64,000 nt of DNA from the NCBI RefSeq assembly GCF_012843675.1, contig NZ_JABAFO010000001.1, forward strand, positions 124,001-188,000, written 5' to 3'. This DNA is from Lactobacillus sp. MRS-253-APC-2B (lineage in GTDB: Bacteria; Bacillota; Bacilli; Lactobacillales; Lactobacillaceae). Below the pieces are notes generated by a model. That model was not told the origin of the DNA, did not search any database, and was given only the letters and a program-made list of their open reading frames with translations. Below are positions 1 to 64,000 of this stretch, piece after piece (the stretch's first letter is position 1; every line of letters begins with the position of its first letter). The position numbers and the translations under genes were made by a program.

Positions 1-1523
1 TCAATCATCGTAGCCGTGATGCGCGGATTCAGCGAGGCCATCCGCTGACAAGCAGCCACGACATCCGGACAGAAGTGACACGTTAAAGAGACCCCAATCT
101 TAATATCAGTCGATGGCAGCTTTTTGATTCGCTCAGCCAGTGCTGGCTCAACGCTTTGCCCTGGGCCGCCCACGTTGTAGATGCCTAAAATCAATGACGT
201 CAATTCATGACCGGTTGGCACGCCGGCATAGTGCAGCCCAGTATCGATATCATCAACGACCAGACGCAGCTGAGGTGTGTAGACCAGGCTATCGGGTGCG
301 GTGGCTTTTTGAATCTTGAGGTGATCATTGAGCTTTACCAGTTCACCAATAAAGCTGTCCATCTCTTGACTCAGTTCCGTATCGTCTTCCAAAAGCTGCA
401 GCGTGACGTCTTTGGTCAGCCGGCTAAAGACGCCCTGCATCTGAGCAACCAAATCAGGCGTAAACCAGTCACCAGTATGATGAGCTACAGGCTGTTTGCT
501 TTCAACCTGTGAAGTCTGACCAACCGTAGCGGCTTTAGGAACCTCTTTTTTGACATGAACCGGGATTCCCAACCGCTGCTTTTGTTCCGTCACGTATTTT
601 TCCGCGCTGGTAGCTGCTACCGCCCCATCAGCCGCGGCCGTGATGATCTGACGCAACTGCTTGACGATGACGTCGCCCGCCGCATAAACACCAGGCAGGT
701 CGGTTGCCCCGTTTTGATCAACGTGAATATAGCCGCGTTCATCCAGATCAACGATACCCTTTAACCGCTCAGTAGCCGGCTGCGTACCAACATAAATAAA
801 GACGCCAAAGGTTTGGTCGCCATCATCGACATGGTAGACCGTTTCCTCGCCGGTTTGATTATTGACCATCGTCAGCGAGTTCAGGTATTGATCACCATCA
901 ACGCGCTTGACTTCGGTATGATACATCACGCTGACCTTAGGATTGTCTAGCGCCCGAGAAGCTGTCAGTGGTGCACATTTGAAATGATCACCCCGGACTA
1001 AAACCGTAACGTGCTTGGCAAATCGCGTCAGGTAGTCAGCTTCTTCAGCGGCCGAATAGCCACCACCAACGACAAATACCTGCAGTCCACTGAACAACTC
1101 ACCATCACAGGTTGAACAATAGGCGATCCCTCGCCCACGAAACTCTGCTTCACCAGGGAAGCCAACCTTACGTGGACTGGCACCCATTGCCAAGATGATG
1201 CTGCGGGTTTGATAGACGGTACCACTCTTGCCAGTCAGCTTTTTGACGTCTCCTTTAAGCTCAAACTTGACGATATCGTCTTTTTGAATCGATACCCCGA
1301 AGTCAGCGGTCTGCTGCTGCATTTGATTCATCAACTTGGTACCGTCAATGGCCGCGTTGCCAGGATAGTTATAGACCGTCGAAGTCGTAGTAACCTGGCC
1401 GCCAACCGTATCTGCCTCCAAAATCAAGGTATCCAGCGTGGCACGACCAGCATAGATACCAGCCGTCAAGCCAGCTGGGCCGGCACCAACGATAATTAAG
1501 TCATAAATATGTTCTGCAGCCAT
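1..1523 (-). CDS. ahpF: AhpF-like NADH:peroxiredoxin reductase, domains in reversed order (partial)
   Basis: This flavoprotein should pass electrons from NAD(P)H to AhpC. About 507 codons are visible and the 3' end lies outside the window. The N-terminal part is a thioredoxin-reductase module: FAD-binding GAGPAG near residue 13, redox pair C136-S-T-C139 followed by DG, and a second nucleotide-binding motif GGGYSAAEEA. The C-terminal part ends with C482-H-F-C485-PDVV, the signature of the thioredoxin-fold domain that is N-terminal in E. coli AhpF, so the domain order is swapped relative to the classical enzyme. It starts 18 nt after ahpC with an AGGTGA ribosome binding site, as the second gene of an ahpCF operon. 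The role is confident; partner specificity is inferred from the neighbour. Confidence 0.9.
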   Translation of the reverse strand, partial: MAAEHIYDLIIVGAGPAGLTAGIYAGRATLDTLILEADTVGGQVTTTSTVYNYPGNAAIDGTKLMNQMQQQTADFGVSIQKDDIVKFELKGDVKKLTGKSGTVYQTRSIILAMGASPRKVGFPGEAEFRGRGIAYCSTCDGELFSGLQVFVVGGGYSAAEEADYLTRFAKHVTVLVRGDHFKCAPLTASRALDNPKVSVMYHTEVKRVDGDQYLNSLTMVNNQTGEETVYHVDDGDQTFGVFIYVGTQPATERLKGIVDLDERGYIHVDQNGATDLPGVYAAGDVIVKQLRQIITAAADGAVAATSAEKYVTEQKQRLGIPVHVKKEVPKAATVGQTSQVESKQPVAHHTGDWFTPDLVAQMQGVFSRLTKDVTLQLLEDDTELSQEMDSFIGELVKLNDHLKIQKATAPDSLVYTPQLRLVVDDIDTGLHYAGVPTGHELTSLILGIYNVGGPGQSVEPALAERIKKLPSTDIKIGVSLTCHFCPDVVAACQRMASLNPRITATMI

Positions 1524-1541
1524 TTTTATCACCTGCAATCA

Positions 1542-2105
1542 TTAAAGTTTGCCGACCAGATCCAGACTTGGCTTAATGGTATCTTGACCTGGCTTCCAGT
1601 TAGCTGGGCAGACCTGATCGCCGTGTTCACGAACAAATTGAGCCGCCTGAAGCGTCCGCAGAATCTCTTCAGCTGAGCGCCCAATGCCCATGTTATTGAT
1701 CGTGTATGATTGAATCTTGCCATCTGGGTCAACAATAAAGACGCCCCGGTAGGCTTGACCTTCATCTTCGTTTAAAACATCAAACATGCGTGCCAACTTG
1801 CCAGCCGGGTCAGCCAGCATGTGGTACTTGATCTTGCCGATTTTTTCAGATGCCTCCGCCCAGGCCTTGTGAACGAATTCTGTATCTTCAGAAACCGAGT
1901 AGATCTCGGCATTGGCCTGCTTGAAGGCTTCATAATTATCTTGCAGTGCCTCCAGTTCGGTTGGGCAGACAAATGAAAAGTCGGCTGGGTAGAAGAAGAA
2001 AATGCTCCACTTGCCAAGAACGTCCTGCTTGGTTACATCCATCGTCTCGCCATCTTGATAGGCACGTACCTTAAAGTCCGCAATTTCTTGACCGATAAAG
2101 TTCAT
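1542..2105 (-). CDS. ahpC: Alkyl hydroperoxide reductase AhpC (2-Cys peroxiredoxin)
   Basis: AhpC reduces hydrogen peroxide and organic peroxides in the cytoplasm. The 187-residue protein has the usual family length. The peroxidatic cysteine is C47 in FSFVCPTE and the resolving cysteine is C166 in QVCPANW, so this is a typical 2-Cys enzyme. The ATG follows a strong AAAGGAGAGG ribosome binding site. It is the first gene of the ahpCF operon; oxidised AhpC should be recycled by the downstream flavoprotein. A PerR-like box sits just after the predicted transcription start. Identification is secure. Confidence 0.97.
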   Translation of the reverse strand: MNFIGQEIADFKVRAYQDGETMDVTKQDVLGKWSIFFFYPADFSFVCPTELEALQDNYEAFKQANAEIYSVSEDTEFVHKAWAEASEKIGKIKYHMLADPAGKLARMFDVLNEDEGQAYRGVFIVDPDGKIQSYTINNMGIGRSAEEILRTLQAAQFVREHGDQVCPANWKPGQDTIKPSLDLVGKL

Positions 2106-2124
2106 TATAATCCTCTCCTTTAGT

Positions 2125-2179
2125 TTAGAATGATTATTAACTACACCTATAATTTAACACTTTTACCACTCAATGTAAA
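2125..2179 (-). promoter_or_regulatory. ahpCF promoter with PerR-like box
   Basis: On the minus strand a -35 TTTACA (2174-2179) is 17 nt from a -10 TAAATT (2151-2156). Just downstream, at 2125-2139, the plus strand reads TTAGAATGATTATTA, which agrees with the PerR consensus TTATAATNATTATAA at 12 of the 14 defined positions. A repressor bound here would block the start of transcription. The regulator itself is not in the window, so control by PerR is inferred. Confidence 0.55.
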
Positions 2180-2348
2180 TCAAATTCATTTTTATTTTGT
2201 AAATGCTTTAATATTTTTGATTTACCTTAAAAAATGCCAATCTGCCAACTCTTTTGCAGCTCAAAACATCTTCACATCTATTTTAACAACTTTTATTTTC
2301 ATTTGAAAGCGACTACAATTTTATCAATAATTAACAGGAGGAGTGGGC

Positions 2349-2717
2349 ATGTAGTTTTTGGAAAACGGCTATCTGCCAACGATCAACACTACGTTTTCTT
2401 TTTTCGGTGGTCATGCTGAAACCGTTGAGCCCGGCTGGCGCCCACCCAGCCTTTGAGATTCTGCACATCTTGGATGGCGCGCAAAGAACCGTTACCGAAT
2501 TAGCCGAAAAAATCATTAAGGCTGGTGAGATGATGGTCATTCCCATTGGCATGAAACACACTAACTATTGCTGGGGCAACGAATCAATGACCTTTTTACC
2601 ATGCATTTCAATCTTGACGGCCCAGCAATCAAATATCTGCTGGTGAAAAACTTTACCAACCAGATTATTGATCAGACCGCGCCTTACTATGACGAACTGC
2701 GCCAATCGCTTGACTAG
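2349..2717 (+). pseudogene. Decayed cupin-domain (AraC-type sensor) gene
   Basis: A good ribosome binding site (AGGAGG at 2336-2341) precedes an ATG that is followed at once by a TAG stop. Beyond it, three reading frames must be joined to recover one protein: a frame with GGHAETVEPGW, a shift near 2440 into HPAFEILHILDG and PIGMKHTNY, and another near 2580 into FTMHFNLDGPAIKYLL ending at TAG 2717. The pieces read like the N-terminal cupin sensor of an AraC-type regulator. The DNA-binding C-terminus is absent, and a TnpB fragment begins where it would be. At least one nonsense change and two frameshifts make this a dead gene. Confidence 0.7.
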
Positions 2718-2923
2718 GCTTTTTGTTGTTTCTGGAGTCCTTTTTCTAAAATATTCAGTGCTGCATTGTAATCACGGATATGATGAACATGGCACTGTGG
2801 ACATATCCATTCGCGATCTGCCAGTGTCAGCTTTTTGGTCCCGGTACTCCCCATTACAAAACCGCAGTCATGGCAGGTTTGGGTAGTGTTTTTAGAGCTG
2901 ACAGTGATAAATTGACGGTCAAA
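2714..2923 (-). pseudogene. C-terminal fragment of IS200/IS605-family TnpB
   Basis: The frame contains the end of TnpB: SSKNTTQTCHDCGF, then REWICPQC, HHIRDYNAALNILEKG and a stop. The two CxxC pairs form the zinc ribbon, and the aspartate of RDYNAA is the last RuvC-like catalytic residue. About 70 residues of a protein of roughly 400 remain; the open frame continues upstream to 3049 but without TnpB character. No tnpA or clear element ends were seen beside it. This is a relic overlapping the tail of the decayed cupin gene. Confidence 0.8.
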
Positions 2924-2924
2924 T

Positions 2925-3080
2925 ATGGATACTGCTAAAAAAACAGAAGAAATCAAGTTAGATAAAAACGGGCGTATCTGCTTTACGCCCGGCTTCTTTA
3001 TCTGTGCCATTCTTTGGGTGACTAGGATGGCGATCGTTTTGGCCTGCATCTTTATTCAGATGATTTGCTCTGTGAAATAA
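2925..3080 (+). CDS. Possible 51-residue single-span membrane protein
   Basis: An ATG at 2925 opens a frame of 51 codons with a charged N-terminus (about residues 1-18) and one hydrophobic segment (about 20-48). The ribosome binding site is weak and the frame begins exactly at the edge of the TnpB remnant, so it may be a fragment of a lost gene. No function is proposed. Confidence 0.25.
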   Translation: MDTAKKTEEIKLDKNGRICFTPGFFICAILWVTRMAIVLACIFIQMICSVK

Positions 3081-3181
3081 TTTTTACACTTGATCGTTGG
3101 TTTATCATCTCAACTCTTTTAAACAAAATTCCTATTGTAAAATCGCTAAAATTCATTAAAATCAACGACCAAGCAACCAAT

Positions 3182-3221
3182 AAAAGCGCTTCGCCATTTC
3201 AAAATGACGAAACGCTTTTTA
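3182..3221 (-). terminator. Terminator after the beta-xylosidase gene
   Basis: An inverted repeat with arms AAAAGCG and CGCTTTTT, paired further through TTCG/CGAA and CATTT/AAATG, lies 44 nt past the stop of the GH120 gene. It is symmetrical enough to work in both directions. Confidence 0.7.
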
Positions 3222-3264
3222 GTTGATTCAGATTCAGTATTATGGCTAATCCAGCATCAAGCTT

Positions 3265-5304
3265 TTAGAACACACGCTGCTCGGCTTGGAACTTAACCAA
3301 AGGACCAGCCGTTACCATGGCACCGTCACGATGGTTGCCAAAGAAGTCAGCATCAAAGACGATTGGCGTGCCATCAGGATTTTCATAGCGTTCTTCTGGT
3401 TCAAACGCCATCCCCAGCGTAGCAGTTGTAATCTTGGCATCGTTGTCTTGCGGCAGGAAGTCAGCCAAATTAGTCTTAAGATACAGACCATCAGCTCGCT
3501 TCTCCAATTCTAGGACGACTTGATCCTTATCGTCGACGAATTGGTTCTGCTCCTTGCTGCATGACTGGGCACCGTTGAAGTAAGCGTTGCCCGCGTTCCA
3601 TACTGGCAGGTGGTTGTAATAGTGATCGCTGTTTGGCGCATAGATTCCGCAATAGCCATCAAACTGCTGATCCCATTCTGCAAACGTTGGATATTCTTCA
3701 AATGGCTGGGTACCGACCTTAAAGTTGTAAGTATCCCATGCATCCGGCTTGTCATGCATCAGTTCAGCCAGCTTTTGCATTTCCGGCCGCAGCTTTTGTT
3801 GAACGAAGACATTATTGTAAAAACGATTGTCGCCATGTTGGAACGTCATAAAGCCCATTACCTTGGTGCCGTGATGTTCATGATATGGTGTAAAGCGGTT
3901 GGATGGCAAGTTGACGGAATTATTGTCCGTCCCAACGCCAACCGCAGTAAAGCTGCCCGCAATCAGGTTGTGCACCATGGCAATTCCCTGCGCAGCAAAC
4001 CGAATTGAGCGTTCTGAAAGGAATAGGTTGTTGTCAATCAGCGTTGGTCCATGCGAAACCTCGACCCACATATCTTCACCAAGCCCTTGCAGCACGTCGC
4101 CCACGTTCTCTTCGCTGACTTCAAAATGCTCTGGTAACGAATTGTGGTCAAAAACATTTTGAGTTACACGTGTCCCTTGTGCCTGCCAGTCCAGCCATAA
4201 GCCACGCGTACAGTGGTGAATATGATTATGACGGTAGATCACATCAATGGCAGCATGCATCTTAATGCCGCCAATTTCGGCTCCCACCAGATTTTGACGA
4301 ATGTTGATATTGTAGATGTCGTTTTCTTCAATCAAGGAGAAGACACCGCCCAAGTGACCAACAATCCCGGTTTGACCACAGTCATGAATGCGATTGCGCC
4401 GTACGATATGCGAGCCGACGTGTTCTTTATCCCAGCCTTCATAAGATGCTTGACAGATTACGTCACGCTCCGTCTGAGTACCATCTTTGTATTTCCACTT
4501 AGACCATTTATTGTCATTGTTTGGCTGCAGGTACTTGCCAAGCGAGATACCAGAACATTTAGAATGCGAAATCTCACATTCTTCAATGATCCATCCTTTT
4601 GACCAGTGTGGACCAACCATCCCTTCTTGGTAAGCCGTTGGTGGCGCCCATTGCGTCGCCGCTTTGGTAACGCCAAATCCTTTTAAGGTAATGTAGCCGA
4701 TTCCTTCAGCCTGTGGGTAAAAACAGCTTTGACGCACGTTGATCTCCACGTTTTCCTGGTTGGGATCGAAATCATGGAAGTTGGCATAGATAATCGTTTC
4801 ATCCGTATCAGCATCTTGTTCCGTATACCAGGTATAGATCGTAAAATCTGGGTCCCATGATTTTTCATTGCGAACGGGCTGTTTTACCTCAGCCAGCGTG
4901 TTGACCTCATACAAGGCCTTGTCGTTTAAATAGACCTCACCGGTATGAGCCAGGATTCGTGCATCGAACCAGTCACCAAAAATCTTGGTCGTGTATGGAT
5001 TGCGCTCACTAAACATACTGTTGGGAATTTTTACCTGCCAAATGCCATCTGCAGTTTTTTCCCAGCCTTTAACGACTTCCGCCCCAGTAATAATGGCCTT
5101 TAACGGCTCAACCGACTCATAGACGATGCGCTGATCTGCCGTGCCCGCATGCTTAGGATTAACGTTTTCACGATAAATGCCTGGAAAAACGCACACCTTA
5201 TCGCCTGGCATTGCGATATCTGCGGCTGCTTGAATCGTTTTAAATGGACGATGCTTGCTTCCATCGCCATCAAATGGTGCCTGCGCATCAACATAGATTT
5301 TCAT
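3265..5304 (-). CDS. GH120-type beta-xylosidase, cytoplasmic
   Basis: The 679-residue protein matches the right-handed beta-helix glycosidases of family GH120 (for example XylC of Thermoanaerobacterium), which release xylose from short xylo-oligosaccharides. The start MKIYVDAQAPFDGDGS followed by PFKTIQAAAD is typical of parallel beta-helix enzymes. Candidate catalytic residues are D372 in GLWLDWQAQG and E415 in MWVEVSHGP, placed from memory of the family and not by alignment. There is no signal peptide, so the substrate must be imported; the GPH carrier gene lies 38 nt upstream and is cotranscribed. The ribosome binding site AAAGGATG fixes the start. Confidence 0.85.
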   Translation of the reverse strand: MKIYVDAQAPFDGDGSKHRPFKTIQAAADIAMPGDKVCVFPGIYRENVNPKHAGTADQRIVYESVEPLKAIITGAEVVKGWEKTADGIWQVKIPNSMFSERNPYTTKIFGDWFDARILAHTGEVYLNDKALYEVNTLAEVKQPVRNEKSWDPDFTIYTWYTEQDADTDETIIYANFHDFDPNQENVEINVRQSCFYPQAEGIGYITLKGFGVTKAATQWAPPTAYQEGMVGPHWSKGWIIEECEISHSKCSGISLGKYLQPNNDNKWSKWKYKDGTQTERDVICQASYEGWDKEHVGSHIVRRNRIHDCGQTGIVGHLGGVFSLIEENDIYNINIRQNLVGAEIGGIKMHAAIDVIYRHNHIHHCTRGLWLDWQAQGTRVTQNVFDHNSLPEHFEVSEENVGDVLQGLGEDMWVEVSHGPTLIDNNLFLSERSIRFAAQGIAMVHNLIAGSFTAVGVGTDNNSVNLPSNRFTPYHEHHGTKVMGFMTFQHGDNRFYNNVFVQQKLRPEMQKLAELMHDKPDAWDTYNFKVGTQPFEEYPTFAEWDQQFDGYCGIYAPNSDHYYNHLPVWNAGNAYFNGAQSCSKEQNQFVDDKDQVVLELEKRADGLYLKTNLADFLPQDNDAKITTATLGMAFEPEERYENPDGTPIVFDADFFGNHRDGAMVTAGPLVKFQAEQRVF

Positions 5305-5342
5305 GAACTTTCATCCTTTCCGTTATTTCTGCATTAAGACAG

Positions 5343-6806
5343 CTACTTTTCTTCAGCTTGGCGGCGATCTTCAATTTCGTGATTGATTTTGTCAACTTCT
5401 GCATCAGACAATGGGTACTTACTGATCACCCACATGCCAACAATTGCCAAAACAATTGGCAGCCAGATCATTGAAATCGTAATCCCATTCAAGGCCGTTG
5501 CTGATTGCGTAGCCTTAGTACCGTCAAAGTGGCAAGCGGCATTGATGTAGCCTGGAATGATCCCGCCAAGTGCCAGCCCAATCTTGAAGAACAGTCCCAT
5601 CAAGGCGTTGATGATCCCAGCAACCCGCTTCTTTGAGTTCCATTCACCATAGGAAACGACTTCCGGAACCAGTGACCACATGTAGCCAGTAGCGGCCGTA
5701 ATTCCCCACTGCATGATAAAGCGACCAATGTAGCCCAGGGCAATGCTGTTCTTAAACTGTGGCCATGACCATACCCAAAGAAGCAGCGTCCCAACGATAA
5801 ACATTCCCAAGAACAGTTGGAAGAATCCCTTTTTGCCGATCTTGCGCCGAATAATTGGCCATAAGAAAACCAAGAAGATCCCTGGAATCGAACCAATCAG
5901 ATTGATTGAAGCCATCCATTCTGAGTGACCAATGTTGTACTGAACAAAGAATGGCCAAACCGTATTGCCAAAGAACATGAAGGTAAAGCCAACCAGGAAA
6001 AAGCAGCCTAGTACCCGTAGTGGTTTGTTACGACGCAGCTCATTCCAAAGATCAGAAAACTTAACGGAATTCGTTTCTTCTTCCGTTGGCAGCACCCGTT
6101 CATGAACACCAAAGTAAGTGCAAAGCAACAGAATAAAACCAATCAGCATATAGATTGACATAACGTGGAAGTAGGCACCAGCAGCGTGTGGCGAGGCATA
6201 GTTACCTAAATTAAGCTTGATGCCAAACATCCCGATGGCTTTTAAATGCTTGTCAGGGGATGCCATTTGAACGAACAATGGCAGGAACGTGTAGACCAAA
6301 AGATTACCGATATTGGCTTCCGTCATCCGGACCGTCGTTAACGTGGAAATCTCATCATTATCCCGCGTCAGCGAGGCATTCAGCGAGCCATAAGGAATGT
6401 TAACGAATGAATAGATCAAGGCCGTTGCCAGATACATCAAGAATGCATAGGCAACATTGCCACGAACGGCTGGAATTGGCAAGAACAGCATGGCACAGCA
6501 GATCGTGAGCGGAATTCCGAAATAAATTAAAAATGGCTTGTATTTGCCGCCGTGCTTAAAGTGGCTCTTATCGACAACCGTTCCGACCCAGGGATCCCAA
6601 AAAACGTTAACCCAGCGAACGATCAGAAAAATCGTGGCCCCAACGGCTGCCGAGATTCCAAAAACCGTTGTCAGATAAAACAGCAGCATTGAGCCAATCG
6701 TTCCAAAAATCAGATTTTGTGCCAAGTCACCGGCACCATAAGCGATTCGCTCACCCCAAGACAGTTTGGCGAACTCATCGACTTGCTTATTTTTTGGCTT
6801 GTCCAT
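5343..6806 (-). CDS. GPH-family pentoside:cation symporter
   Basis: This 487-residue protein has about 12 membrane segments and belongs to the glycoside-pentoside-hexuronide symporters (XynT/XylP type). The family loop DPWVGTVVDKSHFKHGGKYK appears near residues 70-90. Unlike LacS at 52.8 kb it has no C-terminal IIA domain. It is the first gene of an operon with the GH120 beta-xylosidase, which suggests xylo-oligosaccharides or another xyloside as substrate. Upstream lie an XylR-type operator and a cre site. Family assignment is firm; substrate is inferred from context. Confidence 0.88.
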   Translation of the reverse strand: MDKPKNKQVDEFAKLSWGERIAYGAGDLAQNLIFGTIGSMLLFYLTTVFGISAAVGATIFLIVRWVNVFWDPWVGTVVDKSHFKHGGKYKPFLIYFGIPLTICCAMLFLPIPAVRGNVAYAFLMYLATALIYSFVNIPYGSLNASLTRDNDEISTLTTVRMTEANIGNLLVYTFLPLFVQMASPDKHLKAIGMFGIKLNLGNYASPHAAGAYFHVMSIYMLIGFILLLCTYFGVHERVLPTEEETNSVKFSDLWNELRRNKPLRVLGCFFLVGFTFMFFGNTVWPFFVQYNIGHSEWMASINLIGSIPGIFLVFLWPIIRRKIGKKGFFQLFLGMFIVGTLLLWVWSWPQFKNSIALGYIGRFIMQWGITAATGYMWSLVPEVVSYGEWNSKKRVAGIINALMGLFFKIGLALGGIIPGYINAACHFDGTKATQSATALNGITISMIWLPIVLAIVGMWVISKYPLSDAEVDKINHEIEDRRQAEEK

Positions 6807-6841
6807 AGTTTTTACACCTCTTGTAAATTTGATTCAAACCG

Positions 6842-6855
6842 GTGCAGCGCTGCAC
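6842..6855. promoter_or_regulatory. Perfect 14-bp palindrome in the GPH leader
   Basis: GTGCAGCGCTGCAC is a perfect palindrome in the untranslated leader, directly beside the XylR-type operator and about 36 bp before the transporter start. It lacks a U-tract. It could be a second operator, for instance for the neighbouring AraC regulator, or an RNA hairpin; the sequence does not decide. Confidence 0.35.
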
Positions 6856-6878
6856 GTTAGTTTGTGTTTTCAACCAAC
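6856..6878. promoter_or_regulatory. XylR-type operator at the GPH/xylosidase promoter
   Basis: The plus strand reads GTTAGTT, nine bases, AACCAAC: 13 of 14 arm positions match the palindrome GTTAGTT-N9-AACTAAC found at the other xylose promoters here. It lies just after a candidate -10 (TAGATT on the minus strand, 6885-6890), the position also seen at xylA and the symporter. The -35 region is poor. Confidence 0.7.
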
Positions 6879-6901
6879 GACCAAAATCTAACACGGTTTT
6901 T

Positions 6902-6916
6902 TTGAAAACGCTACCC
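6902..6916. promoter_or_regulatory. cre-like CcpA site
   Basis: TTGAAAACGCTACCC fits the consensus WTGNAANCGNWNNCW at all but the last position and overlaps the -35 region of the transporter/xylosidase operon. CcpA would lower expression when glucose is present. Confidence 0.6.
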
Positions 6917-6997
6917 TAAAAATCTATTTTTCGTCATTTACGAGCTAAAGTCTTTAGTTTCTTAAAAATTATGAAGCCGTTTTCTTCATATAATGCA

Positions 6998-7032
6998 AAA
7001 TAAAAATGATCGCTGAATAAAACGCGATCATT
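6998..7032 (-). terminator. Terminator after the AraC-type regulator
   Basis: Arms AATGATCGC (7005-7013) and GCGATCATT (7024-7032) form a perfect 9-bp stem. On the minus strand the stem is followed by TTTATTTTG. It ends the regulator transcript and separates it from the transporter operon. Confidence 0.8.
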
Positions 7033-7058
7033 CAACAAAAAAATTAAATCACATATGA

Positions 7059-8258
7059 TTAATCTTTCATGTTATTTTTGAAAAGATAATCGTAAAGATT
7101 CCAATCAGCAATTTGGGTAGCATCAGCACGTGCTTCTTTAGGCGTTATCCCAGTTAGGGCATGGAAGACTCGTGAAAAATGCGCCTGGTCAGCAAATCCA
7201 TAACGCTCGGCAAGTTCTGCCATTGAAAGATTGGTGCCAATCAGATCTTCAATCGCATGATTAATCTGAACCAAGCGCTTGAAGTGACTGATACTGACTC
7301 CAACCTGTTTTTTAAACTGGCTGCCAAGATAGCGACTGGATAACCCTACCGTCATTGCCAGATCATCAACGCTTTGGTCCATAGTCGGATTACTCATTAA
7401 CTGCCAAAAAACCTTGCTGACCGGTGCCGTCATCTTGGCATCAACCATCTCACGGCAGCGCATAGCCATATCCACATCAGCTGCCTCAATTGCTGCCAGT
7501 ACTTCATTGTAGGACGTCAATGACTCAATATGACGTACGTATTGATCATTCAGTGAATACACCATTTCGTAATCCAACCCGACTTGAAACAGAGCACGCA
7601 GATTTACGGAAACCGAGATAATGCCCCAGTTCTTAACGTTGCGCAGCGCATCTTGATTATCTGCTAAAATACCGATCCGACCTGAGTTGATGTTTTTAGA
7701 GAAAATAATTGGTAAAGCAGCCAAATTTCCCTGTGCGATTGCTTTTTTGACTTCGCGTTCATAAAGATAACTAACATGGCCACCCTCACTGCTCATCCGC
7801 AGCTTCAGTAATTGGGCATCAAAGTCTCTCGAAAGGCGTGCTTGGTGAAACTCGTCACTGATGGTTTCAAAATCGATCGGCAGTTCTAATAACCGTACCA
7901 ACACCAAAATCTGCTGCAAAAACTGTTTTTCTTCCAGATAAACCGTCTTCAGCAGCTTTGGCATATACATGACGGCATGACTGCCCGGCATCTCACTGTT
8001 TTGATAACGCTGACTAATGTTAACGATCACTGGTCCTACATAGATGACTATCTGGTCGCACCATATTAAGCAACTGTATAGATTTTGACTATGCCGCAAA
8101 AATTGCAGCGACTTATGTGGACAGCGACGCAAAATTTTTAGATAGTTCACCAGCAATAACTTGCCTTGACGAAACTGTAAACTATACTGACCGTTGTCAT
8201 ACTCCCAAATTGTGGCTGGAACTCCCAATGATTCCAGATACGCAGTTACGATTTCCAT
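7059..8258 (-). CDS. AraC-family transcriptional regulator
   Basis: The C-terminal ~100 residues form two helix-turn-helix motifs of the AraC type, including SVDDLAMTVGLSSRYLGSQF and MAELAERYGFADQAHFSRVF. The first ~290 residues are a long sensor region that I do not recognise; no membrane segment is evident. A longer TTG start exists at 8279, but the ribosome binding site AAAGGACGG falls inside it and sits 8 nt before the ATG at 8258, giving 399 residues. Placed between the xylosidase/transporter operon and xylAB, it probably activates one of them; the weak -35 of the transporter promoter would suit an activator. The ligand is unknown. Confidence 0.85.
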   Translation of the reverse strand: MEIVTAYLESLGVPATIWEYDNGQYSLQFRQGKLLLVNYLKILRRCPHKSLQFLRHSQNLYSCLIWCDQIVIYVGPVIVNISQRYQNSEMPGSHAVMYMPKLLKTVYLEEKQFLQQILVLVRLLELPIDFETISDEFHQARLSRDFDAQLLKLRMSSEGGHVSYLYEREVKKAIAQGNLAALPIIFSKNINSGRIGILADNQDALRNVKNWGIISVSVNLRALFQVGLDYEMVYSLNDQYVRHIESLTSYNEVLAAIEAADVDMAMRCREMVDAKMTAPVSKVFWQLMSNPTMDQSVDDLAMTVGLSSRYLGSQFKKQVGVSISHFKRLVQINHAIEDLIGTNLSMAELAERYGFADQAHFSRVFHALTGITPKEARADATQIADWNLYDYLFKNNMKD

Positions 8259-8332
8259 TTTATTCCGTCCTTTGTTCAAAAAATAGTTCTAATATTCAAG
8301 CAAGCGTGTTAGCGATTACATAAAATATATCA

Positions 8333-8474
8333 TGAGCTAGGGAAAATTAATATATTGCTGCTGATTTTAAGATCTTGGTCAGTCTGATTTTTTAGATTGG
8401 TCAATTCCTTAGCTCTTTTTAAAATCAGCATTAACTATAAAACACTCCAATTCCATTTTCCCTACTCACGCTCA
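8333..8474. repeat. Nested long inverted repeat upstream of the AraC regulator
   Basis: Outer arms TGAGC and TAGGGAAAAT (8333-8347) recur inverted at 8455-8474 with a 5-nt insertion. Inner arms TGCTGATTTTAA (8359-8370) and TTAAAATCAGCA (8419-8430) pair perfectly. The AT-rich piece between the xylAB terminator and the regulator contains no gene. It could be a small miniature element or a structured leader; I found no second copy in the window. Confidence 0.45.
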
Positions 8475-8617
8475 TTGGTAAAAATGCTGATTATTATTGT
8501 TTTGCCGACTGCTTTTTAAGCCGTGGGCAAAACATTTCTCAAATCTTACTGTCAACTCGGTTTGGACAAGTCCGTTAACCTGTCTGCGAATTCGTTTTAG
8601 TTATGATCATCTTATAA

Positions 8618-8661
8618 AGACAAACGGCCTAATCATCTGGTCGCTGTTTGTCTGTTTTTTT
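8618..8661 (+). terminator. Plus-strand terminator in a gene-free stretch
   Basis: AGACAAAC (8618-8625) pairs with GTTTGTCT (8646-8653), followed on the plus strand by a run of T. No plus-strand gene precedes it, so it either ends an unseen RNA that includes the nested inverted repeat at 8333-8474 or is a relic. Confidence 0.55.
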
Positions 8662-8696
8662 CTTATATATAATAGAAGAAAAAATTTCAAATATAT

Positions 8697-8745
8697 AAAA
8701 GCGTCATGCAGAAATGCCTTAGTGGCAGTTTGCATGACGCTTTTT
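8697..8745 (-). terminator. Terminator after xylB
   Basis: A 14-bp stem, AAAAGCGTCATGCA with its inverse TGCATGACGCTTTT, lies about 60 nt beyond the xylB stop and ends the xylAB transcript. T-rich sequence flanks both sides. Confidence 0.8.
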
Positions 8746-8807
8746 AATGATGCAAATGAGTTTTTAAGCTGTTAATTGATAAAATAATCAGAAATTAAAC
8801 TGCCCAA

Positions 8808-10313
8808 CTATTCTTCACGACGGAAGCTCAATAGAGAGTGGCACAAGTCTTTAGTCTGACCATAAACTTGATGATAGATTGCGTACAATTCATCATACTT
8901 GGCAACATTGGCGGGCTTTGGCAGATATTCCTTACCAAAGTGAACGAATTCTTTAGCACAGTCCTGCAGCGAATCAAACCAACCCAGACCAACTGCCGCG
9001 ATCATAGCAGCTCCCAAACCAGGTCCTTGTTCATTGGTCAAGGCAACAACCTTCTTGTTAAAGATGTCGGCCTGCATCTGAAGCCAAAAGTCGCTCTTGG
9101 CCCCACCACCAATGGCTACCACCGTATCGAATTCCTGACCGTTTTGATCATAGATATTTAAAATATCACGGAAACTGAAGGTGATCCCTTCCATCACGGC
9201 CCGACAGAAGTCATAGCGATCCTGCATACTGTCAACACCAATAAAGCTACCTCGAATATCAGCATCAGCATATGGCGTCCGCTCACCAACTACGTAAGGC
9301 GTAAAGATCAGACCATTGGCACCCAGTGGCCGCTTGGAGGCTTTTTCAACCATCGTCGAGAAGTCCTCGTCTGGATCAAACTTATGCTTAAACCAGTTTA
9401 GCGAGTGACCGGCTGCCAGCGTAACACCCATTGAGTAGTAGGTGTCTGGGATTGCGTGACATTCGTATTGAATCTGGCCATGGTAATTAACGTTGGCATT
9501 TTCTTCATATTTAAGCACAACGCCCGAAGTCCCAATTGAGGACATAACCATGTTTGGATGCAGGATGCCGGCACCAACCGCACCACAGGCATTGTCACCG
9601 CCACCACCATAGATTTTGGTGTCCGTTGAAAGGCCTGAGAACATGGCATAGCTAGCCGAAACGTTGCCCGCATAGTCAACCGACTTCATCAAAGGTGGAC
9701 ACATGCTCATCGGAATATCAAAGGCATCACAGATTTCCTGGCTCCATTGACCTTCCTTGATGTCTAACAGCACCGTCCCCGTGGCATCCGAATAATCCAT
9801 CCCCAGGTTACCCGTCATGCAGAAGCGAACATAGTCTTTTGGCAACAGGAACGTTTTGGCCTTAGCCCAGATCTCCGGTTCATTCTCCTTGACCCAAAGC
9901 AGCTTAGGCAGCGTGAAACCTTCCAGTGGCTTGTTGCCAGTAATATCGATGAAGCGATCGCCCATCTTATCCATGATTTCTTGACACTGCTTGGTCGTGC
10001 GCGTGTCGTTCCATAAAATAGCTGGCCGCAGCACCTGATTATTTTCATCAAGCAGCACCAGGCCATGCATCTGACCAGAGAAGGAAATCCCTTTGATCTC
10101 TTCTTTTTTAAGACCATCTTTTAAGATCATCCGGTCAATGCCAATCGTCGTACCATACAGCCAGTCTTGTGGGTTCTGCTCACTGTAGCCTGGCTTAGGC
10201 TGACTCAGTGGATAGTCGTAGCTTTGCTGAGCGGCGATCTTGCCTGAGCGATCCATTGCCGAAACCTTAACGGCACTGGTCCCCAAGTCGACCCCAATTA
10301 CGTATTCATTCAT
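8808..10313 (-). CDS. xylB: Xylulokinase
   Basis: XylB phosphorylates D-xylulose with ATP to xylulose 5-phosphate, which enters the phosphoketolase pathway. The 501-residue FGGY-family kinase shows the phosphate loop [11 protein letters not shown] at residues 7-17, the substrate motif FSGQMHGLV near 78-86, and the catalytic aspartate D240 in [15 protein letters not shown] strong ribosome binding site GGAGGAAAG precedes the ATG. It follows xylA by 83 nt on the same strand; the gap holds a hairpin with a T-run that probably sets XylB output below that of XylA. Confidence 0.96.
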
Positions 10314-10330
10314 AGTCTTTCCTCCAAGAA

Positions 10331-10369
10331 AAAAGGATCCGCAGCCATCTGCGGCGATGCGAATCCTTT
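10331..10369 (-). terminator. Intergenic hairpin between xylA and xylB
   Basis: On the minus strand AAAGGAT and ATCCTTT flank an inner stem CCGCAG/CTGCGG, followed by TTTTTTC and then directly by the xylB ribosome binding site. It looks like an intrinsic terminator inside the operon, which could let part of the transcription through or protect the xylA message. Confidence 0.65.
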
Positions 10370-10396
10370 CTATTATATTGTTAGAGTTTCAAGTGA

Positions 10397-11746
10397 TTAT
10401 TTAGCCAGCGTTTCGATCATGAAGTGGTTGATCGTGTCCTTAACCTGTTCAAGGTGGTCAGATTGCGTAGCTGCACGCAGTTCGCTTTGTGGCGTGTCCA
10501 GAACGGTTGGTTCGATAGACTTGAAGTCTTCCTTGCCTTCTTCGATGGACTTGCCCAGACCTTCGTCCCATGATGCGTAACGATCCTTGAGTACCTTGTC
10601 CAGGTAGCCGTCTTCCTTTAGAGCAGCGGCAACGCGCAGGCCGGCAGCAAACGTGTCCATACCAACAATGTGGCTGTAGAACAGATCTTCTGGCTTCCAA
10701 GAAGTACGACGTGGCTTGGAGTCGAAGTTCAGACCACCGTGAGGGCCAATTTGACCTTCTTCAACGACTTCGTACATTGCAGCCGTTGCTTCGTACAGAT
10801 TGGATGGGAATTCGTCGATGTCCCAACCGATCAGCTTGTCACCTTGGTTGGCGTCCAGTGAACCCAGCATGCCGGCTTCACGTGCAACGCGAATTTCGTG
10901 TTGGTAAGTGTGACCAGCCAGGTTAGCGTGGTTGCCTTCCAGGTTCAGCTTGAAGTCCTTGTCCAGGCCGTATTCCTTCATAAAGTTCAGCGTCGTAGCA
11001 GCGTCGAAGTCGTATTGGTGCGTAGTTGGTTCCTTTGGCTTAGGTTCCAGCAGCATTTGAGCATCAAAGCCGATTTCGTTTGCGTAGTCCTTAGCCATGT
11101 GGAAGAACTTGGCAATGTGCGATTGTTCACGCTTCATTTCAGTGTTCCAGAGTGATTCGTAACCTTCACGGCCACCCCAGAAGACGTAGTTCTCAGCGCC
11201 AACCCGCTTACCAACTTCCAGACTGTGCTTCAGTTGAGCACAAGCATAAGCGTAGATCTTAGCAGATGGAGCAGTACCGGCACCAGCCAAGAAACGAGGG
11301 TTCGTGAACAGGTTGGACGTGTTCCACAGAACCTTCATGCCAGTCGTCTTTTGGTACTCAACGATCTTGTCAACGATCTTGTCCAGGTTCTTGTTGGTTT
11401 CACGCAGGGTGTCGCCTTCTGGAGCCAAGTCGCGGTCGTGGAAGCAGAAGTAGTCAACGCCCAGCTTGTTGTAGAATTCAAAGGCGTAGTCAACCTTTGC
11501 CAAAGCGTTGTCCATTGGGTCAGTGTACTTGTCGTATGGACGAACGGCCGTACCATCACCAAATGGGTCAACCAGGCGTTGGTCAAACGTGTGCCAGTAA
11601 GCAACTGAGAACCGCAGCCAATCCTTCATCTTCTTGCCCAGGATAACTTCTTCTGGGTTGTAGTATTGGAATGCCAGGCGTGAGTTCAAGCCTTTGTGTG
11701 GACCTTCATACTTAACTTTGTCAATACCTTGCCATAAATCACTCAT
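10397..11746 (-). CDS. xylA: Xylose isomerase
   Basis: XylA converts D-xylose to D-xylulose using divalent metal. The 449-residue protein is of the longer class II type. Visible active-site elements are H103 and D106 in YFCFHDRD, the [10 protein letters not shown] segment near 188-197, and metal ligand E234 with K236 in LLEPKPKEP. Codon use is strongly biased to preferred codons, as expected for an abundant enzyme. The ribosome binding site is AGGAGG. It is the first gene of xylAB; its promoter carries a cre-like site over the -35 and an XylR-type operator just after the start point. Confidence 0.97.
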
Positions 11747-11767
11747 AATATGGGCCTCCTGAAATTT

Positions 11768-11838
11768 ATTAGTTTAAATAAACAACTAACTTACGGTTTT
11801 TAATATAGACCATCAAGCTATTTTTGTAAACCCTTTCT
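11768..11838 (-). promoter_or_regulatory. xylA promoter with cre-like site and XylR-type operator
   Basis: Minus-strand -35 TTTACA (11825-11830) and -10 TATATT (11802-11807) are separated by 17 nt. A cre-like site with one mismatch (11824-11838, plus strand TTGTAAACCCTTTCT) covers the -35. The operator ATTAGTT-N9-AACTAAC (11768-11790) lies just downstream of the start point. This gives repression by XylR without xylose and by CcpA with glucose. The rest of the 379-bp divergent region is AT-rich and holds the symporter promoter. Confidence 0.75.
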
Positions 11839-12020
11839 AGCAAAAAAATTGAAATTTTTGCATTTTCAATTTGGTGCGTAATTCGATTCTCCGCTTATAA
11901 ATATAGTAGAGAAAAATACTCTCTCGCAACCGCTTTTTAGCTAGGTTTCATCGAAAATAGCACTAAGCAGGCCGCAGATTTTACCTTAATTGGTTTTTTT
12001 GATATTTTTTACTAAACATC

Positions 12021-12082
12021 TTGATTTTTGAATTGAAAGCGGTTATATTAATCTCGTAAGTTAGTTTTAATCTTTAACTAAC
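12021..12082 (+). promoter_or_regulatory. Xylose symporter promoter with cre-like site and XylR-type operator
   Basis: A -35 TTGATT (12021-12026) is 17 nt from the -10 TATATT (12044-12049). A cre-like sequence with one mismatch (TTGAAAGCGGTTATA, 12033-12047) fills the spacer. A perfect operator GTTAGTT-N9-AACTAAC spans 12060-12082, right after the start point, in the same arrangement as at xylA. Confidence 0.75.
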
Positions 12083-12125
12083 TAAGCAATAGGAGTGTTT
12101 TTATAGTTAAGGAGTTGTAGTAATC

Positions 12126-13478
12126 ATGCGCAAAGTATCTGCGGGCTTTATCTACTTTTTCGGGGCCCTCGGCGGTTTGCTCTTCGGTTACGATACCGGT
12201 GTTATTTCTGGGGCTATTCTGTTTATTCAAAAACAGATGCACCTGGGAACTTGGGAACAAGGCTGGATCGTTTCCGCAGTACTGCTGGGTGCCATCTTAG
12301 GTTCATTGTTTATCGGACCATCTTCTGACAAGTATGGTCGTCGCAAATTGCTATTATTGTCATCGATTATCTTCTTTGTTGGTGCGCTTGGTTCCGGATT
12401 CTCACAAGGCTTTTGGTCATTGCTTTGCTTCCGGATTGTCTTAGGGCTGGCCGTTGGTGCCTCATCTTCAATGGTACCAACCTACCTGGCCGAACTTTCT
12501 CCAGCCGACAAGCGGGGCATGGTTTCCAGTATGTTCCAATTGATGGTTATGACTGGTATTCTGGTTGCCTACATCACAAACTGGTCATTTGAAAACATGT
12601 ACACTGGTTGGCGTTGGATGCTTGGCTTTGCAGCTATTCCTGCTGCCATTATGTTCTTCGGTGCCCTTTACCTGCCAGAATCCCCTCGTTATCTGGTTAA
12701 GATTGGTCGTGAAAACGATGCACGAACCGTTTTGATGAACATGAACCACAATGATAAAGGCATCGTTGATAAGGACATGTCTCAAATCGAACAACAAGTT
12801 CACATGAAGAATGGTGGCTTAAAGGAACTGTTTGGCCCAATGGTGCGTCCAGCTTTAGTTGCGGCAATCGGTCTGGCTGTCTTCCAGCAAGTCATGGGCT
12901 GCAACACAGTGCTTTACTATGCCCCAACCATCTTTACTGACGTTGGTTTCGGTGTTAACGCTGCGCTGCTGGCTCACATTGGGATTGGTACCTTTAACGT
13001 CATCGTCACGGCATTTGCCCTCTCAATCATGGATAAGGTTGACCGGAAAAAGATGCTGATCTATGGTGGTCTTGGCATGGGTGTCTCACTGTTTGTCATG
13101 AGTGCTGGGATGAAATTCTCCGGCGGTTCAAAAGCAGCTGCGGTTATCTGTGTTCTTGCCATGACCATTTACATTGCCTTCTTCTCAGGTACTTGGGGTC
13201 CAGTTATGTGGGTTATGTTTGGTGAAATGTTCCCACTTAACATTCGTGGTCTTGGGAACTCATTTGGTTCCGTGGTCAACTGGACTGCCAACCTGATCGT
13301 TTCGTTGACGTTCCCAACCCTGCTGGACTTCTTTGGTACGGGTAGTCTGTTTATCGGCTATGGCGTCCTCTGCTTCTTTGGTATCTGGTTCGTTCATGCC
13401 AAGGTCTTCGAAACACGCGGTAAGTCACTGGAAGACATCGAACAGACGTTGCGTGACCACGCTGGTTCCAAGAACTAA
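12126..13478 (+). CDS. xylT: D-xylose:H+ symporter-type MFS sugar transporter
   Basis: This 450-residue, 12-span membrane protein belongs to the MFS sugar porter family (XylE/XylT/AraE). Family marks are FGYDTGVISGA near residues 20-30, the D-x-x-GRR loop SDKYGRRKL near 67-75, PESPRYLV near 183-190, and the helix-7 QQ motif in FQQVMGCNTVLYYAP. It is transcribed divergently from xylA and shares its regulatory region, so xylose is the likely substrate. The AAGGAG site lies 12-13 nt before the ATG. A terminator follows the stop. Confidence 0.9.
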   Translation: MRKVSAGFIYFFGALGGLLFGYDTGVISGAILFIQKQMHLGTWEQGWIVSAVLLGAILGSLFIGPSSDKYGRRKLLLLSSIIFFVGALGSGFSQGFWSLLCFRIVLGLAVGASSSMVPTYLAELSPADKRGMVSSMFQLMVMTGILVAYITNWSFENMYTGWRWMLGFAAIPAAIMFFGALYLPESPRYLVKIGRENDARTVLMNMNHNDKGIVDKDMSQIEQQVHMKNGGLKELFGPMVRPALVAAIGLAVFQQVMGCNTVLYYAPTIFTDVGFGVNAALLAHIGIGTFNVIVTAFALSIMDKVDRKKMLIYGGLGMGVSLFVMSAGMKFSGGSKAAAVICVLAMTIYIAFFSGTWGPVMWVMFGEMFPLNIRGLGNSFGSVVNWTANLIVSLTFPTLLDFFGTGSLFIGYGVLCFFGIWFVHAKVFETRGKSLEDIEQTLRDHAGSKN

Positions 13479-13572
13479 TCCAGTCATTATTCAAAATCCC
13501 ACTCAAATCTTAAATTTAAATCCGATCTTACTTGCTGAATCCTAACCCTCTCAATATCGATAGTAAGTAAAT

Positions 13573-13604
13573 GGCCTGACAGTCCTCGCTGCCAGGCTTT
13601 TTTA
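13573..13604 (+). terminator. Terminator after xylT
   Basis: GCCTGACAG and CTGCCAGGC form a 9-bp stem with one mismatch, followed by TTTTTTATT. Confidence 0.85.
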
Positions 13605-13632
13605 TTAATCATAAATTAAACTAAAATTAGAG

Positions 13633-13661
13633 TTGACTTAGAACTCCTCATAATGTATACT
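13633..13661 (+). promoter_or_regulatory. Promoter of the aroF-aroB leader
   Basis: TTGACT (13633-13638), 17 nt, TATACT (13656-13661) is a near-consensus sigma-A promoter. Transcription from about 13668 would give a leader of about 285 nt before aroF. Confidence 0.7.
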
Positions 13662-13704
13662 CAATCCAACCTTTTGAAATTAAAAGCACTAAAGGAGCAG
13701 CATT

Positions 13705-13752
13705 ATGAAAATTACAAACGTACGATTTAGCTATTATTATCAATCACGCTAG
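13705..13752 (+). CDS. Tyr-rich leader peptide of the aroF-aroB attenuator
   Basis: AAAGGAG at 13691-13697 is followed by an ATG and a 15-codon frame encoding MKITNVRFSYYYQSR. Three consecutive Tyr codons (13732-13740) follow a Phe codon closely. The frame sits between a strong promoter and an intrinsic terminator, upstream of a DAHP synthase that makes Tyr and Phe precursors. These are the hallmarks of a ribosome-stalling leader peptide. The frame is too short to be judged by homology; composition and position carry the case. Confidence 0.75.
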   Translation: MKITNVRFSYYYQSR

Positions 13753-13893
13753 CGCTGGCACGCATAGACGGTTGGCGCTGGGCTAACGGTCTATGCGATT
13801 GATAATAGTTTGTAATTACCGATTGCATGGCAGATCTTTTGTTAAGGCACTGTGTAGTCGGTCGTGCTCCAACCAGCATCGCTGCTGATCACG

Positions 13894-13928
13894 AACCCTC
13901 ACGGTGGTTTAACATCGTGAGGGTTTTT
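13894..13928 (+). terminator. Intrinsic terminator of the aro leader
   Basis: AACCCTCACG (13894-13903) and CGTGAGGGTT (13916-13925) form a perfect 10-bp stem with a 12-nt loop, followed by a T-run. It ends 27 nt before the aroF start and so must be bypassed for aroF expression. Confidence 0.9.
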
Positions 13929-13954
13929 GTATTGACGGATAAGGAGTGTTTTTT

Positions 13955-14950
13955 ATGATTATCGTATTAAAAGCTGAACAAGCAGCCCCAACAATTGAAG
14001 CATTAAAGCAGCATTTTGGCAGTGATCATGATATCTTCGTTCATAATAATCGAATTGCCATTCAAAATATTACACCAGACGACCTGACTCCCACTGAACA
14101 AGCCGCAGCTGAAAAAATCATTACCAAGGTTCCAGCAGCCGTTCAAGCATCCCGCTTGTTTCATCCCGAAGATACGATCATTAAAACGCCTCATTCAACG
14201 ATTGGCGGCGATAATTTTACCTTGATGGCCGGTCCCTGCTCAGTTGAATCAGCCGAACATGTCTTAAAAATGGCAAAAGTCACTAAAAACGCTGGCGCAA
14301 CCGTTCTGCGTGGTGGTGCCTTCAAACCTCGCACCTCACCATACTCATTCCAGGGATTAGGCAAAGCAGGACTGATCGCCTTAAGAAAAGCCGCTGATCA
14401 GCTGGCATTAGATGTCGTAACCGAGGTTATGGATGTTGAACAGGTACCATTGGTCGAAAAATACACCGATATTTTTCAGATCGGGGCGCGCAACATGCAG
14501 AACTTCTCGCTGTTAAAAGCAGTTGGAAAAACCCGCAAACCAGTAATGCTAAAACGCGGCATGTCAGCAACGGTTGATGACGTTTTGAACGCTACGGAAT
14601 ACATTGCCGCTGGTGGCAACCATCAAATTATGATCGTTGAGCGTGGGATTCGAACGTTTGATAATAAATACACGCGCAATACCTTTGATGTTGGCGCCAT
14701 TCCGGTCTTGCACAAACTGACTCACTACCCAGTCATTGCCGATCCAAGCCATGCCGCTGGTCATACCGAGTTTGTAACGCCATTGGCTTTGGCCGGGGTA
14801 GCAGCCGGTGCAGATGGCTTGATCGTTGAGATTCATGACGATCCGGCCCATGCCTTTTCCGACGGTGCTCAGGCATTGCGTCCTGATGAATTTAACGAAA
14901 TGGTAACCAAGGCTAATACGGTACATCAAGCTTTACAGTCAACCAAGTAA
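13955..14950 (+). CDS. aroF: 3-deoxy-7-phosphoheptulonate synthase (DAHP synthase, type I beta)
   Basis: This enzyme condenses phosphoenolpyruvate and erythrose 4-phosphate to DAHP, the first step to chorismate and aromatic amino acids. The core has LMAGPCSVES, GGAFKPRTSPYSFQG, LKRGMSATVDD and ADPSHAAGH, typical of the KDO8P-synthase-like class. Residues 1-70 form an extra N-terminal domain like the ferredoxin-like domain of Thermotoga DAHP synthase, which mediates Tyr/Phe feedback, so end-product control may act on both transcription and enzyme. A GTG at 13946 overlaps the AAGGAG site; the ATG at 13955 is the better start (331 residues). aroB follows by 15 nt. Confidence 0.93.
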   Translation: MIIVLKAEQAAPTIEALKQHFGSDHDIFVHNNRIAIQNITPDDLTPTEQAAAEKIITKVPAAVQASRLFHPEDTIIKTPHSTIGGDNFTLMAGPCSVESAEHVLKMAKVTKNAGATVLRGGAFKPRTSPYSFQGLGKAGLIALRKAADQLALDVVTEVMDVEQVPLVEKYTDIFQIGARNMQNFSLLKAVGKTRKPVMLKRGMSATVDDVLNATEYIAAGGNHQIMIVERGIRTFDNKYTRNTFDVGAIPVLHKLTHYPVIADPSHAAGHTEFVTPLALAGVAAGADGLIVEIHDDPAHAFSDGAQALRPDEFNEMVTKANTVHQALQSTK

Positions 14951-14965
14951 AAGAAGGGAATCCCA

Positions 14966-16036
14966 ATGGAAAAAATTTCAGTCGCGCTGGCCAGTCATCA
15001 ATATGACGTTTTAATTGAACCTGGCTTGTTGAAAACAACTGGTGAACGGATTGCTCAAATCTGGTCACCGCGTAAGATTGCCTTGATCAGTGATGACAAC
15101 GTGGCTCCGCTTTATCAAAAAGATTTGGCTGCCCAGCTGACTAATCAAGGCTTTGAAGTCCATTGTTATGACTTCCCGGCTGGTGAAGCCTCGAAATCAT
15201 TAGCCCAGCTCCAGCGACTCAGCGAAAAACTGGCAAAAGCCAATTTCAATCGCGATGATGCGGTCATTGCTCTTGGCGGCGGCGTCACGGGCGATCTGGT
15301 TGGTTTTTTGGCGGCTACCTACATGCGCGGAATCTCATTGATTCAAATTCCGACATCGTTACTGGCTCAAGTTGACAGTTCGGTTGGTGGTAAAACTGCT
15401 GTTGATCTAGGAACAACCAAAAATATTATCGGTGCCTTTTATGAACCTGATCTGGTATTGATTGATCCGCAAACCTTAACAACCTTGCCTACCCGTGATC
15501 TGGTAGAAGGATATGGTGAAATCGTCAAAGCCGCGGCAATGGTTGGCAACGGTTTTTGGCGTCTAATTGAGCAGATCGATTCGCCTGCCGCTATCTTGAA
15601 ACATGCTTTGAAACTGAGTGAATTCTCCATTCAGTTTAAAGCCGACATTGTCATGGCAGATGAAAAAGAAAGCGGCCAACGCCAGCTGCTTAATTTTGGT
15701 CATACCATTGGCCATGCTATTGAGGCCCTATCTGCCGGTGAATTGCGCCATGGTGAAGCGATCAGCATTGGTACGGTTGCCATCTGTCGTGCTTTTGAAG
15801 CGGCTGGTAAAACCGCACCCGGTACTACACAAAAAATCACAGCCAGACTGACAGCGGTCGGTTTGCCAATTACGTCACCATGGCTTGCTTCTAATCGGGT
15901 TTTAGAACTGATCAAACACGATAAGAAAAACCACAACGGCTATTTGAATCTGGTTTATGTTAAAGAAATTGGCGTCCCCGCCATCTTAAAGGTTCCCACC
16001 AACCAGATTGCCGCAACCCTACAGCTGCCTAGCTAA
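14966..16036 (+). CDS. aroB: 3-dehydroquinate synthase
   Basis: AroB converts DAHP to 3-dehydroquinate with NAD+ and a metal ion. The 356-residue protein has the NAD-binding run ALGGGVTGDLVGFLAATYMRG, the SSVGGKTAVD and KNIIGAFYEP segments, and the metal-site motifs NFGHTIGHA and RHGEAISIG. It follows aroF by 15 nt with an AGAAGGGA ribosome binding site and is covered by the same attenuator. Only these two shikimate genes are here; the others must lie elsewhere. Confidence 0.96.
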   Translation: MEKISVALASHQYDVLIEPGLLKTTGERIAQIWSPRKIALISDDNVAPLYQKDLAAQLTNQGFEVHCYDFPAGEASKSLAQLQRLSEKLAKANFNRDDAVIALGGGVTGDLVGFLAATYMRGISLIQIPTSLLAQVDSSVGGKTAVDLGTTKNIIGAFYEPDLVLIDPQTLTTLPTRDLVEGYGEIVKAAAMVGNGFWRLIEQIDSPAAILKHALKLSEFSIQFKADIVMADEKESGQRQLLNFGHTIGHAIEALSAGELRHGEAISIGTVAICRAFEAAGKTAPGTTQKITARLTAVGLPITSPWLASNRVLELIKHDKKNHNGYLNLVYVKEIGVPAILKVPTNQIAATLQLPS

Positions 16037-16040
16037 CATA

Positions 16041-16080
16041 AAAATCGTCAGCTCCCATTTTAGGAGTTGGCGATTTTTTG
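16041..16080 (+). terminator. Terminator after aroB
   Basis: AAAATCGTCA-GCTCC and its inverse GGAGTTGGCGATTTT form a stem of about 14 bp with G-T pairs, followed by TTTTG. Confidence 0.85.
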
Positions 16081-16098
16081 TGCGCTGCATTTCTTATC

Positions 16099-16126
16099 TA
16101 AAAAGCCCGTCCCATTAGATGGGCCT
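16099..16126 (-). terminator. Probable terminator after xylR
   Basis: On the minus strand AAGGCCCAT and ATGGGACGGGCTT form an imperfect stem followed by TTTTAG, immediately beyond the xylR stop. The stem is interrupted, so confidence is moderate. Confidence 0.5.
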
Positions 16127-16129
16127 TAC

Positions 16130-17302
16130 TTATTTGATATTTGAAACTGACTTAGGCCACTTTAACGTCAGCGAATATTGATCCATCTTCAAGAAACGAT
16201 GAATGGCAATCGAGCTGGCACCCAAAAGCGAGGCCATTTCAGACCCCTTGATCATCCGAATCGGAATATCAACATGATGTACCTGCAGCCAGTCGCGAAG
16301 CTGTTGATACAGTTCTGGAATCTCGTCAAACAATGGCGAATCAAAGTATACTGCCTGAGGGCCATAGCCAACGACTGCATTATGGGCAGTCTTTTGCAGC
16401 TGCTGCATGGCCTGAGCAACAACTTTTTCGGTCGCCTCGTCATGCTGCCGATACAGTTCATACAGCTGCATTGGCGTCAGTTCCGCCAGCCCCTTTTCTT
16501 TGGCAATGCGGTTTAAGATGGCCTCTTCCGAACAAAGATCCTCAACCTTGACCAGCTCACCATTTTGGCCCACCACCAGGCTCCGACCGATTTCACCAGC
16601 CCGACCATGAAACCCTCGATACAGTTGATGGTTGGCAATGATGCCGGCACCAATCCCTTTATGAATACTGATCGTCAACAAGTCACGATAGTTTTCTCGA
16701 TCGCCAAAATCGCGCTCAAAAATCGCCGCCAGGTTGGCTTCATTTTCCAAGATCGTGGGGACATTGAACTCATTTTCAAAATAGGCTGCCAGATCAATCC
16801 CGTTCGTATTCATAAACGGTGCATCAACGATTTGATTGTCATCAACGATCCCATGCACTGAAAAGCCGATTGCCAATAACCCATGACGCGTATCGTTGTT
16901 TTGTTCCATTTTCTGCAGTCGATCCTTCATCAGCTGCATGATGGTCAGCATGTCGCGATTGTTGAGTATTACCGCTTCATAGCTGATTACCTCGCCATTT
17001 ATGTAGTTAAACATGATCCGCAGATGATTGGTTCCAACTTCAAAGCTGGCCACAAAGCCATATCGTTTATCCAGGCAGACCAGATTAGGCTTGCGGCCCC
17101 CACGATTGGTCGATTCCCCCTGCCCCAGTTCTTCAATAAAGCCTTCATCATTTAATTCGTTATAGATTGCTGATACGGTTGATTTGTTAATATCCAGCTC
17201 ACGAGAAATATCAACTCGTGTCGTCGTAGGATGATTAAACAGCTGCTGTAAAACCAGTTGCCGATTAGTCACCCGCACCAGACTACGACTGTCATTTTTC
17301 AT
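16130..17302 (-). CDS. xylR: ROK-family xylose repressor XylR
   Basis: The 390-residue protein has an N-terminal winged helix (residues ~10-75, with TRVDISRELDINKSTVSAIY) and a ROK sugar-binding domain with the signature IHKGIGAGIIANHQLYRG and HGRAGEIGRS. The cysteine-rich zinc motif CxCGxxGC of many ROK proteins is not visible; the segment reads VEDLCSEEAIL. It should repress xylose genes until xylose binds. Context supports this strongly: operators of the XylR type stand at three nearby xylose promoters and a weaker copy precedes xylR itself. The AGAGGTGG site sets the ATG. It is separated from xylAB and xylT by aroF-aroB. Confidence 0.9.
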   Translation of the reverse strand: MKNDSRSLVRVTNRQLVLQQLFNHPTTTRVDISRELDINKSTVSAIYNELNDEGFIEELGQGESTNRGGRKPNLVCLDKRYGFVASFEVGTNHLRIMFNYINGEVISYEAVILNNRDMLTIMQLMKDRLQKMEQNNDTRHGLLAIGFSVHGIVDDNQIVDAPFMNTNGIDLAAYFENEFNVPTILENEANLAAIFERDFGDRENYRDLLTISIHKGIGAGIIANHQLYRGFHGRAGEIGRSLVVGQNGELVKVEDLCSEEAILNRIAKEKGLAELTPMQLYELYRQHDEATEKVVAQAMQQLQKTAHNAVVGYGPQAVYFDSPLFDEIPELYQQLRDWLQVHHVDIPIRMIKGSEMASLLGASSIAIHRFLKMDQYSLTLKWPKSVSNIK

Positions 17303-17318
17303 GTGGCCACCTCTTTTA

Positions 17319-17341
17319 GTTAGTATAGATTTTAAACTATC
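17319..17341. promoter_or_regulatory. Degenerate XylR-type operator before xylR
   Basis: GTTAGTA-N9-AACTATC matches 12 of 14 arm positions of the local operator palindrome and lies between a candidate -10 (TATAAT on the minus strand, plus 17366-17371) and the xylR start. A weaker site would suit mild autoregulation. Confidence 0.5.
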
Positions 17342-17387
17342 TTTAGTTTAACCGTTTTAAGCCAAATTATAAACCATTCGTCAAATA

Positions 17388-17417
17388 AAAAAAGAGAAAA
17401 GCCATTCAGCTCTTCTC
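17388..17417 (-). terminator. Terminator after the GRP transporter
   Basis: On the minus strand GAGAAGAGC and GCTTTTCTC form a 9-bp stem with one mismatch, followed by seven T. Confidence 0.75.
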
Positions 17418-17437
17418 CTTAATTAATCTCAAATTCT

Positions 17438-18298
17438 TTAGGCAAATGCCGTTGCGATACTGCCGATCACGATCAGCACGATACCCCAGAAGGTAAACTT
17501 CGATTCACGAGGACTCTTGTGTTCATGTAGAACCAAAATCCCACCAAACGTTGCGATAATAACGTTCAATTGCGTGAAGACAAAGGCCACCGTAACCCCA
17601 ATCATCCGCGCTGCGAAGATGTAGGCAAATGCCGCAATCCCCCATGAAATACCAGCCAGGATGTTGGTGTATTGTTCTTTTTGCGTAAAGGCCTTAGCAT
17701 TGCCAGAAGCCAGATCATAGATGATGGCCCCCAGTAAGATCCCCAGCACCTCTGGCAAGAAGATCCCAACTGAATCCTCATGCGCCAAAATGGGCATCTT
17801 TGGAAATGACGAGTAGATCCAGTAACCAATCGTCGTTACCAACAGGAACAAAACATCTTTACTGGTAACGTTTTGACCACCTGAACGATCGGTAAACGAC
17901 GTCATCATAGCCCCGATGATAACAATGGCCAAGGCGATGAAACCAATCGTCAAAGCCCGTGCTGAATGCCATTCACCAAAAATTACCACCCCAATGATCG
18001 AATTACCGACCAGTTGGAAAACCGTTGACAGCGGTACCGTATTGGAAACCCCAATTCGTTTGAATGAAACGAACTGACCAACCTGAGCCGTTGACCATAA
18101 AGCTCCACAAAGCAGTGAGAACAAAAATGCTTTCATGCTAACCTGCGGATGAATAATCAAAAAGGCAATCAGACCGACTAATGAGGCCCCAGCGCCAATC
18201 CCAAAGATCTGGTTGGCTTCTGATCCACCAACCTTACCGGTAATCAGCGGCATAAAGCCCCAGCCCAACGCTGGAATTAATGCAATAAGATAAGCCAT
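17438..18298 (-). CDS. GRP-family sugar transporter (RbsU/GlcU type)
   Basis: This membrane protein of about 286 residues has ten hydrophobic segments and the character of the glucose/ribose porter family: LIPALGWGFMPLITGKVGG at the start, FKRIGVSNTVPLSTVFQL in the middle, GISWGIAAFAYIFA later. It should import a monosaccharide by proton symport. A TTG start at 18304 is possible, but the ATG at 18298 sits better behind the AGAGAGAGA purine run. The promoter carries two cre-like sites, so expression should fall on glucose. The substrate is not settled; its place beside xylR suggests a pentose. Confidence 0.82.
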   Translation of the reverse strand: MAYLIALIPALGWGFMPLITGKVGGSEANQIFGIGAGASLVGLIAFLIIHPQVSMKAFLFSLLCGALWSTAQVGQFVSFKRIGVSNTVPLSTVFQLVGNSIIGVVIFGEWHSARALTIGFIALAIVIIGAMMTSFTDRSGGQNVTSKDVLFLLVTTIGYWIYSSFPKMPILAHEDSVGIFLPEVLGILLGAIIYDLASGNAKAFTQKEQYTNILAGISWGIAAFAYIFAARMIGVTVAFVFTQLNVIIATFGGILVLHEHKSPRESKFTFWGIVLIVIGSIATAFA

Positions 18299-18361
18299 AA
18301 TCAAAATCTCTCTCTCTTAATAAAAATTTCGATAAAAATATTTAAAACTTTACGAGAAATA

Positions 18362-18474
18362 ACTATACCTTAGTGCAATCGTTTTCACAAGTATTTACAT
18401 TCAAAAAGTTAGTAAAACCATTAGTGGTATCGATATTCTAAAAGTGGTTAAGATTGATATTGCAAACGGTTGCC
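18362..18474 (-). promoter_or_regulatory. GRP transporter promoter with two cre-like sites
   Basis: Minus-strand -35 TTGTGA (18385-18390), 17 nt, -10 TATAGT (18362-18367). One cre-like site (GTGAAAACGATTGCA on the minus strand, 18374-18388) fills the spacer; a second (TTGCAAACGGTTGCC, 18460-18474) lies about 70 bp upstream. Each deviates from the consensus at one edge position. Confidence 0.65.
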
Positions 18475-18523
18475 TAAAAAGTTGGTCTAAAATTGGAAAG
18501 GTTTGCAGATTTTATTTTAAAAA

Positions 18524-20053
18524 CTACTTTTCAACTTGACCAGCCGTTTGCTGCTCGTCTGTAGTCTGCGGTGTGATCGTGTGAGGAGCATATTCACGAT
18601 CAGGAAAGAACAGCGTAAAGGTCGTCCCTTTGCCCAATTTACTTTGAACCTTGATCGTACCGCCATGCAGATCAACTAGATGATGCACGATTGCCAGCCC
18701 CAGTCCCGATTCGCCATACTGTGTATTCATCCGGGAACGATCAGCCTTATAGAAGCGTTCCCAGATTTTTTCGGTCTGCTCCTTGGTCATTCCAATCCCA
18801 TTATCCTTAACTGCAAACTCGGCCCCTTTTGGCAATCGCCGACCAGCAATTTCGATCTTGTCATTTTTGGTAAATTGAATGGCATTTTGGATAATATTGA
18901 ACATAATCTGCACAAATCGGTCATAGTCAGCATAAACACGTAGCACTTTAGGCATGTCAACAACCAGCTCATCATTTTGCAAGGCGGCTTTTTTATTCAG
19001 CTGTGCCCGCAAATTATCGATCACCGCCGTGGCATCAAAGACTTTACGATCCATTGAAATCTGATTGGTCCGGATCTTTTCGTAGTCCAGCGTGTCATTG
19101 ACCAGACGAATCAGACGGCGCGTGTCATTTTGCATCAATTGAATACTGTGCTTTTTATCTTCTTCTGGAATGGCATCATAGGCCAGCCCCTCCAAAAGGC
19201 CATTGATCGTCGTCAAAGGCGTCCGCATTTCATGAGCAGCATCGGCCATAAAGCGGCGCCGGCGTTCTTCTTGCTGACGAATCTCTTCTTGTGATGCCTG
19301 CAATGCATCAGCCATTTGATTAAAGTCGCGCCCCAGATCGTCCAGTTCATCTTTACCTGGCGTATCGATATGTACCTTATAGTTGCCGCGTGCAATCTGG
19401 TGCGTAGCCCGCCGCATCTTGCTGATTCGCTGCGTAGATGAGCGCGCCAATAAATAGCTGACCACCAGTGCCACCAGCATGGCAATTACAAACGTCGCCA
19501 ACAGGTTGCTGATGATCTGATGACGACTCTGTTCAACCGTTGACACAAACGTTCCAATTGAAACTACGGCTACCAGCTTGCCTTGATAAAAGTATGGTCG
19601 CAAGATATCCGTCATTTTAGGATGGGGTCCAGGGCCTGATTTTTTTTGTTTGTTTTTATCAGAAATGTTCAGCCGTGGACGATCCATCTTTTTTTGAATC
19701 GTCTTGCCTTCCTTTAGGGCTTGCCATTCTTTTTTAGTCAGTTTGGCTGTATAGCCGTTGCTGGCAAACATTTTCTTATGATCGGCACTATAGATGGCGA
19801 AGTGGACGTTTTGCCGCGCCAACAGACTGGCATTGCTTTTTAAGGATGCCGTTTTTAGCCCTTTAAACTGATGGGTTGTCTGGTCATATTTGATGGAATC
19901 TTGAATCAAGCTGTCGGCATCCTGCTGCAGCTCACGCCAAGTATTGGTATAAAGAGTCCGATTGGTGACGTTGACAAACGAGATGGTAACAATAATCAGC
20001 AGCGTACAGATAACGGCAAAAAAGCTCAGCATCTGCCGATAGAGCAGCTTCAT
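18524..20053 (-). CDS. Sensor histidine kinase with HAMP domain
   Basis: The 509-residue kinase has a membrane segment at residues ~9-30, an extracellular domain to ~158, a second segment at ~182-203, a HAMP domain (~204-256), the phosphoacceptor H274 in FMADAAHEMRTPL, and an ATPase domain with NAIQFTKND, VKDNGIGM and GESGLGLAIV. Its start overlaps the end of the response regulator gene by 4 nt, so the two are translationally coupled. The signal is unknown; the external domain is basic and lysine-rich around 115-145. A peptide or envelope signal is possible but unproven. Confidence 0.93.
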   Translation of the reverse strand: MKLLYRQMLSFFAVICTLLIIVTISFVNVTNRTLYTNTWRELQQDADSLIQDSIKYDQTTHQFKGLKTASLKSNASLLARQNVHFAIYSADHKKMFASNGYTAKLTKKEWQALKEGKTIQKKMDRPRLNISDKNKQKKSGPGPHPKMTDILRPYFYQGKLVAVVSIGTFVSTVEQSRHQIISNLLATFVIAMLVALVVSYLLARSSTQRISKMRRATHQIARGNYKVHIDTPGKDELDDLGRDFNQMADALQASQEEIRQQEERRRRFMADAAHEMRTPLTTINGLLEGLAYDAIPEEDKKHSIQLMQNDTRRLIRLVNDTLDYEKIRTNQISMDRKVFDATAVIDNLRAQLNKKAALQNDELVVDMPKVLRVYADYDRFVQIMFNIIQNAIQFTKNDKIEIAGRRLPKGAEFAVKDNGIGMTKEQTEKIWERFYKADRSRMNTQYGESGLGLAIVHHLVDLHGGTIKVQSKLGKGTTFTLFFPDREYAPHTITPQTTDEQQTAGQVEK

Positions 20054-20772
20054 TGATCTTCAACCTCGCTGTCATCAAATTTATAGCCAACGCCCCAGAC
20101 CGTTTGAATAACCTGTGGACCAGCTTTTTCAATCTTTTGCCGCAGCTTTTTGATGTGGGCATCGACCGTTCGCTCATCGCCATAGTATTCATAGTTCCAG
20201 ACCAGCTGTAGCAATTGTTCCCGAGTAAAGACCTGCTTAGGCTTGGAAGCCAGCGTCTTGAGCAGGTCAAACTCTTTTGGCGTCAGATTTTCGATCTGTT
20301 GATCATCCAAAAAGGCTTCCCGCGTCTTGGAATTTAATTTAAAGTGCGGTGTCTGCACATCAAAATCGCTGGCGATCTGCTGCGTATTGGCACTGAGCTG
20401 ATTAAGCTGCGTCCGCCGATACAACGCCTTGATCCGTGCAATCAGAGCAATCGTACTGAACGGCTTGGTAACATATTCATCAGCCCCCATTTCAAGTCCC
20501 AGCACCTGATCGCTTTCTGAATCACGTGCCGTCAGCATGATGATTGGCACGGTTGGCGAAATTTTGCGCATTTCAGCCGCTACCTGCATGCCGTCCATCT
20601 TGGGCAGATTAAGATCCAGCAAGACAATGTCCCAGCCCGTTGGATCCTTTTTAAACATTTCAACGGCTTTAACGCCATCTTGCGCGTAGCCAGCCTCCCA
20701 TTTTTCTTTTTTGAAGAACATTGCCATCATTTCACATAAGGTCTGGTTGTCCTCCACCATTAGAATCTTCAT
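20050..20772 (-). CDS. OmpR-family response regulator
   Basis: The receiver domain (residues ~1-120) has the acidic pair in VEDN, phosphoacceptor D53 in LLDLNLP and the conserved lysine in VTKPF. The C-terminal winged helix carries LTPKEFDLLKTLA and ERTVDAHIKKLRQKIE. The ATG at 20772, 8 nt after GGGGTG, is a better start than the GTG at 20781, giving 240 residues. It is the first gene of a two-gene operon with the kinase; the targets cannot be read from the sequence. Confidence 0.94.
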   Translation of the reverse strand: MKILMVEDNQTLCEMMAMFFKKEKWEAGYAQDGVKAVEMFKKDPTGWDIVLLDLNLPKMDGMQVAAEMRKISPTVPIIMLTARDSESDQVLGLEMGADEYVTKPFSTIALIARIKALYRRTQLNQLSANTQQIASDFDVQTPHFKLNSKTREAFLDDQQIENLTPKEFDLLKTLASKPKQVFTREQLLQLVWNYEYYGDERTVDAHIKKLRQKIEKAGPQVIQTVWGVGYKFDDSEVEDQ

Positions 20773-20928
20773 TATTTTCACCCCGTAATTTTATTAGCAT
20801 AATTCTAGAAACATTATAAAGCATTGATCTACTACAATAGGAATAATTTGTGACCAAAGTGCGAAACTTTTGATAAGTCGAGCCGAATTTAGCTGGTTAT
20901 TTAATGGAAGGCTGCGTGACACGTGCAA

Positions 20929-20957
20929 TTAAAATGGGAATATGATAAGATTATGAT
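20929..20957 (+). promoter_or_regulatory. tmRNA promoter
   Basis: TTAAAA (20929-20934), 17 nt, TATGAT (20952-20957), six bases before the mature tmRNA 5' end. The -35 is weak, the -10 good. Confidence 0.5.
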
Positions 20958-20963
20958 CGTAAC

Positions 20964-21336
20964 GGGGATGTTTATGGATTCGACGGGTATAGTTCGAATT
21001 CCGGCTGCGTTTCGAAGGTTGCGACTTCGTAAAAACGCTCAGTTTCAAATTATAACTGCAAACAATAATTCAAACTCTTACGCATACGCTGCCTAACAAG
21101 TAAGCATGCGTAAATCCGGCTGGGCTCGTCCATGGTGCAGTACCGGGTTTTATCTAACAGTGGACTTACGCTTGTTGCTCCGGCTTGAAGCAGCAAGAAG
21201 AGACTAATCAAGCTAGTCAATTGGGTTAGCCCTGATCAGCGGCGTTCCAATCGATGAAATTTAAATAGCTGAGATACGAACGTAGACGCCGAAATGGCGA
21301 TATATTCGGACGCGGGTTCAAATCCCGCCATCTCCA
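20964..21336 (+). ncRNA. ssrA: Transfer-messenger RNA
   Basis: tmRNA rescues stalled ribosomes and tags the unfinished protein for degradation. The 5' end GGGGAT pairs with ATCTCC near the 3' end to form the acceptor stem; TTATGGATTCGACGGGT follows the 5' end, and the T-arm reads GGGTTCAAATCCC close to the 3' end. The tag frame runs from GCA 21058 to TAA 21096 and encodes ANNNSNSYAYAA. The terminal CCA is not completed in the genome after the discriminator base. SmpB, its protein partner, is encoded at 59.8 kb. The length of 373 nt is normal. Confidence 0.97.
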
Positions 21337-21350
21337 TTTGTGAATTTTAA

Positions 21351-21400
21351 GCGTTGATGGATAACCAGCCATAAAGGTTGATCTACCAACGTTTTTTTAT
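21351..21400 (+). terminator. Terminator after tmRNA
   Basis: GCGTTGATGGAT pairs with ATCTACCAACGT, with wobble pairs, followed by a T-run. Confidence 0.8.
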
Positions 21401-21474
21401 TCCAGCAAGTAAAAAATTTAATATTTCACAAGTAAATACAGTCAAAAATGTAGTCACAAAATGCAAAATGAATA

Positions 21475-21517
21475 AAAAAACCATCACCGATCATTTTGAT
21501 CAGTGACGGTTTTTTTA
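21475..21517 (-). terminator. Bidirectional terminator after the Rrf2 gene
   Basis: AAAAAACC-TCAC-GATCA and its inverse frame a TTTT loop, with A-runs and T-runs on either side. It lies 14 nt past the Rrf2 stop. Confidence 0.85.
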
Positions 21518-21530
21518 ATATTGGTAATGG

Positions 21531-21965
21531 TTATTTGGCATCAATGGCTTTAACAACGTCTTTTTCAACGTCGCCAACCGTCTGGCGCTTTAAGTCATCT
21601 TCAAAATTCCGCTGAATCTTGAGCAGCTTATCGCTCAGTGCCTGGTGAATATTGCGTCCCACTGGGCAGTTGAGATTAACGTGCTCATGAAAATTGAACA
21701 GCTCATCCTTATTTTTTTCCACGGCCAGATAGACATCATAAAACGTAATCTGATCCAAGGGCTTGAGCAGCTTGATACCGCCCGGACCCCGCTTGGTATC
21801 GATCAAGCCGGCATGCTTGAGCTCCGACATCAAATTACGGATGATCACGGGATTGCTGCCGATACTATCGGCCAAAGAAGCACTGTTGACCGTTTCTTGA
21901 TCGCCAAAATAATCAATTGCCACCAGCATGTGAATGGCAATCGTAAACTTAGTTGAGATCTGCAT
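21531..21965 (-). CDS. Rrf2-family transcriptional regulator (YwnA-like)
   Basis: The 144-residue protein starts MQISTKFTIAIHMLVAI and has a winged helix with NPVIIRNLMSELKHAGLI and KRGPGGIKLL, typical of Rrf2 proteins. Only one cysteine (NLNCPVG, about residue 100) is visible, so the three-cysteine iron-sulfur site of IscR/NsrR is absent, as in the YwnA/CymR branch. It lies 68 nt downstream of an NAD(P)-binding protein gene, matching the Bacillus ywnA/ywnB pairing, and probably controls that operon. The signal is unknown, possibly thiol-reactive electrophiles. Confidence 0.85.
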   Translation of the reverse strand: MQISTKFTIAIHMLVAIDYFGDQETVNSASLADSIGSNPVIIRNLMSELKHAGLIDTKRGPGGIKLLKPLDQITFYDVYLAVEKNKDELFNFHEHVNLNCPVGRNIHQALSDKLLKIQRNFEDDLKRQTVGDVEKDVVKAIDAK

Positions 21966-22033
21966 TTAAACACTTCTTTTTTGTATTCTATAAAAATATT
22001 CTATTACAGATTTCGAGGAATTGCGAATCGGCT

Positions 22034-22669
22034 TTAGGCCTCAACTACTGAGATCCGCTGCTGAACATGATCGCCATTTTCGATCTCATCGATCATGGCA
22101 ATGGCATAATCAGCATATGAGATTACGCTTTGCTGACGATCATTGAGCATGAATTCTTCGCCACCAAGCAGATACTTGCCAGTCTTTTGTCCATCAGCTT
22201 GAAAATCAGCTGCTGGTGAAACATAGGTCCATTTGGTATCCTTTGAGGCCCGCAGAACTGCCAGTGCTGCACCATGAGCGGCACTGACTGGTTTGTAGCT
22301 GGCAGGAAAATCAGGCTGCAGTTCCAAAGTTGAGGTATGCTCCGGATTTACATACAGGGAACCAGCACCCCCAACCACCAACAGACGCGTAGCCGTTCCC
22401 TTCAGCAGATCAGCCAAGTAGGCCGCAGCTTTTGAGATTACATACAGATCCGTCAACTGCCAAACACCAACAGCATCAACAACGGCATTAAACTCTTGCA
22501 GATCAGCCTTTGTCAGCTCAAAAACGTCCTTTCGAACATAGCGGGCAGCCTGCGTATTGTTTTCATGACGGCCAAATGCAGTCACATCAAAGCCGCGTGA
22601 AACAGCCTCACTGATGATTTCTTTGGCAACACGTCCATTAGCGGCAACCACGGCAATTTTTTTAGTCAT
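22034..22669 (-). CDS. NAD(P)-binding Rossmann protein (YwnB-like)
   Basis: A 211-residue atypical short-chain reductase. The dinucleotide-binding start is AVVAANGRVAKEI, followed by GFDVTAFGRHE; VVGGAGSLYV and YVSPAADF lie further on, as in YwnB and related proteins that bind NAD(P)H. The reaction is unknown. The ATG at 22669 sits 8 nt behind GGAGG; an upstream ATG at 22702 lacks a site. It is first in an operon with the Rrf2 regulator, below a near-consensus promoter and a palindrome. Confidence 0.82.
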   Translation of the reverse strand: MTKKIAVVAANGRVAKEIISEAVSRGFDVTAFGRHENNTQAARYVRKDVFELTKADLQEFNAVVDAVGVWQLTDLYVISKAAAYLADLLKGTATRLLVVGGAGSLYVNPEHTSTLELQPDFPASYKPVSAAHGAALAVLRASKDTKWTYVSPAADFQADGQKTGKYLLGGEEFMLNDRQQSVISYADYAIAMIDEIENGDHVQQRISVVEA

Positions 22670-22688
22670 TTGAGATTCCTCCATTTTT

Positions 22689-22749
22689 GTAATATGTTTC
22701 ATTACATTTTTGTTATTTATAATATATTATGTTACAAACTATTTGTCAA
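22689..22749 (-). promoter_or_regulatory. Promoter and palindromic operator of the ywnB-like/Rrf2 operon
   Basis: Minus-strand -35 TTGACA (22744-22749), 17 nt, -10 TATATT (22721-22726). In the leader at 22689-22705 lies GTAAT-N7-ATTAC, a candidate site for the Rrf2 protein. A second palindrome ATAATATATTAT overlaps the -10. Confidence 0.65.
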
Positions 22750-22761
22750 TATGATTATTAC

Positions 22762-22797
22762 AAAAAAAGACCAGTCTCCGTTAAGAAACTGATCTTT
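22762..22797 (-). terminator. Terminator after the L,D-transpeptidase gene
   Basis: On the minus strand AGATCAGTTTC and GAGACTGGTCT form a stem with wobble pairs, followed by TTTTTTTG. Confidence 0.8.
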
Positions 22798-22804
22798 GAT
22801 GTTA

Positions 22805-23455
22805 TTAATTATCGGCAATCACGACTTTAGTACCTTCCGGCAGATTCTGTTCCATCCATTTGGCATCCGGAACCGACAGCCGAATACAGCCATGCGAGCC
22901 GGTCGACTTCCCCAGCTTGGCAGCTTCTTTTAGATTATAGGAGCCGTCTGCCTTGGTTGGTACCGAGTGGAACAGGTACTCACCATGATTGAGCCAGGAA
23001 ACGTAGTAGTTGGCACCTTCACTCAGCTCTTGGTTAAAGAAGCTGTCACCTCGTTCAGCCTGTACGTAAAAGGTGCCAGTTGGCGTAGCGCTCTTCATTT
23101 TGCCGGTCTTGGCATCTTTTTGATAGACGCCACCAGAGCTGTACATGGTGTAGATAATCTTGGAGCCATCATAAAGGTAGGTCCGGTTGCCCTTTAAGCT
23201 GACCTTGACCCACAGATCCTTAACCTTGCTCAGATCAGGATATGGAATGGTTTCAGACGACTTTTGCCAATCAATCGGCGTGCGCATGTTGCTGTCTTCA
23301 GAACTGGAATCTTTAGCTGTGGCCTTGGACTTGGCAGTCGTAGAAACCATACTGCTGGTGGCCGAAGACCGGTTAAGATGACCATACATGTACCAGCCGC
23401 CTAAAACGATTACGATTAAACAAATCAACCAATAAATAGCGTGTTTTGATTTCAA
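22805..23455 (-). CDS. L,D-transpeptidase (YkuD domain), membrane-anchored
   Basis: A 216-residue envelope enzyme with a membrane anchor (residues ~8-26), a Ser/Thr-rich linker (~30-60) and a YkuD domain (~78-216). The catalytic site reads STGSHGCIRL with C190 as nucleophile, and the upstream histidine lies in YLFHSV. Such enzymes make 3-3 cross-links or attach proteins to peptidoglycan, or hydrolyse such bonds. The start is TTG behind a weak GGAAGAAAG site. A diverged paralogue without the catalytic motif lies about 360 bp upstream on the same strand. Confidence 0.9.
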   Translation of the reverse strand: MKSKHAIYWLICLIVIVLGGWYMYGHLNRSSATSSMVSTTAKSKATAKDSSSEDSNMRTPIDWQKSSETIPYPDLSKVKDLWVKVSLKGNRTYLYDGSKIIYTMYSSGGVYQKDAKTGKMKSATPTGTFYVQAERGDSFFNQELSEGANYYVSWLNHGEYLFHSVPTKADGSYNLKEAAKLGKSTGSHGCIRLSVPDAKWMEQNLPEGTKVVIADN

Positions 23456-23517
23456 TTTTCTTTCTTCCTATTTTTATTGTAAGATTGTAGCAAATTCAAC
23501 GGATAGGGGGATTTACA

Positions 23518-23598
23518 TTGCGAACCAACTTAAAAATTGCCTATCTTTCGGCAATCGGATTTGCTGCTGCAGTTATTATTCTATCAAATTGGCACTGA
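23518..23598 (+). CDS. Possible 26-residue hydrophobic peptide
   Basis: An AGGGGG site precedes a TTG start of a 26-codon frame: a basic start (MRTNLK), a hydrophobic stretch of about 18 residues and the end SNWH. A terminator follows at 23656-23697, so a short transcript of 150-200 nt is possible. It resembles small membrane-active peptides such as type I toxins only in general form; no family is recognised. Confidence 0.35.
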   Translation: MRTNLKIAYLSAIGFAAAVIILSNWH

Positions 23599-23655
23599 TA
23601 ATGCTCGGGGGAAGCAAGATTGAATCACTTTTTTAAGAAAACTGTTGGCCACTAT

Positions 23656-23697
23656 AAAAATGGGATCGCCTGTCAACTGCAGACCATCCCATTTTTA
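23656..23697. terminator. Bidirectional terminator
   Basis: AAAAATGGGAT and ATCCCATTTTT form a perfect 11-bp stem. It can end both the small plus-strand transcript and the transpeptidase-like gene at 23817 on the minus strand. Confidence 0.8.
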
Positions 23698-23816
23698 TTA
23701 GGTTTATTCTCGACCCGACAGTACGATTGCTTGAGCTATCACACATAAAACATCAGCAACCGCAATCAATAACAGGACTGTTCCAATCCCAAGATGAATC
23801 AACGGAACAAAAAAAG

Positions 23817-24455
23817 TCAATCCATCATATAAAAGCAACGGTAAAAACAATAAGATATTGCAAACGGCAAAATGCTTGGGCAAATCTGGCCGCTGCCATA
23901 GTTTTTTAAGCTGTCCATTTTTCCTCGCACCAATCGATAAATTATCATTTCAACGTGTTCTGGCAAATTGGCATTCAACCATTTAGCATCGCTTTTTGAT
24001 AATAGAATCGTGTCATTTGTCTTGTTATTGTTTTGTGATCTAGCTTCAAAGTCCGCACTTTTGCCAATGCTCAACCAGTCAGATGATTTAACGCTATTGC
24101 CATTTGCATCATAATGATAAATCGAAGTTCCCCTTAGGTCACCAACCGACACGCAACAATGTCGATCTGCCAAATTAAACCTGGCATTTAGGATGTAGAT
24201 GATCTTTTGCCCACTTAAAATATAGACGCGATTTTGATTTGACATGGCAATCATCTTTAATGCTGGCTGACTCTTTAAGCTCGGGTGAAGACCGACTTCT
24301 GAAGCGCCATTGCCTTGCTGATTAAACAGTCGATTATTTTGAATGCGCCAATTACAGTAACCTACTTTTAATTGTGACGGCAATGGTCGCATTAACCCAA
24401 TCAGATTGATCAATATCAGACCTGTCAAAATGATCAATGTACTGAAATGCAGCAT
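23817..24455 (-). CDS. L,D-transpeptidase-like protein lacking the catalytic motif
   Basis: The protein has a membrane segment at residues ~4-22 and a region (~68-170) that aligns by eye with the active paralogue downstream: RVYILSGQKIIYIL against RTYLYDGSKIIYTM, and KTNDTILLSKSDAKW against GSHGCIRLSVPDAKW. The serine, histidine, glycine and cysteine of the active site are T, N, D and T here, so catalysis is not expected. A hydrophobic C-terminal tail follows. The listed ATG has no ribosome binding site; a GGGGAG site upstream is followed after 6 nt by an in-frame TTA, as if a TTG start had been lost. It may be a pseudogene or a non-catalytic wall-binding protein. Confidence 0.55.
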   Translation of the reverse strand: MLHFSTLIILTGLILINLIGLMRPLPSQLKVGYCNWRIQNNRLFNQQGNGASEVGLHPSLKSQPALKMIAMSNQNRVYILSGQKIIYILNARFNLADRHCCVSVGDLRGTSIYHYDANGNSVKSSDWLSIGKSADFEARSQNNNKTNDTILLSKSDAKWLNANLPEHVEMIIYRLVRGKMDSLKNYGSGQICPSILPFAISYCFYRCFYMMD

Positions 24456-24689
24456 CTGCTTGATTTCTCGATTTATTTTTTCTAAAAGTCACTCCCCATT
24501 TTAATCTGAAAATTCCGATTCTAATAAAATAATTTATATTAACTATGTTTAGATGATATATAATTACAGAGTTGTCCACAATATATACCTAGTTATTTTA
24601 GATAATCGTTCAACATGCTTTAAATTTCAAGTTTTCTAATTGCGTCCGCTTTTTGGTTACCCCACAAACAAATCTTAAACATTGTCTCG

Positions 24690-24718
24690 TTGACAGTGTG
24701 ATAAAATGTCGCTGATAT
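24690..24718 (+). promoter_or_regulatory. Promoter of the D,D-carboxypeptidase gene
   Basis: TTGACA (24690-24695), 17 nt, TGATAT (24713-24718), 33 nt before the start codon. Confidence 0.6.
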
Positions 24719-24751
24719 CTATTTTTGATCTGTCTACTAGGAGCTATTTTC

Positions 24752-25966
24752 ATGAAAAAAATTGTCACTGTTTTTCTGACATGTTGGCTAACGCTGCTGA
24801 GTTGGCTACCAATCGCCCATGCCGAAACGTTTTTAAACGTCAATCAACTGGATGCCTCAGCCGCCCTGGCAATCGATGCCAAAACCGGCCAGATTCTATA
24901 TTCACAAAACATTAATCAGAAGTTACCAATTGCATCAATCAGCAAGCTTTTAACGGTCATGGTCATTGAAGATGAGATTAATAATCATCAACTGAGCTGG
25001 AACACTAAGATCAAGATCAATCAAAAAGCAGCGGCGATTGCCAATGACTCAGAATACTCAAACGTCAGCCTGACACAAGGACAATCCTATACCGTATCTG
25101 ACCTGGTCAAAGCCGCTTTGATCAAGTCAGCTGACGGAGCCACCGTCGCCCTGGCTGGTGCTTTAGGCGACAGTACCGCTCAATTCAACCAAAAACTGCA
25201 AAAAAAGGCGCGCCAAATCGGTATCAAAGACGCAACCATCGTCAACAGTGTTGGTTTAACCAACAGTCAGCTAAAAGATCTGGCTGTCAAAAACATTGAT
25301 GACAATGCCGAAAACATGATGTCAGCCAAAGACGTTGGCAAAATGGCAGCCTATTTGGTCAACCACTATCCTGATCTGCTCAAGATTGCCGGTCAGACCT
25401 CATTTGAAATGGACGGTCAAAGCTATACCAACATCAATAAAATGCTGACAGAATCCAAGTATCAGACCAACGGCGTGACGATCGATGGCTTAAAAACCGG
25501 AACCTCCGATGCGGCCGGTGCTTGTCTGGTCAGCACGGCTACCTTTCAAAACCGTCATATCGTAACGGTCGTACTGCATGCCAATGGTGACAGCACCGAT
25601 GCGCGGTTTACGGCAACCCAAAAGCTGTATCAGTTGATCGTCAACAGCAGCTTAACGCCACAAAAGGTTGCTTTACCTAAGTCTTTTTATCAGCGCACCG
25701 TAGTCAAATTTCTGTTTTTTAAGCACCAGATCACATTGCGTCCGCGTTCGATTACCATCTGGGAGAATGCCAACGATGCTGCCAAGACATCCAGTCTCAC
25801 CATCTATGATCATCTCTTGGCCAAAACCAATCAAAACGGTCAGCTTAAAGCTCCAATCAAAAAAGGGCAGTTGCTGGGGTATTCATACGTCAAGGTTAAA
25901 GGCATTCAATTTCTCAATAGTCACGGCCTCAAGCTGCATCTGTTCAGCCAGACCGCCGTCCAATAA
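24752..25966 (+). CDS. dacA: D-alanyl-D-alanine carboxypeptidase (low-molecular-weight PBP)
   Basis: This enzyme trims the terminal D-alanine from peptidoglycan stem peptides outside the cell. The 404-residue precursor has a signal peptide (residues 1-25, ending AHA), catalytic S62-I-S-K65 in PIASISKLL, the SAD form of the second motif in IKSADGATVALA, and the third motif in DGLKTGTSDAAG. A C-terminal beta-rich domain follows. The ATG at 24752 behind AGGAG is preferred to the one at 24725. It is a single gene closed by its own terminator, next to two YkuD-type genes. Confidence 0.92.
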   Translation: MKKIVTVFLTCWLTLLSWLPIAHAETFLNVNQLDASAALAIDAKTGQILYSQNINQKLPIASISKLLTVMVIEDEINNHQLSWNTKIKINQKAAAIANDSEYSNVSLTQGQSYTVSDLVKAALIKSADGATVALAGALGDSTAQFNQKLQKKARQIGIKDATIVNSVGLTNSQLKDLAVKNIDDNAENMMSAKDVGKMAAYLVNHYPDLLKIAGQTSFEMDGQSYTNINKMLTESKYQTNGVTIDGLKTGTSDAAGACLVSTATFQNRHIVTVVLHANGDSTDARFTATQKLYQLIVNSSLTPQKVALPKSFYQRTVVKFLFFKHQITLRPRSITIWENANDAAKTSSLTIYDHLLAKTNQNGQLKAPIKKGQLLGYSYVKVKGIQFLNSHGLKLHLFSQTAVQ

Positions 25967-26000
25967 TCAAAAGGTCAGTGATCTTCACTGGCCTTTTAAT
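25967..26000 (+). terminator. Terminator after dacA
   Basis: AAAAGGTCAGTG and CACTGGCCTTTT form a 12-bp stem with one wobble pair. Confidence 0.85.
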
Positions 26001-26113
26001 TATGCCTGATGTTATCAAATCTCTTCATTATTAATTTTTATAAATTATTAACAAAAAAAGAGCGTATAATTTATACTAATTTACAAATGATTATTGAGAG
26101 AAGGAATTCTAAT

Positions 26114-27646
26114 ATGGATTCACAGTCGTCCAGTACCAAGATCAAGCTTGGCGCACTGGTTTTGATGATTTTTTCATCGATTTTTGGCTTTAGCAATTCA
26201 CTGACTGCGTTTTATCAGATGGGCTATGCCAGCATCATTTGGTATATCGTAACCGCAATCTTGTTCTTTTTGCCTTCTGCCTTGATGTTTGCCGAATACG
26301 GGGCTTCGTTTAAAGCGGCCAAGGGCGGCATCTTTTCCTGGCTAAGAGGCTCAATTGGCGAAAAGCCAGCCTTTATCGGGACCTTTATTTGGCTTGCCGC
26401 CTGGGTCATCTGGCTGGTTTCGTCAACCCAGTTTTTCTTAGTGTCGGTGTCAACCATGATTTCAGGTCATGATCAAACGCAGACCTGGCATCTGTTTAAC
26501 TTGAGCGCCAATCAGACATTAGGGATCTTAGAGATTGTATTTTTATGCATCGTTACTTTAATTGCCTCTAAAGGGATCGATAAAATTGCCAAGATCTCTT
26601 CTTTTTGCGGCATCTTTACCTTGGGAATCTCAATCATTTTTATTCTGGCCAGTCTTTTGGTTTGGATCTTAGGGCATGGTCAGCTGGCTCAGCCAATGAC
26701 AACTGCCAGTCTGATTCATTCACCCAATGCCGCGTTTGTCTCACCAATTGCCGTGATTTCTTTTATCGTTTACGCTCTGTTTGCCTATGGCGGCTTGGAA
26801 ACAATGGCGGGCGTGATTGATTCGGTCGATCAGCCCGAAAAGACCTTTCCACAGGCCATGATTATTGCGATGTTTTTAATGACCTTTATCTACATTGCCG
26901 TAATTTTTCTTTGTGGGGTCTGCACCAACTGGCAGGCCGTTTTGAGTGGCAAAAACGTTGATCTGGCAAATGTTGAATATGTTTTAATTAACAATATGGG
27001 ACTGGTAACGGCCCAAAAACTGGGGCTGTCACATGCCGTTGGAATCACTTTAGGAAAGGTCTTTGCCCAATTTACGGCCTTTACCGACGTACTGGGTGGT
27101 CTGGGAGGCGCGTTTGTTATGACCTACTCGCCGATCAAGTCGTTTATTGAAGGATGCGATCCGCGCCTTTTGCCTAAGAAGCTAACTGCAATGAACAAGC
27201 ATGGCATGCCATCATTTGCCATGTGGATTCAAGTTGTGATCGTCTCAATCATCATCCTATTTATCTCGTTTGGTGGCGATGCAGCCGGTCATTTCTATAC
27301 TATTTTAACGGACATGATGAACGTTTCTTCATCCGCACCGTATCTGTTTTTAGTTGGGGCCTTTCCGTTCTTTAAAATGAAGCATGATCTGGATCGACCA
27401 TTCGTATTTTACAAAAATATGACGACAACCTGGATCGTATCAATCGTGGTCTGGCTAGTACTGGCAGTAGGCATCATTTTTACCTGCGTTGAGCCAATTT
27501 TGGAGCATGATTATGCCACCGCCTTTTGGACGGCAATCGGGCCCGTTGCGTTTGGCGTTGTGGCCTGGATTTATTATTCATGGGCTGAGCACAAACACAT
27601 TTTAGATGATGAACCTGCTGTCTCAGCTGAAGAAAACGATAACTAA
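26114..27646 (+). CDS. yjeM: APC-family amino acid permease, YjeM-like
   Basis: A 510-residue membrane protein with about 12 spans, of the glutamate/GABA antiporter branch of the APC superfamily; the start KIKLGALVLMIFSSIFGFSNS and FAYGGLETMAGVID are typical of YjeM proteins. It should exchange or import an amino acid; the substrate is not known. The frame is open from 26009, but the AAGGAATT site and the change to membrane-protein sequence favour the ATG at 26114. A terminator follows the gene. Confidence 0.85.
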   Translation: MDSQSSSTKIKLGALVLMIFSSIFGFSNSLTAFYQMGYASIIWYIVTAILFFLPSALMFAEYGASFKAAKGGIFSWLRGSIGEKPAFIGTFIWLAAWVIWLVSSTQFFLVSVSTMISGHDQTQTWHLFNLSANQTLGILEIVFLCIVTLIASKGIDKIAKISSFCGIFTLGISIIFILASLLVWILGHGQLAQPMTTASLIHSPNAAFVSPIAVISFIVYALFAYGGLETMAGVIDSVDQPEKTFPQAMIIAMFLMTFIYIAVIFLCGVCTNWQAVLSGKNVDLANVEYVLINNMGLVTAQKLGLSHAVGITLGKVFAQFTAFTDVLGGLGGAFVMTYSPIKSFIEGCDPRLLPKKLTAMNKHGMPSFAMWIQVVIVSIIILFISFGGDAAGHFYTILTDMMNVSSSAPYLFLVGAFPFFKMKHDLDRPFVFYKNMTTTWIVSIVVWLVLAVGIIFTCVEPILEHDYATAFWTAIGPVAFGVVAWIYYSWAEHKHILDDEPAVSAEENDN

Positions 27647-27666
27647 CAACATTTGACTCAGAGTAA

Positions 27667-27718
27667 AAATAGCGCTGTATCAAGCTTTGATGAGCTCGGT
27701 ACAACGCTATTATTTATA
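27667..27718 (+). terminator. Terminator after the YjeM-like permease
   Basis: AATAGCGCTGTA and TACAACGCTATT pair across a long loop, followed by ATTTATATT. It lies between converging genes and may serve both. Confidence 0.7.
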
Positions 27719-27728
27719 TTTGGCTTAA

Positions 27729-28688
27729 TTATTTAAGACTGGCAGCCATCTGAACCAAGGTATCAGTACTGTGCGCTTCCATGGTATAAACGACGTTGCC
27801 GCGCATCCAGGTCAAAACCTGAGGCCGCTCACCATCGCCAACGCTGACCTCAAACGTCCCCGTTCCGCGATCATCAGGAGCTGGCAGGTAGTACTGCTCC
27901 AACAGTGCGACGATATGCTGAGCAGTTGGCAAAGGATCTTCACCATTGACCGCCGCGGCATGCACCGTCAATTGCCATTTGCCCTCTTTCCAGGTCAGAT
28001 AGCGCTGCCCGGCCCCGGCATCGATCGTACCCTTGATGCCATGACCAAGATCAACCGTTGCAAGGCCGCTCGTATCAAGGTCATAGTTTCTGATTGCTTG
28101 TGCTGCTGCTGATTGGCTGGCATAGGTCTTCTTATTGAAAACCAAGTATGGAATCTGCGAGCTTAGGGTAGCATCATTCAGGCTCTTAGCTGTGTAGCCC
28201 ACGCTGTAGTAGATCGTGTAGCTGTCCGCATTGCCCGAATAGCGAACGTTGAGGTGTCCATTGCTGGTTGACAGTCCCGACGTAGTTGGCAAAAGAACGT
28301 TTTTACCCAGTTTGGAGCGCATCGACTGGTTGAATGCCGTCAGCCGCTGCACATCGCTACCGGTTGGATTGACAGCACTGGACTTGGTCTGACCGGTTAA
28401 AGAGTTCGTCGTTGAGCCAGCTGCAGATGATGAAGCAGTAGAACTGGACTGGCTGGCTGATGATTGAGCCGAACTAGAAGACTGGGCAGTCGGAGATGAG
28501 CTGATCGACTGTGATGACTGGCTGGCAGCTTGTTTGGCTGTCTTTTTGGCGTTCGAATGCTTTTTGGCGGTTTTAACGCTGCTGGAACTGGACGTATCTT
28601 TTTGACTGGACGTGGTTGAAGAACCGCACCCAGTTAAAAGCATGGCCAGGATTACTGCACCAGCCATTAAATTGAATTTCCGTTTCAT
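27729..28688 (-). CDS. Ser-rich lipoprotein of unknown function
   Basis: The 319-residue precursor has a lipoprotein signal with lipobox LLTGC, lipidated at C21, then about 90 residues very rich in Ser, Thr and Ala, which look like a wall-spanning linker. The rest (~115-319) is a globular domain that I do not recognise; it contains VRYSGNADSYTIYYSVGY and ends with VYTMEAHSTDTLVQMAASLK. It should sit on the outer face of the membrane. The leader carries a near-cre sequence. Confidence 0.8.
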   Translation of the reverse strand: MKRKFNLMAGAVILAMLLTGCGSSTTSSQKDTSSSSSVKTAKKHSNAKKTAKQAASQSSQSISSSPTAQSSSSAQSSASQSSSTASSSAAGSTTNSLTGQTKSSAVNPTGSDVQRLTAFNQSMRSKLGKNVLLPTTSGLSTSNGHLNVRYSGNADSYTIYYSVGYTAKSLNDATLSSQIPYLVFNKKTYASQSAAAQAIRNYDLDTSGLATVDLGHGIKGTIDAGAGQRYLTWKEGKWQLTVHAAAVNGEDPLPTAQHIVALLEQYYLPAPDDRGTGTFEVSVGDGERPQVLTWMRGNVVYTMEAHSTDTLVQMAASLK

Positions 28689-28715
28689 TGGGCTTCCCTC
28701 CCATTGGTTAACTCG

Positions 28716-28730
28716 AGAAAGCGTTTTCTA
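28716..28730. promoter_or_regulatory. cre-like site before the lipoprotein gene
   Basis: The minus strand reads TAGAAAACGCTTTCT, one position from the consensus WTGNAANCGNWNNCW. It lies about 30 bp before the start, near a candidate -10 TAATAT. Confidence 0.45.
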
Positions 28731-28813
28731 TTAACTATATTATCCATCAAATCAACGTAATAGACAAATTCAATTTAAATCATCCTGAGCCGCGACCACT
28801 TTATTGCAAATAA

Positions 28814-28846
28814 AAAACCGCCGGGACCTTGATCCCAGCGGCGGTT
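28814..28846 (-). terminator. Terminator after the 77-residue membrane protein
   Basis: On the minus strand AACCGCCG and CGGCGGTT, with inner GGGATC/GGTCCC, are followed by TTTTATTT. Confidence 0.85.
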
Positions 28847-28853
28847 GGATTGG

Positions 28854-29087
28854 CTAAAACACCAAGCGGGCACCTAATACCAAAACAGAGATGGCAATTA
28901 CGACACCCACGCATTCAACGAAAAGGCAGCTGATGTTGATTGTCGTTGCTACCCAGGGGGCTGTTTGCGGCAGGTTATCCTGCACATCCTTCAATACGAC
29001 AAACAAACTGCTGAGACTCAAAACGGCAAAAACGATCAATGCACCGAAAAGAGCGGCTTGGTTAAGAGCAGCAACAGCAACAAACAT
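28854..29087 (-). CDS. Small two-span membrane protein, unknown
   Basis: A 77-residue protein with two hydrophobic segments (about residues 10-33 and 49-75) joined by a short loop with KDVQDNLPQT. The ATG at 29087 stands behind AGAAGGGAAG; a longer frame starting at 29174 lacks a site. It is a single gene with its own terminator. Upstream are repeated TAAACC motifs and a near-cre. No family is recognised. Confidence 0.65.
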   Translation of the reverse strand: MFVAVAALNQAALFGALIVFAVLSLSSLFVVLKDVQDNLPQTAPWVATTINISCLFVECVGVVIAISVLVLGARLVF

Positions 29088-29419
29088 AGTAAAACTTCCC
29101 TTCTGTAACTTATTTGCATGGCTTATTCTAACACAAGAATTTTTTAAATCCACCCTACGTCCCTTGACAATCACTGCGGTTTATGGTTAAAAATGTTTGA
29201 AAAATGAATAAATTGGTTTTTAAACCATAAAAGTCGTTTAAACCTTGATTAAACCATGATTTATGCATATTTAATTTTTAAAATTATTTTTTGAAAAAAT
29301 TTTTCGTCACTTTTTAAGACAGCGTTTTCACAATTAATTTGGTTAATTTTTAGCGTTTTGCCTCGATTTTTACCGCTATTTTTTCACAAACTTATATGTT
29401 AAATTTATCATATTTAGTC
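29088..29419. promoter_or_regulatory. Gene-free AT-rich region with TAAACC repeats and a near-cre
   Basis: No gene is seen here. TAAACC occurs at 29221, 29239 and 29250, its inverse GGTTTA at 29178, and GGTTTTTAAACC at 29215-29226. A cre-like site (GTGAAAACGCTGTCT on the minus strand) lies at 29317-29331. The arrangement suggests several operator half-sites for the small membrane protein gene. Confidence 0.4.
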
Positions 29420-29463
29420 AAAAAAACAGCTCCTTATCCCGATTTTGAGATAACGAGCTGTTT
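29420..29463 (-). terminator. Terminator after gdhA
   Basis: AAACAGCTC-TTATC and its inverse GATAA-GAGCTGTTT form a stem of 14 bp with one bulged pair, flanked on the minus-strand exit side by TTTTT. Confidence 0.85.
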
Positions 29464-29468
29464 AACAT

Positions 29469-30815
<1,347 letters not shown>

Positions 30816-30905
30816 CTAAGGGAAACTTTATTTAATGAGACTGCTCATTGATAATAATCTTACACTATTAAATTAAAAAAATCTCTTTTTTTAATTATTT
30901 TCACA

Positions 30906-30941
30906 TCAAAAAAGCGATCAGTCCTGTCAACCAATCGCTTT
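30906..30941 (-). terminator. Terminator beyond the IS605-like element
   Basis: AAAGCGAT (30911-30918) and ATCGCTTT (30934-30941) form an 8-bp stem; on the minus strand it is followed by TTTGATG. It may be the original terminator of the EIIC-like gene at 31281, now separated from it by the inserted element. Confidence 0.6.
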
Positions 30942-30944
30942 CTT

Positions 30945-31275
30945 TTGCTTGTCAACCACCATCGGCTAAAGTCGATGGCTTGTGGGCAAACACCCCGATA
31001 TTGAGTGTCTGAACCACAATTTGCATAGATACGGACGATTTACTCAAACAGCCGCAGTTGCTTGAGCAGTGATCGTCTAATTACCAATGCCTTTTACATT
31101 CCCAGGTTGCCATAGGAATGATATATCAATAGTTGTTAGATAGTCAGTCTTATAATGCTGTAATACTCACTTTGGTTCTCAGCGAGGCAGTTACTAAGTT
31201 AATTACTATCTACAAGTATTCTATCATAGCAGGCCTATCCATCCCATGACTAAAGTCACGGGATTTCCGGCTAGG
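30945..31275 (-). mobile_element. Non-autonomous IS200/IS605-like element without tnpA or tnpB
   Basis: The ~330-bp stretch has an imperfect hairpin near each end: CCATCG-8 nt-CGATGG (30959-30978) and CCCATGAC-AGTCACGGG (31243-31262), the two sharing the core TAAAGTC. Subterminal hairpins are the mark of IS200/IS605 ends. The interior has no open frame but on the minus strand offers stems such as GACGAT/ATCGTC and CTCAA/TTTGAG. It lies between the EIIC-like gene and a terminator. Exact ends are not fixed. Confidence 0.6.
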
Positions 31276-31280
31276 CATAA

Positions 31281-32411
31281 TTAAAGAACCGTCAAATGCA
31301 TCTCGCCATCTCGTACCAGCTTCATCTTCTTCATAAGTTGGAAGCCAACTACGGAAATTAATGCCGGTAACGCCATGCCACATACAACATAGGTCGCAAA
31401 CGCACTGGTACTCTGCCCCCAGAAGTAGATCGGTGCAATAAACGAGTTAAGTCCCAGGCCGCCAACCGTATAAGCGGCACGAAAATGAAGCATTACTGTT
31501 GCCAGTGGTGCACAGACCGCTGCTGCCACGACTGGTGGGATCAGTTGCAATGGATTTACGATCAGATTCGGAAACTGCAGTTTTGGCGTAACCACGAATT
31601 GCGCAATATTGGCCCCAACCGTATTCTGCCGCCAAGACATTGCCGTAAAGCCAACAAACTGCGCCGTCGTACCAATTGCCGCGGCAGCTGAGGAAACCGG
31701 ATCAAGCATCAATGCTACTGCCAGTGCCGCTGAAGATGCAGGTGTCATCAAAAACAGCGCCCAAACCACCGAAATGCAGATTGAGCCAAGCACTGGGTTA
31801 ACCGTCATTGACTTAGCAATGAAGGTACTAACAGCAATCAGTGCTGGCGTAACAACAGCTGCCAAACCCAAACCAGCCATCGTACCTACCATCGTTGCCG
31901 CAAATGGAACCAGAACCATATCCAAAGGCGTCTTACCCGAAAGGTACTTGCCGACCAACGCTGCTATTAGGGCCGCACAGACTGCCGAAACCGGCTGACC
32001 AGTACTAAAAACACCAGTCCCCGCGGCTTGAACGGCGGTTTGACCGGTTGCCGTCACGGTTGCCACCCCTTTGGCTGCTGTAACAAAATGAACTGCATTA
32101 GAACCAACCGTTGCTGCAATCATGGAGCTAAACATAACCAGCGTAGTCGTCTTCAGCTCAACGGCAACAGCAATTCCCAGTGCCGGTGCCAAAAGATCCT
32201 GCGCCAGTGTCCCGGCCATATACAGCGGTTGGAAGTGAACAAAACCTGCAATCGTCTGCATCAACAATCCCATCCCCAGCGTGACCAGAATGGCATTGGC
32301 AACCGCTGCAGAAATATTATAGGCATATTCCTTAACGGTTGTTTTGTGCACGGCTTTTTCACGTGCACTCATACTAAAATTCACTTGTTTGGTATTGGCT
32401 GCTTGCTCCAT
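31281..32411 (-). CDS. PTS EIIC-like membrane protein (EIIC_2 type)
   Basis: A membrane protein of about 376 residues with roughly ten hydrophobic segments, rich in Ala, Gly and Val. It resembles the lone EIIC-like proteins of family EIIC_2, in keeping with AVELKTTTLVMFSSMIAATV, LVPFAATMVGTMAGL and VGGLGLNSFIAPIYFWGQST. No IIA or IIB genes are adjacent, so phosphotransferase function is doubtful; these proteins are sometimes called regulators without proof. The ATG at 32411 is better spaced from AAAGAGG than the one at 32417. Confidence 0.75.
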   Translation of the reverse strand: MEQAANTKQVNFSMSAREKAVHKTTVKEYAYNISAAVANAILVTLGMGLLMQTIAGFVHFQPLYMAGTLAQDLLAPALGIAVAVELKTTTLVMFSSMIAATVGSNAVHFVTAAKGVATVTATGQTAVQAAGTGVFSTGQPVSAVCAALIAALVGKYLSGKTPLDMVLVPFAATMVGTMAGLGLAAVVTPALIAVSTFIAKSMTVNPVLGSICISVVWALFLMTPASSAALAVALMLDPVSSAAAAIGTTAQFVGFTAMSWRQNTVGANIAQFVVTPKLQFPNLIVNPLQLIPPVVAAAVCAPLATVMLHFRAAYTVGGLGLNSFIAPIYFWGQSTSAFATYVVCGMALPALISVVGFQLMKKMKLVRDGEMHLTVL

Positions 32412-32442
32412 ATGCATTACCTCTTTCCTCTCATACCTTTTT

Positions 32443-32483
32443 AATAAAACACATCCACTGCCGATTCAACAAGCAGTGGATGT
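32443..32483 (-). terminator. Terminator of the 30-residue peptide transcript
   Basis: ACATCCACTGC (32451-32461) and GCAGTGGATGT (32473-32483) form a perfect 11-bp stem; on the minus strand GTTTTATT follows. Confidence 0.85.
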
Positions 32484-32507
32484 CAAGCTAGGATCTAGAT
32501 TGATGCT

Positions 32508-32549
32508 TGTCCACTACCGCGTTTCGGTTTTAGGCGCGCGTCGTGGACA
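32508..32549 (-). other. Stable hairpin in the 3' part of the small-peptide transcript
   Basis: TGTCCAC and GTGGACA frame an inner CGCG/CGCG pairing. It lies between the small-peptide stop codon and the terminator and gives the transcript an unusually structured tail. Confidence 0.6.
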
Positions 32550-32561
32550 GAAATCTCAATG

Positions 32562-32654
32562 CTAAAAAGCATGGATTCTTGATCGCACGATTCGCACGAT
32601 AATAATGACCAGGATTAGGGAAATAATGGCTAGGACAATTGCTGATTGAATCAT
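32562..32654 (-). CDS. 30-residue single-span membrane peptide
   Basis: An AAAGGAGC site precedes an ATG and a 30-codon frame: one hydrophobic span of about 19 residues (IVLAIISLILVIIIV) and a basic tail (RIVRSRIHAF). A promoter lies upstream and two hairpins, the second a terminator, lie downstream, so it has its own transcript of about 250 nt. The form recalls type I toxin peptides, but no known toxin family is recognised and no antitoxin RNA was identified. Confidence 0.6.
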   Translation of the reverse strand: MIQSAIVLAIISLILVIIIVRIVRSRIHAF

Positions 32655-32703
32655 GGCGATCAAGCTCCTTTCTTAAAAATAAATGAGATTTCTTAATGGC
32701 TTT

Positions 32704-32731
32704 ATAATATCAGATTATTGCAATAATACAA
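32704..32731 (-). promoter_or_regulatory. Promoter of the small membrane peptide
   Basis: Minus-strand -35 TTGTAT (32726-32731), 16 nt, -10 TATTAT (32704-32709). A palindrome ATTATTGCAATAAT lies in the spacer and could be an operator. Confidence 0.5.
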
Positions 32732-32780
32732 GACATTATTAATGTTTTGACTTTTATTAAGTCAGTTTATGCAATAAATA

Positions 32781-32808
32781 CAAAAAAGAGCCGCTGTAAG
32801 CGACTCCT
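32781..32808 (-). terminator. Terminator after the cysteine desulfurase gene
   Basis: On the minus strand GAGTCGC-TTACA-GCGGCTC with one wobble pair is followed by TTTTTTG. Confidence 0.8.
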
Positions 32809-32852
32809 CTAACAATGCATATTATTTTTTTAATGTACTAAAACTTAATTAA

Positions 32853-34025
32853 CTAACGCTGACCCCGATCACCATTGTTCTTGAGGCGTGGTACGTACTT
32901 ATTCAAAGCAGCCAACAAGCGATCAACATCTTCAGTCGTATTGTAGATACCAAAGCTGAATCGCAATGTCTCCCAGACTCTAGGACTGCCCTTGCCATAC
33001 ATGGCTACCAAAACGTGGGAAGGATCCAGTGAACCAGACGTGCAGGCCGATCCCGCTGCCCCGACGATGCCATCCAGATCCAGATTGGTCAAAAGTGCAT
33101 CATTGGGAACGTCTTTAAACCAGATACTGATAACCTGGGGAGCCATCCCCTCATTTAAGCGACCATTGATCTCAAATTCAATATTATTAGCCTTTAATCC
33201 ATCAACCAGCCGTTGCTTAAGCTTTAGATAGCGCTTGGTCTGATCTGCCAGATCCGCCATGTGCAGTTCGATAGCCTTGGCAAAACCAGCTGCTGCCGGT
33301 ACGTTTTCGGTCCCCGCACGCCGCTTGAGCTCCTGGTCGCCACCGCGAACAAACGACGGGAAATTGATGCCGCGTCGCCGGTACAAAAAGCCGATCATCT
33401 TTGGGCCATTCAATTTATGACCAGAAACCGAAAGCAGGTCGATCTGATCTTTTTGAACGTCAATCGGTACGGTCCCGTATGCCTGAACTGCATCCGTGTG
33501 GAACCAGGCGTTGGTTGGGGCCACGATCTCACCGATTTCATGAATTGGCAGATGGCTGCCGACCTCATTATTGACCATCATGACTGAAACCAGAATCGTA
33601 TCGGGACGGATGGCCTGCTTTAATTCTTCCAAATCAATCTGACCATTTTCATCCACATTTAGGTAGGTTACCTCATACCCTTGTTTTTCCAGATCCTCTA
33701 ATGGTCTTAAGATTGCCTCGTGCTCAAAGCGCGTGGTAATGATGTGATGTCCCTCGTTTTGTCGGGCTAGCGCCGTTTGCTTGATAGCGGTATTGTCGCT
33801 TTCCGTTCCGCCGCTGGTAATTACGATCTCATCATCATAGGCAGCATTAATCGATTCAGCCATTACGTGACGGCTGTCTTCTAAGACCTGTTTGGCAATC
33901 CGACCATAATAATTGGTTGTTGAAGCATTGCCAAAAACGTTGGTCATCTTATCAGTCATTTCTGAAACGACCTCTGGAGCCATTGGCGTGGTTCCGGCAT
34001 TATCTATATATACTCGCTTGTCCAA
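32853..34025 (-). CDS. Cysteine desulfurase (NifS/IscS-like)
   Basis: The PLP enzyme removes sulfur from cysteine and hands it on as a persulfide. Motifs: YIDNAGTTPM at the start, the PLP lysine in SVSGHKLNGP, RRAGTENVPAAAGFAKA, and the active cysteine in GSACTSGSLDPSHV. A frame starting at ATG 34040 has no ribosome binding site; TTG at 34025 lies 8 nt after GGGAG and gives MDKRVYIDNAGTT, which fits the family. No thiI, mnmA or sufU is adjacent, so tRNA thiolation or Fe-S supply cannot be decided. Confidence 0.9.
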   Translation of the reverse strand: MDKRVYIDNAGTTPMAPEVVSEMTDKMTNVFGNASTTNYYGRIAKQVLEDSRHVMAESINAAYDDEIVITSGGTESDNTAIKQTALARQNEGHHIITTRFEHEAILRPLEDLEKQGYEVTYLNVDENGQIDLEELKQAIRPDTILVSVMMVNNEVGSHLPIHEIGEIVAPTNAWFHTDAVQAYGTVPIDVQKDQIDLLSVSGHKLNGPKMIGFLYRRRGINFPSFVRGGDQELKRRAGTENVPAAAGFAKAIELHMADLADQTKRYLKLKQRLVDGLKANNIEFEINGRLNEGMAPQVISIWFKDVPNDALLTNLDLDGIVGAAGSACTSGSLDPSHVLVAMYGKGSPRVWETLRFSFGIYNTTEDVDRLLAALNKYVPRLKNNGDRGQR

Positions 34026-34370
34026 AATTTTCGCTCCCATTTTTTGATTTGGTCAAGGTTCTTAATCTAGCGCATTCTTTAGTATACCCCTTGGCCACCG
34101 AGACGCAAAATAAAGCCGCTCAGCTTGGGGGAACTGAACGGCTTTATTTTTAAGTGCTTTATTCAATAATTGGGAGTATTTTTGAGAAAAAGTAGGGGAT
34201 CATCAAATCAATCACCGTTGCTTGATTAATTTGATTGTCATTATCATACCGATTAAATGCAATTAAGCTGTGTCAGATTTATGAAGTAATTGCGAATAAT
34301 GGTTAAGAAAGCATTTATCAAGTCTTGATTTTGGCTGAGCTGCCCGGTCTTAATTGAACAAATCGCAATT
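34026..34370. other. Gene-free stretch with one terminator
   Basis: Apart from the hairpin at 34109-34152 and a weak inverted repeat near 34203-34233 (AATCAATCAC and its near-inverse), I see no gene or recognisable element here. The stretch lies between the LysR gene and the cysteine desulfurase gene, both on the minus strand. Confidence 0.5.
34109..34152. terminator. Bidirectional terminator
   Basis: AATAAAGCCGCTCAG and CTGAACGGCTTTATT form a 15-bp stem with one mismatch, flanked by A- and T-runs. It probably ends transcripts from the LysR gene side. Confidence 0.8.
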
Positions 34371-35246
34371 TCAGCGTACCTGACGACAGATTTTGGCCAA
34401 TTGATGGCGCTGATCTTTAAAAAAACTATTTTTGGCCGTTACCAAATAAAGCGCGTGCCGAATTGAAAGTTCATTGAGATCCCATTCAAAAAGTTTTCCT
34501 GACTGTAGATCATCTTCAACCAAGGCCCGATACATAAAGCTGATCCCTACACCATCCTTTAGTAGGGTAATAATTGTCGCTGGACTGCCGATCTCAATTA
34601 TCTGCTTAAAATCCGTTAAAGCGCTGCCCTGTGCCTGCAGCCATTTTTCTAGAATCTGCCGCGTTCCCGATCCCGATTCACGAATCAACAAGGGGTAGTC
34701 AAATAATTCTGGTAAAGCAACAGGCCGATCGATTGCCTGGCTGCCAAACAACGCAAATGGCTCTAAGCCAATTTCTTCCCAATCAAAGCGCTGATGGTCA
34801 AAGTCGCCTTCAACCAACGCTGCATCCAGCTCACCTCGTTGAATCTGGTTAAGCAGCGTTTGCGTATTGCCAATCTGAGTTGTGACCGGCCTGTTTTGGG
34901 CAATCATTTCCGTCAGCACCTGCGGTAGCAAAAAACTGCCGATCGAAAGTGTCGCGCCCAACCTTAATGGTGCGGTTTGCCTTTTTAGCTCATCCAGCAT
35001 TTTTTGATTTTCATGCGCCAAAAAGTTCAAATAATCAACCAAACGCTTGGCAGCCGGTGTTAGAGTTACCTTTTTTCCTTGATGATCCAATAGTCGAAAA
35101 CCAAGTTCTTTTTCCCAGGCATTCAACTGCTGAGAGACCGCTGGCTGTGTAATAAACAGCTGTTTGGCAGCCGCAGTCAGCGAGCCCGTTTTTGCTACGG
35201 CAAGCAGGGTTTGACCACGATAATCGAGTAATGGGTCTTTTTCCAT
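34371..35246 (-). CDS. LysR-family transcriptional regulator
   Basis: A 291-residue regulator with an N-terminal winged helix (residues ~8-65; VAKTGSLTAAAKQLFITQPAVSQQL) and a two-lobed ligand domain. It is divergent from a YeiH-type transporter gene and resembles the YeiE/CysL branch, which often regulates an adjacent yeiH. An AT-rich inverted repeat of the T-N(10-11)-A type lies between the two starts. The ligand is unknown. Confidence 0.88.
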   Translation of the reverse strand: MEKDPLLDYRGQTLLAVAKTGSLTAAAKQLFITQPAVSQQLNAWEKELGFRLLDHQGKKVTLTPAAKRLVDYLNFLAHENQKMLDELKRQTAPLRLGATLSIGSFLLPQVLTEMIAQNRPVTTQIGNTQTLLNQIQRGELDAALVEGDFDHQRFDWEEIGLEPFALFGSQAIDRPVALPELFDYPLLIRESGSGTRQILEKWLQAQGSALTDFKQIIEIGSPATIITLLKDGVGISFMYRALVEDDLQSGKLFEWDLNELSIRHALYLVTAKNSFFKDQRHQLAKICRQVR

Positions 35247-35285
35247 GACTGATACCTCTCTTTTATAAGCAGAATTTTGGATTAC

Positions 35286-35311
35286 TAATAAATACTAATT
35301 TTTATTTATTA
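35286..35311. promoter_or_regulatory. Inverted repeat between the LysR and YeiH-type genes
   Basis: TAATAAAT, ten bases, ATTTATTA: a symmetrical AT-rich repeat in the divergent intergenic region, a likely LysR-binding site. Confidence 0.5.
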
Positions 35312-35369
35312 ATATATCATGATAGGCTTAAATCATCAGCAATCTGAGTTAAGAGAAAGGGTTTTGGAT

Positions 35370-36410
35370 ATGATTAAGACACTGTTTTCACGGCAGTTCA
35401 TCGTCGCATTTTTTCTGACACTGCTGTGCTCTTTAGCTGGCTCGTTTTTAGGTGGACTTCCCTACCTGTCTGTTATCGGTGCCTTGGTGATTGCATTGAT
35501 TTTAGGCATGTTGATGCAATTTGCCAAACCAGCTATCAGCTATGCCCAACCAGGAATCGGTCTGATCTCCAACAAGTTTTTGCGACTGGGGATTATTTTG
35601 CTAGGATTTAAGCTCAATTTAATTGCCTTGGCGCAAGCTGGCATCAAAACGATTTTACTGGCCGTTTTGATCGTTTCAGGCACGATTCTGCTGGTCTACA
35701 ATCTAGCGCGGTATTTTGGCGTTGATCGGCATTTGGCAATCTTGGTGGCCAGCGGAACCGGAATTTGTGGTGCGGCGGCTGTCATGGGGATTTCGTCACA
35801 GTTTGACAATGCGGCTGATGAAACCGAAGCCGAGCGGCAACGAGAAAACAAGGTCGTTGCCGTTGCCATTGTTGCCATTTTAGGGACCTTGTTCACGCTT
35901 TTAGAGATCGGCATCAAGCCGCTTTTGCATATGTCAGCCGTTCAATTTGGCGTCATGACCGGGGGCTCGCTGCATGAAATCGCGCATGCCGTAGCTGCCG
36001 GTAGTGCTGGAGGTCCGGTCAGCCTGGATACTGCAATTATCACCAAGCTGTCACGGGTTTTGATGCTGGCTCCGGCTGCCATGATCATTGGCTGGTGGTA
36101 CCAAAAACAAGGTATCAAGGATGGTTCAATCGTTTTGTCGGCTGACCAAAAACGCGTACCGATTCCATGGTTCATGGTCGGTTTCATTTTGGCCAGCGTC
36201 ATCGGTACGTTTGTCCCACTTGGCAGTGCTGTTATTGCCGGGATGGTCAAACTGGCCTACCTGGTCTTGGGCATGGCCATGGCAGCATTGGGGATGAGCG
36301 TCAACTTCAAGGTTTTATTGACGCGGGGGCGTAATGCATTAATGGCTGCTGTTTTAGGTTCCCTGGTACTGTTGACGTTCGTGATTACTATGAGCAAACT
36401 GTTTTTCTAA
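35370..36410 (+). CDS. YeiH-family putative sulfate exporter
   Basis: A 346-residue protein with about 9-10 membrane segments of the UPF0324/YeiH family. Family marks: LGIILLGFKLNL, ASGTGICGAAAVMGIS, GGSLHEIAHAVAAG. It is described as a putative sulfate exporter, with little direct evidence. The frame is open from 35319, but the ATG at 35370 follows AGAAAGGG and begins the natural sequence MIKTLFSRQF. It is divergent from its likely LysR regulator. Confidence 0.85.
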   Translation: MIKTLFSRQFIVAFFLTLLCSLAGSFLGGLPYLSVIGALVIALILGMLMQFAKPAISYAQPGIGLISNKFLRLGIILLGFKLNLIALAQAGIKTILLAVLIVSGTILLVYNLARYFGVDRHLAILVASGTGICGAAAVMGISSQFDNAADETEAERQRENKVVAVAIVAILGTLFTLLEIGIKPLLHMSAVQFGVMTGGSLHEIAHAVAAGSAGGPVSLDTAIITKLSRVLMLAPAAMIIGWWYQKQGIKDGSIVLSADQKRVPIPWFMVGFILASVIGTFVPLGSAVIAGMVKLAYLVLGMAMAALGMSVNFKVLLTRGRNALMAAVLGSLVLLTFVITMSKLFF

Positions 36411-36417
36411 AACAATC

Positions 36418-36454
36418 TAAAAAGAGCTAGGGATCTCCCCCCAGCTCTTTTTTA
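36418..36454. terminator. Bidirectional terminator between yeiH and the LCP gene
   Basis: AAAAAGAGCT and AGCTCTTTTT with an inner GGG/CCC. It touches the stop codon of the LCP gene on the minus strand. Confidence 0.85.
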
Positions 36455-37546
36455 GTTGCTGACAACCGTATTATATTGCGCACCGTTTGGCAAGGTGAAT
36501 TCCAGATTATTCACCCCATCGTAGCCATTTTGAACGGCATAGTTGTAAAGCTTGGTTTCCGTATTAACAACATGGATCGGCTTTTGACCAAGCGACTTGC
36601 GAATGGCCTTAGAAACCCGGTTGATTTCAGTTGGCGTAACGGCCTGGAACGAGGTGCCATCAATGGTAGCACTAAGCCCTTGTAAATGATCAATCTTAAC
36701 GTTGCTCAAGGCTGGACTATACTTGGTATACAGCGTTGCCACGGCCTTGACTGGCAGGTCAGTCCGCACGCCATCGTCGGCTGCCTTTAAAAGCTTGTTG
36801 GCAACCGAGATGGAGCCGTTTTGCTTAAATTTATTGATTACAGCCTCCAGAATCTGCTGCTGACGATACTGACGGCCATAATCGCCGCGTGGATCATCAT
36901 AGCGCATCCGAGCATATTTAAGTGCCTGGCTGCCATTCAAATGCTGCTTGCCCTTCTTGAAGTGGTGACCCTCATAGGTAAAGGCAAATGAATTATTGAC
37001 CGTAACGCCGCCAACTGCATTGACGACTTTTTCCAAAACCCCCATATTGACTGAGGCATAGTAGTCGATCTTGATACCGAGTAAATCTTCAAGCTGTTTT
37101 TTGGTTTCCTTAACCCCACCTAATGAGTAGGCCGCATTTAGCTTAACATAGGTGTAGCCGCCATCAACCTTAACTTTGATCGGAATGTCACGCGAGATTG
37201 CCGTCATCCGCACCGTTTTCTTTTTGGGATTGACGGTAATAACCTCAATCGAATCGGTATTGCCGGCCCCCCAGTTTTTACGTCCCAAGGCACCGGAATC
37301 GATTCCCAAAGTCATAATCGTGATTGGCTTGCCCTCACGCAGTTTTTTATCAACTTTGGCACTATTGCTGAATACCTTAGAGGCCGTCTGATGAATCTGA
37401 TAGTATTCATAACCGCCACCAGCTGCCAGCCCGATCACAATCAAGGCCAACAGCCATTTAAGCCAGCGCCATTTTTTCTTTTTTGGTTTAGGCGTTCTGG
37501 TTGGTTGTGTTTGTTCTTCCATGTTTTCGTTCGCATCTGTAATCAA
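36452..37546 (-). CDS. LytR-CpsA-Psr (LCP) family protein
   Basis: LCP proteins attach wall teichoic acids or other glycopolymers to peptidoglycan on the outer face of the membrane. The protein has a short basic cytoplasmic part (KPKKKKWRWLK), a membrane anchor at residues ~30-47, and an LCP domain with TLGIDSGALG, NTDSIEVITVNP, AISRDIPIKV, KLNAAYSLGG and YARMRYDDPRGDYGRQYRQQ; the arginines and aspartates of these motifs bind the lipid-linked donor. The TTG at 37546 and the ATG eight codons later are both possible starts; neither has a strong site. Confidence 0.9.
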   Translation of the reverse strand: MITDANENMEEQTQPTRTPKPKKKKWRWLKWLLALIVIGLAAGGGYEYYQIHQTASKVFSNSAKVDKKLREGKPITIMTLGIDSGALGRKNWGAGNTDSIEVITVNPKKKTVRMTAISRDIPIKVKVDGGYTYVKLNAAYSLGGVKETKKQLEDLLGIKIDYYASVNMGVLEKVVNAVGGVTVNNSFAFTYEGHHFKKGKQHLNGSQALKYARMRYDDPRGDYGRQYRQQQILEAVINKFKQNGSISVANKLLKAADDGVRTDLPVKAVATLYTKYSPALSNVKIDHLQGLSATIDGTSFQAVTPTEINRVSKAIRKSLGQKPIHVVNTETKLYNYAVQNGYDGVNNLEFTLPNGAQYNTVVSN

Positions 37547-37741
37547 GAATTCATTCAGATCATCAAACGATTCTCAATTTGCAGCATAATCCTCCCGTCA
37601 CAGATTTGACAGTAAACTGACTGTTGCCATATTTAGCCTGACTAATTCAATTTAGCAGAGAAATCCAACAACAAGCTCAGTTTGCTTAAAAATTTAAAAA
37701 ATTAATAATCTTCTTTAGCAAATTTTTAAGTAATTTCCAAA

Positions 37742-37771
37742 ATAAAAACACCGTTCATAAAGAACGGTGAC
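37742..37771 (-). terminator. Terminator after the LysM/Apf gene
   Basis: On the minus strand TCACCGTTC-TTTAT-GAACGGTG is followed by TTTTTATT. Confidence 0.85.
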
Positions 37772-37799
37772 TAAATTACTGTTTTATTAATGTTTGATC

Positions 37800-38384
37800 T
37801 TAGTACCAGCCATTGCTCATCCAGAATTGTTGAGCATTGGTCCAAGAACCGTAACGACTGGCAACATAATTGTCAGCTACTCGTTCTTGGTTGGCAGCGG
37901 AGTAGTCGCCATTCAGGTAAGAAGCGCTCAATTGGTACTTACCGATGTATTGACCGTTACGAGCACCGTAGTTGTTGCCGGATTCACGAGCAGCAATCCA
38001 TGCCTTGGCAGCTGCTTCGGAACCAGAAACTGATGAAGTGTAGCTGGAAGTGGTTTGTGAAGTTTGAGCAGCAGCTGATTGCGTCGTTGCTTGAGCGGCT
38101 GGCTGTGCCGTAGCAGCAGTTTGTGCAGCATCAGTACCTTGGCCATCCGTCTTAACAACCAGTTGTTGACCAACGTAGATCTTGTTGATGTCTTGAATGT
38201 TGTTTTGTTGAGCCAGGGTTTGAATCAAGCTGTTGTCGTTAGCGAACTTTTGAGAAATGCTGGACAGCGTGTCGCCGGATTGTACCGTGTAGGTCGTGTC
38301 AGCGTTGGCAACCGTAGCCGTAGCAGCAACGCCAAATGCAACGGCGCCCAAAGCAGCAGTAACTTTCTTGAAGTTCTTCTTCAT
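37800..38384 (-). CDS. Secreted LysM protein with Apf-like C-terminus
   Basis: The 194-residue precursor has a signal peptide (residues 1-29, ending ANA), a LysM domain (~31-77; YTVQSGDTLSSISQKFAN) that binds peptidoglycan, an Ala/Gln/Thr-rich linker (~80-125) and a C-terminal domain with AWIAARESGNNYGARNGQY and WTNAQQFWMSNGWY. This tail matches aggregation-promoting factors and related transglycosylase-like proteins of lactobacilli. Codon use is highly biased, which suggests strong expression. The ATG at 38384 is the likely start. Confidence 0.88.
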   Translation of the reverse strand: MKKNFKKVTAALGAVAFGVAATATVANADTTYTVQSGDTLSSISQKFANDNSLIQTLAQQNNIQDINKIYVGQQLVVKTDGQGTDAAQTAATAQPAAQATTQSAAAQTSQTTSSYTSSVSGSEAAAKAWIAARESGNNYGARNGQYIGKYQLSASYLNGDYSAANQERVADNYVASRYGSWTNAQQFWMSNGWY

Positions 38385-38634
38385 AAAAATCAAAACCATC
38401 CTTTATCAATTATCAATTCGTTATTTATCATTTCCTTATCAACGGTCCCTATCATACACGCTCAATATTACCAACAGATAACAGAGCAATTGCGATTTAA
38501 GAGTTTTTTACGGCCGTTTTGTAATATTTTGTAACATAACCTTTATCGTTGAATCAGCAATTTGATTATAAATGTTGTTATAGCAATGTTTTTAGGTTTG
38601 GCAAACTTTTTATCTAAGTATTTTAAATATTGCA
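38385..38634. other. Upstream region of the LysM/Apf gene
   Basis: AT-rich and without a gene. It should hold the promoter of the highly expressed LysM gene; a TATGAT lies on the minus strand about 65 nt before the start, with no clear -35. No other element is seen. Confidence 0.35.
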
Positions 38635-38693
38635 AAAAAAATCGTAAAAAGTCACACAAAAACCATTTTTCGGCTTTCGGCAGCTTTTTACGA
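38635..38693 (-). terminator. Terminator after the HAD gene
   Basis: TCGTAAAAAG (38642-38651) and CTTTTTACGA (38684-38693) form a perfect 10-bp stem; on the minus strand eight T follow. Confidence 0.75.
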
Positions 38694-38723
38694 CCCTTTT
38701 TTAAGGCTTGACCATCGTCAATA

Positions 38724-39539
38724 TTACATTAATGTTGCAAAATAATTTTCCAGATAGACAGCTACGCCATCCTCATCATTAGCAGCCGTCAGATGATCGG
38801 CAACTTTTTTGACGCTTGCCAATCCATTTGCCATGACCACGCCATCGCCGGCATCTCGAATCATCTCATAGTCATTGTCAGCATCACCAAACGTCATTAG
38901 ATTCTCAAATCCCCAGCCATAGTGCTGCAGCAGTGCTGCCAAGCCAACGCTCTTGTTGACGCCGTTTGGCAAAAATTCCAAAACCATCGGCTGCGACTGG
39001 ACGACATTGACTTGTTTTTTCAGCTCATCAGGTACGCTTGGCAAGACCTCACGACTCATTTTTTCTGCTGGAATTGCCATAATGGCTTTGGCATAAACAT
39101 GATCATCACCAGGCAGATCACTAAAATCCGCATCCTCAAACTCAATATTTTTTAAGATCGTTTTGTAGATCGAACGCGGCATATCCATAATCTCATAGAC
39201 ACGATCAAAGTCCAAAACATCCAGTGAAAAGTCATGCTGCTTGGCAAAAACAAAAACAGCCTGCAGCTTATCTTTGGTGATACCATGTTCGCTGAGTGCG
39301 TTCCGAGTCTGATTATTGACGACCAAGCCACCATTAAAGGTAATCGTATAGTCATCAGCCGTGGTCAGCCCCAGCTGCTCGATATAAGGCCAGATAGCAT
39401 TGATTGGCCGACCTGTACAAAGCACGACTTTGATACCTTGTTCGTGCAGTCGTTTCAAGACTTGCTCGTTTCTTTGGCTGATCTCCTTTTGACTGTTCAG
39501 CAACGTATTATCCATATCCAACGCAATCATTTTAATCAT
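38724..39539 (-). CDS. HAD-family sugar-phosphatase-like hydrolase (Cof type)
   Basis: A 271-residue haloacid-dehalogenase phosphatase. Motif I is LDMDNTLLNS with the nucleophilic aspartate, motif II lies in VLCTGRP, and motif IV is MTFGDADNDYEMI. The IIB cap between them is typical of Cof proteins that act on small phosphorylated metabolites. The substrate is unknown. It starts 15 nt after the acyltransferase gene and is likely cotranscribed. Confidence 0.88.
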   Translation of the reverse strand: MIKMIALDMDNTLLNSQKEISQRNEQVLKRLHEQGIKVVLCTGRPINAIWPYIEQLGLTTADDYTITFNGGLVVNNQTRNALSEHGITKDKLQAVFVFAKQHDFSLDVLDFDRVYEIMDMPRSIYKTILKNIEFEDADFSDLPGDDHVYAKAIMAIPAEKMSREVLPSVPDELKKQVNVVQSQPMVLEFLPNGVNKSVGLAALLQHYGWGFENLMTFGDADNDYEMIRDAGDGVVMANGLASVKKVADHLTAANDEDGVAVYLENYFATLM

Positions 39540-39554
39540 ATTATTATCTCTTTT

Positions 39555-41387
39555 CTATTTATTTTTTAGAATGGTTTTGACGATTAAGCGCGTAAAGTAG
39601 GCATTCCCCTGCTCATTCATGTGCACCTTGTCTTGGCCAAACCACTCGGCATGACTGCTGGCAGCCTGATTCCAGTCAATCACATGCACATTGTTATGCT
39701 GCTTGGCAGTCTGCTTGATCTGATCACAAACCGTCTGTTCCCAGTCACGCGTTGGTACGTGCGGCGTAATCCAATATATCTGATGATCGCTGCCGATTGC
39801 ATTTAAGATATCATCAATTGTCTGTGCATTCATTGCGCCATTGGTTCCAAGGTTTAGAATCACGATCTTTTGCAGCTGGCCTTTTGCCTTGAGATCTTTA
39901 ATGACTCCAGGCGTGGCATTGCCCTGACGACCAACTTCAGCATCAACATAGGCATGCGGCATGATTTCTTGAATATCCTGGGAGGCATCCGCCATTACCG
40001 AGTCCCCAATTGCCGTGATCTTAAGCTGTGAAGCGGCTTTTAGCTGAGCTGAGGTCAAACCGTATTTTTTCTGCAGCGACTTGCTGTTGACGTTAACTTT
40101 AGTCGTTTTTCCTTTGGCAATTTGTTGATTTTTCTGCGCGGTGGCCTGCTTGCTTTTTTCAATCCGGGTCTGTTCCGCGCTCTTTTTAATCGGTCGACTC
40201 GGCAGCATCAATCCACACAAAGCGATAAAGCAGATGATCACACCAGGGCCGATCTTGACCCATTGCCGCCAGTCGTGCATCTTAAAATCGATCCAGTGTC
40301 GAATGCTGTTTGGCAGATGACGCCATTGATAATGGGCCAATGGCTGTTCAACAAAACGATAGGAAAGCTCGCTGATCACCATGATCAACCCACATTCAAT
40401 CAGCGCATTGAGCAATGGATGCTGGCCAATCTCAACTACTCGCTCATAAAAGACCATTACCGGCAGCTGATAGACATAGATACCATATGAACGCTGACCG
40501 ATCCAGGCAAAAATCGGATTGGTCAGCCACCGATTCATATGACTGCCGGGATGAACCACGGTCGCAATTAAAAGCATTCCGATCAGACTATAGAAAAACA
40601 TGCCCCCACGATAGGTCCAGCTGCTCTGCCCTGGTAAGGTAAAAAAGCCCAGCAGCGTAATCAAAAGCGCACTGATCCCAACCCCATCCAAGATTTTGGC
40701 GGCCGGCGTCGTCAATTTGGCGTTTAGATGATCGATCGGCCAGCACAGCGCCAGCCAGGCACCCAAAAGCAGCGAAAAGGCCCGCGTATCAGTTCCATAA
40801 TAGACGCGGTTCAGATTATTTGGATCAAATAAGACGGCCATCTCAATTGCTGAGGCAACGGCCAGGATAAAAACGGTCCATTTAATACGCGTGCGTTTTC
40901 TCAAGACCAAAAACAGCAAAAACAAGATCAATGGCCACAAGAAATAAAATTGTGCCTCCACGCCTAAGGTCCACAGATGCGTGAACGGCGACTCACCATT
41001 AAAACGGTCAAAGTATGACTGTCCATGACCAATTTCCCACCAGTTGTAAACCCAAAGCAGATTGGTAATGATCGTACTCTTTATGTTGTGCAATAGATCG
41101 CGGGCGAATACCGTAATATAGGCTGTTGTGACCGTCAGCATAACAATCAGCACCGGATAGAGTCGGCGCAGTCGCTTAAGATAAAACTGTGTCAAGCGAA
41201 TGCCGCCTGTCTGATCCATTTGACGTACCAACTGCAAGGTCACGAAATACCCCGAGATCAAAAGAAACAGCGGTACGCCCAGATAGCCGCCCGGCAAGGT
41301 TGTTGGCAGCAAGTGATAGATGATTACGCCAAATACGGCCAGCGTCCTGACGCCATCGATTCCGGTCACGTATTGCTTGGATCGCAT
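39555..41387 (-). CDS. OatA-like membrane acyltransferase with SGNH domain
   Basis: The 610-residue protein has an N-terminal acyltransferase-3 domain of 10-11 membrane spans (residues ~5-375, starting YVTGIDGVRTLAV and with HLWTLGVEAQFYFLWP) and an extracellular SGNH domain (~435-610) with the nucleophile in ITAIGDSVM, then NLGTNG and DKVHMNEQG, which supplies the catalytic Asp-His. This is the architecture of peptidoglycan O-acetyltransferase OatA, which confers lysozyme resistance. The ATG at 41387 behind GGGGGAAG is preferred over the one at 41444. The acceptor (GlcNAc, MurNAc or other polymer) is not determined. Confidence 0.88.
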   Translation of the reverse strand: MRSKQYVTGIDGVRTLAVFGVIIYHLLPTTLPGGYLGVPLFLLISGYFVTLQLVRQMDQTGGIRLTQFYLKRLRRLYPVLIVMLTVTTAYITVFARDLLHNIKSTIITNLLWVYNWWEIGHGQSYFDRFNGESPFTHLWTLGVEAQFYFLWPLILFLLFLVLRKRTRIKWTVFILAVASAIEMAVLFDPNNLNRVYYGTDTRAFSLLLGAWLALCWPIDHLNAKLTTPAAKILDGVGISALLITLLGFFTLPGQSSWTYRGGMFFYSLIGMLLIATVVHPGSHMNRWLTNPIFAWIGQRSYGIYVYQLPVMVFYERVVEIGQHPLLNALIECGLIMVISELSYRFVEQPLAHYQWRHLPNSIRHWIDFKMHDWRQWVKIGPGVIICFIALCGLMLPSRPIKKSAEQTRIEKSKQATAQKNQQIAKGKTTKVNVNSKSLQKKYGLTSAQLKAASQLKITAIGDSVMADASQDIQEIMPHAYVDAEVGRQGNATPGVIKDLKAKGQLQKIVILNLGTNGAMNAQTIDDILNAIGSDHQIYWITPHVPTRDWEQTVCDQIKQTAKQHNNVHVIDWNQAASSHAEWFGQDKVHMNEQGNAYFTRLIVKTILKNK

Positions 41388-41471
41388 AAAAACTTCCCCC
41401 AAATTAAAAATACAATTTTCATTATAGTCACAGTTGTTCGTCAAGTCTCACCAATTGACGTTTTTTTACAA

Positions 41472-41508
41472 AATAAACGGCCAGGGCACCCTTATGCCCA
41501 AGCCGTTC
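41472..41508 (-). terminator. Terminator after the 103-residue protein gene
   Basis: On the minus strand AACGGC-GGGCA and TGCCC-GCCGTT form an 11-bp stem with a small internal loop, followed by TATTTTG. Confidence 0.8.
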
Positions 41509-41531
41509 ATCAAAATTTTTAGTTTGCTGAA

Positions 41532-41843
41532 TCAGCCGACCCGATTCTCCCGCAGAATGTCTTTAACCAGCTGGTCCGCCTCTGGGGTTCGTTTCCATTC
41601 TTCCCAGTGATCCATTGACTCATCCTGCATTTGATAATGCGTATTGATAAAATGCTCATATTTGATCACGTTTTGTGAGTGTGGGATATTAAGCTTTAAA
41701 ATGCGAACTTCCTTAATAAAGCCCCGCTCGGCAGCCAGCTCGGCCCGACCGTTATGTACCATATTGCCGATTTCATAATACTTGGTACCGTCATTGCGCG
41801 TAATTTCTTCAATTAAGGTAAAGACTTCATGCTGTTCTTCCAT
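41532..41843 (-). CDS. Conserved-looking 103-residue protein of unknown function
   Basis: A soluble acidic protein with no signal peptide or membrane segment. The N-terminal half alternates like a beta-sheet (EVFTLIEEITRNDGTKYYEI), and the C-terminal half is helical and rich in Glu, Asp and Trp. The start follows a strong GGGGGA site and an extended -10 (TGCTACAAT) 20-30 nt upstream. I do not recognise the family. Its position directly after the candidate small RNA raises the possibility that the RNA is really its attenuated leader. Confidence 0.7.
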   Translation of the reverse strand: MEEQHEVFTLIEEITRNDGTKYYEIGNMVHNGRAELAAERGFIKEVRILKLNIPHSQNVIKYEHFINTHYQMQDESMDHWEEWKRTPEADQLVKDILRENRVG

Positions 41844-41877
41844 TTAATAATCCCCCTTCATGTCTATTGTAGCAGAA

Positions 41878-41961
41878 AACAAAAATCATCGCCGTGGACC
41901 GACGATGATTGGCATAAGAGAGAAAGAGAATTGATTAGAAGGTAAATACTTAATACCTTGT
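41878..41961 (-). ncRNA. Candidate small RNA under CcpA control
   Basis: From the predicted start near 41961 an 85-nt RNA would run to an intrinsic terminator: AATCATCG and CGATGATT (41885-41908) followed by a T-run. Near the 5' end AAGGT and ACCTT (about 41938-41956) form a small hairpin. Between the two lies the pyrimidine stretch TTCTCTTTCTCTC, which is complementary to purine-rich ribosome binding sites. No open frame of note is present. Promoter, hairpin, single-stranded CU tract and terminator are the parts expected of a regulatory RNA. Confidence 0.5.
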
Positions 41962-41967
41962 GACTAT

Positions 41968-41996
41968 ATATTACAAAATTCTGTAAGCGCTGTCAA
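41968..41996 (-). promoter_or_regulatory. Near-consensus promoter overlapped by cre
   Basis: Minus-strand -35 TTGACA (41991-41996), 17 nt, -10 TAATAT (41968-41973). The sequence TTGACAGCGCTTACA (41982-41996) is a cre with one mismatch and carries the full GCGCTTACA half. CcpA bound here would occlude the -35. Confidence 0.7.
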
Positions 41997-42028
41997 CAAT
42001 TAACGATAGATTTTTATGACTTTATGCA

Positions 42029-42062
42029 TAAAAGAAGGTCTCGGCAATACCGAAACCTTCCT
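42029..42062 (-). terminator. Terminator after glmS
   Basis: On the minus strand GAAGGT-TCGG and CCGA-ACCTTC form a 10-bp stem with one mismatch, followed by TTTTATG. Confidence 0.85.
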
Positions 42063-42070
42063 TTGATAAT

Positions 42071-43891
42071 TTATTGTACCGTAACGGACTTAGCCAGGTT
42101 ACGTGGCTTATCAACGTCCAGACCCTTGCCCAGACTGGTGTAGTAAGCCAGCAATTGAGCTGGAACGACACTAAGCAGCGGCGTCAGCAGTTCGTCAACG
42201 TCTGGAATAATGATATTGTCGTCTTCACGTGCCAGATGACGAGAAACAATCGTCAAAGCAGCGGCACCACGCGACTGCGTTTCTTCCAGGTTGCTGCGCG
42301 TCAAGCCAGCCGTACGATCCTGCGTAATGATGGCAATTACCGGCGTCTGGTTTTCGATCAGGGCAATCGTACCATGCTTGAGTTCCCCAGATGCAAAGCC
42401 TTCTGCCTGAACGTAAGAGATTTCCTTAAGCTTTAAGGCAGCTTCCAAAGAAACCGACCAGTCGATGCCACGACCAATGTAAAAGGCATTGCGTGGCTTA
42501 GAGAGGTAGCGTGATGCCAACGCCTCAATGTCTTCTTTGGAATCCGTGATTGACTGCATCCCGTTGGCAATCGTACCCAACTGGTGCTTTAAGTCAAAGT
42601 CCTGAGCAGCATCGCGACTCAAGTACTCGCCAAGTGCCTTAGCCAAGATAGCTTCAACGGCGATCTGTGCCGTGTAGGCCTTGGTTGAGGCAACGGCAAT
42701 TTCTGGACCAGCGTACAAAAGCAGCGTAAACGTAGCCTCACGCGATAGCGTTGACTTGTCAACGTTAGTAATCGTCAGACTTGGCCAGTTGTGCTCATTA
42801 ACGTGAACCAGCACCTCACGACTGTCGGCCGTTTCACCACTTTGCGAAAGGAACAAGAAGAATGGCTTTTCGCTCAGCAATGGCTGCTCGTAGGCGAATT
42901 CAGAAGAAATATGGACCGTCGTTGGTACGCCACAAAGCTTTTCAAACATCCGTGCCCCGATTAGACCGGCATGATAGCTGGTCCCGGCACCAATGATGTA
43001 AATATGGTCAGACTCAGCCATAGCCTTCAGCAGCTTTTCGCTGACCTTTGGCTGATCATCGCTGTCAAAGTATTCTTGAACCAGCTTGCGCATTACGGCA
43101 GGCTGTTCATCGATTTCCTTTAGCATGTAGAATGGATAGGTACCTTTATCGGCAGCGCTTGGATCCATGTCAACCTTAAAGGAATCGCGTTTCTTTTCCG
43201 TCCCATCGAATTCTTCGATCGTGACATTGTCTGGCTTAACGATAACCAGTTCATGGTCGTTGATTTCCATAAACTCGTTGGTCTCGTCAATCATTGACAT
43301 AGCATCGGAACCAACCATGTTGTAGCCTTGGCACAAACCAACCAACAATGGGCTCTTGTTTTTGGCAACAAACAGCGTATCGGGCTGTTCACGATCCATT
43401 AAGGCAAAGGCATATGAAGAGTCCGGACTGATCAAGCGCAGTACTTTGAGCAGGGCATCTTTGGTATCCATCTTGTAGTCAACAACAAACTTGTCAACCA
43501 GTTGGACGATTACCTCAGTGTCGGTCTGGCTCTTGAATTCAACGCCCTGCAGGTATTCTTCTTTGAGCTGCAGATAGTTTTCGATCACACCGTTGTGAAC
43601 CAGGTAGAAACGTTCATCATTGGAGTAGTGAGGGTGCGCGTTGGTTTCACTAGGAACACCGTGCGTAGCCCAGCGGGTGTGGCCAATCCCTGCCATCCCT
43701 TTGACTTCTGGCGTCAAAGCTGCCTCTAGGTTGCTGATGCGGCCTGGGCGCTTAACCAGGTAGTCATGTCCTTTTTCGTCGTTGACGTAGATGCCGGCTG
43801 AGTCGTAGCCGCGGTATTCCAGCCGCTTCAACCCGTCGATCAGAATGGAAACGCTGCGATCGTTTCCAGTAACACCAACAATTCCACACAT
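42071..43891 (-). CDS. glmS: Glutamine-fructose-6-phosphate aminotransferase
   Basis: GlmS makes glucosamine 6-phosphate, the first committed step to UDP-GlcNAc and the cell wall. The glutaminase domain begins MCGIVGV with the N-terminal nucleophile Cys2; further on are RWATHGVPSETNAHPH and the isomerase part with two SIS folds (IGAGTSYHAGL, SQSGETADS, LKHGTIALI). The ATG at 43891 after AAAGGATGGG is the only start that leaves the cysteine second; the upstream ATG at 43903 is not used. The protein has 606 residues. The region before it shows no glmS ribozyme. Confidence 0.96.
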   Translation of the reverse strand: MCGIVGVTGNDRSVSILIDGLKRLEYRGYDSAGIYVNDEKGHDYLVKRPGRISNLEAALTPEVKGMAGIGHTRWATHGVPSETNAHPHYSNDERFYLVHNGVIENYLQLKEEYLQGVEFKSQTDTEVIVQLVDKFVVDYKMDTKDALLKVLRLISPDSSYAFALMDREQPDTLFVAKNKSPLLVGLCQGYNMVGSDAMSMIDETNEFMEINDHELVIVKPDNVTIEEFDGTEKKRDSFKVDMDPSAADKGTYPFYMLKEIDEQPAVMRKLVQEYFDSDDQPKVSEKLLKAMAESDHIYIIGAGTSYHAGLIGARMFEKLCGVPTTVHISSEFAYEQPLLSEKPFFLFLSQSGETADSREVLVHVNEHNWPSLTITNVDKSTLSREATFTLLLYAGPEIAVASTKAYTAQIAVEAILAKALGEYLSRDAAQDFDLKHQLGTIANGMQSITDSKEDIEALASRYLSKPRNAFYIGRGIDWSVSLEAALKLKEISYVQAEGFASGELKHGTIALIENQTPVIAIITQDRTAGLTRSNLEETQSRGAAALTIVSRHLAREDDNIIIPDVDELLTPLLSVVPAQLLAYYTSLGKGLDVDKPRNLAKSVTVQ

Positions 43892-43972
43892 AATATTTCC
43901 CATCCTTTAATAAAATTGGTATAGATAACTTTAAAAACAAGCTATTATTTAATAACACTATTGTATATTAAT

Positions 43973-44030
43973 AATTGCCGGCCCCAATGTCAATCGATTA
44001 ACCTCGATTGGTATAGAGTCGGCAATTTTT
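43973..44030. other. Long hairpin between glmM and glmS
   Basis: ATTGCCG (43974-43980) and CGGCAAT (44020-44026) enclose a second stem CAATCGA/TCGATTG. On the plus strand a T-run follows; on the minus strand, the direction of the operon, it is followed by ATTATTAATA. It may be a weak terminator or a processing site that adjusts glmS relative to glmM. Confidence 0.5.
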
Positions 44031-44096
44031 TAATGATACCAATGGCGTCACGACAACGATCGCACCTGCCTTGGCTTGTTCAAATATTTACTAAAA

Positions 44097-45452
44097 TTAT
44101 TTAACTTCCAATTCGCGACGGGCAACTTCGGCAATTTTTTCAACATAGCCATGTACCAGTTCTTTGGTTGGTGCCTCGGCCATGATCCGCAGCAATGGTT
44201 CCGTACCAGAAGGCCGTACCAGTACTCGGCCATCTCCATTCATTTCCTTTTCAACATCAGCAATCACGGACTTCAGTGCTGGATTTTCCATCGCCGACTG
44301 TTTGTCAGCCACGGTAATGTTGACCAGCTCTTGTGGATACGTCTTAACGTCTGAAGCCAGTTCCTTAAGGCTCTTGCCGGTTGCCTTGATAACCTGCAGC
44401 AATTGCAGTGCCGTCAGCATCCCGTCACCAGTCGTATTATGATCTAAGAAGATAATATGGCCGGACTGCTCGCCACCTAGGTTGTAGCCGGACTTCAGCA
44501 TTTCTTCGACAACATAGCGATCGCCAACCTTGGTTTGAACGCTCTTCATACCGTGGGCTTCCATGGCCTTGTACATGCCCAGGTTGCTCATCACGGTCGT
44601 TACGATCGTATCCTTTTTCAGACGGCCATTTTCATTCAGATACTTGCCGCAAACATACATGATCTTGTCACCATCGACCAAGTTACCCTCATTATCGACG
44701 GCAATGCAGCGATCCCCGTCACCGTCAAAAGCCAGCCCCAGGTCAGCCTGATTTTCAACCACGGCTTTTTGCAGACTCTCTGGATGCGTGGAGCCACAGT
44801 CCAGGTTAGTATTCAGCCCATTTGGATTGGCATGAATTGGCGTAAAGTCAACGTTTAAATCGGCAAACAAATTGGAGACAAAACCGCTGGTAGCACCATT
44901 GGCCGCATCAACAACGACTTTGAGACCGGACAGATCCGTTGAAATCGTCTGTTCCAAAAACGATGTGTATTTCAAAGCTCCTTCATGATAGTCTTCAACC
45001 GTTCCCAAACCGGCATCGGATGGGCGGGGCAAGGTATCTTCTTTTGCATCCAAGAACTGTTCGATCTCATATTCCAGCTCATCGGAAAGCTTGAAGCCAT
45101 CACTGCCGAAATACTTGATTCCATTATATTGAATCGGATTGTGGCTGGCCGTGATCATAACCCCGGCATCAGCACCTTGGGCCCGAACCAGGTAAGCCAC
45201 GCCAGGCGTTGTTACAACCCCTAAGCGCAATACCTCGATGCCGACTGAAAGTAAGCCGGCAACCAGGGCATTTTCCAGCATCTGACCGGAAATTCGCGTA
45301 TCATGGGAAACCAAGACTTGGGGCTGCTTGCGTTCTGAGTGCCGCGTCAAGACATAGCCCCCGGCACGGCCAACCTTAAAGGCCAACTCAGGACTCAGGT
45401 CGCGATTGGCCACACCACGAACGCCATCAGTTCCAAAATATTTCAACTTCAT
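44097..45452 (-). CDS. glmM: Phosphoglucosamine mutase
   Basis: GlmM converts glucosamine 6-phosphate to glucosamine 1-phosphate. The 451-residue protein starts [13 protein letters not shown]; the phosphoserine is S103 in ITASHNP, the metal loop is FDGDGDR, and the phosphate-binding loop is [11 protein letters not shown]. The ATG at 45452 lies behind GAGGAG. It is third in cdaA-cdaR-glmM-glmS, the common Firmicute order linking c-di-AMP synthesis with wall precursors; GlmM is known in other Firmicutes to bind and inhibit CdaA. Confidence 0.96.
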
Positions 45453-45510
45453 GTTTCTCCTCATTTCTGGGCTAAATAAGCTCCATTAAAATTCACTATG
45501 TTTGATTATA

Positions 45511-46407
45511 CTACTTTGTACTGTTTTCGCTTGCCGAAACCGATGAATTATTTGCCTGGCTGCTGACAGACGAACTAGCAGAACTGCGCTTGGACGATGA
45601 TAAGCTCTCAGAGTCAGCGTCACTGACCGTACTGGACTGCGTATCAGTTGAGCTGGCATCCGACGTGCTGCTTGAGTCTTTTGAGTTGCTTGCCGTCTGG
45701 CTGATCGGTACGGTTACGGAAACCGTATTTGGCATGATCACCACGTTCATGGTCTGACCAGCCTCATTGATTGCCTGCAGGGTTACCGTGCGATGCAGCG
45801 TACTTTGCGTATTCTTAGGCACGTTGACATAGGCAATAACCTTGGCAACCTGCTGCACCTCACTTTTGGCACCGGTAATCTGTACCTTTTCCAAGGCCGC
45901 TTTTGGCGTTCCGACTCGATAGCCGTCATTCAGACTTTTTGAGCTCAAGCGAACTTCAACCGGCACCGTTGCGGTATTGCGCGATTGGATATTAACCTTG
46001 ATTTTGGCTGGATTGATCGAATAGCTTAATTCCTTATTCAAACCGGATGCCTTTAAGCGGACCTCATGCTTGCCCACACCTAGATTGGTCAGATCGGCAG
46101 TAACCTTGAAATTCTGCGTGTTGGCAGTCGTCGTCACCAAAGCGGAAGGGCCGGTGATCTTGATCTTGACGTATTGTGGATAGCCGGTGACTACATACTT
46201 TTCCGAATTCGACTCAACTTCAAGCGGAATCTTGAGCGTCTCAGTCTTATTGGCCATCAGCGCACTGTTTTGGCCGTTTTGTGACGATTGGCGCGTATCG
46301 CTGCTTTTACTGCCGGTAACGTAGACAAACAGCAGAATCGCCAGAATCAAAGAGACGATCCGCAGTACCCAGACATGGTCAAACAGACCTAACTTGTCAT
46401 TTTTCAT
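45511..46407 (-). CDS. cdaR: CdaA regulatory protein CdaR (YbbR)
   Basis: The 298-residue protein has one N-terminal membrane segment (residues ~12-28), extracellular YbbR repeats (~50-235; for example VTGYPQYVKIKITGPSALV and VGTPKAALEKVQITGAKSEV), and a Ser/Asp-rich tail of about 60 residues. It modulates the diadenylate cyclase from outside the membrane. Its start overlaps the end of cdaA by 11 nt, and its ribosome binding site AAGGAGG lies inside cdaA, so translation is coupled. Confidence 0.92.
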   Translation of the reverse strand: MKNDKLGLFDHVWVLRIVSLILAILLFVYVTGSKSSDTRQSSQNGQNSALMANKTETLKIPLEVESNSEKYVVTGYPQYVKIKITGPSALVTTTANTQNFKVTADLTNLGVGKHEVRLKASGLNKELSYSINPAKIKVNIQSRNTATVPVEVRLSSKSLNDGYRVGTPKAALEKVQITGAKSEVQQVAKVIAYVNVPKNTQSTLHRTVTLQAINEAGQTMNVVIMPNTVSVTVPISQTASNSKDSSSTSDASSTDTQSSTVSDADSESLSSSKRSSASSSVSSQANNSSVSASENSTK

Positions 46408-47251
46408 GCTGATCGCCTCCTTGCTTGCGGAAACGCCGCATTAGGCTGGTAAAAAAGTTCTCCGGTCGTGGATGCTGTGATTCCTCGGTATAGAGCTGCG
46501 CCCGCAAAAACTTCAGATAGTCCTTGCGCGACATACCACGCATCAGTTCATTATCTTTGGTAATCGAAACCTCGCCCGTTTCTTCAGATACCACAATCGT
46601 CAAAGCATCGGTGACCTCGCTGATTCCAACGGCTGCACGATGCCGTGTCCCAAGATCTTTGGGAATCAGTTTGGAGTCAGACAGTGGCAAATAGGCAGCT
46701 GCCACGGCTATGCGATTGTTTTTAATGATGACGGCACCATCATGCAGCGGCGTGTTAGGAATAAACGTATTGATCAAAAGCGCACCGGTTACCTCAGCAT
46801 CCAATGGAATCCCGGTTTCGATATACTCCTCCAAACCGGTTTCCATTTCAATACAGATCAAGGCCCCGATTCTTCGCTTAGAAAGATACTGAATCGCTTG
46901 GTCCAGCTGCCTGATCAGATCCTCCTCTTTTTCATTGACCTTATGGGTGCGGGCAAACAAGGCGCCGCGTCCCAGATGCTCCAGCCCTCGTCTGATTTCT
47001 GGCTGAAAGATCACGACAATGGCAATGACCCCCCAGTTGATGACCTGATCCATGACCCAAGAAACCGTACTGAGTCCGATATACCAGCTGATCAGCTTAA
47101 CCAAAATGATGATCAAAATCCCTTTGAACAGCTGTACGGCCTTGGTTCCGCGTACCAGCATCAGCAATTCGTAGATCAAAAACCAGATGACCAAAATATC
47201 AATCAGGTTGACCAGATTATGCCAGGTCAGGAGTGATGCAAGAAACTGCAA
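46397..47251 (-). CDS. cdaA: Diadenylate cyclase CdaA
   Basis: CdaA makes cyclic di-AMP from two ATP, a second messenger for potassium and osmotic balance and wall homeostasis. The 284-residue protein has three membrane segments (residues ~10-75) and a DAC domain with the metal-binding D171-G-A in TPLHDGAVI and the R203-H-R-A-A motif in LGTRHRAAVG. The start is TTG behind AAGGGAGAG. It is the first gene of the cdaA-cdaR-glmM-glmS cluster. Confidence 0.95.
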   Translation of the reverse strand: MQFLASLLTWHNLVNLIDILVIWFLIYELLMLVRGTKAVQLFKGILIIILVKLISWYIGLSTVSWVMDQVINWGVIAIVVIFQPEIRRGLEHLGRGALFARTHKVNEKEEDLIRQLDQAIQYLSKRRIGALICIEMETGLEEYIETGIPLDAEVTGALLINTFIPNTPLHDGAVIIKNNRIAVAAAYLPLSDSKLIPKDLGTRHRAAVGISEVTDALTIVVSEETGEVSITKDNELMRGMSRKDYLKFLRAQLYTEESQHPRPENFFTSLMRRFRKQGGDQHEK

Positions 47252-47381
47252 TGATTTTCTCTCCCTTCTGCCTAAAACAAAATTCTTAAATATGATTATA
47301 TCATCAAAAATATTCGTTATTTAGCCTATCTACCACGTTGTCTGTTATGCTAGGCATAAGAATTTTTTAAGAGGTGGTTTT

Positions 47382-48038
47382 TTGCCTAAACTATCCTATC
47401 AATGGAAGCTACGGCTTTATTTTCTGATTCTGCTGACGACTTTGCAGCTGCTGCTCAAGTCGCCATTTAACTTTATGGTTTTAAACGTTTTTTTGGCTTA
47501 TTTGCCAATCGAGTTCAGCTTTTGGGTGCAGCATTTTGCTGATCGCCGCTCCTTGGCTTTTTGGGCACTGCTGGTCTTATGGCTGGTTTTTTATCCCAAC
47601 ACGCCCTATGTCATGACCGATCTTTTTCATCTCTCATGGCTGCATCCTCATACCAGTACAACCGGTATTTTACGCTCCGATCCTAAAATGTGGCTGGCCT
47701 TTGCATTAATGGTGCTTTCAGCATTCAGCTGTGCGATCTTTGGTACGGTTGAGATAACTCGCATCAGCCGGCTTTTGGAGAAAATGCTGACGCCTAAAAT
47801 CACCGGCTTTCACTTAATCTGGATTGCGCTCTTCTCTTTTCTGGCCGGCGTTGGTATCTATATCGGCCGTTTTTTGCGGCTGCACTCAATCTACCTTTTC
47901 ATCACGCCTTCATGGTTTTTTAAACAGCTTTTAAGCATCTGGAGCTGGCCAATGCTTGAGTTCGTATTGATCATAACTCTGTTGCAGCTGCTGATTTATT
48001 GGTGTCTGCAGATGATCAGTCGCACCGATTTTATGTGA
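47382..48038 (+). CDS. DUF1361-type membrane protein
   Basis: A 218-residue protein with about seven membrane segments, resembling DUF1361 proteins; the stretch LVLWLVFYPNTPYVMTDLFHL near residues 65-85 is characteristic. The function is unknown. The start is TTG behind AGAGGTGG. It is divergent from cdaA. Confidence 0.8.
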   Translation: MPKLSYQWKLRLYFLILLTTLQLLLKSPFNFMVLNVFLAYLPIEFSFWVQHFADRRSLAFWALLVLWLVFYPNTPYVMTDLFHLSWLHPHTSTTGILRSDPKMWLAFALMVLSAFSCAIFGTVEITRISRLLEKMLTPKITGFHLIWIALFSFLAGVGIYIGRFLRLHSIYLFITPSWFFKQLLSIWSWPMLEFVLIITLLQLLIYWCLQMISRTDFM

Positions 48039-48130
48039 TTGGCCAAACGTTGATTTATCAGCGTTTGAATCGTCAGCCAGTACTGTGCTCAAGCATCATC
48101 ATCTATACGTAGTTAGAGGCTGAGTTAATT
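48039..48130 (+). repeat. Dispersed intergenic repeat, copy 1
   Basis: This ~92-bp stretch after the DUF1361 gene is similar to 59681-59768. Shared blocks include TGATTTATCAGCGTTTGAA, GCCAGCCAG/GTCAGCCAG, and GAGGCTGAGTTAATT against GAGGTTGAGTTAATT. It contains the near-palindrome AACGTTGATTTATCAGCGTT. Both copies lie just downstream of plus-strand genes and in the same orientation. Confidence 0.65.
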
Positions 48131-48185
48131 TTTGAAGCTGGAAAAAACTAATTTTTCTGACAAAATAAAACAACTTTAATAATGG

Positions 48186-48236
48186 AAATGGCCGAAGATC
48201 AACGTTTTAAGCAACGCAATCTTCAGCCATTTTTCT
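48186..48236. terminator. Terminator between converging genes
   Basis: AAATGGC-GAAGAT and ATCTTC-GCCATTT pair across a long loop, followed by TTC on the plus strand; it closes both the DUF1361 gene and murB. Confidence 0.75.
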
Positions 48237-48278
48237 GTTTTGAGACTTTATTCCCAGGCTCTTGAATAAATCAATTTA

Positions 48279-49178
48279 TTAGGCTTCGCGGCCGATAATT
48301 CGAACCTCGGTTTCCAGACTGACGCCAAACTTTTCTTTAACGGTCTCTTGCACGTGATGGATCACGTTTAGGTAGTCCGTTGCCGTACCATGGTCGACAT
48401 TAACTATAAAACCAGCATGCTTGGTTGAAACCTGAGCTCCGCCCGAAGTATATCCCTGCAATCCTGCATCATGAATTAATTTACCGGCAAAGTATCCCTC
48501 GGGGCGCTTAAAGACCGAGCCGCATGATGGCAGTTCCAGAGGCTGCTTGGCGGCACGCCGGGCGTTAAGATCATCCATCATTGCCGTAATCTCTGCTTGA
48601 TTACCAGGCTTAAGTTCAAAAACAGCTTCCAAGACGATCCCGTGGTTGTCTTGAATTGAGCTGTGACGATAGCCAAAATCGAGTGCTTCGTTGTCATAGT
48701 GCTTGATCGTCCCATCAGGCAGCATTGCCGTAACCTCAGCAGCAACGTTTTTGGTCTCACCACCATAGGCACCGGCATTCATAAAAATGGCCCCACCAAC
48801 ACTGCCAGGGATGCCGGCAGCAAATTCCAGACCACTCAGTGAATGATCGCGAGCCACCTTGGTTGTCTCAATATATGAGGCCCCAGCCTGAGCAATGACG
48901 CGGTTGCCTTCAACTTGAATCCCATTCATTTGAGTCAAGATCATCGTTAGGCCTTCAATACCGCCATCACGGACGATTAGATTGCTGGCATTGCCGATTA
49001 CCGTCAGCGGCATGGTATTTTGATCAGCATATTGAACCAGCTTTTCGACTTCATCAACGTTTTTGGGAAACGCCAGCCAGTCTGCCGGACCGCCTGTCTT
49101 GGTATTGGTATACTTTGACAGCGGTTCGTCTTTTAGAATTTGAATATCAGGAAATTCCTGCATCAGATTATTTGCCAT
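48279..49178 (-). CDS. murB: UDP-N-acetylenolpyruvoylglucosamine reductase
   Basis: MurB reduces UDP-GlcNAc-enolpyruvate to UDP-MurNAc with FAD and NADPH. The 299-residue protein has the FAD-binding run [34 protein letters not shown], the active-site arginine in [10 protein letters not shown], the catalytic serine in [11 protein letters not shown] and the final glutamate in LETEVRIIG. It is the type without the extra C-terminal domain of E. coli MurB. Single gene. Confidence 0.95.
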
Positions 49179-49309
49179 AAATTTGTTCTCTCACTTTCTC
49201 AACAAAAATTCGTCAATCTTTTCTTATTGTAGCATTGTTTGTTTTGGATTTTAATGTTCTGAACCCTTACAATAAGATCAGATAATTTTTTGTGAGGTTG
49301 ATTGCAATG

Positions 49310-50074
49310 ACCAAATTTGTCTCATGGAACGTCAATGGCTTAAGAGCCGCGATCAGGCACGGCTTTATGCAAACTTTCAACGATCTGGATGCTGATTTTT
49401 TCTGCGTTCAAGAAACCAAACTAGCGCCTGGCCAATTGGATCTTGATTTGCCTGGCTATCACCAATACTGGAACTATGCCGAAAAAAAGGGCTATTCAGG
49501 TACGGCTATCTTTGCCAAGCAAACCCCGCTTAACATTAAATATGGCATCGGCGTACCGGAATTTGATCATGAAGGCCGCGTCATCACTTTAGAGTATCCT
49601 GATTTCTATCTGATTAATACCTATGTGCCCAATTCCGGTACTGAACTGAAGCGTTTGGATTTTCGGCGTGGCTTTAATGAAGCTTTTTATGGATACATTA
49701 ATCAGCTCAGTCAGCAAAAAAGTATCGTTTGGTGTGGCGATCTCAACGTAGCTCATCAAGAAATCGACTTAAAAAATCCGCAGAGCAATCATCATCATCC
49801 TGGTTTCACCGATGCGGAGCGGCAAGATTTTTCCAAGCTGCTAAAAAGCGGTTTTACCGATACGTTCCGCTATTTCTATCCTGATCAAGAGCACAGCTAT
49901 TCTTGGTGGAGCTATCGTTTCCACGCTCGTCAGCGCAATGCTGGTTGGCGGATTGATTATTTCGTTGCTTCAGCCGATCTTGACTCACATTTGGTTGATG
50001 CCAAGATCCATGATCAGATTCTTGGCAGTGATCACTGTCCCGTTGAATTGGACGTTCAGCTGCCCAGTCTTTAA
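49310..50074 (+). CDS. exoA: Exodeoxyribonuclease III (ExoA/Xth)
   Basis: An apurinic/apyrimidinic endonuclease and 3'-exonuclease for base excision repair. The 254-residue protein shows NVNGLRA, the metal ligand in QETK, the catalytic tyrosine region TYVPNSG, GDLNVAHQEIDL and the final GSDHCPVEL. GTG at 49292 is part of the GTGAGG site; the ATG at 49310 is the start. An exonuclease gene follows by 17 nt. Confidence 0.94.
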   Translation, partial: TKFVSWNVNGLRAAIRHGFMQTFNDLDADFFCVQETKLAPGQLDLDLPGYHQYWNYAEKKGYSGTAIFAKQTPLNIKYGIGVPEFDHEGRVITLEYPDFYLINTYVPNSGTELKRLDFRRGFNEAFYGYINQLSQQKSIVWCGDLNVAHQEIDLKNPQSNHHHPGFTDAERQDFSKLLKSGFTDTFRYFYPDQEHSYSWWSYRFHARQRNAGWRIDYFVASADLDSHLVDAKIHDQILGSDHCPVELDVQLPSL

Positions 50075-50091
50075 TCACAGGAGGAATTTTT

Positions 50092-50625
50092 ATGAATTTT
50101 GTGGCAATGGACTTCGAAACCGCCAGCGGCAAGCGTTGGTCGGCTTGTTCGCTTTCTTTGGTAATCGTCCGGCAAAATCAAATCGTTGATGAATTCTATA
50201 CCTTAATCAATCCCCAGACGCCTTTTTTCTGGCGCAACGTACAGATTCATGGCATTCATGAAAGCGAAGTTGCTAACGCCCCGATTTTCCCTGAGGTCTG
50301 GGATCACATCCAAACCTTCTTTGATGCCAACAAGCTGGTGATTGCCCATAACGCCGCCTTTGACAACAGCGTTCTCAAAAATACACTGACTCATTATGAA
50401 CTGCCGGTACCGCGCTTTTTATCACTGGATACGTTAAAGACCAGCCGCCAGTTCTGGCCACAATTGCCCGATCACAAACTCAACACCATCTGTAACGCAT
50501 TAAACATTGATCTGCATCATCATCACAACGCTCTTGATGATGCCCAGGCCTGTGCCAATATCTTGCTGACGCAAAATCACCAATTTGGTCCCGAAATGCT
50601 CAAACCATTTATTAAAAGCGTCTGA
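50092..50625 (+). CDS. DnaQ-like 3'-5' exonuclease (DEDDh)
   Basis: A 177-residue stand-alone exonuclease. ExoI is AMDFETASG, ExoII is IAHNAAFDNSVL, and ExoIII is HNALDDAQACA, giving the four acidic residues and histidine of the DEDDh class. It resembles the proofreading domain of DNA polymerase III but is not fused to it. Behind an AGGAGG site and 17 nt after exoA, it likely forms a small repair operon with it. Confidence 0.9.
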   Translation: MNFVAMDFETASGKRWSACSLSLVIVRQNQIVDEFYTLINPQTPFFWRNVQIHGIHESEVANAPIFPEVWDHIQTFFDANKLVIAHNAAFDNSVLKNTLTHYELPVPRFLSLDTLKTSRQFWPQLPDHKLNTICNALNIDLHHHHNALDDAQACANILLTQNHQFGPEMLKPFIKSV

Positions 50626-50636
50626 TCATCTTCAAT

Positions 50637-50671
50637 ACAAAAAGCATCGTCAAAATTGGCGATGCTTTTTT
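50637..50671 (+). terminator. Terminator after the exonuclease gene
   Basis: AAAAGCATCG and CGATGCTTTT form a 10-bp stem, followed by TT. Confidence 0.85.
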
Positions 50672-50721
50672 GGATCGGCTGACTGCCGATCAAGGGAGTT
50701 TTAATGATGCCTTTAGAAAGG

Positions 50722-52758
50722 CTAGTCAGTCATGGTCCGTTTCAATATCTCAACGTCCCATGGCTTAAGCTGAGCTTTGGGTGCAGCCTGGGTCAAAATG
50801 TCGATAAATCCAGCCTGCTGCAACTCAACCGGCAAAGGTCTTGCTTCATTTCTCATATTAAGCACGAAATAGAGTTCCTGACCATTTCTAACGCGGCGGG
50901 TGATTTCCAGATCGGTCTTTTCTGTGCACAGGCGCTTAAGATCGGTCTTTTCAACAACCCGATCAATCACCTGACTAAGCCCGTCATGATCCAGCCGCGT
51001 GCCGACATACCAAGCCTGACCCTTGCCAAACGAGTTTTCGACCACGGCAGGCGTACCAGCATAAAACTCACTGGCATAATGAGCCAGCACCCGCGCTTTT
51101 GAACTGGTTAGATGAATCTGATCACAAAGCAGTCGTCCGTTAAAGCTGACTTTTGGGTTATTTTCAAAAGCGACCTGCACAGTCTGACCAGGCACCGTGG
51201 CATCAGTTTCTTCAACCCAGATTCCCAAAATCTCACTCAAAGGTCCCGGATAGCCGCCCAGATAAACATTATCAGATTCATCAACCATCCCAGATGCATA
51301 AGTAGTCAGCAATTGGCCGCCATTTTGAACATACGCACTGATTTTTTCACCCAGTCCCTTTTTTACCATATACAGAACCGGTGCCACAATCAGATCATAT
51401 TGAGAAAAATCATCGTCCGTACCAATCACGTCAACCGGAATCTGGCGCTCATAAAACTGCTTGTAATAGTCCAGAATCAATGGCACGTATTTCAGATCTT
51501 GCGTAATACCGGCTACGTACTCAAACGCCCAAAAATTGCTCCAGTCAAACACAATGGCTGCTTTGGCGGGGATGGCGGCATCTTTAAAGGCCCTACCCGC
51601 TTTTTTCAGATCATGACCCAGCTGTGCAACTTCTTGAAAAGCCCTGGTATCGGTACGCTGCGAATGACTGATGACGGCGCCATGGAATTTCTCAGAGCCC
51701 CCTACGGCCTGCTTGAGCTGGAAATACTGAACGGTATCGGCCCCGTGTGCGACAGCTTGCAGCTCAGTTGCCCGCATTTGGTTGGGCCGTTTCAAAGGAC
51801 TGTATGGCTGCCAATTGACTTGCGATGGCGTCGATTCCATCAGCATAAACGGCTGATGCTTTAACCCACGCATCAAATCGTAGCGAAACGCAGCTTCATA
51901 AGCAGGCTCATCATAGGCCGGATAGCTGTCATAGGCAATAATGTCTTGATCTTTGGCCCAGGCATGATAATCAATCCACTTATTTGGCGTCCCATGAAAA
52001 TTGGTCAAAATCGGTGTTTGATCGTCATATTCTTCAATCGTCCGCTTTTCCAGATTATACAGATCCAACATGGCATCAGACTGAAAGCGCAGATAATCTA
52101 CTGACAACCCCGCCACGATCGTATGCGTGCCCTCAGCTCCCCAGGCGTCGCCCAGCTCATTGGGCACTTGAATCTCATCCCAGTCATAGATCGTATGGCT
52201 CCAGACACTGTTGTCCCAGGCGCGATTTAGATTATCCAACGTCTGATAGCGCTGTTTGAGCCATTTTTGAAAGGCTAATCGGCAGTTTTCGCAATAGCAG
52301 TTGCCGCCATACTCGTTATTAACGTGCCAAGCCACGATATGCGAATTGTCGGCATAGCGTTTTGCCAATTGGTCAACCAGATTTTTTGCCAGTCGGCGAT
52401 AGTTGGTCGAGCTGGGACAGAAATTATGGCGCTGGCCAAAGACATGCCGCCGTCCTTGATAGTCGACTCGTGCTACGTCTGGATATTTTTTAAACATCCA
52501 GGCCGGCATAGCTGCCGTTGACGTTGCCAAAACAATCTTAAAGTCGGCTTGACTTAGTTTTTCAATAACGCGATCCAGCTTTTCAAAATGATATTCACAT
52601 TCACGTGGTTCCAAAAGTGCCCACGAAAAAACATTGATCGTTGCCGAATTGATATCGGCCTGTTTAAAAACTGCGATATCCTTATCCCAATCGTTTTCTG
52701 GCCACTGATCAGGATTGTAGTCACCACCATATAAAACAGTTGGCAGTCCTTTTTTCAT
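50722..52758 (-). CDS. lacA: Beta-galactosidase, family GH42
   Basis: The enzyme hydrolyses lactose and other beta-galactosides in the cytoplasm. The 678-residue protein has the GH42 layout: a TIM barrel with acid/base E149 in WHVNNEYGG and nucleophile E308 in FMLMESTPS, zinc-binding cysteines in HNFCPSS and NCYCENC, then a trimerisation domain (~395-600) and a C-terminal beta domain. It lies 18 nt downstream of lacS and shares its promoter. Confidence 0.95.
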   Translation of the reverse strand: MKKGLPTVLYGGDYNPDQWPENDWDKDIAVFKQADINSATINVFSWALLEPRECEYHFEKLDRVIEKLSQADFKIVLATSTAAMPAWMFKKYPDVARVDYQGRRHVFGQRHNFCPSSTNYRRLAKNLVDQLAKRYADNSHIVAWHVNNEYGGNCYCENCRLAFQKWLKQRYQTLDNLNRAWDNSVWSHTIYDWDEIQVPNELGDAWGAEGTHTIVAGLSVDYLRFQSDAMLDLYNLEKRTIEEYDDQTPILTNFHGTPNKWIDYHAWAKDQDIIAYDSYPAYDEPAYEAAFRYDLMRGLKHQPFMLMESTPSQVNWQPYSPLKRPNQMRATELQAVAHGADTVQYFQLKQAVGGSEKFHGAVISHSQRTDTRAFQEVAQLGHDLKKAGRAFKDAAIPAKAAIVFDWSNFWAFEYVAGITQDLKYVPLILDYYKQFYERQIPVDVIGTDDDFSQYDLIVAPVLYMVKKGLGEKISAYVQNGGQLLTTYASGMVDESDNVYLGGYPGPLSEILGIWVEETDATVPGQTVQVAFENNPKVSFNGRLLCDQIHLTSSKARVLAHYASEFYAGTPAVVENSFGKGQAWYVGTRLDHDGLSQVIDRVVEKTDLKRLCTEKTDLEITRRVRNGQELYFVLNMRNEARPLPVELQQAGFIDILTQAAPKAQLKPWDVEILKRTMTD

Positions 52759-52776
52759 AATCTCTCCTCCCAGCCT

Positions 52777-54720
52777 TTACTTTTTGATCTCCGCTTTGGC
52801 GATCGGCTGACCATGGACAACCTTGACGCCGGTCTTAAGTTCTTGCAGCTGTACTTTTTGTGGCTGGGTCAAGAACGTTACGACAATATCATCATAGCCG
52901 CTTTGTAAGATCAGGTCACGATTGAACTCTAACAGCAGCTCACCGGCATGTACCGTCTGTCCCTCCTGGAAGTGCGTATTGAATCCTTCGCCTCGCATGT
53001 TAACCGTACCGATACCAACATGAATGACTAGGCCAACGCCATTTTCAGCCTCAATTTCAAAAGCATGCCGAGTTGAAAAGGCAAAGCGGATCTTACCGTC
53101 AAATGGTGCATAGATGCGTCCATCAGCAGGCTTAATGGCAAAGCCACTGCCTGGAAAGCCTTTGGTGCCGTCCTCATTAGTGACGTTAGCTAAATCAACA
53201 ACCTCACCATCAACCGGTGCCAACAGCGTCACCGCTGCCTGATTTTCGTCAACGACGGTTTCTTCGGCATCATTACCGGCTGCCAGTTCGGTCTTTAATT
53301 CTTCAACTACTTGGGCATGCTTCTTTTCGCTAAGCGTAACCTTGCTTAAGAAAATAACGATTGAAAGCAGCGCCAGTACCATTGGAATATAGAAAGCCAT
53401 GCTGTCAAACGTCCGAATGCTTTTAGCAGTCATATCGGCTGCCGTGGCGCTGCCAGTCATACCACAGGCCAAAGCGATCCAACCAACCAGACCGTTTGAG
53501 ATGGCCCCGGTTAATTTATCAATCATTGGTCGTACTGCCAACACAACGGCTTCGTTACGCTGACCGGTCTTAAGCTGACCATATTCAATTGCGTCCGTCA
53601 GCGTCAAAACGGTAACCAACTGCGCACAGTTGACGTTGAACAAAACCAGTCCCAAATCCATGACATAAACGTTGCTGCGGCCAAAGATAAAAATCAGATA
53701 GGCCACAACCATGCAGCACTGACCAATCGTAAACAGCCATTTTCTTGGTACGTACTTGTTAAAAATCGGGAACAGCGGACTGACAAAGAAGCCCACGATC
53801 GTAGCAATGACCCCAACAACCCAGAAATGACCAGGCTGACCGATTACAAACTTGTACAGATAGAACAAAACGCCATTGGTAATGACATAGGCACATGAAT
53901 ACATCAAATATGCTAGCGCTGGCCACATAATCTGATCATTATGAAAGATTGCGGAAAAGACGTCTTTGATTGACGTCTTTTGCTTGGCCGACTGCCGAAT
54001 GATATTATCGTTTTCTTTAGTGCCAAGGCAGACTGCCAAAGCACTTAAAAGCGCCAGCACCGTTACGATCGCCGCAAAAGCAAACCAGCCGGCTGGACCC
54101 TCATTGCGGTGTCCAGTTGCCAGGTAGGGAAAGGTCGTTACAATCGGTACCACGATGATCGTCAAACCGTTCCAGCCGATCGTACCGGCAAAAGCTCCCA
54201 ATGACGTATAGATACTGCGCTCATGTGAATCTTCACTCAGCGCTGGTACCATGCCCCAATATGACACATCGGAAAATGAATAAAAAATATCAAATGTAAT
54301 GAAAATTACAACGAACAAAACGGCAAACAGTACCCAGTTTACCTTGGCCAGGCCAAAAATCCCGGTAAATAATACCAAGAGCAGTGCGCCGCTGACAATG
54401 TTGCCCCATAAAATCCAAGGCTTGAACTTCCCCCAGCGAGTGTGCGTGTTGTCGACAATATTACCCAGCAATGGATCAATCACCAACTCGATAATCCGCA
54501 CGCCAACAATCAAACCGGTGATCAAGCCAATCAAACGGTCGGCAACTGATTTGCTTAGTCCGGCAAACATGCCGCTGGTAACGAAAATAATGAAATAATT
54601 GCTCATTACGCCATAAAAAGCAGAGTGGCCAACGTTTCCAAAACAAAATGCCGAGCGCGAAATCCACTGCTGCTTAGTTAAATGCTGCCGTGGTGCGGCA
54701 GCTTTGGTGGTAGTATCCAC
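52777..54720 (-). CDS. lacS: Lactose permease LacS with fused PTS IIA domain
   Basis: LacS imports lactose by proton symport or exchange for galactose. Residues ~20-465 form the 12-span GPH carrier (DPLLGNIVDNTHTRWGKFKP near 83-102). Residues ~485-647 form a IIA(Glc)-like domain with phosphorylatable H567 in LVIHVGIGTVNM, by which HPr adjusts transport in related species. The start is GTG behind GGGGGC. It is the first gene of lacSA; upstream are a perfect cre and several LacI-type motifs. Confidence 0.95.
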   Translation of the reverse strand: MDTTTKAAAPRQHLTKQQWISRSAFCFGNVGHSAFYGVMSNYFIIFVTSGMFAGLSKSVADRLIGLITGLIVGVRIIELVIDPLLGNIVDNTHTRWGKFKPWILWGNIVSGALLLVLFTGIFGLAKVNWVLFAVLFVVIFITFDIFYSFSDVSYWGMVPALSEDSHERSIYTSLGAFAGTIGWNGLTIIVVPIVTTFPYLATGHRNEGPAGWFAFAAIVTVLALLSALAVCLGTKENDNIIRQSAKQKTSIKDVFSAIFHNDQIMWPALAYLMYSCAYVITNGVLFYLYKFVIGQPGHFWVVGVIATIVGFFVSPLFPIFNKYVPRKWLFTIGQCCMVVAYLIFIFGRSNVYVMDLGLVLFNVNCAQLVTVLTLTDAIEYGQLKTGQRNEAVVLAVRPMIDKLTGAISNGLVGWIALACGMTGSATAADMTAKSIRTFDSMAFYIPMVLALLSIVIFLSKVTLSEKKHAQVVEELKTELAAGNDAEETVVDENQAAVTLLAPVDGEVVDLANVTNEDGTKGFPGSGFAIKPADGRIYAPFDGKIRFAFSTRHAFEIEAENGVGLVIHVGIGTVNMRGEGFNTHFQEGQTVHAGELLLEFNRDLILQSGYDDIVVTFLTQPQKVQLQELKTGVKVVHGQPIAKAEIKK

Positions 54721-54791
54721 GATAATGCCCCCTTATTTACTCTCACTCAAATCCATCTCGTAATCGATCGTTTCAATCTAAATGCATTTAT

Positions 54792-54813
54792 TTGAAATCG
54801 CTTACAGATTATA
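54792..54813 (-). promoter_or_regulatory. lacSA promoter core with perfect cre
   Basis: TTGAAATCGCTTACA (54792-54806) matches all 15 positions of WTGNAANCGNWNNCW and lies directly after the -10 TATAAT (minus strand, 54808-54813). CcpA bound at the start point should repress strongly. Confidence 0.8.
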
Positions 54814-54832
54814 TTGTACGCATTTAACGAGC

Positions 54833-54888
54833 AAAGTAAATAATTTATCAATAAAAATAAATCATTTACTTTATTTAGTAAATGATTT
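54833..54888. promoter_or_regulatory. LacI-type operator cluster and terminator-like palindrome
   Basis: AAGTAAAT (54833-54840) and ATTTACTT (54864-54871) are inverted; ATTTACT recurs inverted as AGTAAAT at 54877. The palindrome AAATCATTTACT-N6-AGTAAATGATTT (54859-54888) has perfect 12-bp arms and on the minus strand is followed by ATTTTTATTG, so it may also terminate the lacI-type gene that ends at 54925. AGTAAAT motifs recur upstream of the regulator, which supports operator function. Confidence 0.6.
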
Positions 54889-54924
54889 ATCGGGATAGCT
54901 TAGCTAACCAGGGCATCTTTCAGT

Positions 54925-55929
54925 TTATTTCAATTTAAAACTTTCGCGCACGATTAAATTGGTATCGACCATTGCATGAACATGGGGACGCTTCGGATTG
55001 GCAATGGCATCTTTTAAAATATTCAGGGCCATGCGTGAGATTACCTGTTGATTAATGTTATAAGTCGATAATGGTGGCGAAACGTATTCAGAAATATCAC
55101 TGTTGTTGATGCTGATGATACTGGTATCGCGTGGCACGATCACACCAGCATCGTTAAACGCCTGCAGCACTCCTACGCTCATGGTATCTGAAGCGATTAA
55201 AAAGCCTTCAGGCAATTGATCGCCATATTTTTTGACGGCTTTTTCTCCGAGCTGACGCCCATTCAGCACGCTAAACGCACCATCTGAAAAGACATCGGCC
55301 TGCTTAAAACCCATCTCTTCAGCTACGATTTTAAATGCCGCTTCTCGTGAGTCGCGCCGTCTTGGGTGCTTGCCGATTCGTGGACCAACCCCGCCAATAA
55401 AGGCAATTCGTTGATAGCCAGCATCAGCAAACTGCTCTAAGGCATCACGTACCGTCATGGTCAGATTGGGCTGAACCGAGTCAAAAAGATGTGGCAAGGG
55501 ATCCGTATCAACAAATACCCCAGCTGGCAGCAAGCGATGCAGCCGCTTAAAAATGCTCAACTCAACCTGGTCATCACCAACACACAAAAAGCCTTGAAAG
55601 TCCTCGGCATTGTCAATCAGCTCCTCAGCATACTGAAAGACTTTTACGCGCATGCCGGCATCTTCGATTGTTTCCAACAATGCATCCTTTAAGCTGGCAA
55701 AATAAGAATCCTGCAGCTGCTCTTGATTGTTCATTCGAAACAGCAATGCGATTGAAGGCGCAATTGCTGGCTTTTTACGATCCTGCCAGTAGCCAAGCTG
55801 ATTGGCGACTTTTAAAATCTTATTGCGCGTCGTCTGCGTAACCGAAAGCGTCTGATCATTGTTAAGCAGTCGTGAGACCGTAGCTGGAGAATAGCCGGAT
55901 CGTTGGGCAATCTCTTTGATGGTAACCAT
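54925..55929 (-). CDS. LacI/GalR-family regulator of the lac operon
   Basis: A 334-residue regulator with the N-terminal helix-turn-helix MVTIKEIAQRSGYSPATVSRLLNND, the hinge helix near 50-60 and a periplasmic-binding-type sugar domain. It lies directly upstream of lacS on the same strand and is therefore the likely repressor, released by a galactoside. An AGAGGTGA site precedes the ATG. Direct repeats of AGTAAAT before its own promoter suggest autoregulation. Confidence 0.9.
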   Translation of the reverse strand: MVTIKEIAQRSGYSPATVSRLLNNDQTLSVTQTTRNKILKVANQLGYWQDRKKPAIAPSIALLFRMNNQEQLQDSYFASLKDALLETIEDAGMRVKVFQYAEELIDNAEDFQGFLCVGDDQVELSIFKRLHRLLPAGVFVDTDPLPHLFDSVQPNLTMTVRDALEQFADAGYQRIAFIGGVGPRIGKHPRRRDSREAAFKIVAEEMGFKQADVFSDGAFSVLNGRQLGEKAVKKYGDQLPEGFLIASDTMSVGVLQAFNDAGVIVPRDTSIISINNSDISEYVSPPLSTYNINQQVISRMALNILKDAIANPKRPHVHAMVDTNLIVRESFKLK

Positions 55930-55977
55930 ATTTTCACCTCTTATACTGATTTGTGTACATTGATTATACCTTATTTA

Positions 55978-56004
55978 GTAAATATGAGTAAATAATAGGT
56001 AAAT
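55978..56004. promoter_or_regulatory. Three direct repeats of (A/G)GTAAAT upstream of the lacI-type gene
   Basis: AGTAAAT at 55978 and 55987 and GGTAAAT at 55998 are spaced 9 and 11 bp, near one helical turn. The same word forms the arms of the palindromes in the lacSA promoter. Confidence 0.5.
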
Positions 56005-56041
56005 AAAAAGCATGAAATCGCCATTAAGCGTATTTCATGCC
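56005..56041 (-). terminator. Terminator after the GNAT gene
   Basis: On the minus strand GCATGAAATACGC and GCGATTTCATGC form a 12-bp stem with one mismatch, followed by TTTTTATTT. Confidence 0.85.
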
Positions 56042-56055
56042 CTAGCAGACGTGAG

Positions 56056-56577
56056 TTAGTCATTTTTATTATCTGTTGACGAGCGATACTCCATCAAGAC
56101 TGCCGAGCGGGGATGCTTGTTTTGGTCTTCAATCGTTGCATCACCCGTTTTGATGAAGCCATATTTTTGATACAGTCTGATTGCAGGTACGTTGTCGCTG
56201 AAAACGTCTAAAACCAGTTTTTCCAAGGTACTGTAGTTTTCAAACCAATATGTGGCCTCATCAACCAATAGGCTGCCAATCCCATTTTGCCAAAAATCTT
56301 TTAAGACGGCTACACCCAGCTCGCCGACTTGAGGCTGATCAGCCAGCCCCATGATCGTAACGATGCCAATTGGCTGATCTTGGTACTGAGCCAATAGAAT
56401 CAATGAATCCGTACTTTCGCAGATATCATAAAGGCTGTATTCTTCCTGCTCAACCGTCAGCTTGTCTAAGTGCGGTACCAAGATAGCCTCGCTTTCCAAG
56501 GATAATTGCCTAAGCAGCTTCAAAATGGCCTGGGCATCTGCTGGCGTGGCTAGTTTGATTCCTACTGTTTCAGTCAT
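56056..56577 (-). CDS. GNAT-family N-acetyltransferase
   Basis: A 173-residue acetyltransferase with the acetyl-CoA-binding segment VGELGVAVLKDFWQNGIGSLL and the C-terminal NVPAIRLYQKYGFIKTG. Its start overlaps the end of tsaE by 8 nt. In other Firmicutes tsaE is often followed by the ribosomal S18 acetyltransferase gene rimI, but this sequence is nearer to general small-molecule GNATs, so the substrate is left open. Confidence 0.85.
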   Translation of the reverse strand: MTETVGIKLATPADAQAILKLLRQLSLESEAILVPHLDKLTVEQEEYSLYDICESTDSLILLAQYQDQPIGIVTIMGLADQPQVGELGVAVLKDFWQNGIGSLLVDEATYWFENYSTLEKLVLDVFSDNVPAIRLYQKYGFIKTGDATIEDQNKHPRSAVLMEYRSSTDNKND

Positions 56578-57037
56578 GAGCAGTCACCATTTGATTAACG
56601 ATTGTCTCAAAGCGCGCACCATGCGGCTCAAAGCTTAAAACGCGGGTCTTTTCGTCATCAGTACGTTTAAAGTTGATTGCCAAAAAATCAGCTGGCAGCT
56701 CATCTTCAATAAATTCTGCCCATTCAACCACGCTGATGCCATCACCATCAAAATATTCTTCCAATCCCAAATCTTCGGCACCGCCATTTTCCAGACGATA
56801 GATATCCATATGATAGAGCGGCAAGCGTCCTGATTGATATTCACGAATGATCGTAAACGTTGGGCTTTTGATTACGTCCTTAATACCAAGTCCGGCAGCC
56901 AGTCCTTTGGTGAAGGTCGTTTTACCGGCACCGAGGTCACCGTTTAAAACAATCACGTCACCAGCTTGTAAGTATGGTGCCAGCTTTTGTCCCATTGCCA
57001 TCGTTGCTTCTCGATTGTGTAAGGTTAATTCAGTCAT
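56570..57037 (-). CDS. tsaE: tRNA threonylcarbamoyladenosine biosynthesis ATPase
   Basis: TsaE is the ATPase of the TsaBDE complex that makes t6A37 in tRNAs reading ANN codons. The 155-residue protein has Walker A in LNGDLGAGKTTFTKG (residues 31-45), KSPTFTIIREY, the HMDIYRL segment and EWAEFIEDELP. The family length is usual. The ATG is preceded by AAAGGAC. tsaB and tsaD are not in the window. Confidence 0.94.
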   Translation of the reverse strand: MTELTLHNREATMAMGQKLAPYLQAGDVIVLNGDLGAGKTTFTKGLAAGLGIKDVIKSPTFTIIREYQSGRLPLYHMDIYRLENGGAEDLGLEEYFDGDGISVVEWAEFIEDELPADFLAINFKRTDDEKTRVLSFEPHGARFETIVNQMVTAHD

Positions 57038-57126
57038 TATTATTGTCCTTTGCTGGAATTGGCCATTTTGATCAAATTACTGACCATGGCCTAACGCTTT
57101 CTATTTTAGCGTATCGACGTCATAAA

Positions 57127-57163
57127 GCCAAAAAAGGCCGCCTGACTTCTGCCAGACGACCTG
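57127..57163 (-). terminator. Terminator after pta
   Basis: On the minus strand GGTCGTCTG and CAGGCGGCC form a 9-bp stem with wobble pairs, followed by TTTTTT. Confidence 0.8.
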
Positions 57164-57167
57164 GATT

Positions 57168-58142
57168 TTATAATGCCTGTGCTGCCGTAATCAAGGCAAC
57201 CTTGTAGACGTCTTCTTCATTGCATCCCCTTGACAGGTCGGCAATTGGCGCGTTCAAGCCTTGCAGAACCGGTCCAATCGCTTCAAAGCCGCCCAAACGC
57301 TGGGCAATCTTGTAGCCAATATTGCCCGCTTCCAGACTTGGAAAAACAAAGACGTTGGCATGCCCAGCTACCTTAGAGACAGGGGCCTTTAATTCGGCCA
57401 CGGCTGGTACGATGGCAGCATCAAACTGCAGCTCGCCATCAATTGCCAATTCTGGATCGGCAGCTTGAGCCAGCTTGGTTGCCTCAGCCACTTTAGTAAC
57501 CATTTCACCCTTTGCCGATCCCTTGGTCGAAAAGCTCAGCATAGCAACACGAGGGTCAAGGCCAAATAATTTAGCCGTCTTGGCGCTTTCCACAGCAACC
57601 TCAGCCATCGTTGGCGCATCCAGCTCGATATTGATGGCACAGTCGGCAAAAATGTAGCGCTGATTGCCCTTTTGCATCAAAAAGGCTCCACTGATCCGCT
57701 TGATGCCTGGCTTGGTCTTAACGATCTGCAAAGCTGGCCGGACCGTGTCACCAGTTGAGTGAATGGCACCAGAAACCATTCCGTCAACCTTGCCCATGTA
57801 AACCAGCATCGTGGCAAAGTAGCTGACGTCTTTGAGCATGGCATCGACTTGTTCAGGCGTGTTCTTACCGTGACGCCGCTCTAAAAGTGCCGCATGCATT
57901 GCTTGGTAGTCAGCAGCTGGATAGGCAGCCGGGTCCATAATCTCAACACCAGTCAAATCAACGTCGTTTTGTGCTGCGGCTGCTTTGATCTTAGCCTCAT
58001 TACCCAGCAGAATTGGCGTCAAGAGACCATCGTGTGCCAAACGGGCCGCGGCGCCAAAAACTCGCTCATCCGCGCCTTCTGGAAAAACGATCCGCTTGTT
58101 TGCTGATGAAAGCTGTGTCTTCAAATGTTCAAATACATCCAT
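57168..58142 (-). CDS. pta: Phosphate acetyltransferase
   Basis: Pta interconverts acetyl phosphate and acetyl-CoA. In heterofermenters this links phosphoketolase-derived acetyl phosphate to ethanol formation or acetyl-CoA supply. The 324-residue protein is the short single-domain form, with KRIVFPEGADERVFGAA at the start, VSGAIHSTGDTVRPALQI and VFPSLEAGNIGYKIAQRLGG. It follows ung by 29 nt on the same strand, the usual Lactobacillus order. Confidence 0.95.
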   Translation of the reverse strand: MDVFEHLKTQLSSANKRIVFPEGADERVFGAAARLAHDGLLTPILLGNEAKIKAAAAQNDVDLTGVEIMDPAAYPAADYQAMHAALLERRHGKNTPEQVDAMLKDVSYFATMLVYMGKVDGMVSGAIHSTGDTVRPALQIVKTKPGIKRISGAFLMQKGNQRYIFADCAINIELDAPTMAEVAVESAKTAKLFGLDPRVAMLSFSTKGSAKGEMVTKVAEATKLAQAADPELAIDGELQFDAAIVPAVAELKAPVSKVAGHANVFVFPSLEAGNIGYKIAQRLGGFEAIGPVLQGLNAPIADLSRGCNEEDVYKVALITAAQAL

Positions 58143-58171
58143 TATTCATAACCTCGCTTCTATGTCTGCAT

Positions 58172-58876
58172 CTATTGAGCAACAAGATCAACATGTTCGG
58201 GCAGGCGCCAGTCAATTGGCGTCTCTCCCATTGCCACCAGAGCCTCATTGGTTTTTGAGAAAGGCTTTGAGCCAAAGAAGCCACGGTTGGCAGAAAAAGG
58301 ACTGGGGTGCGGTGATTGTAAAACGATGTTGGTCTGCGTGTTGATCAAAGGAATCTTGGATTGGGCTGCCTTGCCCCAAAGAATAAATACCACTGGTCGC
58401 GGCCGTTCCGACAGCGCTTGAATCGCTGCATCCGTAAGCTGCTCCCAACCATGACCGCGATGCGAGAATGCTTGACCAGCCCGCACGGTAAGCACCGAGT
58501 TCAAAAGCAGTACGCCTTGATCGGCCCACTTCTTCAGATAACCGTGATTAACCGGTGGATAGCCAAGGTCACTTTGCAGCTCTTTATAGATATTTTGTAA
58601 GGAAGGCGGAATCTTGACCCCCGGCAAAACCGAAAAGCTGCAGCCATGTGCCTGATGCGGTCCATGGTAAGGATCCTGTCCTAAGATTACCACTTTTACC
58701 TTTGAAAATGGAGTCCATTCAAAAGCTTCAAAAATATGATGCATTTCAGGATAGATCGTCTGATGAGCATACTCATCGGCTAAAAAAGCGTGCAGCTGCG
58801 CATAATATGCAGATTCAAACTGGGGTTCCAAGACGCCCCACCAATCGTTATGGATAAGTTGTTTCAAAGTCAGCAC
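58172..58876 (-). CDS. ung: Uracil-DNA glycosylase
   Basis: Ung removes uracil from DNA. The 234-residue family-1 enzyme shows the catalytic D68 in [50 protein letters not shown] and the [14 protein letters not shown] motif with the active-site histidine. pta lies directly downstream. Confidence 0.96.
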
Positions 58877-58988
58877 CTCGTGAATATTTTAACATGATTA
58901 TGATGATTACGATACGTTATTGACTGTTTTTATTGCCAACAGCTGTTAAAATAGTGATAGATACTTAAGAAAAGTGGTGATTTCTGTC

Positions 58989-59600
58989 ATGCGGCAATTG
59001 TACATCCGCGACCGTTCAACCGATCTGAATGGCGCCACTGTCATTCACGATGAAAGCGGCCATTCATGCTATCTCTTAGCCGGTAAATGGGGCATTCGCT
59101 ACGATGCACTTTCATTATATACGATGAGCGGTGAATTGTTGGCAGAAGCCAAGCAGCTGACACTTGGGCTGACGCCAAAGTTTGCCCTTTATTTGAATCA
59201 GCGACAAGTTGGCACGATCGGCAAATCACTGGGCTTTTTTCATGAACTAATCTATATTCGCGGCTTAAACTGGATTGTCGTTGGTTCGCTGATGAGCGGA
59301 CACTTCAAGGTCTTTTGTGGCAGCCGGCTAATTTTTGAGGTTGAGCCGGTGCAAAATACCGGGGGCTTTTGTAGTCGATTAAGTGTCGTCAATCAGGCCG
59401 ATGAGCCATTGGCAATTCTGACGGCAACAATCATCAATCGCTGGGCCAGACATCAAGATCGCCAGCCGCTGCGTGAAAAACTGAGTCAGCTGAACCCATT
59501 GTCTTCAACCGACAATGGCGATCTGAGTATGGGTTTTATGCAAAAGACAGTTCTCAAAGACCGTCAAAATCATTTTAAACGTCTTCATCAAACCATTTAA
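58989..59600 (+). CDS. LURP-one-related (tubby-like) protein
   Basis: A 203-residue soluble protein with the beta-rich LURP-one/scramblase-like fold suggested by MRQLYIRDRSTD, a GKWGIRYDALSLYTMSGELLA-like first strand set, and later GLNWIVVGSLMSGHFKVF. The function of bacterial members is unknown; they may bind membranes. GTG at 58974 is possible, but the ATG at 58989 behind AGTGGTGA is better. It is divergent from ung. Confidence 0.7.
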   Translation: MRQLYIRDRSTDLNGATVIHDESGHSCYLLAGKWGIRYDALSLYTMSGELLAEAKQLTLGLTPKFALYLNQRQVGTIGKSLGFFHELIYIRGLNWIVVGSLMSGHFKVFCGSRLIFEVEPVQNTGGFCSRLSVVNQADEPLAILTATIINRWARHQDRQPLREKLSQLNPLSSTDNGDLSMGFMQKTVLKDRQNHFKRLHQTI

Positions 59601-59617
59601 AAAGAGAGTGAGAAAAA

Positions 59618-59652
59618 ACTCCGAAAATCAGCTTGCGACCGATTTTCAGAGT
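59618..59652 (+). terminator. Terminator-like hairpin after the LURP-one gene
   Basis: ACTCCGAAAATC (59618-59629) and GATTTTCAGAGT (59641-59652) form a 12-bp stem with one mismatch; only a short T-tract follows. Confidence 0.6.
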
Positions 59653-59680
59653 TTGTCTTCGAACCTCCGCAAGGATGGCT

Positions 59681-59768
59681 AGGCCAGCCAAATGCTGATT
59701 TATCAGCGTTTGAACTGCCAGCCAGCTACTGCACTGAGGCATTATTATCCATAGAGGTTGAGTTAATT
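59681..59768 (+). repeat. Dispersed intergenic repeat, copy 2
   Basis: Second copy of the repeat at 48039-48130, with the shared core TGATTTATCAGCGTTTGAA and the end GAGGTTGAGTTAATT. It lies between a plus-strand gene and smpB. Confidence 0.65.
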
Positions 59769-59793
59769 CCCAGCCTTTTTATTTTACCCAAAA

Positions 59794-60267
59794 TCAGTAA
59801 TGTTTTAAGACCCGTTCAATCTGACGCTCCTGCTCACGTTTTTTGATCGATTCACGCTTGTCGTACTCATGCTTACCCTTGGCCAGACCAAGCAGCACCT
59901 TGGCATAACCGTGCTTGATGTACATTTTCAGTGGAATCAGCGTGATCCCTTTGGTGGACAGCTCACCTGCAATTTTTTTGATTTCTTTTTTATGCAGCAG
60001 CAGCTTGCGATTGCGCAGCGGATCATGGTTGAAAAAGGTACCATTGTCATATTGACTGATATGCACGTTCATTAGCCATAATTCGCCATTATGCAGCTGT
60101 GCAAAGCCATCCTTAAGGTTGACGCGGCGAGCCCGTACCGACTTGATCTCAGTTCCAGTCAGTGCGATGCCGGCCTCATAGGTTTCCAAAACCGCATAAT
60201 CATGACGCGCTTTTTTATTTTGGGCAACCAGATTATCGTCTTTTTCGTGATGGGATTTTTTTGCCAT
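59794..60267 (-). CDS. smpB: SsrA-binding protein
   Basis: SmpB binds tmRNA and brings it to stalled ribosomes. The 157-residue protein has the oligonucleotide-binding fold with [39 protein letters not shown] and the basic C-terminal tail [20 protein letters not shown]. It starts 21 nt after rnr. Its RNA partner is encoded at 20964-21336. Confidence 0.97.
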
Positions 60268-60288
60268 CTTTTTCCCTCCCGTTAAAGC

Positions 60289-62697
60289 CTAACGCGAGCG
60301 CCGATCACCGTTATTGTGTCCACGCTGAGAACGTTTGCCACCGTCATGTCGATGCGATGGACCGCGGTCAAACAGATGATTGCTGCGCCGGCCGTTGCCA
60401 TTGCCCTTACCGCGGTAGGAACGCTGGCTGCCATTTTTATCGCGACCATTACGACCAAACTTGCCATGCTTGTCATCTCGATTATTGCGCCCACGACTGT
60501 TAAAGCGACCATCGTTTTTACGCGGTACGCGCAGCTTGGTCGTTGGTGCGTCTTCAGGGTTGACCAGCTCAAAGTCGACTTCGCGCTGATCCTTGTCAAC
60601 TCTAATCAATTTAACCTTAACCGGCTGACCAATCTGGAAGATGTGATGATGACGACGACCAACCAGGGCCATGTTGGATTCTAGGTACTCATAAAAGTCG
60701 TCATTCATAACGCTGATGTGAATGAGACCCTCAACGGTATTTTCCAAGGCCACGAACAGGCCAAATTTCATTACCGAGCTGACAACGGCATCAAACGTTT
60801 CGCCAACGTGATCTTCCATATATTCGGCCTTCTTCATGCTGTCAACATCCCGTTCGGTATCGATCCCACGTCGTTCGGTAACCGAGGTATGCTCAGCCAC
60901 TTCTGGCAGCCAATCACGGTACTTAGACTTGGCTTTTTCAGTCGTGCCGTTTTCGGCATACCAGCTGATCAAACGGTGGACCATTTCATCAGGATAACGG
61001 CGAATCGGTGAGGTAAAGTGCGTATAGTATTGAGCACCCAGACCAAAGTGTCCGACCTCTTCATCGGCATATTTAGCCTGCTGCATGCTTCTGAGCATCA
61101 TTACCTGAACCATCTGCTCTTCTGGCTTGCCTTCTACGCTCTTTAAGACGTCTTGCAGCATCTTTGGCTTGACGTTTTTCAGATCACCCTTCATCTCAAT
61201 ACCAAAGACACTGAGCAGCTCAGCAAAGCTCTTAATCCGGTCAGCATCCGGTGTTTCATGAATCCGGTATAAAAATGGCACGTGCAATTTATAGTAATGC
61301 TCAGCCACGGTTTCATTGGCTGCCAGCATAAATGATTCGATCATCCGTTCTGAAGTCCCCCGCTCCCGCAGCTGAATGTCAGTTGGATGCCCTTCTTCAT
61401 CAACAATGATTTTGGCTTCTGGTGCGTCAAAATCGATCGCACCACGGTCATGTCGATGCTTTAAAAGAATCTGGTGCAATTCGCCCATCGTCTCAAACAT
61501 TGGTACCAGTTCCTCATATTCTTTGATTACCTGCGGATCATGATCTTCTAAGATGGCATTGACTGCCTTGTAGGTCATTCGCGCATGTGAGCGCATTACG
61601 CTAGGGAAGATTTCGTGTTTGACGATATTGCCCTGCGGATCAATTTCCATCTCACAGCTCATTGCTAAACGCTCTTCATTTGGATTCAAAGAACAGATCC
61701 CATTTGACAATCGCTTTGGCAGCATCGGAATTACCCGGTCCGTTAAATAGACTGAAGTTCCACGCTTAAAAGCCTCTTTATCCAGTGCTGAGCCAAGCTT
61801 AACGTAGTGCGTAACGTCTGCAATGTGAACGCCCAGGTGATAATTGCCATTGTCTAATTTCCAGGCAACTACGGCATCGTCAAGGTCCTTTGATTCAATA
61901 CTGTCGATGGTAACCAGCGGCTGAGCGGTAATGTCTTTGCGACCCTTCTTTTCTTCTGGCAAAACATGGTCTGGAATAGCGTTGGCCTCGTCCATAACTT
62001 CTTGCGGAAAGACGTGCGGAACGTCATGGGCATAAACGACGGAGAGAATATCGATACCGGGCTGATCCTTATCGCCGATTACTTCAGTTACCATCCCCGT
62101 CATGATTTGTGGCGATTCATCGCTTGGATAAGAAGAAATCGTGGCATTAACGATTTCGTTGTCTTCTGGGTGTAGACCATCATCTGTGACAAAAAACCGG
62201 AAATTACTGAGTTTTTTGTCCTTTAGAATAATCTCGCCAATGAAATGTCCCATCGTAATATTTTTAAACTCACCGACCACGTGCTCATAATGCCGCGTCA
62301 GAATCTCGGTAACCTGTCCTTCTGGTCCTTGATCGCTGCCTGGTTCTGGCATACGCAAAATCTTGACCTCAACCTCATCACCGCTCATTGCGTGCATAGT
62401 GTGATCGGGATTGACGTAGATATCAGGCTGTTCGGGATCGTAGGCCACAAAACCAAATCCCTTGGCATTTCCCCGAAAGACCCCACTGACCGTCTTTGAC
62501 TTAATCACGGCCTTAAACTCGCCTTGATCCGTTACCATGACCTTTTTGTCACGTTCCAATTGAGCCAGTGCCTGCACGACCGGCGTAAATTGGTCAGCTC
62601 TGTTCATTCCCAGCTGCTGGGCGATTTTTTCAGCCGAAAAGCTGAGTTCTTGATGATCGAGTAAACGCTTGAGTATTTCAAGTTGTAATTGTGTCAT
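60289..62697 (-). CDS. rnr: Ribonuclease R
   Basis: RNase R degrades structured RNA from the 3' end and works with tmRNA-SmpB on faulty messages. The 802-residue protein has an N-terminal helix-turn-helix, two cold-shock domains (~60-215), the RNB catalytic domain with metal-binding aspartates in IDSIESKDLDDAVVAW and VHIADVTHYV, an S1 domain (~640-710), and a basic Arg/Gly/His/Asn-rich tail of about 85 residues. Gene order secG-rnr-smpB is standard in Firmicutes. Confidence 0.97.
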   Translation of the reverse strand: MTQLQLEILKRLLDHQELSFSAEKIAQQLGMNRADQFTPVVQALAQLERDKKVMVTDQGEFKAVIKSKTVSGVFRGNAKGFGFVAYDPEQPDIYVNPDHTMHAMSGDEVEVKILRMPEPGSDQGPEGQVTEILTRHYEHVVGEFKNITMGHFIGEIILKDKKLSNFRFFVTDDGLHPEDNEIVNATISSYPSDESPQIMTGMVTEVIGDKDQPGIDILSVVYAHDVPHVFPQEVMDEANAIPDHVLPEEKKGRKDITAQPLVTIDSIESKDLDDAVVAWKLDNGNYHLGVHIADVTHYVKLGSALDKEAFKRGTSVYLTDRVIPMLPKRLSNGICSLNPNEERLAMSCEMEIDPQGNIVKHEIFPSVMRSHARMTYKAVNAILEDHDPQVIKEYEELVPMFETMGELHQILLKHRHDRGAIDFDAPEAKIIVDEEGHPTDIQLRERGTSERMIESFMLAANETVAEHYYKLHVPFLYRIHETPDADRIKSFAELLSVFGIEMKGDLKNVKPKMLQDVLKSVEGKPEEQMVQVMMLRSMQQAKYADEEVGHFGLGAQYYTHFTSPIRRYPDEMVHRLISWYAENGTTEKAKSKYRDWLPEVAEHTSVTERRGIDTERDVDSMKKAEYMEDHVGETFDAVVSSVMKFGLFVALENTVEGLIHISVMNDDFYEYLESNMALVGRRHHHIFQIGQPVKVKLIRVDKDQREVDFELVNPEDAPTTKLRVPRKNDGRFNSRGRNNRDDKHGKFGRNGRDKNGSQRSYRGKGNGNGRRSNHLFDRGPSHRHDGGKRSQRGHNNGDRRSR

Positions 62698-62717
62698 CCA
62701 TATACCTCTTTAATAAA

Positions 62718-62747
62718 TAAAAAGCCCCCCGAGATTGGCAGGAGGCA
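62718..62747 (-). terminator. Terminator between secG and rnr
   Basis: On the minus strand GCCTCC and GGGGGC (with wobble) flank TGCCAATCTC and are followed by TTTTTATTT. Leakage through it would serve rnr-smpB. Confidence 0.7.
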
Positions 62748-62753
62748 CTTAAA

Positions 62754-62993
62754 CTAGTGTGAAGAAACATAGACCAGCGCCAGTGCCAAAATAAAGAAGA
62801 GGGCACCAAAGATGGTCGTAGCAATCTGCATAACCGCTTCAAAACCGCGAGCCTTGCGCCGACTGAACAGGTCGCCAGCACCCCCGGTCAAAGCGGACAT
62901 GGCATCGTTGTCATTCTTGGCTGGCTGCATCATTACGCAAGCAATTAAAATGACGCAGACAATCAAGAAGAGGGTCATAATCGTATTATACAA
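62754..62993 (-). CDS. secG: Preprotein translocase subunit SecG
   Basis: A small Sec-translocase subunit with two membrane spans (about residues 3-22 and 55-76) and a cytoplasmic loop containing GGAGDLFSRRKARGFE, which is characteristic. The start is TTG, 9 nt after AGGAGG. It is 79 residues long, as usual, and is the first gene before rnr-smpB. Confidence 0.93.
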   Translation of the reverse strand: MYNTIMTLFLIVCVILIACVMMQPAKNDNDAMSALTGGAGDLFSRRKARGFEAVMQIATTIFGALFFILALALVYVSSH

Positions 62994-63057
62994 AAAAGAT
63001 TTCCTCCTATTTCACCCGCTATATCCGTTAAATCATACCATATTTCCAGTTATTTGG

Positions 63058-64000
63058 CTAATCATGCAACGATTGCCGAGCCGCGGCATTGATCCGTGCC
63101 TGGTTGGCAATGTGATTTTTACCGCGCAATTGAACGACCAGCGTATCACCAGCCTTTAATCTGGTATTGCCATGCGGAATCAGCTGGTTTTCACCACGAT
63201 AGATGCAAGTGATCAGCGCCCCGGCTGGCCAGTCAAAATCCTTAATTAAGCAGCCATCCAGTACGGAACCCACAAAAATCGGCGTTGTCATCTGGGTCAG
63301 GCCCAACAGCTCTCTTTGCGGCTGTTTGTGCATCATGTTGGCAAACATCGCCGCATAAATCGGCGTGCCGCCCATCAGATCAACCACCAGCCAAGCCACA
63401 ATCGAGACAATCGCCAGGGGCATCAGATGCGTCAGCGTCCCCACCATTTCCGTAATCAATAAAATCGCCGTAAAGGGGGCCTTGCTGATACAGGCAAAGT
63501 AGCCGGCCATAGCACAGATAACGTAATTTGGCAGATACTTGGCTGGAATCAATCCCCAATGGATCATGATCGCGCAATAGAGTGCCCCGATAATGCCACC
63601 CAGCGTTAGGATCGGCAAGAAAATCCCCCCGGGCAGCTCAGAAGCATAGCTGATCATGGAAAAAACAAAGCGTAAGATAAACAATCCCAGCATCACTTTA
63701 AACTCAGCCGGCATCTTAGGCAACGCCACGACCAGATTATTGCCGCCACCCAGCGTTATCGGCCACCACCAGGCAATTGGAATTACCAGTAAAAACGGAA
63801 TCACCGGATACCAAGCTGGTTTTAAGAAATGCAGCTTGTGCATCCATTTTGGCAGCTGCAAAATCACAACCTGATACAGTCGCCCTAATAGCCCCAGTAA
63901 GATTCCCAGCAAGATTAGATGCCAGTACTGTGAAGCTGGAAGCAGCACCTCATGTGGCACATTCAGATCTGGCGCTAATCCAAAGAAAGCCATCGATACT
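63058..64000 (-). CDS. ClC-type chloride channel/antiporter with C-terminal TrkA-C-like domain (partial)
   Basis: About 314 codons are visible; the frame is open to the window edge and the N-terminal half, with the first selectivity motifs, lies outside. Visible are several membrane spans, the ClC motif SELPGGIFLPILTLGG and FACISKAPFTAILLITEMVG, then a cytoplasmic domain (~230 to end) with PAGALITCIYRGENQLIPHGNTRLKAGDTLVVQL-type strands like TrkA-C. Such proteins exchange chloride for protons; the regulatory tail suggests ligand control. The internal ATG at 63993 is not the start. Confidence 0.88.
   Translation of the reverse strand, partial: VSMAFFGLAPDLNVPHEVLLPASQYWHLILLGILLGLLGRLYQVVILQLPKWMHKLHFLKPAWYPVIPFLLVIPIAWWWPITLGGGNNLVVALPKMPAEFKVMLGLFILRFVFSMISYASELPGGIFLPILTLGGIIGALYCAIMIHWGLIPAKYLPNYVICAMAGYFACISKAPFTAILLITEMVGTLTHLMPLAIVSIVAWLVVDLMGGTPIYAAMFANMMHKQPQRELLGLTQMTTPIFVGSVLDGCLIKDFDWPAGALITCIYRGENQLIPHGNTRLKAGDTLVVQLRGKNHIANQARINAAARQSLHD

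Follow-up and report, generated by a model that had tools for sequence, protein, structure and literature searches.

Which signal controls entry into the shikimate pathway in Lactobacillus sp. MRS-253-APC-2B? Between a sugar transporter gene and the genes aroF and aroB, the first of which encodes DAHP synthase, lies a leader with a short open reading frame and a terminator. An earlier note, made from the letters of the DNA, had proposed a translation-controlled attenuator at which ribosomes stall on Tyr codons. The window analysed here is the whole stretch of 64,000 nucleotides on contig NZ_JABAFO010000001.1 (forward strand, positions 124,001 to 188,000), and all window coordinates are counted from its first letter. 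We conclude that the leader is very probably (at roughly nine in ten) a transcription attenuator through which ribosomes on the leader sense the charging of tRNA-Tyr, or of Phe, Tyr and Trp tRNAs in most of the family, and which thereby controls shikimate entry. This reading is carried by the parts present in the leader, their conservation, the covariation of seven helices and the computed dependence of one of these helices on the position of the ribosome.

The leader region and its genes

The features of the locus are as follows.

13633..13661 (+): promoter of the sigma-70 type, TTGACT-17-TATACT, read directly
13692..13697 (+): ribosome binding site (RBS) AAGGAG of the leader ORF, read directly
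13705..13752 (+): leader ORF of 15 codons, MKITNVRFSYYYQSR, stop codon TAG at 13750-13752; the in-frame aromatic run is kept in relatives
13732..13740 (+): Tyr codons TAT TAT TAT, predicted stall site (read directly; masked folding)
13750..13759 (+): strand 0, made up of the stop codon and the 7 nt that follow; forms helix 0:1 with 13771-13780 when free of the ribosome
13761..13780 (+): strand 1; pairs with strand 2 (helix 1:2, 13761-13769 with 13789-13797 plus 13771-13775 with 13783-13787) or with strand 0
13783..13817 (+): strand 2; pairs with strand 1, the Tyr codons, the early codons or, through 13791-13800, strand 3
13818..13830 (+): strand 3; pairs with strand 2 (helix 2:3, through 13821-13830) or with strand 4 (helix 3:4)
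13848..13862 (+): strand 4; 13850-13862 pairs with strand 3, and 13848-13854 with 13900-13906 as antiterminator (helix 4:5, 7 bp only in the window)
13866..13870 (+): GCTCC, possible anti-Shine-Dalgarno sequence of the leader ORF, a putative element with support in some leaders of the family
13894..13906 (+): strand 5, which pairs with strand 6 as 5' arm of the intrinsic terminator or else with strand 4
13913..13930 (+): strand 6, 3' arm of the terminator plus T-rich tail
13955..14950 (+): aroF, DAHP synthase of 331 amino acids, the regulated gene (TIGR01361, NF006421)
14966..16036 (+): aroB, 3-dehydroquinate synthase (TIGR01357), starting 15 nt past aroF

Most of the parts listed in the earlier note were found as described. 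The promoter, which had been called near-consensus, matches the consensus in 10 of 12 bases (-35 box TTGACT at 13633-13638, spacer of 17 nt, -10 box TATACT at 13656-13661), and several relatives show a similar promoter in the equivalent position, as judged by eye. The ribosome binding site and the 15-codon frame with Phe-Ser-Tyr-Tyr-Tyr, opening with the ATG at 13705, are both read directly from the DNA. Present as well is the perfect 10-bp intrinsic terminator ahead of DAHP synthase (AACCCTCACGGTG/CATCGTGAGGGTT), in which 13894-13906 pairs with 13913-13925, the first 10 bp being perfect and the sequence T-rich thereafter; RNA polymerase would be expected to terminate here. The 20-bp helix reported to involve the leader codons stands as a pairing but not as a single helix: it consists of a 12-bp helix (13734-13745 with 13797-13808, one G-U pair) and a 10-bp helix (13710-13719 with 13808-13817), which have base 13808 in common and leave 14 nt between their 5' strands. 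The pairing of the early codons (13710-13719) was seen in the window only and lies outside the covariation analysis. As a whole, the leader folds with -101.6 kcal/mol (z = -7.2), a value reached by none of 200 shuffled sequences.

The identification of the downstream genes as aroF and aroB was borne out by profile matches above the curated cut-offs (TIGR01361 and, nearly full length, NF006421 for aroF; TIGR01357 for aroB), and the two genes presumably share one operon. The NF006421 match spans residues 1-329 of DAHP synthase, which makes inhibition of the enzyme by Tyr via its N-terminal domain plausible, but matches to solved structures begin at residue 55 or later. The genome also carries aroC, tyrA and, according to its translation, aroA, which are located on contig C34, 3' of a chorismate-mutase-like ORF; a scan of this locus with the leader covariance model R1 (see below) found no leader of the type described here. 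The aro operon adjoins genes for a xylulokinase-like and a xylose isomerase-like protein (by translation) and a sugar transporter (window 8808-13478), and is faced by the gene of a ROK-family regulator on the opposite strand (window 16130-17302, -).

Spread of the leader and make-up of the peptide

A direct DNA search found the leader in one other genome (G032, 82%; 2/56 counting the window's own), and homologues were therefore sought via DAHP synthase. In the genus, this enzyme is encoded by 7 of 50 genomes (E<=0.001). R1, a covariance model built from 30 of 34 distinct shorter leader segments, matches the same seven (E<=0.1), that is, 7/7 genomes with the gene and 0/43 without it. At the equivalent position, each of the seven DAHP synthase loci has a short frame in which two or more Tyr codons stand side by side, followed by a terminator. 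The conserved Tyr codons that the earlier note had suggested looking for in relatives are thus kept in 7/7, and loss of the frame or of the Tyr run from a leader that keeps its terminator, which it had named as evidence against attenuation, occurs in none of them.

Across the family, DAHP synthase was found in 159 of 396 genomes (E<=0.001) and R1 matches, always as a single copy, in 75 of the 396 (E<=0.01), 73 of which are also in the DAHP synthase list. In a sample of the order (295 genomes, family members included) R1 matches four genomes, all within the family. The figure of 75 is a lower bound, because R1 scans of many genomes filter more strictly and miss some leaders: on single loci the model also matches L040 (Leuconostoc fallax), L152 and, weakly, L147, and it gave no match at the single locus L121, though a regular expression finds a leader there. 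About 84 family genomes with DAHP synthase (two uncertain cases set aside) have no R1 match, so either other controls exist or R1 misses relatives, and many of these genomes may be under other control.

The regular expression requires an RBS-led ORF, an aromatic run and a terminator. It finds a leader at 32 of the 33 DAHP synthase loci listed for genus and family, the 33rd being found by the covariance model, and at 36 of 39 further upstream regions hand-picked across genera (34 when L126 and L154 are subtracted). Among loci it does not match, R1 recognizes L034, L040, L041 and L152 and is silent at E<=1 in L036, L127 and L151. Manual curation took out alternative starts and, at six loci, five peptides that did not resemble the others, which gave 65 distinct leaders, all with a terminator by construction; with L126 and L154 set aside as unlike the others, 63 leaders remained. 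In the ORF and the 80 nt that follow it, L037 (Lentilactobacillus) is identical to L025, L039 (Secundilactobacillus) to L026 and L042 (Ligilactobacillus ruminis) to L120. Secundilactobacillus collinoides seemingly has two DAHP synthase genes in one genome, one with a leader (L013) and a second copy (L036) for which no leader match was found within the surrounding 17 kb.

The encoded peptides typically carry the run Phe-Tyr-Tyr-Tyr-Trp and end in sequences such as NRFYYYWF, NRFSYYWS or NSYYYYWF. Tyr-Tyr occurs in 58 of the 63 leaders, Tyr-Tyr-Tyr in 34 and three consecutive aromatic residues in 59, counts that are partly built in because the regular expression demands an aromatic run, with no demand on Trp or on the length of the Tyr run. 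Trp is found within the last six residues in 58/63. The leaders of the window and of four other genus members lack this late Trp, have a Gln or Arg codon at its position and end in QSR, QSY, QPR or RVH (twice). The sensing of Tyr proposed in the earlier note is to be amended in that most of the family would respond to Phe, Tyr and Trp; the window's branch has no Trp codon in its run. The order and make-up of the run vary (FSYYY, FYY, YYFW, FYSYW), and outside it the peptides diverge widely between genera. Tyr is encoded by TAT 120 times and by TAC 55 times in the 63 leaders, Phe by TTT or TTC, and the stop codons are TAG, TAA and TGA; such mixed synonymous codons and the use of all three stops are expected for a translated frame.

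Seven helices and the position of the ribosome

Alignment of relatives had been suggested as a check on the helices, and these do carry compensating changes. In alignment A2, which comprises the 36 of the 63 leaders that align well, seven helices form a chain along which neighbours compete for shared strands. The proportion of paired cells and the number of base pairs changed on both sides are 88.1% and 4/10 for helix 0:1, 94.1% and 8/10 for 1:2, 97.6% and 6/8 for codons:2, 99.4% and 4/9 for 2:3, 93.7% and 5/9 for 3:4, 91.9% and 5/10 for 4:5, and 92.0% and 9/12 for 5:6. For all seven, the observed pairing or covariation score was reached by none of 500 shuffles. When the partner strand was slid by 1-3 columns, pairing dropped to 15-63% and the covariation score too stayed below that of the unslid helix in every case, a comparison that favours the unslid versions since the helices were initially read from L025, itself a member of A2. 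The sequences are related, so the covariation counts do not represent independent events. The number of further pair types did not exceed that of shuffles for 4:5 (264/500), codons:2 (496), 2:3 (146) and 5:6 (74), and two single pairs are often open (220-280 of 4:5 in 18/36 leaders, 100-116 of 0:1 in 23/36). The most conserved stretches are located in strands with at least two competing pairings. An automatic strand finder applied to all 63 leaders (p<=0.05) recovered codons:2 in 49, 2:3 in 40, 3:4 in 54 and 4:5 in 46, and missed 3:4 and 4:5 in the window's own leader.

The clearest trace of selection is a chain of four alignment columns, 84-149-181-223, which represent one base each in the late Trp (or Gln/Arg) codon and in strands 2, 3 and 4. 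The chain reads GCGC in 28 of the 36 leaders and ATAT in five, the window and four genus members, which are exactly the five leaders without the late Trp; in the other three only the last column deviates, one of them retaining a G-U pair. Joint selection on codons:2, 2:3 and 3:4 is the simplest explanation for such a concerted change of one base in each of four strands, and in five close relatives the ATAT set may go back to a single inherited set of changes. The comparative record is unusually clear in this respect, as the branch without the Trp codon retains all pairings.

The strands suggest the following relay. In the ribosome-free RNA, the Tyr codons and strand 1 would pair with strand 2, so that 3:4 forms and the terminator 5:6 follows. 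A ribosome waiting at the Tyr codons would cover them and leave the region of the stop codon exposed, which would allow 0:1 to form; this would release strand 2 for pairing with strand 3, and strand 4, thus freed, would engage strand 5, so that 5:6 does not form and aroF-aroB are transcribed. With the ribosome only a few codons further on, strand 0 would be covered, 1:2 would form and the off state would return; likewise, a ribosome at the end of the ORF would cover strand 0 and leave strand 1 free for strand 2, again with formation of 5:6. The timing of these steps and the charging of tRNA-Tyr as the signal in vivo are parts of the scheme that we infer. The earlier proposal of a translation-controlled attenuator with stalling at the Tyr codons is supported by the kept frame, the Tyr codons and the covarying helices. 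Its codon helix is not a direct competitor of the terminator: the signal would be transmitted by two further relay helices.

The dependence of helix 2:3 on the ribosome was computed for the 36 leaders by masked folding, in which the transcript up to strand 3 is folded at equilibrium with all bases through the leading edge of the ribosome forced to be unpaired; this serves as an equilibrium proxy for a kinetic process. Strand 3 was set by alignment columns, an earlier automatic definition having chosen wrong hairpins in many leaders, the window's included. Without a ribosome, the probability of 2:3 is 0-0.07. With the edge 11 nt past the A-site, its mean is 0.10 before the run, 0.48 at the Tyr codons and 0.18 after the run, and the best sense codon is one for Phe, Tyr or Trp in 34/36 leaders, as compared to ca. 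10.8 expected from composition. The best sense codon remains aromatic in 30-35 of 36 at edges from +9 to +14.

At edge +12, a ribosome on a Tyr codon brings 21/36 leaders above 0.5 and leaves six (L009, L010, L014, L016, L020, L026) at 0.1 or less; the window peaks at 0.28 and its nearest relative at 0.87. Eleven of the 36 pass 0.5 even upstream of the run, in many cases on the codon immediately preceding it, and L005, L017, L038 and L134 do so from early codons on. A ribosome placed on the stop codon gives at least 0.3 in 19/36, and from edge +13 onwards Trp codons have a mean no higher than that of the last codon plus stop (0.17 vs 0.42 at +15). In this model the 2:3 "on" helix is thus mostly favoured by a ribosome on Phe, Tyr or Trp codons, and weakly so in the window itself. 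The equilibrium probability of 4:5, calculated up to the terminator loop, was also tried as a readout and rejected, as 4:5 dominated in many leaders at any position of the ribosome. Since 4:5 would form at equilibrium regardless of the ribosome, termination would require that 3:4 forms first.

In a number of leaders the relay has additional elements. The 3:4 hairpin is trailed by a U-run of its own in 25/63 leaders, for example L025 and L138, so that these leaders probably have a pair of consecutive terminators. In the window, GGAGC at 13694-13698, overlapping the ribosome binding site, can pair with GCTCC at 13866-13870 (p=0.093; 0.033 in the nearest relative). Pairing of this anti-Shine-Dalgarno type reaches p<=0.05 with the core in 12 of the 36 leaders, namely in 0/12 with a U-run after 3:4 and in 12/24 without (Fisher p 0.0025, for a comparison chosen post hoc). 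Such pairing may prevent renewed translation of the leader.

Other explanations, known systems and distant leaders

TnaC is an arrest peptide that stalls with a free amino acid bound in the ribosome. A nascent chain that likewise binds a free aromatic amino acid would make the leader a sensor of free Tyr or Trp and not of uncharged tRNA. Its short ORF, conserved aromatic residues and stall-dependent relay would appear identical to those found here, but the wide variation of the peptides outside the aromatic run, the variation of the run itself and the absence of the late Trp in 5/63 leaders are hard to reconcile with a specific nascent chain, of which the window would offer just 9 residues ahead of the Tyr codons. 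Moreover, product-induced stalling would mean that the pathway is activated by its own end product, and we regard this explanation as very unlikely.

A riboswitch, with an RNA aptamer for an aromatic metabolite and an ORF of no significance, could account for the strong structure (z=-7.2) and for conserved parts such as GGTCACACAG. It would leave unexplained why synonymous changes have accumulated while the frame, its ribosome binding site and the Tyr codons persist, and the most conserved stretches fall in strands with competing pairings. Nor does the leader match an Rfam family: at gathering score, the tmRNA (RF00023, window 20964-21339) is the sole match in the whole 64-kb window, no cis-regulatory family of Rfam 15 matches the leader in the window or in 12 further loci, and the three matches that the region 13480-14000 yields at E<=5 are all below threshold and do not include a leader family. 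An aptamer is accordingly a highly improbable reading.

A further alternative is a diverged T-box that senses uncharged tRNA-Tyr directly, with no translation; many amino acid and tRNA-synthetase genes of Firmicutes are under T-box control. The accessible part of one account states such control for most synthetase genes and for tyrosine (PMC1262725). The T-box model RF00230 is nevertheless silent at gathering score on the window and 12 further leader-bearing loci, yet a scan of the same type detects a T-box elsewhere in L043, and no T-box appears in 13480-14000 even at E<=5, in line with the absence noted earlier; we consider this possibility barely credible. Just as little can be said for a terminator that acts constitutively behind a fortuitous short ORF, with leak-through into aroF, which would explain the clear terminator but neither the seven covarying helices nor the presence of the leader in 7/7 genus genomes with the gene and 0/43 without. 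In many Lactobacillaceae the initial step of aromatic synthesis would be controlled by tRNA charging via translation and not via a T-box, and the leader could readily serve to report starvation for aromatic amino acids.

Like the attenuators of E. coli trp and pheA, the ribosome-mediated attenuator proposed here would use the position of the ribosome to select an RNA fold; the E. coli systems have four strands, as opposed to seven, and other codons and genes. Closer in layout is the enterobacterial his attenuator, for which stems AB, CD and EF with the alternatives BC and DE are given in the accessible part of PMC10989985. Both have a leader peptide with a codon run, three off stems and two on stems, with the terminator last. 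The corresponding stems of the lactobacillar leader (1:2, 3:4 and 5:6 off; 2:3 and 4:5 on) all covary, including 4:5, the antiterminator helix that excludes the terminator, and 2:3. Unlike the his attenuator, the lactobacillar leader has Phe, Tyr and Trp codons, DAHP synthase as target and a host among the Lactobacillaceae, and an extra strand over the stop codon whose pairing (0:1) competes with 1:2. Sequence similarity to the his attenuator, compared via Rfam only, was not found.

The earlier note had described leader-peptide attenuation as classical in enterobacteria, which holds for the his case, but the mechanism is not confined to them. In Corynebacterium glutamicum the AroR leader peptide precedes aroF (Neshat et al. 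2014, as summarized in the accessible part of PMC11802643). This is likewise attenuation of a DAHP synthase operon by aromatic codons in a Gram-positive organism, but one of the Actinobacteria, with the codons Phe-Tyr-Phe and a reported response to limitation of Phe and not of Tyr (PMC11802643). For Acholeplasma, attenuation has been proposed for the uORFC-13-1 motif, which also combines a uORF, a terminator and aroF. It differs, compared by the description available in PMC8632094, in having 24 representatives from Acholeplasma and environmental sequences only, with at least one Phe codon. Classical attenuation by His leader peptides has been predicted for his genes of Firmicutes (PMC2965389, PMC9413887, as far as their accessible text goes), again where T-boxes are usual, with histidine genes as targets; in Lactobacillales, T-boxes are described there as the commonest control of his genes (PMC9413887). 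The mechanism is therefore of a known kind, preceded by AroR, uORFC-13-1, the Firmicutes His leaders and the his relay. Among open-access titles and abstract openings, no description of an aromatic leader peptide in Lactobacillaceae was found; within the scope of this search, what is new is the leader of this family, the inclusion of a stop-codon strand in its relay and the range of genomes that carry it.

Leader peptides of this general kind also occur at distant loci. The test called for an RBS-led ORF of 9-42 codons with a stretch of eight residues of which at least five are aromatic, located no more than 550 nt ahead of the gene start as estimated from the match. Such an ORF was found at 25 of 72 DAHP synthase loci and in 2 of 322 control windows; the remaining 47 loci had none under the same test. 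Seventy of the 72 loci, and all 25 positives, are outside the Lactobacillaceae; L046, L102 and L104, with scant upstream sequence, and five other Lactobacillaceae loci were left out. The positives comprise 21 from Clostridia or relatives, two deltaproteobacterial loci and one MAG each of Planctomycetaceae and Acholeplasmataceae. They include L043, L044, L047, L050, L057, L069, L091, L094, L110, L114 and 15 others, with the ORF ca. 160-355 nt upstream, and Rfam found no family at eight of these leaders. Their occurrence hints at a general association of DAHP synthase with leader peptides. Aromatic leader-peptide attenuation might be widespread, and perhaps the commonest RNA-level control of this class of DAHP synthase, in Bacillota and beyond, in many unrelated layouts, with the Lactobacillaceae form being a seven-strand relay whose stop-codon strand allows a ribosome on the aromatic codons to be distinguished from one that has moved a few codons on; for this broader proposition we see the arguments as evenly balanced.

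Some loci differ in the genes that follow or surround the leader. In Secundilactobacillus-type genomes a shikimate-dehydrogenase-like gene (by translation) is located immediately upstream of aroF. In L191 (G297:C6) the leader MNTSILKSNRYYYFWFM precedes an operon tkt-aroE-aroF-aroB (by translation), in which the transketolase would bring a source of erythrose-4-phosphate under aromatic control. A leader of the same kind, MTKSTRYYYYWFI, is found in L190 (G127:C35, 450-800) ahead of aroC-aroA-tyrA (by translation), in a genome that is absent from the DAHP synthase list. In L125, an azaaromatic (yjdF) riboswitch is located at 2333-2431 (-), ca. 0.4 kb upstream of the leader and on the opposite strand.
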